Source: Bacteroidaceae bacterium (lineage in GTDB: Bacteria > Bacteroidota > Bacteroidia > Bacteroidales > Bacteroidaceae). Taken from it: a stretch of 48,386 bases of DNA. Each line of letters begins with the position of its first letter. Position 1 is the first letter of the stretch. Shown here piece after piece: positions 1-48,386 of the stretch. Location of the stretch: positions 1 to 48,386 of the forward strand of contig JAKSLI010000021.1 in NCBI GenBank assembly GCA_024401305.1, read 5' to 3'. The notes beneath the pieces were generated by a model. That model was given only the letters and a program-made list of their open reading frames with translations, was not told where the DNA came from and did no database searches. Made by a program: the position numbers and the translations under genes.

Positions 1-79
1 ATGCGAGGAAGAAGTGGTCACCGCATCCAGGACACCAACGTGGCTGTCCTTTCTTGAAATCATTTGCTGTATATGCCAT
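1..79 (-). CDS. korB: 2-oxoacid:ferredoxin oxidoreductase beta subunit, N-terminus (cut by window edge)
   Basis: Reading the minus strand from the ATG at 77-79 gives 26 residues beginning MAYTANDFKKG and reaching WCPGCGDH. The CxxC-containing WCPGCG segment is the start of the thiamine-pyrophosphate-binding beta subunit of 2-oxoglutarate and related 2-oxoacid:ferredoxin oxidoreductases. The gene lies 19 nt after the stop of the fused alpha/gamma subunit, so the two should be one transcript and form one enzyme. Only the N-terminus is inside the window; the rest lies before base 1. Confidence 0.85.
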   Translation of the reverse strand, partial: MAYTANDFKKGQPRWCPGCGDHFFLA

Positions 80-98
80 TTTTGTGTGTCCTTTCTAT

Positions 99-1934
99 TT
101 ATTTGTTAATCAATTCTGTGAAATAAGAGACGAGTTCTTCTACTACGAATGGCTGGCCCTTAACTTCGTTGTACTGTGCTGGAACGAAGCCGTCGATCTT
201 CATGCGGAGGAAGCCTGCGAGCTGACCCATGTTCTGCTCTGCTACGACAACCTTTGGATATTTCTTGAGAACCTCGGCTGTGTTCTTAGGAAGTGGATTG
301 ATGAACTTGAAGTGAGCCTGTGCAACCTTCTTGCCTGCGGCACGCATCTCGTCCATTGCTGCGTGGAGATGACCATAAGTACCGCCGAAGCCTACGATGA
401 GGAGCTCTGCGTCGTCAACATCACCTTCAACAACGAGATCTGGCACCTCGATATTGTCAATCTTCTGCTGACGGAGACGAGTCATGAGGTCGTGGTTCTC
501 TGGGTTAGTTGAGATAGCACCAGTCTTGTTGTCCTTCTCAAGACCACCAAGGATGTGAGTGAAACCTTCACGACCAGGAACTGCCCAATAGCGAACGCCC
601 TTCTCGTTGCGGTTGTAAGGAGCCCAAGTGCCCTTCATTTCCTCTGGTACGTAAGGAGGATTGATAGCAGGATATTCCTCGAGGTTAGGGAGCTTGAATG
701 CACCAGAACCATTTGCTACGTATGCGTCTGTGAGGAGAACAACTGGAGTCATGTACTCGAGTGCCATCTTTGAAGCCTCGTAAGCAGCGTCGAAGCAGTC
801 AACTGGTGAAGTGGCTGCCATAACAGGCATTGGAGATTCACCGTTACGTCCGAAGAGAACCTGGAGAAGGTCTGTCTGCTCTGACTTTGTAGGAAGACCT
901 GTAGCAGGGCCACCACGCTGAACGTCAAGAACAACGAGTGGAAGTTCCATGATAACAGCGAGGTTCATTGCCTCTGACTTCAAGCAGATACCAGGACCTG
1001 ATGTAGAAGTTACGGCGAGAGCACCTGCGAAAGAAGCGCCGAGAGAAGAAGCGCAACCTGCGATTTCGTCTTCACACTGAACAGTTGTCACGCCGAGTGA
1101 CTTATGCTTAGAGAGTTCGTGGAGAACGTCTGTTGCAGGAGTGATAGGATAAGAACCGAGGTAAAGCTTCAAGCCAGCCTTCTCTGCAGCAGCGATAAGA
1201 CCGTAAGCAGTAGCCTTGTTACCAGTGATGTCCATGTAGCGTCCTGGCACCTTGTTCTTAGTCTCGATGCGGTAAGTATTTGGTACAGAAGCGTGTACAT
1301 TGTGACCGTAGTCGAAACCAGCCTGAACAACCTTGATATTGTTCTCAGCGATAGCAGGCTTCTTAGCGAACTTCTCACGGAGGAAGTTGTTCACGAGTTC
1401 AAGGTCACGGTTGAAGAGCCAGCAAACGAGTCCGAGAGCGAACATGTTACGACACTTCATGATAGCCTTGTTGTCCATGCCAGACTCAGCGAGGCAATCC
1501 TTTACCATCTGAGTGAGAGGACACTGGATAACGCAATCAGGGTCGATGTTCATCTCGCCGAGGTAATCCTCAGTCTTGAACTCAGCCTTCTGGAGATCCT
1601 TTGGACCGAAAGAGTCTGTATCGATGATGATGGTAGCACCCTTCTTGGCATACTTATACTGAGTCTTGAGCGCAGCAGCGTTCATTGCAACGAGTACATC
1701 GCACTTGTCGCCAGGAGTATAAACAGCGCCGGCACCAATGTGAACCTGGAAGCCAGACACACCTGTAAGAGAACCCTGCGGAGCTCGGATGTCAGCTGGA
1801 TAGTCAGGGAAAGTAGAAATACCGTTACCGATAGTGGCAGAAACGGTAGAGAAGATGTTTCCGGCGAGCTGCATACCGTCGCCAGAGTCACCAGAGAAGC
1901 GTACTACAACGCTGTCGAGTTCTTTGATTTCCAT
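99..1934 (-). CDS. korA: 2-oxoacid:ferredoxin oxidoreductase, fused gamma-alpha subunit
   Basis: 611 residues. The N-terminal ~190 residues look like the gamma domain of the pyruvate/2-oxoacid:ferredoxin oxidoreductase family (VVRFSGDSGDGMQLAGN near the start). The remainder is the alpha subunit (YLGSYPITPATDVLHELSKH and a conserved GPGICLKSEAMNLAV stretch). The family makes acyl-CoA and reduced ferredoxin from a 2-oxoacid and CoA in the cytoplasm; 2-oxoglutarate is the likeliest substrate because gamma-alpha fusion next to korB is the usual Bacteroidetes KorAB arrangement, but 2-oxoisovalerate cannot be excluded. The start at 1934 is the first ATG, about 90 nt downstream of a promoter-like site. 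Confidence 0.9.
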   Translation of the reverse strand: MEIKELDSVVVRFSGDSGDGMQLAGNIFSTVSATIGNGISTFPDYPADIRAPQGSLTGVSGFQVHIGAGAVYTPGDKCDVLVAMNAAALKTQYKYAKKGATIIIDTDSFGPKDLQKAEFKTEDYLGEMNIDPDCVIQCPLTQMVKDCLAESGMDNKAIMKCRNMFALGLVCWLFNRDLELVNNFLREKFAKKPAIAENNIKVVQAGFDYGHNVHASVPNTYRIETKNKVPGRYMDITGNKATAYGLIAAAEKAGLKLYLGSYPITPATDVLHELSKHKSLGVTTVQCEDEIAGCASSLGASFAGALAVTSTSGPGICLKSEAMNLAVIMELPLVVLDVQRGGPATGLPTKSEQTDLLQVLFGRNGESPMPVMAATSPVDCFDAAYEASKMALEYMTPVVLLTDAYVANGSGAFKLPNLEEYPAINPPYVPEEMKGTWAPYNRNEKGVRYWAVPGREGFTHILGGLEKDNKTGAISTNPENHDLMTRLRQQKIDNIEVPDLVVEGDVDDAELLIVGFGGTYGHLHAAMDEMRAAGKKVAQAHFKFINPLPKNTAEVLKKYPKVVVAEQNMGQLAGFLRMKIDGFVPAQYNEVKGQPFVVEELVSYFTELINK

Positions 1935-1968
1935 ATATTTACGTATTTGTGTTAGTTTTGCTGTTAAA

Positions 1969-1993
1969 TAGACCGAAGTTACACTTCGGGAAC
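1969..1993. repeat. REP-like hairpin repeat upstream of korA
   Basis: The segment GACCGAAGTTACACTTCGGG folds as a short hairpin (CCGAAGT against ACTTCGG) followed by GAAC. A near-copy in the other orientation sits at 26129-26163, and the trailing GGGAAC matches the hairpin family at 21725-21819. It lies in the 5' leader region of korA. Confidence 0.6.
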
Positions 1994-2026
1994 TGCAGCC
2001 GATTGGCTATTACCTGAAAGACACCG

Positions 2027-2061
2027 CAAAGGTAAGCATTTTGCGCGAAAAACATTACAAA
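2027..2061 (-). promoter_or_regulatory. promoter candidate for korA-korB
   Basis: On the minus strand a TACCTTTG box (2034 to 2027) matches the Bacteroidetes -7 consensus TAnnTTTG. A TTTG lies 23 nt upstream (2061-2058), a little further than the usual 19-21 nt. The gap between this site and the cdaA stop (2035-2173) otherwise holds AT-rich sequence with nothing else I recognise. Confidence 0.5.
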
Positions 2062-2173
2062 GTGTAAGCAAAAACCTTTGTTTGCGTACACAAATTATGA
2101 GTTATATCATTTCTAAGGTTACAAAATGTAAGAAAAGAGCATGATTTTGGGCACTTCTGCTTACAATTTCGTA

Positions 2174-2956
2174 CTACTTGGTAAGCAACTGTTCCAACTG
2201 TTCTGCCGTAAGTCTAAGATGGAACCTGCCACCTTCAGCCACTGCTATTCGTCCCGTCTGCTCAGAGACCACGATAGCCAATGCGTCAGTCTCTTGCGAC
2301 ACACCCATAGCAGCTCGATGTCGAAGACCAAGTTCCTTCGGGATATCGTAGTCGTGGCTTACAGGCAGAATACAACCTGCCGCCTTTATACGACCGTTGG
2401 AAATGATCATCGCACCATCATGAAGAGGAGAGTTCTTGAAGAATATATTCTCTATCAATCGCTGGGTAATCTTAGCATCAATGACATCGCCCGACTGCAT
2501 GATGTCGTCGAGTCTCTGCTCCTTCTCAATGACAATCAAGGCACCTACCTCATGACGTGCCATGCTCATGCAAGCAAGGACTACAGGCATCAGTTCCTCC
2601 TTGTTCTTTCCAGTCTCTTCCTGCTGGTCTGTATGGAACGACGAAATGAATCGCTTCACGCTCTGGTTTGTGCCGAGGGTATAGAAGAAACGGCGAATTT
2701 CCTCTTGGAAGATAACGATCAGTGCTATGATTCCCGCGCCATACAATTCGCTGATGATGCCACCAAGCAATCGCATGTTAAACACATGGCACACAAGGAA
2801 ATACAACAGCAGGAATATCACAATGCCGACAAACACATACAGCGACCTAGAGCGACGCAGTACGCGATAGAGATAGAATAGCAGCAAGGAAACCGCTAGA
2901 ATATCGAAGAAATCCTTTATGTCAAAACCTATTATGTCGAGCACAGGAAAAAACAA
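2174..2956 (-). CDS. cdaA: membrane diadenylate cyclase (c-di-AMP synthase, CdaA type)
   Basis: 260 residues. Three hydrophobic helices (about 18-32, 40-57, 66-84) precede a DAC domain with the catalytic DGA motif at 180-182 and RHR at 212-214, the hallmarks of enzymes joining two ATP into c-di-AMP. Domain order and length fit CdaA (also called DacA) rather than DisA. It follows folP by 5 nt. A TAA codon sits immediately before the TTG at 2956 in this frame, so translation must begin at that TTG or at the GTG four codons later; no ATG is available. The short spacing suggests coupling to folP translation. c-di-AMP usually controls potassium and osmotic balance. Confidence 0.92.
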   Translation of the reverse strand: MFFPVLDIIGFDIKDFFDILAVSLLLFYLYRVLRRSRSLYVFVGIVIFLLLYFLVCHVFNMRLLGGIISELYGAGIIALIVIFQEEIRRFFYTLGTNQSVKRFISSFHTDQQEETGKNKEELMPVVLACMSMARHEVGALIVIEKEQRLDDIMQSGDVIDAKITQRLIENIFFKNSPLHDGAMIISNGRIKAAGCILPVSHDYDIPKELGLRHRAAMGVSQETDALAIVVSEQTGRIAVAEGGRFHLRLTAEQLEQLLTK

Positions 2957-2961
2957 TTATA

Positions 2962-3750
2962 TTAATTATGGAGACTTTCCACCAGGCGGACAGCTTCCTT
3001 TGCCGCCTTCACATCATGGACACGCAGAATGTCGGCAGCGCCCTTCATGAGTGCTATCGTGTTAAGGACTGTCGTGCCATTGAGCGACTCATTTGGAGTT
3101 ATGCCAAGAGTCTTGAAAATCATCGACTTACGAGAGACGCCAACGAGAATCGGCAGATTGAACTCACGAAGGAAATCAATGTCGTTCATCACTTCAAAGT
3201 TCTGCTGAAGTGTCTTTCCGAAGCCGAAACCAGGGTCGAGAATGATGTCTTTCGCACCAAGGTCACGAAGCTGCTGTACCTTTTCTGCGAAGCCCAATGC
3301 CATCTCGCGGATGTTTGGTTTCACAGACATTAATATATAAGGGACACCGAGTTCCGCTACGGCAGGAAACATATCGGGATCCTCACCTTCAGAGACATCA
3401 TTTATTATCATGTCGCCAAACTCCTTGACACACATCCTTGCCACGCTTGCTCGGAAAGTGTCAACGGAAAGCGGTACATCAGGAACGGCTTCCTTTATGA
3501 TAGGTAGTGCAAAGCGCAGACGCTCCATCTCTTCCGCCTCAGAGGCAAAGACGCATCCGGGACGAGTAGAGCAAGCACCCACATCAATCATGTCGCCACC
3601 TTCCGCAACAATCTCCAAGGCACGCTGACGCACTTCCTCTTCCGTCTGCTTTCGCGAGCCGGAAAAGAAAGAGTCGGGCGTACAGTTGAGAATGCCCATT
3701 ACAAGGCATTCTCCTGAAAGATTATCTGTGATGAAATTCGATAAAGTCAT
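2962..3750 (-). CDS. folP: dihydropteroate synthase
   Basis: 262 residues, normal for the family. The N-terminal MGILNCTPDSFFSGSR and the DVGACSTRPG segments are the pterin and pyrophosphate binding loops. DPGFGFGK and GVSRKSMI further on are also conserved in dihydropteroate synthase, the sulfonamide target that joins pterin pyrophosphate to p-aminobenzoate. It overlaps the upstream protease gene by one base (TAATG) and is followed closely by cdaA, the usual folP-cdaA pairing in Bacteroidetes. folC, a later folate-pathway step, starts divergently at 6077. Confidence 0.95.
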   Translation of the reverse strand: MTLSNFITDNLSGECLVMGILNCTPDSFFSGSRKQTEEEVRQRALEIVAEGGDMIDVGACSTRPGCVFASEAEEMERLRFALPIIKEAVPDVPLSVDTFRASVARMCVKEFGDMIINDVSEGEDPDMFPAVAELGVPYILMSVKPNIREMALGFAEKVQQLRDLGAKDIILDPGFGFGKTLQQNFEVMNDIDFLREFNLPILVGVSRKSMIFKTLGITPNESLNGTTVLNTIALMKGAADILRVHDVKAAKEAVRLVESLHN

Positions 3751-5930
3751 TACTTGGTAAAATACTTCTTGCCGTTCTTTATCACGATGCCGCGATAGTC
3801 ACCGCCAACCTTCTGACCATTAAGGTTATACATGCCAGAAGCGTTCAAGAAAGGATTCTCCGCTGAAACTGCGCTGATGGCATCTGGTCCGTCTTCATAC
3901 TTGGTGATGGTCACCTCGTCAAGGAAGAAGCGACCCTTTGAAGGAGAACGGAAACGGATGCTTGTCGTATTGCCAACGGTCATCTTTGTCTCACAGTCAT
4001 TCCAGATGCCTGCCGTGAGGTCGAATGAGCTCTGTGCGAAGACAGTAGAAGTGTTGTTTGGATCGGAAAGCGAAATCTTTGGCACCTCAGTACCGTAACG
4101 ACCAGCCTTGAACGTCAACTTGTAGTCGCCTGGTTCAAGAGTGATGGCACTGGTTGTGGCAATACCAGCCTGAGTGTTTGAGCCGACGATCATGCAATTG
4201 CGAGCGCCCTTGCCGAGTGGTGCTATCCATTCGTTGTCAGGATTGAGGTCGGCGAGTGTGATGTTTGACCAATAACCGTCATTTCCACCTGTACCACCAC
4301 ACTTGTTGAACGATTCATAATAGAAAACACCTTCCGGTATCTCATGCGGTCCAACCGCTTCTGTTCGGTAAGAAACAGAGCCGTCGGCATTGAGTTTAAT
4401 GTCACAAATTCTCATCGGACATATTTTGTATCCTGCATCATCGCCTGTGTACCATTCCAATTCCACATAGTTTGTGGTCTTGTAAGGGAAGAGGTCACCC
4501 CTGATCTGTGAAGTTGTCGCACAAACATAGCTGCCATCAGCTGGGATGTAAGTGTAGCGAGAGCGCTTGTTAATGCCTGGATATTCCTTGCAGTTCACGC
4601 TGTTGTTTGCCCATACATTAGCATCATAGTCAATATGGAGCACGCGCAAGCCCTGTGCTTTATAGAAGCCAGCTCCCCAGCTTTTGTTCTGGATAGGTTC
4701 AAAGGCGTAGAACTCGTTCTTGTTGTACGGATTTGTCATGATATACACATCGCCGCCGTCCTTGTCAGTTATAGGACGAAGGTTATTGTACTCCATGCCA
4801 GCCTCGAGTTCCTTAGGAGTGATCCAGCCGGCTGTCATCTTCTCGAAGATAGAGAAAGGTGCAGGAAGGAAGGAATCGCCGTTGTAGCTTCCAGAATCGA
4901 GCAAGTCCCACCAGTCCATAGCCGTCAAGCCACAGCCATCGCTATGATTGCTGCATACATCATAGAGGTCAGGATAACCAAGGCAATGCGCAAATTCATG
5001 GCAGAAAGTTCCGATACCGCTGTCAAGGTCACCTTCGCCAAAGTTCCAGTTTATCTCGTTTGCACAAGCGTAAGTATTGAATTTCTTGCCGCCCGCTGTC
5101 AGTGAGCTATAATAGCCCAATGATGACTCGTGAGGCCAGATGAGCGTGTGGTCATCAGTCTTCGTAGCCTGTCCATAACCAGCGTAAAGGATGAACACCA
5201 TGTCGATTTCGTTGTCATTATCCCAGTCATACTGGAACCAATTGAGCGTAGCCTCTGCCTTAAGCTCGTTGACAGCCGTACGAATCAATTCAGGAACCCT
5301 GTTGCGTTCCGTTCTTCCCTTGTCGTCTGTCTTATAGTAATAGTCGTGATTCTGTGGCATTGTGACTACTCGTGAGACATCAAAATCCACAGTGAACTTA
5401 TCGTTCGACTGGTCGAAGAAGTACTGCTTTACGCTCTTTCCATAACCTTTTGCCGCAATCTCAGGATAGTTCTCACCACCCTGGTTAAGAACCTTCTTGT
5501 AGAAATCAGGCGTATGTTCTGGTTGGAATGCCAAATCAGGGAACTGCACAAGAATAACAAGTCCCTTCTTCACGCCTTCAAGCTGCTTGAAGCCCGGAAG
5601 TTTCTTCTTGCCGTTTGAGACAGCGCCAAACTTGTTGCCGAAATACTTCTCGAAGCGCTCTGCTCGTAGTGCGTTTGCCTCTGCTCGCTGCATCTCTGCT
5701 TCCTCAGCATACTTGCTGACATCAGTCTTCACATAGGCATCATTTATCTTGACATAGGCATCGCCTGCTGCACTGCGGAAATAATGGAAATATTCATCAC
5801 CTACGGTTTCCACTCTAACCTTGCTTCCGTCGGCGAGAGTAATGGTTCTCCACTGGCCGCGTTGTACAGGTACGGCCATGGCAAAAACTGCCACGAGGGC
5901 AAATAAATGTGTAAAGAAAAGCTTTTTCAT
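3750..5930 (-). CDS. secreted M6-family zinc metalloprotease
   Basis: 726 residues from ATG 5930, where a clear signal peptide begins (MKKLFFTHLFALVAVFAMAV). A longer reading upstream to 6056 adds 42 residues with no signal character and runs through the promoter, so I reject it. The zinc site HEFAH (about residues 311-315) followed by GYPDLYD is typical of the M6 (immune inhibitor A-like) family. A beta-rich region follows. The last ~30 residues (YNLNGQKV...RGIVIKNGKK) are a C-terminal tail shared with two other secreted proteins here, probably a type IX secretion signal. The stop overlaps folP (TAATG). The promoter puts the transcript start close to the ATG. Confidence 0.88.
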   Translation of the reverse strand: MKKLFFTHLFALVAVFAMAVPVQRGQWRTITLADGSKVRVETVGDEYFHYFRSAAGDAYVKINDAYVKTDVSKYAEEAEMQRAEANALRAERFEKYFGNKFGAVSNGKKKLPGFKQLEGVKKGLVILVQFPDLAFQPEHTPDFYKKVLNQGGENYPEIAAKGYGKSVKQYFFDQSNDKFTVDFDVSRVVTMPQNHDYYYKTDDKGRTERNRVPELIRTAVNELKAEATLNWFQYDWDNDNEIDMVFILYAGYGQATKTDDHTLIWPHESSLGYYSSLTAGGKKFNTYACANEINWNFGEGDLDSGIGTFCHEFAHCLGYPDLYDVCSNHSDGCGLTAMDWWDLLDSGSYNGDSFLPAPFSIFEKMTAGWITPKELEAGMEYNNLRPITDKDGGDVYIMTNPYNKNEFYAFEPIQNKSWGAGFYKAQGLRVLHIDYDANVWANNSVNCKEYPGINKRSRYTYIPADGSYVCATTSQIRGDLFPYKTTNYVELEWYTGDDAGYKICPMRICDIKLNADGSVSYRTEAVGPHEIPEGVFYYESFNKCGGTGGNDGYWSNITLADLNPDNEWIAPLGKGARNCMIVGSNTQAGIATTSAITLEPGDYKLTFKAGRYGTEVPKISLSDPNNTSTVFAQSSFDLTAGIWNDCETKMTVGNTTSIRFRSPSKGRFFLDEVTITKYEDGPDAISAVSAENPFLNASGMYNLNGQKVGGDYRGIVIKNGKKYFTK

Positions 5931-5935
5931 GGGTG

Positions 5936-5966
5936 CAAAGTTAAAATTTTCTTTGCTATTGTCAAA
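5936..5966 (-). promoter_or_regulatory. consensus promoter of the M6 protease operon
   Basis: On the minus strand TTTG (5966-5963), 19 nt, then TAACTTTG (5943-5936) match the Bacteroidetes consensus exactly. The -7 box ends only 5 nt before the ATG at 5930, so the mRNA is predicted to be leaderless or nearly so. Confidence 0.8.
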
Positions 5967-5993
5967 ATAAAATATGCAAAAGTTAAGATTGTC

Positions 5994-6024
5994 TTTGTAA
6001 ATACGGAGCAAATTGTTACCTTTG
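5994..6024 (+). promoter_or_regulatory. consensus promoter of folC
   Basis: TTTG at 5994-5997, 19 nt, then TACCTTTG at 6017-6024. It is back-to-back with the protease promoter and gives a leader of about 45 nt before the folC ATG at 6077. Confidence 0.8.
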
Positions 6025-6076
6025 CACAGCAAAAAGGCGCTTACAAAGTGGCACAAAAACGCAATAGACTTTCATA

Positions 6077-7360
6077 ATGAACTACGAAGAAACCATAGAT
6101 TACCTCTATAATTCGGCTCCGATGTTTCACAAAATAGGCTCTGCCGCCTACAAGGAAGGATTGGAGAACACATACGCCCTCGACGAGCATTTCGGCTTTC
6201 CCCATAGCAATTACCTCACCATCCATGTGGGCGGTACGAACGGAAAGGGCAGCTGTTCGTCGATGATTGCATCTTACCTCCAGACGCTCGGGTATAGGGT
6301 TGGACTCTACACATCGCCCCATCTCTTTGATTTTCGCGAGAGAATACGCGTCAACGGCGAGATGATTCCTGAGCAGGAGGTGGTGGATTTCGTGGAAAAC
6401 CATCGCAGTTTCTTCGAGCCTCTCCAGCCTAGTTTCTTCGAACTCACCACGGCTCTCGCCTTCAAGTATTTCGAGAAAGCAGGTGTTGACATCGCAGTCG
6501 TTGAGGTTGGATTAGGCGGAAAACTCGATTGCACGAACATCATCCACCCTATCCTATCCGTTATAACGAACATCAGCCTTGACCACACGGCTCTCCTTGG
6601 CAAGAGTTTGTCGCAGATTGCCATGCAGAAATCGGGCATCATAAAGCGACATACACCTGTTGTCATCGGCGAGACATTGCCTGACACACAACCTGTCTTC
6701 GCAGCCGTTGCATCGCAGTTTGAAGCCGACATCTACTATGCCGAGCAGGAAACATCCATGGGTGAGGTGAAGGACTATTTCGACATCTGCGAACTCCAGG
6801 GCAACTACCAGAAGCTGAACCTCCGAACGGTGCTTACTGCCGTCAAGCTATTCGATGAAATAGGCCTACGCACAGACCTCGAGAAGTTCAAGCTCTCGCT
6901 TCAGAACATATCCCGAAACACAGGACTTATGGGCAGATGGCAGACAGCCGCTGAGCATCCGAAGACCATAATAGATACAGGTCACAACGAGGCAGGATGG
7001 CAGTTCGTTTCAAGGATGCTTGCACAGACGCAGAAGGAATGTCACGAACAGGGCGGAAAGCTCCGTATCATCTTCGGAATGGTTGACGACAAGGACGTTG
7101 ATTCCGTTATGCAGATGCTCCCTAAAGACGCCGTCTATTACTTCACCCAGGCACAGTCCCACCGCGCCATTCCCTATAATATAATAAAGGAAAAGGGCGA
7201 ACATCTCGGACTTTCCGGCACCTCCTACCCCACCGCCGATGCAGCCTATTCAGCGGCAAAACAAGACAGCTCCGACAGCGATGTGATATTCATCGGCGGA
7301 AGCAACTATATCATCGGGGATTTGAAGGAATTCGCAGCCGGCTGCGAGGCTAAAGGCTAA
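6077..7360 (+). CDS. folC: bifunctional folylpolyglutamate synthase / dihydrofolate synthase
   Basis: 427 residues, normal length. The Mur-ligase P-loop is visible as HVGGTNGKGSCSSMIASYL near residue 55, followed by GLYTSPHLFDFRERIRVNG and EVGLGGKLDCTN, all typical of FolC. The enzyme adds glutamate to dihydropteroate and folates with ATP in the cytoplasm. It is divergent from the folP operon. Its last codons and its stop (TAA 7358-7360) are made of a GGCTAAA microrepeat, so the C-terminus (EAKG) is set by the repeat rather than by conserved sequence. Confidence 0.95.
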   Translation: MNYEETIDYLYNSAPMFHKIGSAAYKEGLENTYALDEHFGFPHSNYLTIHVGGTNGKGSCSSMIASYLQTLGYRVGLYTSPHLFDFRERIRVNGEMIPEQEVVDFVENHRSFFEPLQPSFFELTTALAFKYFEKAGVDIAVVEVGLGGKLDCTNIIHPILSVITNISLDHTALLGKSLSQIAMQKSGIIKRHTPVVIGETLPDTQPVFAAVASQFEADIYYAEQETSMGEVKDYFDICELQGNYQKLNLRTVLTAVKLFDEIGLRTDLEKFKLSLQNISRNTGLMGRWQTAAEHPKTIIDTGHNEAGWQFVSRMLAQTQKECHEQGGKLRIIFGMVDDKDVDSVMQMLPKDAVYYFTQAQSHRAIPYNIIKEKGEHLGLSGTSYPTADAAYSAAKQDSSDSDVIFIGGSNYIIGDLKEFAAGCEAKG

Positions 7361-7378
7361 AGGCTAAAAGCTAAAGGC
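7348..7378. repeat. heptamer array (GGCTAAA type) at the folC stop
   Basis: Four consecutive 7-bp units, three GGCTAAA and one AGCTAAA, followed by a partial unit. Every unit contains TAA on the plus strand; the folC stop codon is one of them. The rest of the spacer to 7475 is AT-rich and carries no feature I recognise. Confidence 0.85.
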
Positions 7379-7475
7379 AGCCATCCGGAAGGATTCGCTG
7401 CCAAGTTTGGCTGCGAAACTAATGGCTAAAAAAATACCACAACGGTATAATTACTTAATTATTAATTTCAAATCA

Positions 7476-9626
7476 ATGTACAACAATTACAATTTCAAGC
7501 GTGATGTGCTCCGTTTCAAGCACTTCTCTCGCAAGGGTTATGCACTCTTTGCGTGTCTTGGACGAGTTGTTCTTGTTGGCGTGCTCTCGGTTGCCACACT
7601 GCAGAATGCGAAGGCTTCTGGCATAAGCATCGAGACTTACCGCGCTGACAACGACACTATTCCTACCGACCGCGAGTTCGACCTCAGCGAAGTGGAGGTG
7701 TCAGGCACACGCGCACCGCTGTCTGCTGGACAAGCGGCGAGAATGGTAACTGTACTGCGTGCACAAGACATTCAGGGTGCCGCGGTGCAAAGTGTTAACG
7801 ACTTACTCAAGCTCTGCGTTGGAGTAGATGTAAGGCAACGCGCACCAATGGGTGCTCAAACGGATATCTCCATGCGAGGGGGCACTAGCGAACATATCGC
7901 TATACTGCTTGACGGTATCTGTATTTCTGACCCTCAGACAGGGCATAATGCTCTCGACCTCCCAATCCAACTTTCGCAAATAGAACGCATTGAAGTTCTC
8001 GAAGGACCTGCCGCCAGAGTCTATGGTGCGCAGTCGCTGCTTGGTGCAATAAATATTGTGACCAAGAACCCCCTAACCCCCCAAGGGGGAACTTCCAATA
8101 GTCTTGCGGATGTATTCCTTGAAGGTGGTTCCTACGGCTATCTGAACGCCGGTGGTGTCCTTAATGCTCCTGTCATTGCCGAGCGCCTTACCAATTCCGT
8201 CAGCGGTTCCTACGCTCGTTCCGATGGTTTCAACCGTTCCAAGGCTAACCATCTCAACAACGACTACGAGGGTGGCAAGCTTTTCTATCAAGGCAGCTAT
8301 TCCTTCAATCCATCAGTCAAAAGTAATAAAAACCTCCCCCTTGGGGGGAAAGAGGGGGTCATATCTTGGAACCTCGGCTATGCCCAAAAGTGTTGGGGGT
8401 CAAGCACTTCCTACGGTCTTGGCAGCGACGAGCAGTACGAGCGCACTCGTAAGATGTACGCATCTGTATCAGGTAATTTTGCCCTTGGCAAGAACATCCA
8501 TATCAAGCCGGCTGCTTACTGGCAGCGCAACAACGACTGGTACAAATGGGTTCGTGCTACGAGCAGACCGAACATCAATCGCACGGATGTTTTCGGAGCC
8601 AACCTGAACGTATGGTTCGACTGGGCATTGGGTCGCACAACGGCTGGTTATGAAATCAAGAACGAGGACCTTCTCAGCGGTAATCTCGGCGAACCAATCG
8701 AACCAACCCACAAGATTCCAGGCACGGAAGATCGCTACTACGACCACGGTCTCAATCGCACAAACCACTCATGGCACCTTGAGCATAATGTTGTTTACAA
8801 AAACCTCACCGTATCTGCCGGTTTGATGGCTCTGCGCAACACATGGAACGACATGCCATATCATGTATATCCGGGCATTGACGCCGCCTATCAGTTGGGC
8901 AGCAATTGGAAGGTTTATGCTTCATGGAACACATCCATGCGCCTGCCAACATACACCGAACTATACTACAAGGTTGACGGACACCTTGCCGACAAGAACC
9001 TCTTGCCAGAGGAGATGTCAGCATTCGAGATTGGTACGAAATACGCATCACGCTTCGGTCAGTCATCAATTTCGCTCTACAAGCACAACGGAACGAACAT
9101 GATCGACTGGATTCTTGACACCAACCTCCCAAAGGATGACCAAGTTTGGTCATCCGTAAACCACACCAAGCTCGACAGCTACGGCGTTGAACTTAACAGC
9201 CGTTGGAACATGCGTCAGGTTCTCCCATCGCAGCGTCTGCTCAAGACCCTCTCTTTCGGCTACAGCTACATCCATCAGGAGCAGAAGGAGAACGCAGCCG
9301 GAATCCTCTCGCGCTACACTCTTGAATACCTCCGAAACAAGGCTGTTGCCGGCGCGGTACTCTCCCTCGTCGAGAACACATGCATGAATCTCGACCTCTC
9401 ACTCAACTGGCGTTATCAGGATCGTATCGGAAGCTACACCAACGCAGCAGGCGAACTCAAGAAATACTCGCCATATTCAGTCTTCGATGCCCGCCTCGAC
9501 TGCAAGATGAAGCACTACGGACTCTATCTTGAGATGAACAACATCTTCAACAAGAGCTACATGGATTACGGCAACGTCATCCAACCAGGCACTTGGTTCA
9601 TCGCAGGCGTGAAGGTTACGCTGTAA
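7476..9626 (+). CDS. TonB-dependent outer-membrane receptor, BtuB-like
   Basis: 716 residues from ATG 7476; the upstream ATG at 7407 would add 23 non-conserved residues, so I prefer the later start. A hydrophobic signal peptide ends near residue 47 (ATLQNAKA). The plug domain follows (VNDLLKLCVGVDVRQRAPMG, then RIEVLEGPAARVYGAQSLLGAINIVTKN), then a 22-strand type barrel ending FIAGVKVTL. The plug resembles BtuB/FepA-like receptors, so a cobalamin-like or metal-chelate substrate is possible, but no cobalamin riboswitch fits in the short upstream spacer. Two palindromic repeats are inserted in frame (about residues 198-206 and 286-295). A strong terminator follows at 9651. Confidence 0.88.
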   Translation: MYNNYNFKRDVLRFKHFSRKGYALFACLGRVVLVGVLSVATLQNAKASGISIETYRADNDTIPTDREFDLSEVEVSGTRAPLSAGQAARMVTVLRAQDIQGAAVQSVNDLLKLCVGVDVRQRAPMGAQTDISMRGGTSEHIAILLDGICISDPQTGHNALDLPIQLSQIERIEVLEGPAARVYGAQSLLGAINIVTKNPLTPQGGTSNSLADVFLEGGSYGYLNAGGVLNAPVIAERLTNSVSGSYARSDGFNRSKANHLNNDYEGGKLFYQGSYSFNPSVKSNKNLPLGGKEGVISWNLGYAQKCWGSSTSYGLGSDEQYERTRKMYASVSGNFALGKNIHIKPAAYWQRNNDWYKWVRATSRPNINRTDVFGANLNVWFDWALGRTTAGYEIKNEDLLSGNLGEPIEPTHKIPGTEDRYYDHGLNRTNHSWHLEHNVVYKNLTVSAGLMALRNTWNDMPYHVYPGIDAAYQLGSNWKVYASWNTSMRLPTYTELYYKVDGHLADKNLLPEEMSAFEIGTKYASRFGQSSISLYKHNGTNMIDWILDTNLPKDDQVWSSVNHTKLDSYGVELNSRWNMRQVLPSQRLLKTLSFGYSYIHQEQKENAAGILSRYTLEYLRNKAVAGAVLSLVENTCMNLDLSLNWRYQDRIGSYTNAAGELKKYSPYSVFDARLDCKMKHYGLYLEMNNIFNKSYMDYGNVIQPGTWFIAGVKVTL
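8067..8093. repeat. palindromic C/G repeat inserted in frame in the TonB receptor, copy 1
   Basis: CCCCCTAACCCCCCAAGGGG plus a final G and A, with a CCCCC-CAA-GGGGG hairpin core. It is read in frame as NPLTPQGGTS, between the end of the plug domain and the first barrel strand. The inverted relative is at 8331-8360. Confidence 0.8.
8331..8360. repeat. palindromic C/G repeat inserted in frame in the TonB receptor, copy 2 (inverted)
   Basis: CTCCCCCTTGGGGGGAAAGA followed by GGGGGTC. Its reverse complement matches copy 1 across the CCCCCCAAGGGGG core and the flanking CCCCCT. It is in frame, read as NLPLGGKEGV, in what should be a loop between barrel strands. Confidence 0.8.
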
Positions 9627-9650
9627 AGCAACCTCCATAAAACAAAATTT

Positions 9651-9685
9651 GCACAAAGGGGTCAGACCCTTTTGTGCATTTTTTT
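9651..9685 (+). terminator. terminator after the TonB receptor
   Basis: GCACAAAGGGGTC pairs with GACCCTTTTGTGC around a single-base loop, with one G-T pair, followed by a T-tract. A nearly identical hairpin follows the HU gene at 10631-10657. Confidence 0.9.
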
Positions 9686-9703
9686 ATTGTCTTCTACTTA
9701 TAA

Positions 9704-10042
9704 TTTGAGAATGATATACGATTAGGCACAAAGTCAAAGAAAAATAAGGATTTATGGTAAGATTTCTGTTAGATTTAAGGTGAGATTCAAGCGAAGCGCC
9801 TTTTAAAATCTCGTTCTAAAAAAATTTATGCATGATTTATGGAAAGATATCTTCGTTAGGATTTAAATCTCACGTAAATCTTGTTATAAATCTCGCGTAA
9901 ATGGATTGGGAGTATTTATTTTGAGGCGTCGCGTTGCTCCTTGAATCTTACCTTAAATCTAACATAAATCCATCTATAAATCTTTTATATCATTCTGTCC
10001 AAATAAAAACATAATTGTGCCAAATAGTATATTATTTCCTAT
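9704..10042. mobile_element. inverted-repeat composite element, copy A (non-coding)
   Basis: A 339-bp non-coding block with imperfect 28-bp terminal inverted repeats (9704-9731 and 10015-10042; about 20 of 28 match). ATATACGATTAGGCACAA at 9714-9731 is identical to the left end of copy B at 45537-45554. Inside are two opposed arrays of AGATTT-type repeats of about 12 bp (9748-9790 and 9941-9985), each ending inward in a GC-rich segment (AAGCGAAGCGCC at 9789-9800; GAGGCGTCGCGTTGCTCC at 9923-9940). The block can fold as one long imperfect hairpin. It accounts for most of the 583-bp gap between the receptor and HU genes. No transposase is present. Confidence 0.65.
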
Positions 10043-10060
10043 AAATTTCTCCCTATTTTC

Positions 10061-10092
10061 CTTGCGTATTTCATAAAATTTTCGTACCTTTG
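10061..10092 (+). promoter_or_regulatory. promoter of the HU-family gene
   Basis: CTTG at 10061-10064, 20 nt, then TACCTTTG at 10085-10092. It gives a leader of about 110 nt rich in CACA and ACAACAACA, with no Shine-Dalgarno site before the ATG at 10210. Confidence 0.7.
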
Positions 10093-10209
10093 CATACAGA
10101 AAGTTCGAAGCCTCACACACAACAACATTCTTTTTTTTCACACAACAACCAGACTCCAAGCCTCGTTCCGGGTCCGCTGGAAACAGCGTTAAAAGGGGGC
10201 ACAACAACA

Positions 10210-10614
10210 ATGTCACAGATTCGTTACGTTAAGTACCAGAACAAGTCCCAGATGGAAGGCGTCTCTGGTAAGTGGTATCTCAAGGTGAAGCACACTGAGA
10301 CCATCGAACTCCCTGAGCTTGCAAAGCACATGGCTGCTCACAACACCAGTTTTTCTCGCGGTCAGATCCTCGGTATCCTCACCGACATGACCGATTGCAT
10401 GCGCGAGATGATGCTCGACGGAAAGAAGATCAAGCTCTCTGACCTCGCCATCTTCTCTATCGGCGTTCATTGCAAGGGTGCAGACAAGGCCGAGAACGCT
10501 ACACCAGCCAACATCGTCGGCGTACACTTCAACGCCCAGGGCACTGGCGAGAACGCTTCTTCAGCCATCTTCGAGAAAGTCCGCTTCAAGGAGCAGGATG
10601 AGTACTCGGTGTAA
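10210..10614 (+). CDS. HU/IHF-family DNA-binding protein (HU-HIG type)
   Basis: 134 residues from ATG 10210 (MSQIRYVKYQNKSQMEG). The reading frame is open upstream to 10090 but crosses the leader, so the later start is right. The DNABII fold is seen in ELAKHMAAHNTSFSRGQILGILTDMTDCMREMMLDGKKIKLSDLAIFSIGV. The N-terminal extension (KWYLKVKHTETIEL) is typical of the Bacteroidetes HU-HIG subfamily. It should be a small nucleoid protein that bends DNA. It lies between an inverted-repeat element and a mobile-type primase/helicase pair, but its own promoter and terminators make it an independent unit. Confidence 0.85.
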   Translation: MSQIRYVKYQNKSQMEGVSGKWYLKVKHTETIELPELAKHMAAHNTSFSRGQILGILTDMTDCMREMMLDGKKIKLSDLAIFSIGVHCKGADKAENATPANIVGVHFNAQGTGENASSAIFEKVRFKEQDEYSV

Positions 10615-10630
10615 AACCGAAGCTAAAATT

Positions 10631-10657
10631 GCACAAAGGGGTCTGACCCTTTTGTGC
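10631..10657 (+). terminator. terminator-like hairpin after the HU gene
   Basis: GCACAAAGGGGTC against GACCCTTTTGTGC, the same hairpin as at 9651-9677 except for one loop base. There is no T-tract after this copy. Confidence 0.75.
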
Positions 10658-10683
10658 AAATCCTACCAAAACTCACAACGAAT

Positions 10684-10720
10684 ATACCCCAAATACGACC
10701 TGTATTTGGGGTATTTTTAT
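10684..10720 (+). terminator. strong terminator after the HU gene
   Basis: A perfect 13-bp stem, ATACCCCAAATAC against GTATTTGGGGTAT, with a GACCT loop followed by TTTTAT. Confidence 0.9.
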
Positions 10721-10760
10721 TGGCTGTTTGGGTGCTTTTTGGTGCGAGTTCCTATGCTAT

Positions 10761-10897
10761 AGGGTGATAGATGATAGATGAATTCCTTGCAGTTGTAGAA
10801 ATATTTAAATAATTGCAGATTACAATGAGTTTAAGAAGAAGTCAATTATTTAATATATTACTTTTCCTATATGGATTTACCTATCATCTATCACCCT
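10761..10897. repeat. 137-bp element with perfect 17-bp terminal inverted repeats
   Basis: AGGGTGATAGATGATAG at 10761-10777 is the exact reverse complement of 10881-10897. The interior is AT-rich and non-coding. It ends 9 bp before the 3' end of the VapE-like gene. The outer T-tract after the right repeat could let it act as a terminator. Confidence 0.7.
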
Positions 10898-10906
10898 TTT
10901 TAGAGT

Positions 10907-12463
10907 TTAGAATGGAATGTCCTGCTCTTGAGGAGTAAGAATTTCGCTTGCATCCTGCTTCTGCTCTACTTTCAGAGTCTCGATATCAACTCTGCTTACA
11001 AGATACTTGTATCCATTCTTTGTGCGTTTAGTATCAAAGCCAAGTCTCTTCATGGCCTTGCCTATATTGACAGCCTTATAGTCACCGCCATGGAATCCAT
11101 GGGCTACGAGTTCCTGCTGTATCTCGCCGGAAGATATTGCGATAATATCCATGTCTGAAGATGGCAGACGATAGAAAGTTCTCAACACTTCCATGCAGTC
11201 ATTAGGCTCCATGTAGTCTTTGTCGTGCTCCGTGATGGCAATACTGTCCTCCCGAGTAGGCTTTGGATTGTAACCATTCTTTATGAGATACAGTGCCTGA
11301 GCGTAAGCACCCTCGTAATTCAGTGGATAGTCGCTGAGGTTCTTTGTTCCGACGATGTCGATGCCCACATATCGGCGACTTCCTTCCGGATCACGAATGA
11401 ATCGCTTCTGGTTAGTGGCTGCAATGAGAGATGCCTTACGCTTACGATGCTCACGGTTGTGTCCATACGAATCTCGTTCGTAGCTGGAACTGGAAGTAAT
11501 GGCATATTTGTAGGCATCACTCTTCTTGTCACTGCCAAAGGAGAACTCGTCAAGGAAGAGCATAGCCATCTCGGACAAAGAGATTACAAAGTCCTTATCC
11601 ACCTTAGCCGTTGGATTGACATTATACTGATACTCACGCAGTTCAGGTGGCAGGATTCTGTTTATCAGGTAGGTCTTACCAATGTGTTGCTCACCGCAGA
11701 ACACAGGTACTATCGAATTATCGTCTGTTAATCCAAGCCATAACTGGTTCATGCCGACAAACCATTTCTTGAATATTGTATCATAGAATTCCGTTTCCTC
11801 TGGATTTCCGAACTCTATATGTCCGACAAAGAAGTCCCTGATATAGTCAGGGTCTGTATCAGGATTCCAAGGAGTCAGATGGCTGTAATAATCCTTGAAA
11901 GGGTCAAAGTCCTGCACATAGTCCTTGCTTTGTAGCAATGCAATAAGGAGCTTGTCAGTAGCCTTGATGCCTTCCTCTATCATACGGCAGAGGAATGTAG
12001 AGCGGTCACGGTCTTTTACTGGCACCCATTTGTCTCCATCCAGCATCTCTGCGCGGTTAGTCCAGATGTTGAAACGGAGCTTTGCGTATCGGTTCAGAGC
12101 TTCCTTCATCTGTTCCATAACATTCACTTTCTCTGCCTTTTCACCCTTCTGGCTTGGACGTCCTACAGGCATACTTGTGTCAATGCCATGACTCTTTGCC
12201 AGACTCATGAGCGTACCGAGGCTGACAAGCTGCTTGCTTGTCTTCATGCAGTAGTCGAATTTCTGGTCGCATTCGGCATGGTCATAACCAGGATATTGTT
12301 GGCAGATGAGGTGATAACTGCTGCGTGCCTCCTCGCCAAGCGAGGTGCAGGCAAAGGTAATGTTTATCCAATCTGCATGATCGGATGTGATGTCAACATG
12401 ACCGTCACTGATGCGCTGAGCCACAACCTGTAGCTTGCGCAAGTCTTTTTCGTTGTTTGTCAT
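10907..12463 (-). CDS. VapE-like AAA+ helicase/primase-associated protein
   Basis: 518 residues from ATG 12463 (MTNNEKDLRKLQVVAQ). The central domain carries a Walker A motif (CGEQHIGKTYL), a Walker B-like MLFLDEF and a downstream AATNQKRF...GSRRY segment. That pattern is seen in virulence-associated E (VapE) proteins, which are superfamily 3-like replication helicases of phages, satellites and mobile elements. The C-terminal ~100 residues look like a winged-helix region (EIQQELVAHGFHGGDYKAVNIGKAMKRLGF). The start overlaps the stop of the upstream BT4734-type gene by one base (TAATG), so the two are translationally coupled. No integrase or capsid gene is nearby, suggesting a domesticated or remnant replication module. 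Confidence 0.8.
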   Translation of the reverse strand: MTNNEKDLRKLQVVAQRISDGHVDITSDHADWINITFACTSLGEEARSSYHLICQQYPGYDHAECDQKFDYCMKTSKQLVSLGTLMSLAKSHGIDTSMPVGRPSQKGEKAEKVNVMEQMKEALNRYAKLRFNIWTNRAEMLDGDKWVPVKDRDRSTFLCRMIEEGIKATDKLLIALLQSKDYVQDFDPFKDYYSHLTPWNPDTDPDYIRDFFVGHIEFGNPEETEFYDTIFKKWFVGMNQLWLGLTDDNSIVPVFCGEQHIGKTYLINRILPPELREYQYNVNPTAKVDKDFVISLSEMAMLFLDEFSFGSDKKSDAYKYAITSSSSYERDSYGHNREHRKRKASLIAATNQKRFIRDPEGSRRYVGIDIVGTKNLSDYPLNYEGAYAQALYLIKNGYNPKPTREDSIAITEHDKDYMEPNDCMEVLRTFYRLPSSDMDIIAISSGEIQQELVAHGFHGGDYKAVNIGKAMKRLGFDTKRTKNGYKYLVSRVDIETLKVEQKQDASEILTPQEQDIPF

Positions 12464-13134
12464 TATTTTATTGTATTTGATTTCTTGAACATTGGATTGA
12501 TATAACACTCAGGATCGTATGGCAGATAGCAAGCACGACCGATGTCAGAACCGGAATCGTCAACAAGTACTCCGTACTCGAACAGCACATACTTACGAAC
12601 CTCAAGGTACATGTCCCTATGACTTATCTGCTGCCATTGTTCTGGAACTACAGCGATGTTCTTCAGTCCGTCACCACGAGGAGATGTAAAGCAAAGAGCA
12701 GACACAAGCCATGTGTCTTTGGTTATTTGCGATTTGATACGCTCCACATCCTCTTTTGTGCCGAGATGGTCAAGGTCAATGGTCACAAACATACTTCTCT
12801 CCAAGATGCTATCAGCCTTACGATAGTGGAAAATGCCACTGAAGGTTGCTATCTCGAAGTTAAGTTTCTTGAACCGTTGCTCAGCATCGTTCTCCTGCTT
12901 CGTAGGATTCTTGATGTCGGCACGTTTGTTGACCAGTTCACGAATGCCTTCCGTGGCATCCGTTGCCGCATTACTTGTTATGTACGCGAAGGCATCCAGG
13001 ATTGTCCACGATGGCTCTGACGGATGCACACTGAGCACCGCCTGTCCTTTCTTGTTGATGTACCCTTTTGGGTAGTGGGAGAACCGCATATCTGTAATGC
13101 GAGTTCCGCTGATGGAGATTTTTGCGAGTTTCAT
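12463..13134 (-). CDS. BT4734/BF3469-type (VirE N-terminal) primase-like domain protein
   Basis: 223 residues, matching the BT4734-like N-terminal domain often joined to or placed before VapE helicases in Bacteroidetes. A conserved acidic segment MFVTIDLDHLG sits near residue 115. SALCFTSPRGDGLKNIAVVP and DDSGSDIGRACYLPYDPECY follow, as in archaeo-eukaryotic primase-like folds. It probably supplies priming for the helicase encoded next, sharing the TAATG junction. A consensus promoter lies about 155 nt upstream. Confidence 0.75.
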   Translation of the reverse strand: MKLAKISISGTRITDMRFSHYPKGYINKKGQAVLSVHPSEPSWTILDAFAYITSNAATDATEGIRELVNKRADIKNPTKQENDAEQRFKKLNFEIATFSGIFHYRKADSILERSMFVTIDLDHLGTKEDVERIKSQITKDTWLVSALCFTSPRGDGLKNIAVVPEQWQQISHRDMYLEVRKYVLFEYGVLVDDSGSDIGRACYLPYDPECYINPMFKKSNTIK

Positions 13135-13289
13135 AGACTTCTATATTTAATTTGTTTTATTATCATTTATGAATAGCAGCAGGAACTGCGAGAGGTTTAC
13201 TTTTGCCATTGTTGCTCCCATAACGTAATATATGCTTGAATGGTTGCAATAGGGCACAAAAAAATGCGCCAAGTATTTTTTACTCAGCG

Positions 13290-13320
13290 CAAAATTACGA
13301 CATTGTCAACATTTTGCCAA
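13290..13320 (-). promoter_or_regulatory. promoter of the primase/VapE operon
   Basis: On the minus strand TTGG, 19 nt, then TAATTTTG (13297-13290). The leader to the ATG at 13134 is about 155 nt. Confidence 0.65.
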
Positions 13321-13326
13321 TACTTA

Positions 13327-13374
13327 GGTGTTAGTGTTTGGTGTTAGTATTTTGCACTAACACCAACTAACACC
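13327..13374. promoter_or_regulatory. inverted array of four GGTGTTAG copies
   Basis: Two GGTGTTAG copies on the plus strand face two CTAACACC copies, separated by TATTTTGCA. It sits directly upstream of the primase/VapE promoter and just after the stop of the 409-residue gene. It could be a terminator for the latter, an operator, or both. Confidence 0.55.
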
Positions 13375-13385
13375 AGAAATCTGCG

Positions 13386-14615
13386 TTATTTTCTGTATTC
13401 TAAAAGGTAATGCATCAAACCACATTCCTTCAAAAGCTCATTTAGTTTGTCAATTTCATTTCCATGATCTCGTTTGGTGAGATTGTGAATGTTGCGGTAA
13501 ATTGTAGTCTGGACAGCATTGGCATCATCATTGGTCAACATTGCTATAACTTGTATCAATTTACTTTTGTTGCCAGCGAATGTACTGAAATCTTTAATTC
13601 CCAGCACTTTCAAGGCTAAGTTTATCCTAACCCTTCTCTTTAAATCAGAAGAGAAAGCTGAGAGGTCTTCAAGTTCTACTTCAAGTTCTTCATTATAAGC
13701 ATCATGGTCTTCATTGATACGAGATTTCATTCCTTCCATTTCCTTGTTAGGCGTAGCCACTTTATTATCTGGTAAATTAGAAGGCAGTTTCTCCTGTATC
13801 CATCCCTCCAACCGTCTTATGCCTTTTATTGTAAGTTTGTATCCATTATCACACGATGCAGGTTCTTTGACCAATCCATCGTCAATCATCTCTTTTATGA
13901 TAGCGTCAAAATAATCGGTGTCTAAATCTTCGGGCTGTCCCCAATGCTCTTTGTTGTCAGATAGCCATTTCCAAACGATTATCTCGTATTCATTTACTTC
14001 GAAGAATCGTAACCATTTATCTACATTTTCTTCTCTTCTACGTTGTTCCTCTTCCCACAATTCTTCTTCTGCACTCATGTTCCTCACATAGTTGTAGTCT
14101 TTGCACAACGTCTCGTTTTCAAACGCGCCTTCAATGGCGTTCTGAAGTCTTGGTATGAACATCTGTAGAGTTGAGTTGGTTATATTGTTGATTATGGGAT
14201 CTAACAATAGCGAATAGTCACGCTCCTCGTTAAACAGTTCTATGCATTTAAGGATTGCAATTGAATAAAAAAACAATACTTCTAACTCATTTCTATGTTG
14301 ATTTTCGGTCAATTGGGTAAATCCTTCTAATCCATAGTATCCATCATGTCCTCTCTTGGTCATAGTGTATGAGGCCAAATCATCATAGAGAAATTGTGCA
14401 TGTGTATCTAAGATTCTGTCAGGATGTTTGCTTTGCAATAGCGTCTTCACAAATTCCTTTGCATCTTCCCAGTTCTCCACTTTGGTAGTTTTCTTATGTA
14501 CATTATTATCAATAAAATCAGCAATTGGAGAAATAGTAAGAAACAATGATTCTTCATCAAGAAACTGCTCAAGCTTCTTCATCGCGTCTTCTTTAGAATA
14601 TAATTTAAATGACAT
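13386..14615 (-). CDS. unknown protein with winged-helix-like region (409 aa)
   Basis: I do not recognise this protein as a whole. It is soluble, acidic, and has no signal peptide. Residues ~205-285 (KWLSDNKEHWG...IIKEMIDDGLVKEP...GYKLTIKGIRRLEGW) look like a winged-helix DNA-binding region. The last ~75 residues (NKSKLIQVIAMLTNDDANAVQTT...IDKLNELLKECGL) resemble the C-terminal segment of RteC-like and other mobile-element proteins of Bacteroidetes. It is divergent from the structured leader and methyltransferase, with back-to-back promoters, so it may regulate or belong to that system. The start (ATG 14615) follows a promoter at 14653. Confidence 0.55.
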   Translation of the reverse strand: MSFKLYSKEDAMKKLEQFLDEESLFLTISPIADFIDNNVHKKTTKVENWEDAKEFVKTLLQSKHPDRILDTHAQFLYDDLASYTMTKRGHDGYYGLEGFTQLTENQHRNELEVLFFYSIAILKCIELFNEERDYSLLLDPIINNITNSTLQMFIPRLQNAIEGAFENETLCKDYNYVRNMSAEEELWEEEQRRREENVDKWLRFFEVNEYEIIVWKWLSDNKEHWGQPEDLDTDYFDAIIKEMIDDGLVKEPASCDNGYKLTIKGIRRLEGWIQEKLPSNLPDNKVATPNKEMEGMKSRINEDHDAYNEELEVELEDLSAFSSDLKRRVRINLALKVLGIKDFSTFAGNKSKLIQVIAMLTNDDANAVQTTIYRNIHNLTKRDHGNEIDKLNELLKECGLMHYLLEYRK

Positions 14616-14652
14616 AAATCTTTTTGTTAATTAAATGTGCTTTAACTGCCTA

Positions 14653-14684
14653 CAAAGGTACATATATTTAACCATATTATCAAA
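14653..14684 (-). promoter_or_regulatory. promoter of the 409-residue gene
   Basis: The minus strand has TACCTTTG (14660-14653), with a TTG about 20 nt upstream in a T-run. It is divergent from the promoter at 14700. Confidence 0.6.
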
Positions 14685-14699
14685 AAAACAGCGCTATTT

Positions 14700-14730
14700 T
14701 TTGATAAAATCAGTTTTTCTTGTAACTTTG
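14700..14730 (+). promoter_or_regulatory. consensus promoter of the leader RNA / methyltransferase operon
   Basis: TTTG at 14700-14703, exactly 19 nt, then TAACTTTG at 14723-14730. Transcription should start near 14737, leaving a leader of about 310 nt before the methyltransferase ATG. Confidence 0.85.
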
Positions 14731-14736
14731 CAGAGC

Positions 14737-15048
14737 ATAAGCAGAGGAATCTGCTTGCAGACATACGAAAATAGCATTGACTATTATTTGCGTTCTCCTG
14801 AAAAGCCTGGAAACTTTTGATCGGAATAAGAGCACAAACTAATAGCAGTTAGGCACACCTCTGGGACAACTGGGAGTGTTGCCTCTTCACCCATATATGG
14901 TACAATGTTTACGCTTAGGGCGTGAGCATTTCTTATAGGGTGAAGGAGGTTTCATTCCAGGCTGCCTCGGAGAACGCATAAGAAGGTTCATGCCCTTCTT
15001 GTGTTCTTACGTGAGTGATAGGTCGGTGCATAATGACAACCTATCATT
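14737..15048 (+). ncRNA. candidate structured leader RNA upstream of the methyltransferase
   Basis: Between a perfect promoter and the ATG at 15049 there is no gene, but there are several clear hairpins. These are AAGCAGA/TCTGCTT with a GGAA loop (14739-14756); a long imperfect hairpin 14851-14884; CTTCACCC/GGGTGAAG (14885-14892 with 14938-14945, which can extend by CCTC/GAGG into bases of the previous hairpin); GAACGCATAAGAAGG/CCTTCTTGTGTTC (14972-15006); and TGATAGGT/ACCTATCA (15016-15046) ending 2 nt before the ATG. A nine-codon upstream ORF (ATG 15033, stop 15060-15062) overlaps the start. It resembles no tmRNA, RNase P RNA or riboswitch that I know. It could be a leader, an independent RNA, or both. 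Confidence 0.55.
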
Positions 15049-16062
15049 ATGGCAGCAAATAACAACAGTCTTGGCAAAGCAAAGAAAGCCAAGAAAGACG
15101 AGTTCTATACCCAACTTCCGGATATAGAAAAAGAACTTAGGCACTACGAGCATCATTTCAAAGACAAGGTAGTGTTGTGTAATTGCGATGACCCAAAAGT
15201 CAGCAACTTCTTTGTGTATTTCGTAAGGAACTTCAAGCACTTAGGATTGAATCGCCTAATTACGACTTGCTATAAGAATAACGAGCCTACTCTGTTCAGT
15301 AACAACGACAGTGAGCAGGCTGTTTATCTCATATACGATGGTGGTGATGACAATAATCCCGATCCTGTAAAAGTATCTACTACCGCAGTACCATTGAATG
15401 GTGATGGCGACTTCCGTTCTATGGAATGCATAGAACTTCTAAAGCAGGCAGACATAGTAGTTACGAACCCGCCATTCTCTCTTTTTAGGGAATATGTAGC
15501 GCAACTCATCAGGTATGAAAAGAAGTTCTTGATAATAGGAAATCAGAACAACATTTCATACAAAGAGATATTCCCCTTGATACAAAGTAATCAAATATGG
15601 CTTGGATATAATTCTGGTCAACATGAGTTTGAGGTGCCATTGGATTTTGAGAAAGATAATACATACATTAGGAATAACGGCAAGAAATATGCAAAGTTTG
15701 GAAATATTTGCTGGTTTACAAATCTTGAGCATAGTAAAAGACATGAAGAGATTGATTTGTACAGAACATACAATGAAGAACAATACCCTAGATATGTAAA
15801 CTATGATGCTATTAATGTAGCAAAGGTTCAAGACATTCCATACGATTATGACGGAAAGATGGGTGTACCTATAACTTATATGGAAAAGTATTGCCCTGAG
15901 CAATTTGAAATTATAGGTTTCAGCCTGAGTCTTGCAAATATGGATATCATTAAAAGAGAATTGGGAAAAGTTGGTGGCGGTCCTCGCTTTTATATTAGGG
16001 AAAAGAATGGAAAACTAAAACGACTTTTCGAAAGACTCGTAATCAAAAAGAAGCAGCAATGA
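15049..16062 (+). CDS. M.EcoRI-like adenine-specific DNA methyltransferase
   Basis: 337 residues. The sequence KAKKAKKDEFYTQLPDIEKEL and the catalytic NPPFSLFREY motif (residues ~140-149) match the EcoRI-type N6-adenine methyltransferase family. VVLCNCDDPKVSNFFVYF supplies the S-adenosylmethionine-binding region. In this family the enzyme methylates one adenine per recognition half-site to protect DNA. The stop overlaps the next gene (ATGA), so the methyltransferase and nuclease are coupled. No R.EcoRI-like gene is present. The leader and divergent unknown gene upstream are unusual. The target site cannot be read from sequence. Confidence 0.85.
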   Translation: MAANNNSLGKAKKAKKDEFYTQLPDIEKELRHYEHHFKDKVVLCNCDDPKVSNFFVYFVRNFKHLGLNRLITTCYKNNEPTLFSNNDSEQAVYLIYDGGDDNNPDPVKVSTTAVPLNGDGDFRSMECIELLKQADIVVTNPPFSLFREYVAQLIRYEKKFLIIGNQNNISYKEIFPLIQSNQIWLGYNSGQHEFEVPLDFEKDNTYIRNNGKKYAKFGNICWFTNLEHSKRHEEIDLYRTYNEEQYPRYVNYDAINVAKVQDIPYDYDGKMGVPITYMEKYCPEQFEIIGFSLSLANMDIIKRELGKVGGGPRFYIREKNGKLKRLFERLVIKKKQQ

Positions 16063-17201
16063 AAGAAAAGATGACAGTGGAACCTCATCAAATCTCCATT
16101 CGTGAGTTGATTGATGGCTATCGAAATGATGAAGAGGAAGGTGTTGTGGCATTCCATGGACTTCTTAATGTAAGGCCAAAGTATCAGCGTGAGTTTGTCT
16201 ATTCACTTGAGAAACAGATCGCTGTATTAAGAAGTATAATGCAAGGTTTCCCTATAGGTGTTATGTATTGGGTTCGCAATGAAGATGGTACTCTTGAAAT
16301 GCTCGATGGCCAGCAGCGCACAGTAAGTATATGCGAATATGTTGCTGCCAATGCCTTCAGCATAGATTCATTCAAGTTCCATAATCTTAGAGAGGCTAAA
16401 CCTAAGCTGGCAGAGGAAATACTTGACTATAAGCTTCAAGTATATTTCTGTGAAGGTTCTACAGATGATAAACTAGAATGGTTTAGGACGATAAACATTG
16501 GTACAGAGCCTTTGAAGGACCAAGAAATGCGCAATGCTTTCTATACAGGAGAGTGGCTTACAGATGCGAAGAAGAAGTTCTCTAAGGTTACTGGAGTATG
16601 CGTAAGGAAGAACGAAGGACTTGTTACAGGCACTCCTAACCGACAGGAACTATTGGAAAAGGTTCTATTATGGAAAGCTCAATATGATGGAATAGATGAA
16701 GGAAAGCCCGACCTTACAATTCGCAAATACATGGCTGAGCATCAGCATGATGGTAATGCAGATAGTGAACGCCAGTATTTCTTCAAGGTTGTTGATTGGG
16801 CAAACATGCTTTTTGATGGTAACTGGAAGATTAAGAAAGGTCAGCCATGGGGTGAACTTTATAATCTCTATCATAATAATGACTATGACTCTACATTTCT
16901 AAAATCAGAAGTAGAACGTCTTTTGATAGATGATGAAGTAGAGAAAAGTGGTAAAATGGGAATAATCCGCTATCTGTTGAGTGGTGATGAGAAATACTTG
17001 AATCTCCGTACTTTTAGTTATGCTCAGAAGTTGACATTGTATCAAAGACAAGGAGGTATATGTAACATTTGCAAAAAAACATTCGCTTTTGAAGAAATGG
17101 AAGCAGACCATATAGACCCTTGGAAGGATGGAGGAAAGACGATTTTAGAAAATGGTCAGATGCTCTGCAGACATTGTAATAGAAGAAAAAGTGATAAGTA
17201 A
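16059..17201 (+). CDS. DUF262 and HNH domain nuclease, probable restriction component
   Basis: 380 residues. The N-terminal DUF262 (GmrSD/ParB-like) domain shows QREF at 43-46 and DGQQRT at 83-88, the nucleotide-binding motif of this family. The C-terminal 46 residues are an HNH nuclease with two CxxC zinc knuckles (CNIC, CRHC) and ADHIDPW between them. Proteins of this architecture include modification-sensing restriction enzymes and partners in phage defence. It overlaps the methyltransferase stop by 4 bases (ATGA) and ends 6 nt before a strong terminator, so the two genes form a complete operon. I infer a restriction-modification role; specificity is unknown. Confidence 0.8.
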   Translation: MKEKMTVEPHQISIRELIDGYRNDEEEGVVAFHGLLNVRPKYQREFVYSLEKQIAVLRSIMQGFPIGVMYWVRNEDGTLEMLDGQQRTVSICEYVAANAFSIDSFKFHNLREAKPKLAEEILDYKLQVYFCEGSTDDKLEWFRTINIGTEPLKDQEMRNAFYTGEWLTDAKKKFSKVTGVCVRKNEGLVTGTPNRQELLEKVLLWKAQYDGIDEGKPDLTIRKYMAEHQHDGNADSERQYFFKVVDWANMLFDGNWKIKKGQPWGELYNLYHNNDYDSTFLKSEVERLLIDDEVEKSGKMGIIRYLLSGDEKYLNLRTFSYAQKLTLYQRQGGICNICKKTFAFEEMEADHIDPWKDGGKTILENGQMLCRHCNRRKSDK

Positions 17202-17206
17202 ATATA

Positions 17207-17246
17207 AAGCCACGGCTCTCGGTATTGAGAGTCGTGGCTTCTGTTT
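17207..17246 (+). terminator. terminator of the methyltransferase/nuclease operon
   Basis: AAGCCACGGCTCTC against GAGAGTCGTGGCTT, with a six-base loop and one G-T pair, followed by CTGTTTTA. Confidence 0.9.
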
Positions 17247-17367
17247 TATTTACCAATAAGATATAACCCAAATAGTCCATTAGCCACATTGGCGTCATTT
17301 TGCTTCTCTTCGGCATCCTTTGCAGCTCATTTCATTCACATAGGAGCCCCTATGCTCATTCAATGTG

Positions 17368-17550
17368 CTACAAATGCTGACACAAAGATAATCTAAAATC
17401 CCATCCATGGCCTAACGAACCATTTGGGTTAACGCTCCGCTGAGCGAGGGGGTATGCTAAAGTTGAGTTTAGCTTACTTCTGTAGGGACTTCTCTTGGAA
17501 ATCATCTGAATGAGACAGTTTGTGTCTATAACAACAGGACGACCTTCCAT
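17368..17550 (-). pseudogene. truncated PIN-domain toxin (VapC-like)
   Basis: The first ~26 residues (MEGRPVVIDTNCLIQMISKR) are the start of a PIN-domain ribonuclease, with the first catalytic aspartate in VIDTN. The reading then loses similarity, continues for 34 unrelated residues and stops at 60, where an intact PIN toxin of this kind would be about 130-150. It follows the antitoxin-like gene by 3 nt. The toxin is therefore inactivated by deletion or insertion. A palindrome GCTAAA/TTTAGC lies in the 3' part. The 120 bp beyond it (17247-17367) hold nothing I recognise. Confidence 0.75.
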
Positions 17551-17553
17551 TTC

Positions 17554-17769
17554 TTAGTATGAAGTTCTGAAATGAGCGCCGCGGAGTTCTTCAAGTTTCT
17601 TCTCGTTCCACTTGCCTGACTCCCAAAGTTCGTCCATTTGCTCGTCTATGAGTTTAGCATAGAAAGCAGAGAGTTGTTGTTTTAGCAGATTGAGCGACTG
17701 CTCTGTCTTAATATGAGATGCCATATTCAAGACATGCATCTGCGCTGGATTGAATTGAACTACTTGCAT
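17554..17769 (-). CDS. antitoxin-like partner of the PIN fragment
   Basis: 71 residues, MQVVQFNPAQMHVLNMASHI, ending in a charged helix (DELWESGKWNEKKLEELRGAH). Small proteins of this type precede PIN toxins in Bacteroidetes and are taken as their antitoxins. The gene is intact although the toxin after it is broken. Its promoter lies in a 53-bp sequence repeated exactly before the DUF4160/DUF2442 pair. Confidence 0.7.
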   Translation of the reverse strand: MQVVQFNPAQMHVLNMASHIKTEQSLNLLKQQLSAFYAKLIDEQMDELWESGKWNEKKLEELRGAHFRTSY

Positions 17770-17777
17770 AATTTTTG

Positions 17778-17830
17778 TTTATTTCGTCTGCAAAGTTAAC
17801 ACTTTATTCTTAATCTCCAAAGGAATCGGG
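17778..17830 (-). repeat. 53-bp direct repeat containing a promoter, copy 1
   Basis: This block is identical to 18389-18441. On the minus strand it holds TTGG, 18 nt, then TAACTTTG (17798-17791), a promoter for the antitoxin/PIN operon. Confidence 0.9.
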
Positions 17831-17832
17831 GA

Positions 17833-18144
17833 TTATTTCCCATACTGAGGACCATCGTCTTCGGCTACGATGCCAACCTGCTCGGCTTCGTAAACGAATG
17901 AATTTTCAGGGGAATCTTGCGTACAAAGGTTTGCGTGTGTGAACATTCCCTTGAAGCTGAGGTCTTCGTCTATCTGAGGCCAATGGATGCCTGAGTATGA
18001 CAGGTAGAAGTCTTCACGCTGGGCGGCTGTAGCTTTGGCAAGTGATGGCCATAGGGCAAACTCGTAGCTTGCTTCCAATCCATCTGAAGTGGAAGCATAA
18101 ACCGCGTGGTCGTCCGTCCATACTTTATCGATATATCTTTTCAT
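17833..18144 (-). CDS. DUF2442 domain protein, partner of DUF4160
   Basis: 103 residues from ATG 18144 (MKRYIDKVWTDDHAVYASTSDGLEASYEF). The upstream in-frame codons overlap the previous gene, so I use this start. DUF2442 proteins are small and DNA-binding-like, and are usually encoded just after a DUF4160 gene. The pair is predicted, not proven, to be a toxin-antitoxin system. It starts 2 nt after the DUF4160 stop and ends next to copy 1 of the 53-bp repeat. Confidence 0.75.
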   Translation of the reverse strand: MKRYIDKVWTDDHAVYASTSDGLEASYEFALWPSLAKATAAQREDFYLSYSGIHWPQIDEDLSFKGMFTHANLCTQDSPENSFVYEAEQVGIVAEDDGPQYGK

Positions 18145-18146
18145 AG

Positions 18147-18380
18147 CTACTTGTTGAAATAAGCTTCCCAACGCTCTGCAATGACATCTTCGTTTTCTTC
18201 TATTACAGACTCTATCATTTTCAATTCGTGCTTCTTGAAACCGTGGTTGAAAACCAACTCTATCGGCTTGACATTATACTTTGCTTCATGTCCGTCCTTT
18301 ATCACATGAACATGAACTGGAGTATGATCGTCAGAATAGAAAAGGAATCTGAAACCAAAGAAATTGAATACCGTTGGCAT
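18147..18380 (-). CDS. DUF4160 domain protein
   Basis: 77 residues. The segment FGFRFLFYSDDHTPVHVHV is the DUF4160 signature. It is the first gene of a two-gene operon with DUF2442, driven by the promoter in the second copy of the 53-bp repeat. It is a probable toxin-antitoxin component of unknown target. Confidence 0.8.
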   Translation of the reverse strand: MPTVFNFFGFRFLFYSDDHTPVHVHVIKDGHEAKYNVKPIELVFNHGFKKHELKMIESVIEENEDVIAERWEAYFNK

Positions 18381-18388
18381 AATATTAA

Positions 18389-18441
18389 TTTATTTCGTCT
18401 GCAAAGTTAACACTTTATTCTTAATCTCCAAAGGAATCGGG
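18389..18441 (-). repeat. 53-bp direct repeat containing a promoter, copy 2
   Basis: Identical to 17778-17830. The minus-strand TAACTTTG box (18409-18402) lies 22 nt before the DUF4160 ATG. Confidence 0.9.
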
Positions 18442-18471
18442 AGTTTTGTTCAAAAAACAAGTCCCTCTCCC

Positions 18472-19392
18472 CTACTTCTTTCCCTTATTGATAATGTAAA
18501 TACCTATCGTGGCGAGACCGCCGGCGATGACATATTTCCAGTAGAATGGTTCGTTGAGACAGAGGCAGGAGGTTATGGCTCCGACAACAGGAATGAGGGA
18601 ATTGTAGATTGCTACCTTTCCTACGGGATTGCAGGTGAGGAGTTTGTTGTAAAGAGTGAAACCGATAGTGGAGATGCCTATAAGCATAAGCAGTATGGAG
18701 ATGCCCCAGAGGGTTATGTTCGGTAATGTTCCGCCGAAAAGCAGACCTGGGATGACGAGCAAGAGACCGCCGAGAGACAAGCCGTAGCCTGTTCCCACGA
18801 ACACATCCACACGCTTGCCCAATCCTCTCGTCATCAAGGCGGCAAAGGCGGAGCAGAGGGCATTCAGGATAATCATTCCATCGCCAAGCCAAGTGAACTG
18901 TCCGCTATCCTCACCACCGATGTTCAAGGCAAGAATACCGGCAAAACCTATCACGCAACCGAGAACCTTTCGCATAGTCATCTTGTCGCTCTTGAAGAAT
19001 ATGCAGGCAAGGATGACTACGGTGAACACGCTCATCGAGTTCAGGATAGCTGCTCGGGAACCAGCACTATGCGAGAGTCCGAAATAGAAGAAGGCATAGT
19101 GAAGTGTGGTGTTGAGAAGGGAGAAGACGAGAATATACAACCAATCCGCAGGTTTGCTTACCGCGAATTTCCTCTTCGCCTTGCCAGCAACAGCAAGAAT
19201 GATCACACCCGACAGGAAGAAACGGATACCGGCAAAGAGCATCTTGCTTCCCGTCATGTCAGGAGTTATCTGAAACTCTGCAAATCCGAGCTTTATGAAC
19301 GGATATGCCCAACCCCACAAAATAGCCGCTGTGAGTGCGAAGATCGTCACCCACAGCGGTCTTTGGAATATGCTTTTGTTTTCAGCAGTCAT
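18472..19392 (-). CDS. EamA-family (DMT superfamily) exporter
   Basis: 306 residues with ten predicted hydrophobic helices in two EamA halves. The first half starts WVTIFALTAAILWGWAYPFIKLG, and a second domain runs from about residue 155 (DGMIILNALCSAFAALMTRGLG). Family members move amino acids, nucleotide-sugars or metabolites across the inner membrane; the substrate cannot be told. The start codon lies inside a heptamer array that also supplies the stop of the upstream pectate lyase, 24 bases away. Confidence 0.88.
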   Translation of the reverse strand: MTAENKSIFQRPLWVTIFALTAAILWGWAYPFIKLGFAEFQITPDMTGSKMLFAGIRFFLSGVIILAVAGKAKRKFAVSKPADWLYILVFSLLNTTLHYAFFYFGLSHSAGSRAAILNSMSVFTVVILACIFFKSDKMTMRKVLGCVIGFAGILALNIGGEDSGQFTWLGDGMIILNALCSAFAALMTRGLGKRVDVFVGTGYGLSLGGLLLVIPGLLFGGTLPNITLWGISILLMLIGISTIGFTLYNKLLTCNPVGKVAIYNSLIPVVGAITSCLCLNEPFYWKYVIAGGLATIGIYIINKGKK

Positions 19393-19420
19393 TAGTCATT
19401 ACTCAACAGTCATTACTCAT
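19390..19420. repeat. heptamer array between the pectate lyase stop and the exporter start
   Basis: CATTAGT, CATTACT, CAACAGT, CATTACT, CAT: four 7-bp units plus three bases. On the coding (minus) strand the units read like ATGACTA, giving repeated ATG, TGA and TAA in shifting frames. The upstream gene's TGA and the downstream gene's ATG are both part of the array. Confidence 0.85.
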
Positions 19421-21711
19421 CTAAAGGTCTTCACGACGCGCTTTGTGCCATCCGGCATCCTGTAAACCTGAAGGACAATGCCCTTTGCGTCTGGTCCTAC
19501 CTTCATGCCTTGTGCATTGAAATAACCGACCATAACTGCCTCGTCAGCAAGGACATCGTTGATTGCGGATGGGTCTGAGAGAGCGCCTGTGATGCGAACA
19601 TTGGAGAGTCCGACTTTCTTTATGTTATCGGCTGTTCCCACCTTGTAAGGCATGATGATCAAGGAACCCTTCCCTGATGCTGCAATGCCTGAGAGAGGAA
19701 GCGAATATGCGAGATACGGAGGTGTAGCGCTATTGCGAGTCATGGAAACACCGCTGGCAACCAATTGCGCATTACCATCGGCACCTTTCCAAGCAACATC
19801 GAAACTACCGTTGTCAGTACCGTTCTTACTGATGAGGAACTCCACCTTTGTTGGTGCAAAGGTAGCGCCACCATCCTTGAGTTCGTACGAGAATGTTACG
19901 GCGTGGTTTGGGTTTCCAGCTGCGTCAAATCCTGAAGGTGCAACCTCAATGAGCTTCTTGTCGCCCTGAGTTCTCACAGAACCCCATGAGAAGAAACTTG
20001 AAAGCTCAACGGCAGCACTCTTGAGAGCAGGAGTAAAATTAGCTGATGTAGTATAAGCCTGCACATCGCTTGCGTTTTCAAGAGGCCATGTTATCGTTGC
20101 ATCACCCTCTATCACAACAGGTTGCGAAGTATAATCAGGGAAAACATCCTCGCCAATGGCAGCTACCGCAGTACCGTCTTCCATCTTGTAGGCAGGGAAA
20201 TATTCCTCGACAGCAATCTCTGCGTCAGCATTACCCAAGAGAACGATGTCCTGAACGAGCGAGTTCACATAGACCTCAAGGTTTGTGTAGATACGCTTCT
20301 TTGCGTCAATATCGTAGCTGTTGGCATCAGAAGCATCGTTAGGATCAAGACCATTTGCCTTCTCCCAAGCGTCAGGCATACCGTCCTTATCGGTGTCGAA
20401 GTTGGCTGGACGCGTCTCACTTGCCACAGTGTAATCGCCTTGGTCAGCAACGACATCAAGCAGACCCTTCTTCTTTGTCACGCTACCCGAGTAGTTTACG
20501 GTACCTGTCAGCACCTCATCCTCATAGCGGACATCAACCATGTCCTTCATGAGAGAAGCACCTGCGTAATAAACGACATTCATGTATGCTTTCTGGGCAG
20601 AGTGGGTAGTGACCTCGCCAGCCTCGATAGCCTTGTCAAGGACGATGGAAATCTTTGCGCCTTCACCTTCGCCATAATAGCCGCCATTGTCTGTGCAGAA
20701 CTTTGTGTTATCATCGGTGACAACACCCTTCCAGTCATAGTTCTCGCCATAGCCGTTGACATAGTTGCCGTTGATGTAGTAGCGAGAGTAAAGTCCCCAA
20801 TACTTTGGATAGCCTTCGCTATTGCCGCTCGCACCGAGAGTACACTGAGTGACACGGTTCTTGTTGGAAGTAGCAGGACCAGCCTTGTAGTAGTTGTTTA
20901 TCATGTTGATGAAACCGCCACCAGGACCACCATAGCAACCGCCACCGCCCCAGTTGAACATCACGCAGTTGCGGAAGTCAACACGCTCAGCCATAACGGT
21001 GTTCGGATATTGAAGCTTGTCGTAGCCGTCCCAGTCATAGCGAGCGCCGTTGAAGCGAGGCACACGGTTGTTGCAGTGGATAAGGAGATTGTGGTGGAAG
21101 GAAGCACCCTTGCCACCCCAGATGCCGCCGTAGCCGTGGGCACCCTTGTTGTGACCAGCGTTGTTGAGAGGTTCGCCGATAGTACACCACTGGAGGGTGA
21201 AGTTCTTGTTGTCATAGAAAGAGGCAACCTCGTCGATAGACCAAGAGAAAGAGCAGTGGTCGAAGATGATGTTGTTCTTATTGCGTGTAGTGGCAGCGTC
21301 GGCACCATCGTTGACATCCTTTTCCTGTCCACGACGGAAACGCATGAAGCGAACGATACAGTTGTTGCCTACACCCATGGTATAGTAACGGACGGTGATA
21401 CCTTCGCCAGGAGCTGTCTGACCTTCAACGGTAGTGTTGTCGCCGATGGTGAGATTGCTCTTGAGGGCAATGATACCGCTGACATCAAAGACAACGGTTT
21501 TCTTTGTAGAACCGCTCACGGCAGCACGCAAAGAACCTGTGCCTGAGTCGTTTAGGTTTGTTACGTGAACAACCTTGCCACCCTTGCCGCCAGTTGTGGT
21601 ATAGCGAGCAAAACCCTCAGCACCAGGGAAGGCTGGAGTTGGGATTATCTGCGCTACGGAAGTGAGGCTGAAGGCGCAAAGGAAGAGAATAAAAGAGAGG
21701 AGTTTTTTCAT
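19417..21711 (-). CDS. secreted pectate lyase, PL1-like family
   Basis: 764 residues with a signal peptide (MKKLLSFILFLCAFSLTSVAQ). The start FPGAEGFARYTTTGGKGGKV and then VTNLNDSGTGSLRAAV belong to the PL1-like parallel beta-helix family. INFDHCSFSW-like and GGIWGGKGASFHHNLLIHCNNRVPRFNG segments carry the conserved arginine region. Enzymes of this type cleave homogalacturonan by beta-elimination outside the cytoplasm. A calcium-type DTDKDGMPDAWEKANG segment follows near residue 440, then beta-sandwich regions. The C-terminal ~35 residues resemble the sorting-like tail of the M6 protease and GH43. The neighbouring GH28-GH105 gene completes pectin breakdown. Confidence 0.85.
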   Translation of the reverse strand: MKKLLSFILFLCAFSLTSVAQIIPTPAFPGAEGFARYTTTGGKGGKVVHVTNLNDSGTGSLRAAVSGSTKKTVVFDVSGIIALKSNLTIGDNTTVEGQTAPGEGITVRYYTMGVGNNCIVRFMRFRRGQEKDVNDGADAATTRNKNNIIFDHCSFSWSIDEVASFYDNKNFTLQWCTIGEPLNNAGHNKGAHGYGGIWGGKGASFHHNLLIHCNNRVPRFNGARYDWDGYDKLQYPNTVMAERVDFRNCVMFNWGGGGCYGGPGGGFINMINNYYKAGPATSNKNRVTQCTLGASGNSEGYPKYWGLYSRYYINGNYVNGYGENYDWKGVVTDDNTKFCTDNGGYYGEGEGAKISIVLDKAIEAGEVTTHSAQKAYMNVVYYAGASLMKDMVDVRYEDEVLTGTVNYSGSVTKKKGLLDVVADQGDYTVASETRPANFDTDKDGMPDAWEKANGLDPNDASDANSYDIDAKKRIYTNLEVYVNSLVQDIVLLGNADAEIAVEEYFPAYKMEDGTAVAAIGEDVFPDYTSQPVVIEGDATITWPLENASDVQAYTTSANFTPALKSAAVELSSFFSWGSVRTQGDKKLIEVAPSGFDAAGNPNHAVTFSYELKDGGATFAPTKVEFLISKNGTDNGSFDVAWKGADGNAQLVASGVSMTRNSATPPYLAYSLPLSGIAASGKGSLIIMPYKVGTADNIKKVGLSNVRITGALSDPSAINDVLADEAVMVGYFNAQGMKVGPDAKGIVLQVYRMPDGTKRVVKTFR

Positions 21712-21724
21712 TTTGGGGGGATTT

Positions 21725-21819
21725 AGCCCAGCGACAAAATCGCTGGGAACTGTGGCGTTAAGCCCAGCCGAAAACGGTTGGGAACGGATATTGAAGCCCA
21801 GCCGAGAACGGCTGGGAAC
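21725..21819. repeat. three tandem REP-like hairpins between pectinase genes
   Basis: Three copies of an AGCCCAG-stem-loop-stem-GGGAAC unit lie at 21725-21750, 21761-21785 and 21795-21819. The stems differ but stay paired: CAGCGA/TCGCTG, CAGCCG/CGGTTG and CAGCCG/CGGCTG. A related hairpin precedes the first GH43 gene at 38848-38870. Confidence 0.8.
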
Positions 21820-21825
21820 GGGGGC

Positions 21826-24435
21826 TTAATAGTTATTATGGTTGGCTTTCTTCTGTGGGGCTGCGAGCTTTTCAACGTCATAGCCCATGCGCTCCATTTC
21901 GATAGAAGCCCAGATGAAAGGACCTACACCCTTGGCATCGTTGTCACGGATTGGTTCGCTCATGTAATACTCGAAAGAGCCGTCGCGCTTTGGATTGCTC
22001 TCAGGACCAAGACCTGAAACGGAGCAGCAGTTTGTGAGCGAGATTGTCTTGTCTTCGTTAATCTTGATGAACTCGTTGATGATGCCCTTGTATGCCTTAA
22101 GACCTGCCTGCTTGAGATCCTCGCCGATGAAACCGTTGCGAGCAGCCTTGAGCAAGCAATAAGCGAACATACAAGAAGCTGTTGACTCGAGGTAGTTTCT
22201 AGGATCCTTCACATCAAGGACATCATACCATACGCCAGTCTTTGCGTCCTGATACTTGACTGTCTGAGTAAGAACCTTCACGAGGAGGTCGATAACCTTC
22301 TGACGACCAGCATAATCCTCTGGCATAGCGTCAACGATCTCAGTGAGAGCCATTGCATACCAACCCTGAGCGCGAGCCCAAGTGTGCTGAGAAAGACCTG
22401 TTTCCTTGTCTGCCCAGAAGATAGACTTCTTAGAATCCCAAGCGTGTTTCCAGAGACCTGTCTGCTCGTCGAAAGTGTATTGGTCGGTAGTGAGAACCTG
22501 CTTTACAGCGTCGTCGTAAATCTTCTGTGCCTTCTTAGCAGGGAGGTAAGTCTTAGCGTAGTTGCAATAGAATGGAAGTCCCATGAAGATACCGTCAAGC
22601 CATACCTGGTTAGCATAGATAGCCTTGTGGAACCAAACGCCCTGCTTTGTGCGAGGCTGTTTCTGGAGCTGTGACCAAAGGATGTCGCAAGCCTTCTTGT
22701 TCTTTGCCTCTGGGTAGAGCTGCTCCATGCGGAGGATATACTTACCAGTACGGATCTGGTCGAGGTTGTAGTCTTCTATCTTGTAAGTCTTGATAGTACC
22801 GTCCTCTTCAATCATCTCCTTAGCATATTCGTGGAGATAGTTGATGATAGCCTCGTTCTTTGGGTTGTTCTTATACTCAAGATAAGTGTTGAGCATACCT
22901 TCCATCTCAATACCCATCACATAGCTCCACTTTGGCTTCTTTGCGAAGTCGAGCATGTAAGGATGGTTCACGCGAGTCATCTCAGAATATGTCATCCACT
23001 CGCTGTAGTGAGGGTATGTAGGCTTGTCAAGGATAACCTTTCCGTTGATCTTGAGACAATCGTAGTTGAAATCGCGCATCTGACCAGTCTTATATATAGG
23101 AGAATCTGTTACGCCATCAAACTTACAGTTCTTCAAGTTCACATTATATACATTGCAAACATCCTGAAGACCAACTGCCATCACGCCATACTTTGACTTC
23201 TTGCAAGTCACGTTCTCCATATAGACGTTGCGAACTGTTGGTGGGTAATCGCGGCAGCAGAGTTCCTTTGGTTCGTAGTCAAGGTTGATCTTGAGGACAG
23301 CTTCCTTACACTGACCAACCTTCACGTTACGGAAGTAGATGTTCTCGATGATACCGCCACGGCAAGGGTTAGTCTTGATACGAAGAACGCGGTCGAGGTT
23401 TGGTGAGTCCATCTCACAGTTCTCCACATAGAGGTTCTGGTAACCGCCTGAGATCTCAGAGCCGATTACAACGCCACCGTGACCGTCCTTGAACTTACAG
23501 TTGCGAACGATGAAGTTCTTTGAAGGGATGTTCCAGAGACGACCGTCAGCATTACGTCCTGACTTGATGGCGATACAGTCGTCGCCTGTTTGGAATGTAC
23601 AGCCTTCAATGAGCACATTCTCGCATGACTCTGGGTCGCAGCCGTCGCCGTTAGGGCCGTCGTTGATGACAGTCACGTTGCGAACAGTGATATTCTTTGA
23701 GAGAAGTGGGTGCATTACCCAGAAAGGAGAGTCGAGCATTGTCACGCCCTCGATAAGAATGCCATTACACTTGTAGAGGTTAACAAGCTGTGGACGAAGG
23801 CCTTTGCCCTTTCCGAAGATACGCTCGTTCATGTCAACACCGTCTTCTGCCATCTTGAGGAGAGCTGGACGACCGTCAGGATTTGACTGACATTCCTCGC
23901 CTTTCCAAACCTCGCTGCCATGCTTCTTGCCTGACATTGACCACCAGCCTTCCTTTGTTGCACCACCGTGGATTGTACCTTCACCAGTGATACCGATGTT
24001 ATCCTGCTCGTAAGCATAGATACATGGCTGATAGTTCCAGCAGTCGAGACCTTCCCAACGAGTGAGGACATTAGGATAAAGCTCTGGCTGGAAGACGAAC
24101 TTCAGCACAGCGTCCTTCTCGATAACGAGGTTAACGCCAGCCATAAGAGTGATTGCACCTGTCTGCCATTCGCCAGCAGGAACGATAACCTTACCGCCAC
24201 CCTTCTTTGAGCAGTCGGCAATAGCCTTGTTTATAGCTTTCTGGTTCTTTGCAGCAGTGGCATTGATTTTTGCACCATACTTTGTAATGTTGTACTCTTT
24301 CGCAGCAAATACAGGTTGGCTGATACTTGCCTCCAAGGCCTTGTAGTCCTGGTCCCAGATCTTGCTCTGGGCGAAAGAAGGAATTGCCACGAGTGCCATC
24401 AATAGCACGATAAGGGTAGTCTTTAAGTTTTTCAT
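21826..24435 (-). CDS. secreted GH28 polygalacturonase fused to GH105 unsaturated galacturonyl hydrolase
   Basis: 869 residues with a signal peptide (MKNLKTTLIVLLMALVAIPSFAQ). Residues ~45-470 form a GH28 beta-helix with the catalytic motifs NGDGCDPE, GDDCIAIKSG, GHGGVVIGSE and RIKT. Residues ~520-850 form a GH105 (YteR/YesR-like) alpha/alpha barrel, with GVWFHKAIYANQVWLDGIFMG, HTWARAQGWYAMAL and SGLGPESNPKRDGSFEYYMSEP. GH28 hydrolyses galacturonan and GH105 removes the 4,5-unsaturated uronic end left by lyases such as the PL1 encoded next, so one polypeptide joins two steps. The two activities are usually on separate proteins. Confidence 0.88.
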   Translation of the reverse strand: MKNLKTTLIVLLMALVAIPSFAQSKIWDQDYKALEASISQPVFAAKEYNITKYGAKINATAAKNQKAINKAIADCSKKGGGKVIVPAGEWQTGAITLMAGVNLVIEKDAVLKFVFQPELYPNVLTRWEGLDCWNYQPCIYAYEQDNIGITGEGTIHGGATKEGWWSMSGKKHGSEVWKGEECQSNPDGRPALLKMAEDGVDMNERIFGKGKGLRPQLVNLYKCNGILIEGVTMLDSPFWVMHPLLSKNITVRNVTVINDGPNGDGCDPESCENVLIEGCTFQTGDDCIAIKSGRNADGRLWNIPSKNFIVRNCKFKDGHGGVVIGSEISGGYQNLYVENCEMDSPNLDRVLRIKTNPCRGGIIENIYFRNVKVGQCKEAVLKINLDYEPKELCCRDYPPTVRNVYMENVTCKKSKYGVMAVGLQDVCNVYNVNLKNCKFDGVTDSPIYKTGQMRDFNYDCLKINGKVILDKPTYPHYSEWMTYSEMTRVNHPYMLDFAKKPKWSYVMGIEMEGMLNTYLEYKNNPKNEAIINYLHEYAKEMIEEDGTIKTYKIEDYNLDQIRTGKYILRMEQLYPEAKNKKACDILWSQLQKQPRTKQGVWFHKAIYANQVWLDGIFMGLPFYCNYAKTYLPAKKAQKIYDDAVKQVLTTDQYTFDEQTGLWKHAWDSKKSIFWADKETGLSQHTWARAQGWYAMALTEIVDAMPEDYAGRQKVIDLLVKVLTQTVKYQDAKTGVWYDVLDVKDPRNYLESTASCMFAYCLLKAARNGFIGEDLKQAGLKAYKGIINEFIKINEDKTISLTNCCSVSGLGPESNPKRDGSFEYYMSEPIRDNDAKGVGPFIWASIEMERMGYDVEKLAAPQKKANHNNY

Positions 24436-24482
24436 CCGTTAGTTATATTTTAATTGTTTGGGTTGCATATACATTTCAGCTA

Positions 24483-24512
24483 CAAAATTATATAAATCTA
24501 TATAAATAATGT
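24483..24512 (-). promoter_or_regulatory. promoter candidate of the GH28-GH105 gene
   Basis: The minus strand has TAATTTTG (24490-24483), about 50 nt before the ATG. The -33 element is not at the usual distance; a TTTTGACA lies about 24 nt upstream. Confidence 0.45.
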
Positions 24513-24574
24513 GTCAAAAGCATCCGAAATAGCAATTAGACTTGATATGACCGACTATTTCCTTCTTTTAACGC

Positions 24575-24605
24575 TTGGATATTTGCGGGAAAAATCGTAA
24601 TTTTG
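24575..24605 (+). promoter_or_regulatory. promoter of birA
   Basis: TTGG at 24575-24578, 19 nt, then TAATTTTG at 24598-24605. The -7 box ends 9 nt before the ATG at 24615, so the leader is only a few bases long. Confidence 0.65.
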
Positions 24606-24614
24606 CTTCTGATT

Positions 24615-25406
24615 ATGAGCGAAGTGAACTACATACTGCTGCCCGAAACGGCATCTACGAACACATACGCCAAGGAGAATATCAAGGATTATTCTCACGG
24701 TTATTCCGTGGTTTACACCTTGAACCAGACGGCAGGTCGTGGCATGGACGGAAACTATTGGGAAGCGGAAGGCGGAAAGAACATATCGTTCTCCATCATT
24801 TGCCACCCGAGAATGGTGAAGCCTGCCGAGCAGTTTGTGCTTTCAATGGCAATAGCAGTGGATATAGTGAATGTTCTTCAGAAGCTTTATCCAGAAGAAA
24901 AGGACAATTTCCGGGTGAAATGGCCTAACGACATCTACTGGAACGACAAGAAACTCGGCGGCATTCTCATCGAAAACACGCTGAAAGGCTATCGCATGGA
25001 CAGTTGCATAATCGGTATTGGCATCAATGTCAACCAGGAATTCTTCAAGTCGGATGCGCCGAACCCTACCTCACTAAAGCAGATTACGCACCGCGAGTCA
25101 GACCCGATAGAGCTCATGGAACTCATTGCCCAGCGATTCCTGAAGACATTGCAAGTGATTAAGCTGCTTGAAGATACCGACAATTATTCGCTCAATGTAA
25201 AGTACGAAAGCATTCGCGACAACTATCATCGCTTGCTCTATCGTTACGACAAAGAACTTCACACCTTCCAGGAAGGCGACAAACTCTTCGAGGCAAAGAT
25301 TCGCAAAGTGCAAAACGACGGCAGACTGACACTCGTAAATGCCAACGGCGAAGAAAAAGACTATTGGCTGAAGGAAGTGAAGTTTATCATTGACAACCAT
25401 CGATAA
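24615..25406 (+). CDS. birA: biotin-[acetyl-CoA-carboxylase] ligase
   Basis: 263 residues from ATG 24615; an upstream TTG at 24603 lies inside the promoter box and is rejected. ILLPETASTNTYAKE, TAGRGMDGNYWEAEGGKNISFS and KWPNDIYWNDKKLGGILIE are the conserved biotin-binding and ATP-binding loops. There is no N-terminal DNA-binding domain, so this is a group I ligase that biotinylates carboxylases without acting as repressor. The stop codon lies in the first unit of a 10-bp repeat array. Confidence 0.92.
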   Translation: MSEVNYILLPETASTNTYAKENIKDYSHGYSVVYTLNQTAGRGMDGNYWEAEGGKNISFSIICHPRMVKPAEQFVLSMAIAVDIVNVLQKLYPEEKDNFRVKWPNDIYWNDKKLGGILIENTLKGYRMDSCIIGIGINVNQEFFKSDAPNPTSLKQITHRESDPIELMELIAQRFLKTLQVIKLLEDTDNYSLNVKYESIRDNYHRLLYRYDKELHTFQEGDKLFEAKIRKVQNDGRLTLVNANGEEKDYWLKEVKFIIDNHR

Positions 25407-25464
25407 CTATCGATAACCCTCGATAATCTCGACAATCCTCGAGAACCATCGAGAACCATCGACA
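25396..25464. repeat. 10-bp tandem array (ACCATCGATA type) through the birA stop
   Basis: Seven consecutive units resembling ACCATCGATA (six of 10 bp, one of 9), diverging gradually to ACCATCGAGA and ACCATCGACA. The first unit contains the birA stop. Confidence 0.8.
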
Positions 25465-25467
25465 ATC

Positions 25468-25495
25468 CATAAATCATAAATCGAAAATCATAAAT
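25468..25495. repeat. heptamer array (CATAAAT type) before slyD
   Basis: CATAAAT, CATAAAT, CGAAAAT, CATAAAT, ending 8 bp before the slyD ATG. It directly follows the 10-bp array. Confidence 0.85.
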
Positions 25496-25502
25496 CCCCA
25501 CT

Positions 25503-26099
25503 ATGGCAAACAAATTCATTGCAGCTGCTTACAAGCTGTACACTACAGACAATACAACTCCTGTTGAAGAGGCTACAGAACAGCAGCCTTTCGTATTCAT
25601 CTCAGGTCTCGGCATGGCTCTCGACGCTTTCGAGAAGAACATCGAGGAACTTCCAACAGGCAAGGCTTTCGATTTCACCATTCCTTGTGACGATGCTTAC
25701 GGAGCACCTGACCAGGAGCGCATCATCGCACTTCCAAGAGGCATCTTCGAGGTTAACGGTCAGTTTGACGACGAGCACATCAAGGTTGATGCTTTCATTC
25801 CAATGAACAACGCTGACGGTCAGCGTCTTATCGGCAAGGTCATTGACATCACAGACGAGAATGTCCTCATGGACTTCAACCATCCATTCGCTGGTAGTGA
25901 TCTTCACTTCGTAGGTCACATCGTAGAAAACCGCGAAGCTTCTGCTGAGGAAGTTGACAAGGCAATCAAGATTCTCAACGGCGAATTCGGCGGCTGTGGT
26001 GGTTCTTGCGGAGGTAACTGCGGCGGCAACTGTGGTGGAAGCTGCGGTGACGGCGGTTGCGGCTCTTGCGGAGACGGAGGCTGTGGCGGCTGCAAATAA
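25503..26099 (+). CDS. slyD: SlyD-like FKBP peptidyl-prolyl isomerase with metal-binding tail
   Basis: 198 residues. The FKBP core (FISGLGMALDAFEKNIEEL, FTIPCDDAYGAPDQ) with an inserted IF chaperone domain fits SlyD. The last ~35 residues are a Cys/Gly tail (GGCGGSCGGNCGG, GDGGCGSCGDGG), the equivalent of the histidine-rich nickel-binding tail in Escherichia coli SlyD, here built mainly of cysteines. It should assist folding in the cytoplasm and may bind metal. A heptamer array begins 2 bp after the stop. Confidence 0.88.
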   Translation: MANKFIAAAYKLYTTDNTTPVEEATEQQPFVFISGLGMALDAFEKNIEELPTGKAFDFTIPCDDAYGAPDQERIIALPRGIFEVNGQFDDEHIKVDAFIPMNNADGQRLIGKVIDITDENVLMDFNHPFAGSDLHFVGHIVENREASAEEVDKAIKILNGEFGGCGGSCGGNCGGNCGGSCGDGGCGSCGDGGCGGCK

Positions 26100-26100
26100 C

Positions 26101-26128
26101 ACTAAACACCAAGCACTAAACACTAAAT
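26101..26128. repeat. heptamer array (ACTAAAC type) after slyD
   Basis: ACTAAAC, ACCAAGC, ACTAAAC, ACTAAAT: four 7-bp units directly before a REP-like hairpin. Confidence 0.85.
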
Positions 26129-26163
26129 AAGCCCCCGTTCCCGAAGTGTCAACTTCGGTCTAT
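26129..26163. repeat. REP-like hairpin before aroC
   Basis: AGCCCCCGTTCCCGAAGTGT followed by CAACTTCGGTC: the stem CCGAAGT/ACTTCGG is preceded by GTTC. It is the inverted relative of 1969-1993. Confidence 0.7.
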
Positions 26164-26181
26164 CCCCAATCTCCCAACACA

Positions 26182-27294
26182 ATGAACACATTCGGACGCA
26201 AATTCACTCTCACAACCTTCGGCGAAAGTCACGGCGAAGCTGTTGGTGGCGTTGTTGACGGTATGCCAGCAGGCGTTGCCATCGACACAGCTTTCATACA
26301 ACAGGAGCTTAACCGTCGTCGCCCGGGACAGAGCAAGATAACAACATCACGCAACGAACCAGACCAGGTGGAAATTCTCAGCGGTGTCTTTGAAGGCAAA
26401 TCCACTGGTACTCCTATCGGTTTCGTAGTACGCAACACAAACCAACATTCGTCTGACTACGACAACATGCGTGAACTTTTCCGCCCTTCTCATGCCGACT
26501 ACACTTACGCCGTGAAATACGGAGTAAGGGATCATCGTGGAGGTGGTCGCACTTCTGCCCGTGTCACAATCAGCCGTTGTGTCGGTGGCGCTTTGGCTAA
26601 GCTTGCCCTCAAGCATCTCGGCATAGACATCACTGCCTACACTTCGCAGGTAGGTGACATAAAGGTTGAGAAGAATTACACAGAACTTGACCTTGCCCTC
26701 ACAGAGACAAACGCGGTTCGCTGTCCAGACCTCGACAAGGCTGCACAGATGGAGCAACTCATCACTGAGGTAAAGGCTGACGGCGACACTATCGGCGGTG
26801 TCATCACTTGTGTGATAAAGGGTTGTCCTGTTGGTCTTGGCGAACCAGAGTTCGATAAGCTCAACGCACAGCTCGGCGCAGCAATGCTCGGCATAAACGC
26901 AGTGAAAGGCGTGGAGTTTGGCGACGGTTTCGACTTTGCAAACAAGCGGGGTTCCCAAGTCAACGACATCTTCCTTGCACGCGAAGAAGCTTACGACGCA
27001 GAATCAGACTCTCTCTCTCCTACCCTGCCACTGCCAACAGCAACGAACCATTCCGGCGGTATTCAGGGCGGACTCTCAAATGGTCAGGACATCTATTTCC
27101 GAGTTGCATTCAAACCAGTAGCTACTCTCCTCAAGGAGCAGCAGACCGTAGATCGCAAGGGAGAAAGCACCACACTGAAGGCAAAAGGTCGTCATGACCC
27201 ATGTGTTTTACCTCGTGCAGTACCTATCGTTGAGGCGATGGCAGCAATGACAATCCTTGATGCCTTTTTGCAAAATGAAGGTTGCAAAATATGA
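26182..27294 (+). CDS. aroC: chorismate synthase
   Basis: 370 residues from ATG 26182 ([18 protein letters not shown]); the longer reading from 26146 runs through the REP hairpin. [36 protein letters not shown] and [17 protein letters not shown] are diagnostic. The enzyme converts 5-enolpyruvylshikimate-3-phosphate to chorismate with reduced FMN. Length and motifs are intact. Confidence 0.96.
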
Positions 27295-27383
27295 GGTTAT
27301 CGGCGAAAAAAGTACAAGCGTGTTTTTTGTGTGCGATAACACAAAAAAAGTTAATCACTTGACATAAAATATTTGCAAAAAGT

Positions 27384-27414
27384 TTTGCAGAAAAGAGAAA
27401 ACTTACTAACTTTG
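27384..27414 (+). promoter_or_regulatory. consensus promoter of an orphan small RNA
   Basis: TTTG at 27384-27387, exactly 19 nt, then TAACTTTG at 27407-27414. No coding frame follows on this strand before the terminator. Confidence 0.75.
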
Positions 27415-27419
27415 CAGTG

Positions 27420-27523
27420 TGAAAGACAAGGTTGTGAAACTAATCTTCTCACATTAGATAAAGTCTAGTTTAGTTTTTGTGTTGGTAGAGAGCGGCTGTA
27501 AAAGTCGCTCTCTTTACTTTTTA
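27420..27523 (+). ncRNA. candidate small RNA between aroC and the purine permease
   Basis: About 100 nt from the predicted start to a Rho-independent terminator (AGAGAGCG against CGCTCTCT, 27487-27513, followed by TTTACTTTTTAT). A TGTGA/TCACA hairpin lies in the 5' half (27434-27454). There is no ORF. The neighbouring permease gene is on the opposite strand, so this is not its leader; the terminator may serve both. Function is unknown. Confidence 0.6.
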
Positions 27524-27531
27524 TATACTAA

Positions 27532-28821
27532 CTACAAGAATGCGTATTTCAGTACGAAGAGTATGGCAAGGATATATGAGCCGATATTCACCTCTTTCCA
27601 TTTTCCTGCACACACATTAAGCAACACGTATGTTATCATTCCCATGAGTATGCCATCAGAGATACTGTAAGTGAGTGGCATCAAGGCTATGCAAACGAAG
27701 CAAGGAATTGCTGTCAGATAGTCAGTGAAGTCTATCTGTCGGATATCAGCCATCATCATTACGCCCACAAGTACAAGGGCTGGTGAGGTAGCCTCTGATG
27801 GGATGGAAAGGAATATAGGTGCGAGGAAGAGGGCAAGAGCGAAGCAAACGGCAGAGGTGAGGGATGTAAGTCCGCTGCGACCACCAACATTCACGCCCGA
27901 AGCACTCTCAACATAAGTGGTAACGGTAGAGGTGCCAAGGACAGCTCCAAGCGTTGTACCGATAGCATCTGCCATGAAAGCCTTCTTAAGACCTGGGATG
28001 TTTCCGTCCTTGTCTGCCATTCCTGCGCGTGTACTCACACCGATGAGCGTACCGATAGTGTCAAACATATCGATGAAGAGGAAGGTAAGTACGCATATAA
28101 GCATATCAACGGAAAGGATGCTTCCCCACTCAAATTGGCAGAACACAGGGGCTAAGCTTGGTGGTGTACTTACCACAGCAGTAAAGTTCGTAACACCAAG
28201 TGGTATGCCAACAATAGTCGTTGCCAGGATACCAATGAGCAATGCTCCCGTAACATTGCGAACGAGCAGTACGGCAGAGATTATTATGCCCATGCAAGCC
28301 AGCAGGACTGATGGCGATTGAAGATTACCGAGCGTTACGAAAGTGGCATCGCTTGCAGCCACAATGCCTGCATTCTTCAAGCCGATGAAGGCGATGAAGA
28401 GTCCGATACCCGGCGATATTGAACGGCGCAGGATGAGCGGCATGGAGTCAACAATCTTCTGTCGGAGTCCTGTTATCGTGAGCAGGATGAAGATGACTCC
28501 TTCAAGGAATACGGCTGTCAGTGCAAACTGCCAACTATACCCCATTGCAAGAACGATGGTAAAGGCGAAGAACGCGTTGAGTCCCATACCCGGAGCAAGC
28601 ACAAACGGAAGTTTCGCATAAACAGCCATCACGAGAGTGCCTACGATAGCAGAGACAACTGTAGCAGTGAACACAGCACCCTTGTCCATACCTGTATTGC
28701 CAAGGATGTCAGGATTCACGGCAAGGATGTAAGCCATTGTAAGGAAGGTGGTTAAGCCTCCCATGAGTTCCTTTTTGATAGTCATGGTTTCCTTGTCGAA
28801 ACCAAAGATTTTTTGTAGCAT
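27532..28821 (-). CDS. NCS2-family purine (guanine/hypoxanthine) permease
   Basis: 429 residues, multi-spanning. GGLTTFLTMAYILAVNPDIL, GMGLNAFFAFTIVLAMGYSW and FIDMFDTIGTLIGVSTRAGM are the conserved helices of the AzgA/PbuG-like NCS2 branch, which import guanine, hypoxanthine or adenine with protons. GTSTVTTYVESASGVNVGGRSGLT is the second conserved block. The gene is monocistronic. Confidence 0.9.
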   Translation of the reverse strand: MLQKIFGFDKETMTIKKELMGGLTTFLTMAYILAVNPDILGNTGMDKGAVFTATVVSAIVGTLVMAVYAKLPFVLAPGMGLNAFFAFTIVLAMGYSWQFALTAVFLEGVIFILLTITGLRQKIVDSMPLILRRSISPGIGLFIAFIGLKNAGIVAASDATFVTLGNLQSPSVLLACMGIIISAVLLVRNVTGALLIGILATTIVGIPLGVTNFTAVVSTPPSLAPVFCQFEWGSILSVDMLICVLTFLFIDMFDTIGTLIGVSTRAGMADKDGNIPGLKKAFMADAIGTTLGAVLGTSTVTTYVESASGVNVGGRSGLTSLTSAVCFALALFLAPIFLSIPSEATSPALVLVGVMMMADIRQIDFTDYLTAIPCFVCIALMPLTYSISDGILMGMITYVLLNVCAGKWKEVNIGSYILAILFVLKYAFL

Positions 28822-28858
28822 GATTTTTTATTTGTTTTAGGTAATTATGTTCCAGTTC

Positions 28859-29096
28859 TTACTTGAAAACCCTCTTCATTTCCTTGTCTGAGATGCACTT
28901 GTTGTATATGCGGAAGTCAGAAATCTTGGTCTGGCGAAGATAGTTGTCGCCGTTGAAAGGTGCGCGACCTATCCAATTGAACGCCGGAGCTGTAGTGAAG
29001 ATGTTTGCAGGCTCAGGGAAACCAGACTAGGCTCTTCTGCGCAAAACCGTTGATGGCGAAGAGCGTGAAAAGTAAAGAAAGGAGAAGGTGTTTCAT
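28859..29096 (-). pseudogene. decayed secreted LamG-like protein
   Basis: The minus strand from ATG 29096 begins with a signal peptide (MKHLLLSLLFTLFAINGFAQ) and runs into a stop after WFP. One base shifted, it continues PANIFTTAPAFNWIGRAPFN and then DNYLRQTKISDFRIYNKCIS to a stop at 28859. That second part is the C-terminal strand of a LamG/concanavalin-like domain. Most of the original gene is missing between the two ends and the junction is frameshifted. It is probably a lost enzyme of the arabinan locus. Confidence 0.7.
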
Positions 29097-29111
29097 GCTA
29101 AGGGGGAAGGG

Positions 29112-29146
29112 TTAATAGTTTAAAGTTTAAGGTTTAAGGTTTAAAG
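29112..29146. repeat. heptamer array (TTTAAGG type)
   Basis: TTAATAG, TTTAAAG, TTTAAGG, TTTAAGG, TTTAAAG, then more irregular TTTAAAGG copies to about 29175. Confidence 0.8.
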
Positions 29147-29192
29147 GGCGTTGAAGGGTTTAAAGGTTTAAAGGGTGCTTAAAGGATAAAAA

Positions 29193-29227
29193 GGGTAAAG
29201 GCTCCGTTCGGTTGATAGCCTTTACCC
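29193..29227 (-). terminator. terminator of the GH51 gene
   Basis: On the minus strand GGGTAAAGGCT pairs with AGCCTTTACCC across a 13-base loop, followed by TTTTTATCC. Confidence 0.85.
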
Positions 29228-29228
29228 C

Positions 29229-29250
29229 TTTAGCTTTTAGCCTTTAGCCT
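29229..29250. repeat. heptamer array (TTTAGCC type) before the GH51 stop
   Basis: TTTAGCT, TTTAGCC, TTTAGCC: three 7-bp units, the same unit as at 43222-43270 and the reverse complement of the unit at 7348. Confidence 0.8.
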
Positions 29251-29266
29251 CGCGCAAAGCGCGAAC

Positions 29267-31288
29267 CTACTTGATGCGGTAAACCTTGAAGCTCATAGCA
29301 GGAAGCTCGTCGTTGACAACAGGTGTCTTGCCGTTCATCTCAACATTGAGCGTTGACTTTCTTGGAGCGATCTTTCCAGGAGTCTTGATAGAGTTCTCGT
29401 CGTCCATGTTTCTGTGGTAGAGAGAAGTGACATCAGCAGTAGTAGCTGCCTTGAGTCCGTTGAGGTTTACTGTAACCTTCTGTGCTTCCTTTGAAACATT
29501 TGCAACCTTAACGATGATGCTACCGTCAGCCTTGTCGTAAACAGCACTTGCCTCAAGACCATCCTGACCTGGGAGGTTAGCTACAGGCTTGTTGCCCATA
29601 GTGAGCGTAAGCATGTTTGTACCCTTGTTCATAGCATAGAGCTGCTGAACATAGTAGCTACAAGTCTTGAAAGTAGAGAGGTTGTCGTACCAGATGAGGT
29701 CTGGACGCCACTGCCAACCGTCAACGTGAGCGAGGAGAGGAGCGTAAGCTGTCATGTGAACAACATCAGCGTTGCGCTCGAAGTCTGTCATGAAACCTGC
29801 CTCGAGGATAGCTGCCTCATAGTGGTTCCACTTCTTGCCCTTTCCGTGGCAAGCATATTCACCAGCGAAGATCTTTGGACCCTTGCGGTCATAGCTTTCG
29901 TAACGGAGAGTGTTAGTATTGTCAAGGAACCAAGACTCAGGACGATAGAAGTGCTCGTCAACGAGGTCAACCTTCATTTCCTTCATCTTTGGCTTGAGGA
30001 TGTCGAACTTCCAGCCTTCTGAGTCAGGACCTGTTGTACCGACGATCTTCATTGTAGGATACTTTGCGCGGATAGCCTTCATGAACACTGCGAGACGCTC
30101 TGTGTAAGCGGCATTATCCTCGTAGTCCCACTGCTCGTTACCAACACCAATCATCTTGAGGTTGAATGGCTCTGGGTGACCCATCTCAGCACGAACCTTA
30201 CCCCATGTAGTGTTTACATCGCCATTAGCGAACTCAATGAGGTCGAGAGCGTCCTGAACGTATGGCTCAAGGTCTGCGATGGCTACGTGAGCATCTGCTA
30301 CATAACCCTTGGCAGCAGACTTGGCACCAGCGTCACCGTTCTGATACTGGCAAGCGAGACCGCAGCTGACAACAGGAAGTGGCTCTGCGCCGATATCCTC
30401 TGAAAGCTGGAAGAACTCGAAGAAGCCGAGACCGTAGCTCTGGTAGTAGTCTGGGAAGTAACGATGGTCGAAAGTATATTCCCAACGGTTCTGGTTGAGA
30501 GGACGGTTCTCTACAGGACCTACAGTGTTCTTCCACTGATAGCGAGTAGCGAGGTCAACGCCTTCCACGATACAACCGCCAGGGAAACGGAACACGCCTG
30601 GGTGACAGTCAGCCAATGCCTGAGCAACGTCGGCACGGCAACCGTTCTCGCGCTGCTTAAAAGTATTTACAGGGAAAAGACTGATGTGTTCAAGGGAAAC
30701 ACCGTTTGCAGAGTTAAGGTAGATACGGAGCTGAGCCTTCTCGAAAGTCTTTGGAGACTTGATTCTGACTTGATATTTCTTCCATTCGCCAGAATTGATT
30801 TCAAGCTTTGCCTCAGCAAATTCCTGACGTTCGCCCATAGAAGAAGGATCGATGAGCTGAATGCGGATTGCAGACTTGCCCTTGTCTGCCTTAGCCCAAA
30901 CAGAGAACTTGTAAGTTTCTTCCTTGTGGATACCGATTCCGAAGTAGCCTTCGTTTACAAGACCTGTGCGGCGATCCTTGTGGTCAGGAGCATTGAGCTT
31001 GATGTAGTGAGGACAACGCTCAAAAGGTCCGTCCTTCTTTATCTGGAAATTACCGAACGCCTGCCAGCCCATAAGAGTCTGTGGGAATTCGAAAGAGCGG
31101 TTCTTTACGAGTTCACCATAGAGACCACCATCGGCAGCGTAGTTGATGTCCTCGAAGAACATTCCGTACATTGTGCTCTGGATAGGAGCACCAATCTTCT
31201 TTGCGTTCACATCAAGAGTGTGAGTCTGTGCAGGAAGCATGGTCGCTGCTGCAAGCGCAAGAGATGATAGAAAGAGTTTTTTCTTCAT
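29267..31288 (-). CDS. secreted alpha-L-arabinofuranosidase, GH51
   Basis: 673 residues with a signal peptide (MKKKLFLSSLALAAATMLPAQ). MYGMFFEDINYAADGGLYGELVKNRSFEF starts the GH51 fold. An inserted carbohydrate-binding-like sandwich spans ~80-220. The acid/base glutamate lies in GVGNEQW (E385) and the nucleophile in FAGEYACHG (E477). It removes arabinofuranose from arabinan or arabinoxylan oligosaccharides. It is divergent from susC, with 315 bp between, and forms the left arm of the arabinan locus. Confidence 0.92.
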   Translation of the reverse strand: MKKKLFLSSLALAAATMLPAQTHTLDVNAKKIGAPIQSTMYGMFFEDINYAADGGLYGELVKNRSFEFPQTLMGWQAFGNFQIKKDGPFERCPHYIKLNAPDHKDRRTGLVNEGYFGIGIHKEETYKFSVWAKADKGKSAIRIQLIDPSSMGERQEFAEAKLEINSGEWKKYQVRIKSPKTFEKAQLRIYLNSANGVSLEHISLFPVNTFKQRENGCRADVAQALADCHPGVFRFPGGCIVEGVDLATRYQWKNTVGPVENRPLNQNRWEYTFDHRYFPDYYQSYGLGFFEFFQLSEDIGAEPLPVVSCGLACQYQNGDAGAKSAAKGYVADAHVAIADLEPYVQDALDLIEFANGDVNTTWGKVRAEMGHPEPFNLKMIGVGNEQWDYEDNAAYTERLAVFMKAIRAKYPTMKIVGTTGPDSEGWKFDILKPKMKEMKVDLVDEHFYRPESWFLDNTNTLRYESYDRKGPKIFAGEYACHGKGKKWNHYEAAILEAGFMTDFERNADVVHMTAYAPLLAHVDGWQWRPDLIWYDNLSTFKTCSYYVQQLYAMNKGTNMLTLTMGNKPVANLPGQDGLEASAVYDKADGSIIVKVANVSKEAQKVTVNLNGLKAATTADVTSLYHRNMDDENSIKTPGKIAPRKSTLNVEMNGKTPVVNDELPAMSFKVYRIK

Positions 31289-31603
31289 GTTTTTGATATG
31301 TTAGTTATGGTTGTATCAATAACGATATGAGATAACCTAATAATACTATATTGTCAAATATACAACAATTTCTAAGATGTAAGTTAAAAATTTCGCCACA
31401 AAAGTAAACATTTTTTTGAAAGTTAAGAAGGGAAACGATTTATTTCTCTACTTTTGCAAGGAAATTTTTAAGGTGACATAACTTTTTTTAACATTTAGCC
31501 CCCCTTGATAAGGGACGGCTATAATGCATGACTCGAAAACGACGCACCCATAACCAAAAGAACTAATACATTTATTATATAATTAAAATAACTAACTAAG
31601 CAA
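31289..31603. other. 315-bp divergent regulatory region between GH51 and susC
   Basis: AT-rich. A TACTTTTG box (31449-31456) on the plus strand could be the susC -7 element, but no TTTG lies at 19-21 nt, so activation by a regulator is likely. A small hairpin CCTT-GAT-AAGG lies near 31504. The region certainly holds promoters for both directions; I cannot place the minus-strand one. Confidence 0.45.
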
Positions 31604-34600
31604 ATGAGAAAATCATTCATCTCGATGGCCGTTCTCGGTATGCTTGCTGCTGCCCCTACAGTTGTAATGGCAAACGCAACAAACGAAGTTCAGGCCACTC
31701 AACAGTCGGAAGTGACCGTCACAGGTCAGGTTGTTGACCAGGACGGAGAACCAATGATTGGTGCAACTGTAGTTGTTGATGGCACATCCCAAGGAGCCAT
31801 CACCGATTTTGACGGTAACTTCACCATCAAGGTTCCAGCTAATGCAAACCTCAAGATTTCGTCTATCGGCTACAAGACCAAGATTGTCAAGGCTAAGGCT
31901 GGCAGCATCGGAGTAGTTACTCTCGAGTCTGACAACACTGAGCTTGACCAGGTTGTTGTAGTAGGTTACGGTGTTCAGAAGAAGGCAGACCTTACTGGTT
32001 CTGTATCTATCGTGAACGCTGAAGAAATGAAGAAGGTGTCAAACTCTAACATCTCAACAATGCTTGAGGGTAAGGTTGCCGGTGTTCAGATCACTTCTGA
32101 CGGTCAGCCTGGTGCAGACCCTTCTGTACGCATCCGTGGTATCGGTTCTTTCGGTAGCACAGCTCCTCTTTATGTAATCGACGGTGTGCCAATGGGTACA
32201 ACAATCCGCGACTTCTCTCCAAACGATATCGAGACAATCCAGATCCTCAAGGATGCTGCCGCAGGTGCAATCTACGGTTCTCGTGCTGCAAACGGTGTCG
32301 TTATCATCACTACTAAGAGCGGTAAGAAGGAACAGCCTCTCCGCGTTGACTACTCTGGTTACTTCGGTGCCGACATCATCCCAAGCGATGTTTACGAAGT
32401 AATGGATGCTGCACAGTACAGCAACCACCTCGGTGTTTCTGCTGCAAACTCAGCAACATCTCTTCCTGGAGGTTACTCTTTCAATGCTGAGACTGGCAAG
32501 TATCAGTTCATGGACAACACAAATACAGACTGGTTCAAGGAAGTATTCAAGACAGGTGTTCGTCAGGACCACAACGTAAACCTCTCTGGTGGTGGTGCCA
32601 ACAATACTTATAACATTGGCCTCGACTACTTCTCTCAGAAGGGTACCCTCGAAGGTGCTGGTCCTAACTACGACCGCTTCACTGCTACTGTGAACAACAC
32701 AATGGAAACAAAGTTCGTGAAGTTCCGCACAAGCTTGAAGTACTCTCACTCTAACCAGGACAACATGGGTCTTTCAAATGCCTCTGAGTATGTTCAGGGT
32801 CTCTATGGTGACGTGACAAACGTGCTCCGTGGTACTCTCCTCATGCAGCCAACAATCAAGGCTTATGATCCTGACTCTTGGGTACTTGACGACAAGGTAG
32901 GTGCTGCCAACGGTTACAACTACGACGCATACGGCTACGGTGTTTACTATGACAACATCCATGGTGACATCTCTGCTTCAAACCCATTGCTCGTAAACAA
33001 CCTCCTCAAGCGTAACACTCTCGTTGACCGTGTGCTCGCTACTGGTTCTGCTGACGTTGACATCTTCAACCTCCTCGGCATCAAGAGCAAGAACCACAGC
33101 ATCCACTACAACCTCAACCTCTCTTACTCTAAGACTCACGCTCAGGACAACACATTCATCTCTGCATGGATTCAGTCTAACCGTGTTTACCTCGACAAGA
33201 GTAACGAGCGTTTGACAAAGGGTTCTCGTACTTACGCTGACTACCTCATCGAAAACACAATCAACTACAACGGCAAGATAGGTCTTCACAACATCGACTT
33301 CGTTGCAGGTATGACTTACGAAGAGGAAAACACAAATACTCTCACTGCATGGGGTATCGAGCTCAACGAGCCTTACTTCCTCCAGATCCAGAATGCAAAG
33401 AAGACAAGCGGCGAATCATTCGAGTTCAAGCACGCTCTCGCTTCTTACATCGCTCGTCTCAACTACAACTACGATGAGAAGTACCTCCTCTCTGTAATCC
33501 TCCGTCGTGATGGTTCTTCACGCCTTAACCCTAAGAGCAACTGGGAGACATTCCCATCAGTTTCTGTAGGTTGGCGTTTCGACCGTGAGAAGTTCTTCCC
33601 ATTCGATCACAACGTAGTAAACCTCTTCAAGGTTCGTGGTAGCTACGGTGTACTCGGTAACGAAAATATCGGTGAGTATATCTACCAGGCTACAATGATG
33701 CGTAACAACATGACTTACTCATTCGGCAATGTTCCTGTAACAGGTTCTGCTGTTTCTACATACGTTAACGACAACCTCCGTTGGGAAAAGAAGAAGACTG
33801 CCAACGTAGGTATCGATGTTGCAATGTGGAACAACCGCTTGGAGTTCACTGCTGAATGGTACAAGAACATCTCTGAGGACCTCCTCTACGCTGTTCCAGT
33901 GCCTACAAATGCTGGTGTATCAAACACTTCTGTAACAATGAACGCTGCTACAATGGAGAACAGTGGTCTTGAGTTCTCTGCAACTTATCGTAACCACGAC
34001 CACCCATTGAAGTACGATCTCTCAGCTAACCTCTCTACTCTCAACAACAAGGTTACTTCACTTGGTTTCGGCAACGAGAAGTCTATCAACGGTACTTCTA
34101 TCACATACGTTGGTAAGGAGCTCGGTCAGTTCTACGGTTGGGTATATCAGGGCATCGCTCGTACACAGGAAGACCTTGACAACCACGTAAACGACAATGG
34201 TGATGTAATTTCTCAGCCAGGTGCACAGGTAGGTGACTGCCTCTACAAGGATATCAACAACGATGGTATCATCAATGGTGAGGACCAGGTTGTCATCGGC
34301 AACGCAATGCCACGCATGAACTTCGGTATCTCTGCTCGTCTTGAGTACAAGGGCTTCGACCTCACCATCTCTACATTCGGTGCTCTCAACTACCATGTAA
34401 CTGACGATATCTACAACTCACTCAACTCTTGCTACGGTTGGGCTAACAAGTCAACTGAAATGCTCGAGGCAAACCGTTGGTCTGAGGATGGTACTACTTA
34501 CCTCTCAAGCATTCCACGCACATACGTAGATCGTCCTGCTGGCGCAAGCGAGAACTGGAACGACCTCTTCTCTTCACGCAAGATCCAGAATGCTGCTTAC

Positions 34601-34825
34601 TGGAAGATTGCCAACATCGAACTTGGCTACAACTTCAAGGACAAGTGGTTCAAGGGTGCTGTATCAGGTGCTCGTGTATATGTTTCTGCACAGAACCTCT
34701 ACACATTCACTGGTTACCACGGATACAATGTTGACTACGCAGGTGGTACATTCACTCCTGGTTACAACTTCTGCTCATTCCCAACTCCACGCACATTCAT
34801 GGCTGGTGTCCGCTTCTCATTCTAA
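31604..34825 (+). CDS. SusC-like TonB-dependent glycan transporter
   Basis: 1073 residues. A signal peptide (MRKSFISMAVLGMLAAAPTVVMA) is followed by a carboxypeptidase-like domain (VTGQVVDQDGEPMIGATVVV) and the SusC TonB-box region (LDQVVVVGYGVQKKADLTGSVS). The plug follows (GKVAGVQITSDGQPGADPSV) and then the barrel, ending FMAGVRFSF. It imports oligosaccharides through the outer membrane with the SusD lipoprotein encoded 23 bp downstream. The flanking GH51 and GH43 genes point to arabinan oligosaccharides. Confidence 0.95.
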   Translation: MRKSFISMAVLGMLAAAPTVVMANATNEVQATQQSEVTVTGQVVDQDGEPMIGATVVVDGTSQGAITDFDGNFTIKVPANANLKISSIGYKTKIVKAKAGSIGVVTLESDNTELDQVVVVGYGVQKKADLTGSVSIVNAEEMKKVSNSNISTMLEGKVAGVQITSDGQPGADPSVRIRGIGSFGSTAPLYVIDGVPMGTTIRDFSPNDIETIQILKDAAAGAIYGSRAANGVVIITTKSGKKEQPLRVDYSGYFGADIIPSDVYEVMDAAQYSNHLGVSAANSATSLPGGYSFNAETGKYQFMDNTNTDWFKEVFKTGVRQDHNVNLSGGGANNTYNIGLDYFSQKGTLEGAGPNYDRFTATVNNTMETKFVKFRTSLKYSHSNQDNMGLSNASEYVQGLYGDVTNVLRGTLLMQPTIKAYDPDSWVLDDKVGAANGYNYDAYGYGVYYDNIHGDISASNPLLVNNLLKRNTLVDRVLATGSADVDIFNLLGIKSKNHSIHYNLNLSYSKTHAQDNTFISAWIQSNRVYLDKSNERLTKGSRTYADYLIENTINYNGKIGLHNIDFVAGMTYEEENTNTLTAWGIELNEPYFLQIQNAKKTSGESFEFKHALASYIARLNYNYDEKYLLSVILRRDGSSRLNPKSNWETFPSVSVGWRFDREKFFPFDHNVVNLFKVRGSYGVLGNENIGEYIYQATMMRNNMTYSFGNVPVTGSAVSTYVNDNLRWEKKKTANVGIDVAMWNNRLEFTAEWYKNISEDLLYAVPVPTNAGVSNTSVTMNAATMENSGLEFSATYRNHDHPLKYDLSANLSTLNNKVTSLGFGNEKSINGTSITYVGKELGQFYGWVYQGIARTQEDLDNHVNDNGDVISQPGAQVGDCLYKDINNDGIINGEDQVVIGNAMPRMNFGISARLEYKGFDLTISTFGALNYHVTDDIYNSLNSCYGWANKSTEMLEANRWSEDGTTYLSSIPRTYVDRPAGASENWNDLFSSRKIQNAAYWKIANIELGYNFKDKWFKGAVSGARVYVSAQNLYTFTGYHGYNVDYAGGTFTPGYNFCSFPTPRTFMAGVRFSF

Positions 34826-34848
34826 TATAATATATAAGAATATACATT

Positions 34849-36642
34849 ATGAAATTACATAAAATAACTCTTGCCCTGTTGATGGGCATCAGCACTCTCA
34901 CGTCTTGCGACGACAAGCTGGAACTGACTAACCCTAACCAGCAGACAACAGCTACCTTCGGCAACAATGCCAAGGAACTCGAGGAGTGCGTCATTGCTGC
35001 TTACAACCATACTCGTATGGAAGGTTCTTACGGACGTGTAGGCTATAATATCGATGTTTGCCGCGGTGATGAGGCTTGGAACTCTTCACAGGTATGGTAT
35101 CTGCCATTCGACGACCTCAACGTTTCTGCTCTCGACGAAATCTGTATGTGGTCTTGGCGTGAGTGGTATTATACAATCAACGTATGTAACTATGTGACTT
35201 CAAAGGTTGAAGCTATGTCAACCCCTTCTGACGCCGTTAACCGTGCTTACGGTCAGGCTCTCTTCCTCCGTGGTCTTGCATATTACAACCTCGCTACTTA
35301 CTATCAGAACCCAGCTCTCATTACTGACTATAGCCAGTACTCTTCTCTTGATGGTCTCTACGCTTCAAACAAGGTTGAGGGCAATGACGATCCTAACGCT
35401 CAGTTTGACCTCGTAATGGATCAGGTTGAGGCTGATCTCACTAAGGCTATGGATCTTCTCCCATCACGCGATGCTGGTGGCGAATGGGCTAAGGGACGCG
35501 CTACTTGCGGTGCTGCAGCTGGCTATTACGCTCGCGTTCTCATGCAGCGTCATAAGTACACAGAGGCTCTCGCTGTTCTCAAGGACATCATGAACAAGGA
35601 TAACGGTGGCAACCAGAAGTACGGTGCTTACAAGCTCGTTGACAACTACGGTGACAACTTCCGTGAAGGTGCTGCTTTCGAGAACAATGAAGAAAGCCTC
35701 TTCGAGATCCAGTTCCTCGACAAGGACCAGCAGGGTACTGACGACGAATGGACTCCAGTGAACACTTCTGTAAACGCTACTCAGGGTTCTGCTATCGAGT
35801 CTAATTTCTGTCCTGGTGACCTCGGCGGTTGGGCTGACATCTCAGCTACTCCATGGCTCTATCAGCTCTTCAAGGCTGAGCGTACAAAGGACGGCAAGCT
35901 TGACCCACGTCTCTACTGGACTATCGGTACATACGAGGCAGATTGGGATGGCTTCGAGTTCGGTAATGTAGCTTATACTCAGCAAATGACTCCAGACAAC
36001 AACATTGTCACAAACAACAACAATGGTGGTCTCCCTATCGCTAAGTGGACTCACTTCCGTACAGGTGAATATGAGAAGGTCGTAACAGGTCTTCGTGATG
36101 GTATCAACCTCCGCTTGATGCGTTACTCTGACGTTCTCCTCCGTGCTGCTGAGTGTATCAACGAAATCAGCGGTCCTACACAGGAAGCTATCGACCTCAT
36201 CAATGTTGTACGTCGTCGTGCAAAGCTTGCTGACCTTACACTCGCTCAGTTCAAGGATGACGCTGACAAGCTTTTCGAGCAGATTGCCAATGTAGAGCGT
36301 CCAAAGGAGTTCGGTTGTGAATATGGTCGCGGTCTTGACCTCCTCCGTTGGGGATGGTTCCACGATGCAGGTCGTCTCCAGCAGATCAAGGAGCACAACA
36401 CATTCCGCCGTACTACAGACAAGTCTCTTGCAAAGGATCCTGTAGATTACTCACAGGTTGGTGTTGACGAGCAGCTCAAGAGCTCTTACGACAACTGGCT
36501 CCCAGGTCATGAGTTCCTCCCAATCTATCAGTCAACTCTTAACGACAACTCAAACCTCGTTGGTAACTCTGCCAACAATGGTACAGACAACTCTTCTTAC
36601 TTCTTCGGCAAGCAATGGAAGGTTCGTCCAGTAGTTAAATAA
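34849..36642 (+). CDS. SusD-like glycan-binding outer-membrane lipoprotein
   Basis: 597 residues. The lipoprotein signal ends LTSC, with the acylated cysteine at residue 20. The RagB/SusD fold is seen in QALFLRGLAYYNLATYYQNP, in the tetratricopeptide-like helices and in the C-terminal RPKEFGCEYGRGLDLLRWGW. It caps the SusC transporter and binds the glycan at the cell surface. The spacer to the next gene is exactly four heptamer units. Confidence 0.95.
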   Translation: MKLHKITLALLMGISTLTSCDDKLELTNPNQQTTATFGNNAKELEECVIAAYNHTRMEGSYGRVGYNIDVCRGDEAWNSSQVWYLPFDDLNVSALDEICMWSWREWYYTINVCNYVTSKVEAMSTPSDAVNRAYGQALFLRGLAYYNLATYYQNPALITDYSQYSSLDGLYASNKVEGNDDPNAQFDLVMDQVEADLTKAMDLLPSRDAGGEWAKGRATCGAAAGYYARVLMQRHKYTEALAVLKDIMNKDNGGNQKYGAYKLVDNYGDNFREGAAFENNEESLFEIQFLDKDQQGTDDEWTPVNTSVNATQGSAIESNFCPGDLGGWADISATPWLYQLFKAERTKDGKLDPRLYWTIGTYEADWDGFEFGNVAYTQQMTPDNNIVTNNNNGGLPIAKWTHFRTGEYEKVVTGLRDGINLRLMRYSDVLLRAAECINEISGPTQEAIDLINVVRRRAKLADLTLAQFKDDADKLFEQIANVERPKEFGCEYGRGLDLLRWGWFHDAGRLQQIKEHNTFRRTTDKSLAKDPVDYSQVGVDEQLKSSYDNWLPGHEFLPIYQSTLNDNSNLVGNSANNGTDNSSYFFGKQWKVRPVVK

Positions 36643-36670
36643 TAATTCATAATTTATAATTGACAATTAT
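36643..36670. repeat. heptamer array filling the susD / surface-lipoprotein spacer
   Basis: TAATTCA, TAATTTA, TAATTGA, CAATTAT. The array starts on the base after the SusD stop and ends on the base before the next ATG. Confidence 0.85.
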
Positions 36671-38713
36671 ATGAAATATCTAAATAAAATAGCAACTTTC
36701 CTTTGCTCTGCTGCCCTCGGTATGCTGGCTATGACAAGTTGTGAGGGAGGCGACCTCTACGGAGTGGATTCTCCTGACTGGATTCAAGATAAGGTTGACT
36801 CTATCTTAGCCAACAAGCCTTCTGGCGATGTTGACCTTCCTGAAGGTACAGAGGATGTTTACACTATCGGTAAGACAGACTTTACTTCTGGCTGGTGGGC
36901 AGACTTCTCTAAGTATTATGTTATTCCAGCCAATGCAAAATGGGACGCTGTGTTCACTTTGAACATCAACCCTGCTGCAACAAATACTTACAAGAACTTC
37001 GCTCTCATCCTTACAAACGATGTTGATCGTGGTGGTGATGGCTATATCGAGTATGGTGCAATCCGTTACGACCATCAGCCAAGCGGTAACTCTGAGTGGG
37101 GTGATCACATCAACCGCGACGCTGTTACTTCTACTCTCACTTTCGGTACTGACACAGACCCAGGCGTTGACAAGCTCGGTGGCCGCGTTATCCTTTCTAT
37201 CGACCGCGCACATGGTGGCTTGAATGTTAGCATGAACAATGGTAGTGTAGTCAAGACTTACACTCACCCAGGTGCTCTTCCTAACCTCAACAACGATCCT
37301 GCAAACGAGAACATCCGTGCATTCCTCGTTGTGGAAGGTTCTTACATCAGCTTCATGCAGTCTAACCTCGAGCCTATTGGTGGCTTCACTTCTGCTGAAG
37401 ACAAGCAGCCTCTCTCTATGCAGCTCAGCGGTGTGCCTGATGAGGTTCTCGTTGGTGAAACTACTATCGAAGACATCCAGAAGTCTCTCAGCGCTACAAT
37501 CACTTTCGAACAGGGCGTTGTTAAGCAGGTTAACGGTACAGAACTCGTTGTTTCTGTTATTGAAGGCGGCGACCTTGAGACTGTTGGTGAGAAGACTCTC
37601 GCTATCATCTACAACAAGACATTCAAGGGCGTAAACTGCGATAAGCCTATCGCTGCTGTTGCTAAGGTCAAGGTTGTTAACGAGCTTTCTGCTTACACTG
37701 AGAAGTACGTTTGTCCTACTCCTGCAATCCTCGGTGCTGAGGACAACTCTACTGGTTGGTGGTCTGCTCACACTGATAACATCAAGGTTGAGCCACGCCA
37801 GACTGCAGTCGTTTCATTCACAAACTACACTCCAGCAACAAACAACTGGAACAACTTCGTGACTGTTCTCTGCAATGTTGACGGTACTAAGGAATACGCT
37901 GTAGTTCGTGCTGACAACTACGGTTGGGGCGACGGTTATGCTGCTTGCACACATTCACTCACTCCTGCACCAACAACTGATGAAGAATGGGCTGAATGGC
38001 TTAAAGCTATGGACGGTGCTCACGTTACAGAGTACATCACTAACAATGGTGACGGTACTGCTGATGTCAAGGCTATCATTACTGGCAACAATGGCGTTGA
38101 GTACGTTCTGTCATACACAGGCATCAACAAGGTTGACAAGGACGAAATGTACTTCAACTTCACTGTTGATAGCAACCACCTCGTATTCGACACAGTATTT
38201 GGTGAAGCTGACAACTCAACTCCTTGGTGGACAACATTCACTCCAAACATCCAGATTCCTGCTCACACTGTATTCACTACATCATTCATCAACTACACTT
38301 CTGGCGCTAACAACTGGAACAACTTCTGCGTTGTTCTCAACGCTGCTGACGTAGCTAAGGAATATGCTGTAGTACGTGCTGACAACTACGGTTGGGGTGA
38401 TGGCTATGCTGCTTGTACTCCTTCTGTTGTTCCAGCTCCTGCAAACGATGAAGATTGGGCCGCATGGCGTGCTGCTATCAACGGCGCAAAGGTTGACCTT
38501 ACTATCATCAACAATGGCAACGGTCTCGTTGACGTTACAGAGGTATTCCACGGTGTCAACGGTGTTGACTATACACAGACTTACACTGGTATCAACAACG
38601 TAAATGCTAACGACCTCTACTTCCGCCTCGTTATGGATGGCAGTCATGTAGAATTCAACCCTACAGTTTCATTGGCTAAGCGCAACGCTATCCTTCTTGG
38701 CAAGAAGCGTTAA
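36671..38713 (+). CDS. surface glycan-binding lipoprotein with three repeated modules
   Basis: 680 residues, lipoprotein signal with C24 (MTSCEGG). Placed third in the Sus operon, it takes the SusE/SusF position. It holds three related modules of ~150 residues, at about 63-236, 353-508 and 508-668. Each opens with a GWW or PWW tryptophan pair. Modules 2 and 3 share NNWNNF and KEYAVVRADNYGWGDGYAAC. A bacterial Ig-like segment lies at ~238-340. The aromatic pairs suggest a sugar-binding role. The same module occurs in the GH43 protein encoded at 40717. I do not recognise a named family. Confidence 0.8.
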   Translation: MKYLNKIATFLCSAALGMLAMTSCEGGDLYGVDSPDWIQDKVDSILANKPSGDVDLPEGTEDVYTIGKTDFTSGWWADFSKYYVIPANAKWDAVFTLNINPAATNTYKNFALILTNDVDRGGDGYIEYGAIRYDHQPSGNSEWGDHINRDAVTSTLTFGTDTDPGVDKLGGRVILSIDRAHGGLNVSMNNGSVVKTYTHPGALPNLNNDPANENIRAFLVVEGSYISFMQSNLEPIGGFTSAEDKQPLSMQLSGVPDEVLVGETTIEDIQKSLSATITFEQGVVKQVNGTELVVSVIEGGDLETVGEKTLAIIYNKTFKGVNCDKPIAAVAKVKVVNELSAYTEKYVCPTPAILGAEDNSTGWWSAHTDNIKVEPRQTAVVSFTNYTPATNNWNNFVTVLCNVDGTKEYAVVRADNYGWGDGYAACTHSLTPAPTTDEEWAEWLKAMDGAHVTEYITNNGDGTADVKAIITGNNGVEYVLSYTGINKVDKDEMYFNFTVDSNHLVFDTVFGEADNSTPWWTTFTPNIQIPAHTVFTTSFINYTSGANNWNNFCVVLNAADVAKEYAVVRADNYGWGDGYAACTPSVVPAPANDEDWAAWRAAINGAKVDLTIINNGNGLVDVTEVFHGVNGVDYTQTYTGINNVNANDLYFRLVMDGSHVEFNPTVSLAKRNAILLGKKR

Positions 38714-38741
38714 TCAATTCAACTTGAATTAACTAATATTA

Positions 38742-38782
38742 ACTCCGCAAGATAACATTTCGTTGTCTTGCGGAGTTTTTTT
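38742..38782 (+). terminator. terminator after the surface lipoprotein gene
   Basis: ACTCCGCAAGATAAC against GTTGTCTTGCGGAGT (one G-T pair), followed by TTTTTTTG. Confidence 0.92.
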
Positions 38783-38791
38783 GTTAAAACT

Positions 38792-38823
38792 GTTGTCCAT
38801 GTCAAAAAAAAGTAATACCTTTG
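38792..38823 (+). promoter_or_regulatory. promoter of the two GH43 genes
   Basis: GTTG at 38792-38795, 20 nt, then TACCTTTG at 38816-38823. The GH43 genes therefore have their own promoter after the susCD terminator. Confidence 0.7.
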
Positions 38824-38847
38824 CCGCAAATAACTTTTTCCAGACTA

Positions 38848-38870
38848 TTCCCCGCCGTTCTCGGCGGGGC
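38848..38870. repeat. REP-like hairpin in the GH43 leader
   Basis: CCCCGCCG-TTCT-CGGCGGGG, which on the minus strand is the AGCCC...GAGAA...GGGAA unit seen at 21725-21819 with a different stem. It lies 15 bp before the GH43 ATG. Confidence 0.75.
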
Positions 38871-38884
38871 TCATAAAGACTATT

Positions 38885-40597
38885 ATGAAAAAACTAATCT
38901 ACCTTGCCCTTGCTTTTGCGACATGCATGTCGTTCACTGCTTGTGGAGACGATGATCCTATTGATCCAACGCCACAGCCACAACCTCAGCCACAGCCAGA
39001 TCCTCAGCCAGACCCAACGCCAGATCCAACGCCTGATCCTGACTACAAGGCACCTACATATCCTGACAACTACACAAGTATCAGCACTTGGTCAAACCGC
39101 TTCAAGTGGAACCTCGGCAATGTCCATGACCCAAGCGTCATGCTTGCTGACGATGGCTACTACTATATGTATCAGACAGATGCCGGCTATGGAAACCCTC
39201 ATGATGCAGACGTTGTAAACAACAAGCACGGTCACTTCTACTGCCGTCGCTCAAAGAACCTCGTCGATTGGGAATTCCTTGGTCCTACCATGCGCGGTCT
39301 TCCTGCTTGGATTCAGGAGAAGCACAACGAGATTCGTGCTGCCATTGGACTCGGAAAATCTTCTCTCAACTATGCTAACGATGGTGCTACTGGCGGCTTC
39401 GGTTTCTGGGCACCTGTTGTTCGCAAGGTGGGCAATGTTTATCGTATGTACTATTCTATAAACATGCCTGCAGTTGATGACAATACGATGACTGCCAACG
39501 GTTTCAATCCTAATGTCATCGGCATGATGGAAACCACTACTCCAGACAAGGTTACATCATGGGTTGACAAGGGTTTCGTCATCTCTCAGTATTCTGACCA
39601 AGGCAAGAACTACAGCGGCAAGAGTGTTTGGGGTGGCTATTGGAAGTACAATGCCATCGACCCTACTTACATCGAGACAAAGGACGGCAAGCACTGGCTC
39701 ATCTACGGCTCATGGCACAGTGGTTTCGCTGCCGTTGAGATTGACCCTGCTACAGGTAAGACAAAGACTACTCTCGGCGAACCATGGGGCGCCGCAAACG
39801 AAGCAGCTTACGGCAAGCGCGTATTCACACGCATTGGTAATGACCGTTGGCAAGGTAGCGAAGGACCTGAAGTTGTCTATCGCGACGGCTACTACTATAT
39901 GTTCATCGCTTACGGACAGCTCGCTGTTGCATATAATACTCGCGTTGTCCGTTCAAAGAATCCTGATGGACCTTATACAGACATCCTCGGCAAGGACTTC
40001 ACTAACGGTCAGACTGGTGGAAATGCTTATCCTATCCTCACCCATGCATACAAGTTCGGCAACGACCACGGATGGGTAGGTATCAGCCACTGCGCAGTTT
40101 GGGATGACCAGAAGGGCAACTATTTCTATGCTTCTCAGCAGCGTTATCCTGACAAATATCCTGGCATCGCAGCAAGTAATGCTATCATGCTCGGTGGTGT
40201 TCGTTCCATCGTATGGACAGAAGACGGTTGGCCACTCGTTCTCCCTGAACGTTATGGTGCTGTGCCTCAGACAGCCATAAAGGATGCTGACCTCGTTGGT
40301 AAGTGGCAGAACATAAGCCTCGGTGGTTGTACAGACATTTGGGATGCAAACTGCAAGATGGCAACATCTGTTGACTTCGAACTCGGTGCTGACCATAAGG
40401 TTACAGGCGATTCAAAGTGGAGCGCAGGTGCAACATGGAGCTTCGATGCAACAAAGAACATCCTCACCGTCAATGGCGTGAAGCTCTACCTCAAGCGCGA
40501 ACTTGACTGGGAAGCTAACCCACGTGTTCCAACAATTGTCTATGCCGGCCTCAGCGCAGACAAGAAGACCACTCTCTGGGGCAAGAAGGTAAAGTAA
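38885..40597 (+). CDS. GH43 arabinanase-like surface lipoprotein
   Basis: 570 residues. The lipoprotein signal has C20 (MSFTACGDDD), then a Pro-Gln/Pro-Asp linker at ~28-50. The five-bladed propeller follows, with the catalytic base in NVHDPSVM, the pKa-tuning aspartate in AIDPTYIE and the general acid in SEGPEVVYRDGYYYM. A beta-barrel GH43 C-terminal domain ends the protein. The fold matches endo-1,5-alpha-L-arabinanases and related GH43 arabinosidases. The lipid anchor and linker place it on the outside of the outer membrane. Confidence 0.88.
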   Translation: MKKLIYLALAFATCMSFTACGDDDPIDPTPQPQPQPQPDPQPDPTPDPTPDPDYKAPTYPDNYTSISTWSNRFKWNLGNVHDPSVMLADDGYYYMYQTDAGYGNPHDADVVNNKHGHFYCRRSKNLVDWEFLGPTMRGLPAWIQEKHNEIRAAIGLGKSSLNYANDGATGGFGFWAPVVRKVGNVYRMYYSINMPAVDDNTMTANGFNPNVIGMMETTTPDKVTSWVDKGFVISQYSDQGKNYSGKSVWGGYWKYNAIDPTYIETKDGKHWLIYGSWHSGFAAVEIDPATGKTKTTLGEPWGAANEAAYGKRVFTRIGNDRWQGSEGPEVVYRDGYYYMFIAYGQLAVAYNTRVVRSKNPDGPYTDILGKDFTNGQTGGNAYPILTHAYKFGNDHGWVGISHCAVWDDQKGNYFYASQQRYPDKYPGIAASNAIMLGGVRSIVWTEDGWPLVLPERYGAVPQTAIKDADLVGKWQNISLGGCTDIWDANCKMATSVDFELGADHKVTGDSKWSAGATWSFDATKNILTVNGVKLYLKRELDWEANPRVPTIVYAGLSADKKTTLWGKKVK

Positions 40598-40612
40598 TCG
40601 TAATACAATAAT

Positions 40613-40684
40613 TGTAGGGCGAGGATTTCCGAGCCGCCACGCTGCGATTCATGCGGTCAACGGTTCGGAAATCCTCGCCCTACA
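40613..40684. repeat. 72-bp element with perfect 20-bp inverted repeats
   Basis: TGTAGGGCGAGGATTTCCGA at 40613-40632 is the exact reverse complement of 40665-40684. The 32-bp centre is GC-rich. It lies between the two GH43 genes and would form a strong hairpin in the transcript. Confidence 0.85.
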
Positions 40685-40716
40685 TCTCTCATATATAACA
40701 TATCATAACTAACAAA

Positions 40717-43131
40717 ATGAAAAAACTCTTACTAACCCTTCTTGCGCTCTGCACTTTCGTGGCTGGCGCAAATGCACAGAAAGTCTTCAACAAACGCATC
40801 TCTGTGCACGATCCTTCCATTTTCTACAAGCCCACTTCCACCGAGAGCAATCCTACATATTACATCTATGGATCGCATCTTGCTACGGGCAAGACATCGG
40901 CTGCCGTAAGCTATATCCAATGGTCAAGCTTTGGCGGTGGCGAGACAAACAACTGTACTCTCTTCGCAAGCACTACCGGCTCAAGAGTCGGATATGTCAA
41001 CGCCTACAACACACACGCCATCAAGCAAGTGAAGGACTGCAACGGAAACCTCGTTCAGTTCGGCAACTTCAACGGTCATAGCTGGCAGTTCAAAGGCGAC
41101 AATGTGCAGGGCAACGAGTGGGCGCCGGACGTTATCTGGAACAAGAAGATGAACAAATGGTGCATGTACATGTCTCTCAATGGCGACCATTGGGCTTCAA
41201 GCATCTGCTGCTTCACTTCCGACAATCCTGAAGGTCCATGGATCTATCAGGGACCTGTAGTGTTCTCGGGTTTCCAAGGACATTATGCTCACAACGGCTT
41301 TGCTGCTGCAGAAGACTATAAGCACACAGACTACACCATCGCTACTGGCGAAACTAATCTCGCGCAGCGCTATAAGGTAGCCGACAAATGGGGAACATAC
41401 TGGCCAAACTGCATCGACCCATGCGTGTTCTACGATGAGGAAGGCAAGCTTTGGATGTCATACGGTTCATGGTCTGGCGGTATCTTCATCCTTCGTTTGG
41501 ATGAGTCAACAGGTCTTCGCGACTACACCATCAAGTACCCATACCAGATAGGTGGTGCCAATGCTACTCCTGGCTCTGCTTCTGCTGAATGTACCAGCGA
41601 CCCTTATTTCGGAAAGAAGATTGCCGGCGGCTACTATGTTTCAGGCGAGGCTTCATACATACAGTACTTCAACGGCTACTACTACCTCTTCATGAGCTAC
41701 GGCGAACTCTTTGCCAACGGTGGCTACCAGATTCGTGTCTTCCGTTCCAAGAATCCTGACGGTCCTTACGTCGACTGCTGTTCTACTGCGGGTATTAAGG
41801 CTATCTATTCCAATAGATATGTTCTCAACTACGGCAAGAATGCTGGTCGCGACGAAGGCGTGAAGCTCTTCGGAAACTACAAGTGGGACAAGATGTCAAC
41901 AGCCGAGCTTGCACAAGGCCATAACTCAGCCATCGTTGACCATCGCGGACACTTGCTCCTCGTTTATCACACTCGCTTCAACAACGGCACCGAAGGTCAT
42001 CAGGTGCGTGTTCATGAGATGTGGCAGAACCAGGACGGTTGGCTCGTAGCTTCTCCATACGAATATGGTGGCGAGACAGTCACACAGAGTGACATCGCAT
42101 CAAAGGAACTCTATACAAAGGAGCAGATAGCAGGTACATACCGCTTCATGGCTCACCCTTACCGTCAGGACACAGAGGCAAAGGCATACGAGGTTCCGGT
42201 GGACATCAGCCTTAACCCGGACGGCTCTGTCACTGGTGCTTACACAGGTTCATGGTCTTCAGACAAGTCTTTCATCACCCTCTCTCTCAAGGGCGTGAAG
42301 ACTGGCAACGAACTCGTGGAGTTCAAGGGCGTTCTCACAGAGCAGACCATCGACTACACTACTACCAAGGCGCTCTGCTTCACAGCCCTCAGTTCAAGCA
42401 GTGGCAAGGCAACATCTGCCGGTGCTGCTATCCAGACACGCGCTCTTTCCGTTTGGGGCACACGCTCTGGCAACGCGACAGGTGGTGGTTCTGGTGACGT
42501 AACTCCTTCCAATGCTGTTTACTACCCTACTTCCGCATACAAGCGCACTACCGACAGCTGGTGGTCAAACTTCTCTCACGAGGACTATACTCTCTCTCAG
42601 GGCAGCACAGCCGAATTCCACTTCTACAACTATTCAAACAAGCTTGAGAACTGGAACAACTGGGTGCTCTTCGGCACAAGCGGTCCTCGCAACTCTGCCG
42701 GCTACACCGAGTATTTCGGCGTTCGTGCAGACAACTGGGACATCATCACTGGTTCAAACAGCGGATGTGTTAGCAACTACAACTGGGACACTTTCAAGAA
42801 CGACATGGACGGCTCTCTCGTTGACATGAAGTGCAGCTACGGTGCTGGCGGCATGTTCACGATGGAGAGCAAGATCACTTGCACTTCCGGCAAGGTTCTC
42901 GAATACTCATACTCAACGATAATCCCTAGCAATCCTAAGGAGATTACACTCTTCTTCGTCAGCGAAGGTTCATACATCGATGGCGATAAGGCTAAGCCTG
43001 CGGGTATAAACCTCACGACCACACAACCTCACGATATCGGAACATCAACTTTCAACCTCGCAGGTCAGAAGGTTGACGAGAACTATCGCGGCGTAGTCAT
43101 CAAGAACGGCCGCAAGTTCATCAGAAAATAG
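40717..43131 (+). CDS. secreted GH43 endo-arabinanase-like enzyme with extra binding-like module
   Basis: 804 residues with a signal peptide (MKKLLLTLLALCTFVAGANA). The GH43 propeller has ISVHDPSIFYK, NCIDPCVFYDEEGKLWMSYG and SGEASYIQYFNGYYYLF. A GH43 C-terminal domain spans ~430-585 and a short Gly/Ser/Thr linker follows. Residues ~608-753 are a WW-containing module (DSWWSNF, NWNNWVLFG, YFGVRADNW) related to the three modules of the surface lipoprotein encoded upstream. The last ~30 residues (FNLAGQKVDENYRGVVIKNG) form a sorting-like tail. It probably cuts arabinan chains outside the cell. Confidence 0.87.
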   Translation: MKKLLLTLLALCTFVAGANAQKVFNKRISVHDPSIFYKPTSTESNPTYYIYGSHLATGKTSAAVSYIQWSSFGGGETNNCTLFASTTGSRVGYVNAYNTHAIKQVKDCNGNLVQFGNFNGHSWQFKGDNVQGNEWAPDVIWNKKMNKWCMYMSLNGDHWASSICCFTSDNPEGPWIYQGPVVFSGFQGHYAHNGFAAAEDYKHTDYTIATGETNLAQRYKVADKWGTYWPNCIDPCVFYDEEGKLWMSYGSWSGGIFILRLDESTGLRDYTIKYPYQIGGANATPGSASAECTSDPYFGKKIAGGYYVSGEASYIQYFNGYYYLFMSYGELFANGGYQIRVFRSKNPDGPYVDCCSTAGIKAIYSNRYVLNYGKNAGRDEGVKLFGNYKWDKMSTAELAQGHNSAIVDHRGHLLLVYHTRFNNGTEGHQVRVHEMWQNQDGWLVASPYEYGGETVTQSDIASKELYTKEQIAGTYRFMAHPYRQDTEAKAYEVPVDISLNPDGSVTGAYTGSWSSDKSFITLSLKGVKTGNELVEFKGVLTEQTIDYTTTKALCFTALSSSSGKATSAGAAIQTRALSVWGTRSGNATGGGSGDVTPSNAVYYPTSAYKRTTDSWWSNFSHEDYTLSQGSTAEFHFYNYSNKLENWNNWVLFGTSGPRNSAGYTEYFGVRADNWDIITGSNSGCVSNYNWDTFKNDMDGSLVDMKCSYGAGGMFTMESKITCTSGKVLEYSYSTIIPSNPKEITLFFVSEGSYIDGDKAKPAGINLTTTQPHDIGTSTFNLAGQKVDENYRGVVIKNGRKFIRK

Positions 43132-43161
43132 AGTAATGACTATTGACTAATAACCAATGAT

Positions 43162-43198
43162 AAACCCTCAGCGCAATCTTCACGCTGAGGGTTTTTAC
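43162..43198 (+). terminator. terminator of the GH43 operon
   Basis: AAACCCTCAGCG against CGCTGAGGGTTT: a perfect 12-bp stem whose 3' strand runs into TT. Confidence 0.9.
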
Positions 43199-43221
43199 TA
43201 TTTTTCTAGTTCCGCAAGGCC

Positions 43222-43270
43222 TTTAGCCTTTAGTTTTTAGCCTTTAGCCTTTAGTTTTTAGCCTTTAGCC
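43222..43270. repeat. heptamer array (TTTAGCC/TTTAGTT), seven exact units
   Basis: TTTAGCC, TTTAGTT, TTTAGCC, TTTAGCC, TTTAGTT, TTTAGCC, TTTAGCC. It lies between two convergent genes. Confidence 0.9.
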
Positions 43271-43304
43271 TCAACTTAAGCACTTGCGAAAGTTGAATAT
43301 TATA

Positions 43305-44003
43305 TCACTTCACCACTGTCGCCTTTATAAGCGTTATGTCTTCTTCCGGCCTTGCATTCTTGTCGGTTGCTACACCTTGTATTGCTTCCACAACATCAAG
43401 ACCTTCTACAATCTCACCAAATACGGTGTAAGTGCCATCGAGCCAAGGAGTGCCAGGATTTCGCTGGTAGTATTCCTTTATTCTCTCCCACTCCTCTTCA
43501 GGCATCTTTGAGAACACTTGCTGATTCTTGTAGTATGCATCGAGCATTACACCCTCATCACATCTGCGTCCCCAAACGAAGTAGAACTGGCAGTTGCTCG
43601 ACTTGAACTCAGGATTGTCCTCATCGCCTTCTCTTGCCGCAGCCAGTGCACCACGCTTATGTCGGAATTTCGGATAGATAATCTCTGCAGGAATCTGCTC
43701 CATCGTATCGTCTTCACCTTCACCTAGCAGCACCTTCGGCTGAGCGTTCTTGCTCTTCGGGTCACCGCCCTGAATCATGAAGTTCTTGATGACACGATGG
43801 AAAAGAGTGCCATCGTAGAAACCTTCGTTCACATGCTTCAGCATAGCGTCGCGATGTTGTGGCGTCTCGTTAAACAACACGAAGCGAATGTTGCCCTTGC
43901 TCGTTTCAAACAACACCTCATGCTGCACGGCATCAGCCGTATCCTGGGCAGACGCGCTAATCATCGCACAAGCTGCCAATATCGATAAAATCAGTTTTTT
44001 CAT
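43305..44003 (-). CDS. periplasmic cyclophilin-type peptidyl-prolyl isomerase
   Basis: 232 residues from ATG 44003 (MKKLILSILAACAMISASAQ, a signal peptide); a second ATG at 44009 would add two residues. LFETSKGNIRFVLFNETPQH and FHRVIKNFMIQGGDP are diagnostic of cyclophilins, and the C-terminus has TVFGEIVEGLDVVEAIQGV. An insertion of ~35 residues (QQVFSKMPEEEWERIKEYYQ) is typical of the Bacteroidetes forms. It should help fold exported proteins. Confidence 0.9.
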   Translation of the reverse strand: MKKLILSILAACAMISASAQDTADAVQHEVLFETSKGNIRFVLFNETPQHRDAMLKHVNEGFYDGTLFHRVIKNFMIQGGDPKSKNAQPKVLLGEGEDDTMEQIPAEIIYPKFRHKRGALAAAREGDEDNPEFKSSNCQFYFVWGRRCDEGVMLDAYYKNQQVFSKMPEEEWERIKEYYQRNPGTPWLDGTYTVFGEIVEGLDVVEAIQGVATDKNARPEEDITLIKATVVK

Positions 44004-44008
44004 ACCCA

Positions 44009-44043
44009 TTAAACTTTAAACTCTAAACATTAAACTCTGAACT
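44009..44043. repeat. heptamer array (TTAAACT type) between manC and the cyclophilin
   Basis: TTAAACT, TTAAACT, CTAAACA, TTAAACT, CTGAACT: five 7-bp units. It fills the spacer from the cyclophilin start to a few bases before the manC stop. Confidence 0.85.
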
Positions 44044-44048
44044 TCTTC

Positions 44049-45149
44049 CTACATAAACTCATCGCCAAATTCAAGTCGCACTTCGTTTCGATATTTCTTT
44101 ATCATAGAAGAAGACTCCTCCTTCTTGCAGATCATAAGCACATTGCCCTTCTCTGCCACGATATAACCATCAAGGTTGCATATCACAGCCACATGGTCTT
44201 CAGGAAGTTTCACGATGTTGTTTCGGCTGTTTTCATAGTGGGCACGAGTGGAAATCGTCACATTATCGCCTTCACTGCTGCCACTCATGAATTCGTATAT
44301 TGAGTGCCATGTACCGAGGTCAGCCCAGCCGAAATCAGCTTCCATCACATATTTGCTGTCCGTCTTGTCCAATATTCCTGACTCGATAGACAGGTTTGGA
44401 AGAACGGCAAACTTCTGGTCGATGAACTCCTGTTCCTTCGACCTATCGAGATACTCATTGTTGCCTTCTATTGAGCGGAAAGTCACTGGAAAGACATTCG
44501 CCAGAGCATTGCGGAAGAAGCGTGCATTGCCACAGAACATGCCGGTATTCCAAAGGAACTCGCCACTCTCCATAAACATCTTCGCAAATTCACGCTCAGG
44601 CTTCTCTGTGAACGATTTCACCTTATAGCAACGAGTAGAACCAGAGTCCACAGGATCGCCCATCTGCACATAGCCATAGCCAGGCTCCGGACGATTAGGC
44701 GCAACGCCCACCGCGAGCAGCACGTCAGTGTTCTTTGCTATCTCGAAAGCCTGCATTAGAGATGAAGTGAAACGGTTCACATCCATCACGGCATGGTCAG
44801 AAGGAAGCACCAAAAGGCATGCGTCCGGATTGTCACGATATACTCGGTAAGTAGCCCATGCCAAGCTCGGTGCCGTGTTTCTGAATATCGGTTCAATCAG
44901 GATATTCTCCTTGACAGCATCAGGAAGTTGCTGTTTGGTAATATCGCCGTATTGTACGTTCGTAGAAATGAAGATATTCTCTTTCGGAACAAGCGTCAAC
45001 GCCCTGTCCCAAGTCTGCTGAAGTTGTGTTCTGCCGGTTGAGAAGAAGTCGAGAAACTGCTTTGGCATAGATTCTCTACTCACAGGCCACAAGCGTCGCC
45101 CCTTGCCACCAGCCAGGATAAGTACAAAATTTTTGTTATTGAGTGTCAT
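44049..45149 (-). CDS. manC: mannose-1-phosphate guanylyltransferase
   Basis: 366 residues. The nucleotidyltransferase signature is complete: LAGGKGRRLWPVSRESMPKQ. VLPSDHAV, VKSFTEKPE and FLWNTGMFCG follow. It makes GDP-mannose from mannose-1-phosphate and GTP for glycan and lipid-carrier assembly in the cytoplasm. It lacks the C-terminal isomerase domain of bifunctional ManC/AlgA proteins, so it acts only in transfer. Confidence 0.93.
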   Translation of the reverse strand: MTLNNKNFVLILAGGKGRRLWPVSRESMPKQFLDFFSTGRTQLQQTWDRALTLVPKENIFISTNVQYGDITKQQLPDAVKENILIEPIFRNTAPSLAWATYRVYRDNPDACLLVLPSDHAVMDVNRFTSSLMQAFEIAKNTDVLLAVGVAPNRPEPGYGYVQMGDPVDSGSTRCYKVKSFTEKPEREFAKMFMESGEFLWNTGMFCGNARFFRNALANVFPVTFRSIEGNNEYLDRSKEQEFIDQKFAVLPNLSIESGILDKTDSKYVMEADFGWADLGTWHSIYEFMSGSSEGDNVTISTRAHYENSRNNIVKLPEDHVAVICNLDGYIVAEKGNVLMICKKEESSSMIKKYRNEVRLEFGDEFM

Positions 45150-45295
45150 GATATTATATTTACTGCGTTAATTATATTAGGTCTGTCATTTTTTTCACAC
45201 TGCAAATTTAAGCAATTTACATCAATTAATCATCATCCGTTCGATTTTTTTTATCTTTTTTTGCAGAAATAACCATTTTTTATGAATTAATTGCA

Positions 45296-45303
45296 TAACT
45301 TTG
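45296..45303 (+). promoter_or_regulatory. -7 box of the tRNA-Leu gene
   Basis: TAACTTTG at 45296-45303, 36 bp before the tRNA. No TTTG lies at the usual upstream distance. Confidence 0.5.
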
Positions 45304-45339
45304 CACCGCTTTTTCAGCAAAAAGCATCTACCAAGCTAT

Positions 45340-45421
45340 GCCCAGATGGCGGAATCGGTAGACGCGCTGGTCTCAAACACCAGTGGAGCAATCCGTGCCG
45401 GTTCGATCCCGGCTCTGGGTA
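45340..45421 (+). tRNA. tRNA-Leu (anticodon CAA)
   Basis: The acceptor stem GCCCAGA pairs with TCTGGGT, and the discriminator A is at 45421. The anticodon stem CTGGT/ACCAG encloses the loop CTCAAAC, giving anticodon CAA. A long variable arm with GGA/TCC marks a class II tRNA, and the T arm is GCCGG-TTCGATC-CCGGC. CCA is not encoded. Confidence 0.96.
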
Positions 45422-45447
45422 CTAAAACACTAGGTTCCAAAACCGCC

Positions 45448-45486
45448 AAAGTCCTGTAAGTTATAAACTTATGGGACTTTTTGTTT
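45448..45486 (+). terminator. terminator after tRNA-Leu
   Basis: AAAGTCC/GGACTTT and TAAGTT/AACTTA stacked stems with a TG/TG internal mismatch, followed by TTTGTTTTT. Confidence 0.85.
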
Positions 45487-45526
45487 TTCTGATTGGAATT
45501 TTACCGGCAAATTACCGGCAATTTTG

Positions 45527-46169
45527 TTTGGAAACTATATACGATTAGGCACAATGCCAGATGATGATAAAACAAAAACAATAAAAACATTTCGACTGAA
45601 AACCATATCTGATCAATAAATTTAACTTATTGTATAGGATGTCCAGTTATCAGTAAAGATTTTCTGTAAGATTTTCAATAAGATTTTGAGCGCAGCGACC
45701 TAAATATCAATACCTTTCATTATTTTCAGAAAGATTTTTTGTTATGATTTTAAAATCTTTACTTAAAATCTTACAGAAAATATCTCAACGATAGTATTTA
45801 GATGGTCGAAGCATAGCTTCTCAAAATCTTAACCAAAAATCCTACTAAAAATCCTAACTAAACCAGAACCATAAACTGGACACCCTACTTATTTGACTTA
45901 TCGTGTGCATCAGTTGTATAAGTATAATTTATTGACAAATATGCGTTTATTGACTTTCAATAAATTTAACTTATTGTACTTATTTCAAACATCTGAATTA
46001 GTGAAATTCGTGCAATTCGTGTTCGAAAATAAGAAATTATTGTGTTCATATTATCTGCGCGATCTGCATAATCTGCGTGAATTTGGTTGAACCGAAGGAA
46101 GGCGGCGCGAAGCGGAAAGCCAATCTGCGGTTTAATAAGTTTTGTGCCAAATCGTATATTGTTTCCAAA
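45527..46169. mobile_element. inverted-repeat composite element, copy B (non-coding)
   Basis: A 643-bp block with 28-bp terminal inverted repeats, 45527-45554 and 46142-46169, matching at 26 of 28 positions. The left end shares 18 identical bases with copy A. Inside are the inner hairpin element (45635-45887), a 22-bp direct repeat (45613-45634 and 45957-45978), and 9-bp period repeats (GTGAAATTC type at 46001-46027, ATCTGCGTG type at 46053-46079). No transposase or other convincing gene is present. It fills most of the 968-bp gap between tRNA-Leu and hsdM; the remaining 46170-46389 holds no feature I recognise. Confidence 0.7.
45635..45887. repeat. inner inverted-repeat element with opposed 12-bp arrays
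   Basis: The ends TAGGATGTCCAGTT (45635-45648) and its near-complement (45874-45887) match at 13 of 14. Next inside are tandem AAGATTTT units at 12-bp spacing (45655-45689), then GAGCGCAGCGACC (45688-45700). The right side mirrors this with GGTCGAAGCATAGCTTCTC (45804-45822) and AAATCTT/AAAATCCT units. The architecture is the same as in copy A, although most bases differ. Confidence 0.65.
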
Positions 46170-46389
46170 TAACAACTCTTTTGGAAGATCTTAACACCTT
46201 CCTTTTTGCAAACTCCGCTTGACATTTCAGCCATACAATTAAGAGAAATCAATTCATAAAGCTAGTTTTCGGATGATATGGAACTTCTATTTCCAATAAA
46301 AGCACTAAATTAGTCGCGCTTATATGTGCATACGGGCAAATAAAGCCTATGATGTACACTGATAGAAACAGAAATGCCTAATACTAAAT

Positions 46390-48386
46390 ATGGAAAGTTC
46401 TCATAGCCAAATAGTTTCCCTAATCTGGAACATAGCAGATGACGTACTCCGTGATGTGTTCCTTCGCGGACAATACCGTGATGTCATCCTTCCAATGGTA
46501 GTACTACGCCGACTTGACGCTCTCCTCGAACCTACCAAGGAAGAGGTGGAGGAAGAAATCAAGGAGAATGGTGGTCTTGATGGTCTTGACGAAGGTATTC
46601 TGACAGATATAACAGGACTTACATACTTCAATACAAGCAAGTGGACATTGAATCGCCTCAAATCACAGGCCACGGACAACAATGATCTTCTCTATAATAA
46701 TTTCGTTGAATATCTGAACGGTTATAGTGAGAATGTTCGTGATGTCCTGAAGAACTTCGAGTATTACAATAAGGCTCGTAAGTTGGCTGACAACGACCGT
46801 TTGCTTTCAATCATCGAGCGTATTACAGATCCTCGTATCAATCTCACCGACAAAGACGCAACCGATCCTGACGGTCTTCTCCTCCCAGCCCTCACCAATG
46901 TTGGTATGGGAACAATCTTCGAGGAATTGCTCCGTAGGTTCAACGAAGAGAATAACGAGGAGGCTGGTGAACACTTTACGCCTCGTGATGCAATCTCACT
47001 ACTTGCACACCTTATCTTTGAGCCAGTAAAGGACAATCTGCCAAAGATTATCTCCCTTTATGACCCTGCATGTGGTTCTGGCGGTATGCTGACGGAAGGT
47101 CGTGAATATCTCCTTGGCATTGGCGTAAAGAATAGTGCCATTCAGTTGTCTGGAACAGAAATAAACCCTGAGACATACGCTATCTGTAAGTCAGACCTTA
47201 TCATCAAAGGTGTAGATCCAAGCGGTATGCACTTAGGCAATACCATTACAGACAACAACTTTGCAGACAAGTCTTTCGGCTATATGCTCACCAATCCTCC
47301 TTACGGAAAATCATGGAAGACCGACAAGGAGAAGATATACCATGACAAGGCTCTCCTTGACAGCCGCTTCGAGCTTTCCCTCACCAACTTTGCAGGAGAA
47401 GAGGAGGTCTTGGACAGCACACCTCGTACATCAGACGGACAGCTTCTGTTTATCCTGGAGGAGGTAGATAAGATGAAGCCCCTGGAATATCAGCCACAAG
47501 GTTCACGAGTAGCTTCCATTCATAACGGTTCATCATTGTTCACCGGTGACGCTGGTAGCGGCGAGAGCAATATTCGCCGTTATCTTATCGAGAACGACCT
47601 TGTAGATGCCATCATCCAGCTGCCAAACAATATATTCTACAACACAGGTATCTCAACCTACGTCTGGATTCTCACAAACAAGAAAGCGGACAATCGCAAG
47701 GGCAAGGTTCAGCTCATAGACGCATCACAGGCATTCGAGAAGCTGAGAAAGAATCAAGGTTCCCGAAACTGCACCATCACAGAGCTGTATCGTGATGAAA
47801 TATTGAAGGTATATATGGACTTCATCGAACAGGAGGCTGACGACGAGCATAAGGTAACATCCAAGATATTCGACGGTGATGACTTCCGCTATTACAACGT
47901 CACTATCGAGCGTCCTCTTCGTCTTCGCAGTCAGTTCAACTCGCTCCTTATCGACGAAATGCTCTATGACAGCAGCGACCTCGAAATGAGCAAATGGCTG
48001 TACCAGAACTATGGAGAACGAGTTTTCGATGGACTTGACAGCGAGGTTCCTGCCATAAAGGAGTATCTGAACGAGAACGAAATAAAGATGACAGACAAGA
48101 AGTTGGCAAAACTTATCTCTGCAAAGGCATGGGAAGATCGTCGTTCTCTCCAAAATGCAGCCAAGGCTCTGATGAAGGCTATAGGCACAGAGGTGTTCAT
48201 GGACTTTAACGTGTTCAGCGAGAAGGTCACATCTACAGCAAAAGCTCTTAAACTCAGCGTAAAGGGTGCTGCCCTGAATAACATTGCTCGCGCCATGTCC
48301 GTTACAGACCCTGATGCTGCACCAGTCATCAAGAAGGAGCACAAGGCTAACAGCAAGGATATAGAGAAGCTGGAAGAAACCTTTGG
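46390..48386 (+). CDS. hsdM: type I restriction-modification methyltransferase subunit (3' end outside window)
   Basis: 665 residues are visible from ATG 46390 (MESSHSQIVSLIWNIADDVL); the frame stays open to the window edge. The helical N-terminal HsdM domain is followed by the N6-adenine methyltransferase fold, with DPACGSGGML (D225 onward) binding S-adenosylmethionine and NPPYGKSW (N302 onward) the catalytic loop. It should work with HsdS and HsdR, presumably encoded beyond the window. It starts 220 bp after the inverted-repeat element, downstream of a tRNA gene, a common place for acquired defence loci. Confidence 0.9.
   Translation, partial: MESSHSQIVSLIWNIADDVLRDVFLRGQYRDVILPMVVLRRLDALLEPTKEEVEEEIKENGGLDGLDEGILTDITGLTYFNTSKWTLNRLKSQATDNNDLLYNNFVEYLNGYSENVRDVLKNFEYYNKARKLADNDRLLSIIERITDPRINLTDKDATDPDGLLLPALTNVGMGTIFEELLRRFNEENNEEAGEHFTPRDAISLLAHLIFEPVKDNLPKIISLYDPACGSGGMLTEGREYLLGIGVKNSAIQLSGTEINPETYAICKSDLIIKGVDPSGMHLGNTITDNNFADKSFGYMLTNPPYGKSWKTDKEKIYHDKALLDSRFELSLTNFAGEEEVLDSTPRTSDGQLLFILEEVDKMKPLEYQPQGSRVASIHNGSSLFTGDAGSGESNIRRYLIENDLVDAIIQLPNNIFYNTGISTYVWILTNKKADNRKGKVQLIDASQAFEKLRKNQGSRNCTITELYRDEILKVYMDFIEQEADDEHKVTSKIFDGDDFRYYNVTIERPLRLRSQFNSLLIDEMLYDSSDLEMSKWLYQNYGERVFDGLDSEVPAIKEYLNENEIKMTDKKLAKLISAKAWEDRRSLQNAAKALMKAIGTEVFMDFNVFSEKVTSTAKALKLSVKGAALNNIARAMSVTDPDAAPVIKKEHKANSKDIEKLEETF

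Follow-up and report, generated by a model that had tools for sequence, protein, structure and literature searches.

A conserved structured RNA with mutually exclusive helices in the leaders of restriction and surface genes of Bacteroidia

Why should a methyltransferase gene carry, between its promoter and its ATG (at 15049), a leader of about 310 nucleotides? The question arises in a window of 48,386 nucleotides (the whole stretch of DNA analyzed here) from a Bacteroidaceae bacterium. For orientation, the dRNA-seq map of B. thetaiotaomicron gives a median 5' untranslated region of 32 nt (PMC7366714). One might ask whether the leader is structured at all, whether it belongs to this one restriction system or to many genes, and what a structure of this kind might do.

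The leader and its operon

The leader is a real and conserved structured RNA in the 5' region of the methyltransferase gene. Its predicted fold has an energy of -116.7 kcal/mol, versus -81.6 (sd 5.1) for 100 shuffled sequences, none of which equaled it (z -6.87). This confirms the initial annotation, which had read here a strongly structured leader of about 310 nt, preceded by a promoter of the form TTTG-N19-TAACTTTG. That promoter is indeed in place (Table 1), as is the last hairpin, said to end 2 nt from the ATG, where TGATAGGT (15016-15023) pairs with ACCTATCA (15039-15046).

Other parts of that annotation survived only in part. A nine-codon upstream open reading frame (uORF) overlapping the start codon is present, with its ATG at 15033, but only 37 of 152 long leaders have such an overlapping uORF out of frame, in a count that covers only uORFs overlapping the start codon. 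Alternative pairings exist too. The shared bases 14882-14885 mark the border between P4 and P5; the conserved exclusive pairings lie elsewhere, among X, Y and Z and between P1 and P7.

Table 1. Features of the leader and operon, in window coordinates (z, covariation in permutation tests)
Feature	Positions	Strand	Evidence
Bacteroidales-type promoter, TTTG-N19-TAACTTTG	14700..14730	+	TTTG 14700-14703, 19 nt, TAACTTTG 14723-14730
Long-form RNA core	14772..15005	+	R1 match, 158.4 bits; this leader is among the 40 sequences behind R1
Strand 1 (AGCATTG), partner 14903-14909 at 5' part of X	14773..14779	+	1:X z 4.2 long, 9.7 short
Strand 1b (CTATTA), partner TAATAG 14840-14845 (PKB)	14781..14786	+	z 6.4
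P1 5' strand, partner 14969-14978	14789..14798	+	z 14.5
P2 5' strand, partner 14957-14963 inside P9 loop	14804..14810	+	z 9.1
P5 5' strand, partner 14938-14946; encloses X and Y	14884..14892	+	z 20.1
X, partner Y (14919-14930)	14904..14915	+	X:Y z 8.0 long, 8.9 short
Y, partner X or else Z	14917..14931	+	Y:Z z 8.1 long, 7.7 short
P9 hairpin (GAGGT 14946-14950 / GCCTC 14964-14968), P2 3' strand in loop	14946..14968	+	z 6.9
P1 3' strand; end 14976-14978 re-used by extended P7	14969..14978	+	extended P7 z 3.9 long, 13.4 short
P7 / extended P7 hairpin, 14976-14986 paired to 14994-15004; overlaps Z	14976..15004	+	P7 z 5.3
Z, partner Y	14982..14996	+	Y:Z covariation
U-rich tract 3' of Z (TTCTTGTG, U in 5 of 8)	14996..15003	+	sequence
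P8, hairpin ending at start codon	15015..15047	+	130 of 152 long leaders have a stem of at least 6 bp; z 13.3
EcoRI-type adenine methyltransferase gene	15049..16062	+	PF13651, E 2.6e-134
GmrSD_N/HNH nuclease-like gene	16059..17201	+	Pfam
Terminator-like hairpin 3' of operon	17207..17240	+	terminator scan

The restriction-modification system of the window has an adenine methyltransferase of the EcoRI family (PF13651). No EcoRI-family endonuclease is next to it; the next gene encodes the GmrSD_N/HNH protein. A relative of this protein follows the methyltransferase in 62 of the 63 EcoRI-type loci that have enough sequence, the window counted.

On the other side of the leader lies a divergent gene of 409 amino acids (13386-14615), for which neither Pfam nor PADLOC gave a match at E 0.001. 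The restriction-modification pair is adjoined by a VapE/PriCT_2 protein and a BT4734-like_N protein (10907-13134), which suggests a mobile element. By eye, a stretch of about 50 nt (ttatttcgtctgcaaagttaacactttattc...) is seen twice as a direct repeat, at 17776-17825 and 18390-18440, beside two small minus-strand ORFs.

One RNA, many genes

Judged from its sequences, this RNA is a large family of Bacteroidia, not the private leader of one restriction system. A second copy, 82% identical, lies at a contig end in the same genome. Searching with the DNA of the leader found matches in 6 of 199 genomes, its own included, and of the five other homologs two precede acyltransferases, one a glycosyltransferase, and two methyltransferases, of which one is type III-like and the other EcoRI-type. 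A pattern made from the conserved 5' part found at least 119 stretches in GTDB contigs. Six of these (L028, L029, L055, L063, L080, L092) were dropped as chance after reading their sequences by eye, as were five matches of a short pattern to viral contigs; among the pattern matches listed, the remaining stretches belong to Bacteroidales or other Bacteroidia. A DNA search of phage and plasmid records found nothing similar, within the sensitivity of that search.

Covariance models reach further. RNAalifold, applied to a sequence-only alignment of 100 leaders, recovered only P1 and P2; R1, the model made from 40 long-form sequences, was for this reason built on those two helices alone. Of 301 genomes from the family to which the window belongs, R1 found matches in 78 at E 0.001, and in 64 of these with at least 87 bits. 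Among 296 genomes from across the phylum, it matched the genome of the window and, weakly, one other.

When 20 of the R1 matches scoring below 60 bits were fetched, 15 proved to be a short form of the RNA, and the other five were long forms that were cut, altered or longer. The long form runs to about 230 nt and the short form to about 180 nt; both keep one order of helices. The 15 short forms were made into a second model, R2. In the family, 159 of 201 genomes had a match to it, and two of these genomes had at least 13 places each. Across the class, R2 matched 22 of 109 genomes, 19 of them outside the order. It scores the weak phylum-wide match of R1 at 85.4 bits, and that match, too, is a short form. 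Because R2 finds long forms weakly, as in the window's own genome, a few of the genomes that it matched may hold long forms only. In that genome, matches lie on contigs C30, C4, C46, C83 and C39 (R2), with C37 added by R1.

Individual leaders vary. A long form (L026) is present in a cultured species, Bacteroides rodentium JCM 16496 (NZ_BAKJ01000028.1). The copy on C37 (L227, G000:C37) is a longer variant of 299 nt before a type III methyltransferase gene. In L040, L100 (first copy), L107, L110, L111 and L116, the 3' part is replaced by other sequence; L111, from Prevotella ruminicola KHT3, precedes a gene for a NapC/NirT-family cytochrome. Among the ten short forms from outside the order (L371-L380), several stand, by eye, before secreted or lipoprotein-like genes, and one before a response-regulator-like gene.

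What, then, stands behind the RNA? Long and short forms together make 212 distinct leaders, of which 188 have a downstream ORF; in 169 of the 188 it shares the strand of the motif and begins 210-345 nt beyond it. Clustering placed 95 of these ORFs with the EcoRI-type methyltransferases (the window included), 10 with IIG-like and nine with type III-like enzymes, seven with acyltransferases and four with PLD/SNF2 helicases, so that four restriction or defense clusters hold 118 of the 188. The Pfam family EcoRI_methylase was found in 62 of 93, 32 of 86 and 3 of 63 proteins of three sets, the last being the short forms, which overlap the set of 86 at no fewer than eight places. The short-form set has N6_Mtase in seven of its 63 proteins, MmeI_Mtase in eight and SNF2 in eight, these counts overlapping; here, defense genes are a large minority, with no clear majority of any kind. 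PADLOC matches agree with the Pfam picture of the defense genes.

The same RNA thus sits, on the same strand, in the 5' leaders of several unrelated genes. These include type I, IIG-like and III enzymes and PLD/SNF2 helicases and, outside defense, glycosyl- and acyltransferases, sulfatases, BspA-like repeat proteins, lipoproteins and other secreted proteins. Membrane O-acyltransferases recur (the MBOAT and Acyl_transf_3 clusters: L102, L228; L011, L012, L108, L124, L266, L269, L272), and they link DNA-modifying with glycan-modifying genes behind the leader.

Such a list does not suit the role first proposed for the leader. It had been tied to EcoRI-type systems, but it precedes unrelated genes, and in a family search that gave 30 EcoRI-type methyltransferase loci, the window among them, a long or short form was detected upstream of 17 and no leader upstream of the other 13. 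Nor can setting the order in which methyltransferase and nuclease are made be its general job, because the same RNA precedes unrelated genes.

Exclusive helices and the 3' end of the leader

Part of the refuting evidence named beforehand was a lack of compensatory changes in the stems; such changes are abundant. In the long forms, ten helices covary, with z from 3.9 to 20.1, against -1.7 to 1.0 for nine control pairings. In the short forms, seven helices covary (z 7.7-29.0), against -3.2 to 0.6 for eight control pairings. These permutation tests, of course, ignore phylogeny, and the control pairings are the sole guard against it. The weakest values in the long forms are those of 1:X (z 4.2) and extended P7 (z 3.9), which were reached by 0 and 1 of 5000 permutations. 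A pairing between strand 1b and the 5' arm of P8 was tried and rejected (z 1.5 long, 1.7 short). One between Z and the same arm is an impression gained by eye in Prevotella members.

Paired cells tell a similar story. In the P1/P2 alignment, 97.1% of cells are paired, versus at most 37.9% when the strands are slid, and both sides have changed in 87 cells, versus 25 in shuffles. In the short-form alignment, which was fitted to the structure that it is scored by, 93.6% are paired, with 506 both-side changes versus 137 in shuffles. Two of five measures were less decisive: the number of pairs with both-side changes was reached by 11 of 500 shuffles (P1/P2) and 25 of 500 (short forms), and the number of further pair types by 26 of 500 and 40 of 500, respectively.

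Some of these helices cannot coexist. Because Y is common to both, X:Y and Y:Z exclude each other; because they share the 3' strand of P1, so do P1 and extended P7. In each case both members covary, in long and in short forms alike. The predicted median energies are -23 kcal/mol for Y:Z, -16 for the local X:Y hairpin, and -17 for P1 and for P7.

Directly 3' of Z comes a U-rich tract. At least five U within 8 nt follow Z in 123 of 138 leaders, whereas control windows placed elsewhere in these leaders reach that number in 4.8% of cases, and a U-rich tract lies near the same place in 62 of 63 short forms (counted without a control). With Y:Z as its stem, the arrangement resembles an attenuator whose loop is large and structured. 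Against that reading, a terminator scan of the window's leader found no compact terminator, the U tract there is interrupted (TTCTTGTG), and as a terminator stem Y:Z would be, in the window, a long-range helix with a 50-nt loop. P7 was rejected as a classical terminator; part of the U tract sits in its arm, and in the window the tract is interrupted. P7, including the arm with part of the U tract, covaries as well, which also counts against attenuation.

At the very 3' end, P8 is found in 130 of 152 long leaders, with a median distance of 2 nt between its end and the start codon. It stands before the gene in 79 of 93 EcoRI-type, nine of 10 IIG-like and eight of nine type III-like loci, and in only four of 21 loci whose genes, judged by eye, encode secreted proteins or lipoproteins. 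Being frequent before restriction genes and rare before secreted ones, it makes the two putative outputs of the leader separable. In 11 short forms tested, P8 was not significant (z 1.7).

A putative switch, its rivals and known systems

The reading that we prefer, and that we back and doubt in equal measure, is drawn from sequence comparison: the leader would be a bistable cis-acting RNA switch, with attenuation by Y:Z, relief by X:Y, a latch in extended P7 and, in long forms, a translational arm in P8. Unrelated genes behind one RNA fit such a cis-regulator. In one state, A, strand 1 would lie on X, P1, P2 and P9 would form a pseudoknotted core, and Y would pair with Z. This long-range helix, directly before the U-rich tract, would then be an attenuator that halts transcription. 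In the other, B, the X:Y hairpin would capture Y and leave Z free. With the polymerase past, the strand 3' of Z would pair with the 3' strand of P1, breaking P1, and the extended P7 so formed would lock the RNA in a read-through state. P8, at the start codon, would be a second, translational check in the long forms. The choice of state would be set by a signal bound to the conserved 5' core. What the comparison establishes is the homology, the helices and their mutual exclusion, the U-rich tract, the place ahead of the start codon and the classes of genes; termination, the assignment of the off state and the existence of a signal are steps that we infer.

The leader often stands before anti-phage and cell-surface genes, and it may switch them on and off. 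More tentatively, these leaders might be class-wide sensor RNAs of Bacteroidia, often several per genome, that read one signal and switch a regulon of defense, glycan and surface genes by chained strand exchange and a latch. The signal could be a nucleotide, for instance, or a stress signal, one whose level shifts when a phage attacks or when the DNA enters a new host.

Other readings must, of course, be weighed against the switch. One would have it that control is by translation only, with P8 and the exchange between P1 and P7 gating ribosome entry and the U-rich tract serving merely as a partner for A-rich strands. The place of P8, so near the start codon in those 130 of 152 long leaders, speaks for this, as does the window's own leader, with its interrupted U tract and no compact terminator. 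However, P8 is missing in 17 of the 21 loci read as secreted while the core RNA is still there, and the U tract lies directly after Z in long and short forms alike; we regard translation alone as possible, if rather doubtful. It is unlikely that a stable RNA of about 230-270 nt is set free from the leader to work in trans or as a component of the defense system. The compact pseudoknotted core with its U-rich 3' edge does resemble independent RNAs, and several copies occur in one genome, but the ORF starts at its regular distance on the same strand in 169 of 188 cases, and the downstream genes have no common function that would need one RNA partner.

The gene types behind the leader often move between genomes, which would suit a constitutive expression cassette, a leader without any sensing role that keeps mRNA stable or helps its translation in many hosts. 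The copies with a replaced 3' part (L040, L100 first copy, L107, L111, L116) would suit such a cassette too, whereas it is not obvious what a static element would gain from conserved mutually exclusive helices; we consider it quite improbable. It would be very surprising if the element acted as DNA, for example as a site of recombination or phase variation. Its presence before unrelated genes could be read this way, but the G-U pairs and the changes on both sides of pairs point to RNA, and the element has a single orientation toward the gene. It also has a promoter motif upstream: TAnnTTTG occurs within 85 nt in 146 of 208 leaders, versus 7 of 194 control windows, with TTG or TTTG at a fitting distance further upstream in only 76 of those 146.

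If the switch reading is true, restriction-modification genes of Bacteroidia, a major gut group, would be under shared RNA-level control, and the same leader on unrelated defense and surface genes would be explained. The leader would offer a natural switch usable in Bacteroides. Since 159 of the 201 genomes sampled from one family have a match to the short form, signal and regulon are directly testable.

How does the leader compare with RNAs already known? The initial annotation could name no family for it, and a covariance search against the 4227 families of Rfam agrees, giving no match on the RNA at gathering score. In the whole window, that score was reached only by a tRNA, at 45340; within 14650-15100, a search up to E 10 gave two matches (best E 2.4), far below their cut-offs. 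The RNA likewise went without a gathering-score match in 10 long-form loci and in 16 loci of the low-scoring group, 15 of them short forms. In five short-form loci searched up to E 1, a single match falls on the RNA: mir-981, in L222, with 18.4 bits against a cut-off of 51.

The RNA family is apparently undescribed so far, for the literature searched holds no description of it, though a human microbiome survey (PMC8040213) lists 3161 candidate structured RNAs, some in Bacteroidetes, and an unnamed earlier sighting may be among them. In the main text of that survey the words restriction, methyltransferase and defense are absent; an unnamed overlap may sit in its supplementary tables. Bacteroidales-1, Bacteroid-trp and other Bacteroidetes motifs (PMC2864571) come from the same group of bacteria and are, like the leader, candidate structured RNAs. 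The leader is matched by no Rfam family, in a comparison that covers motifs with an Rfam number; Bacteroides-2 has none in the table of that paper. The main text of that paper lacks the words restriction and methyltransferase.

With the riboswitches and cis-regulatory RNAs of Rfam, the leader shares its 5' position, a conserved core with variable arms, alternative pairings and unrelated genes downstream. It differs from them in its gene set, which is one of defense and surface and not of a single metabolic pathway.

A parallel in its working parts is the attenuator of the trp type. There, a chain of strands forms pairings in which 1:2 and 3:4 exclude 2:3. The leader, in the same manner, has a chain of strands, 1:X, X:Y and Y:Z, that ends at a U-rich tract. 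In contrast to those attenuators, it has a large pseudoknotted core, a long-range helix instead of a compact terminator stem, and unrelated genes downstream. Although no family matched it, we class the leader as a putative cis-regulatory switch RNA because its parts would work like those of known attenuators.
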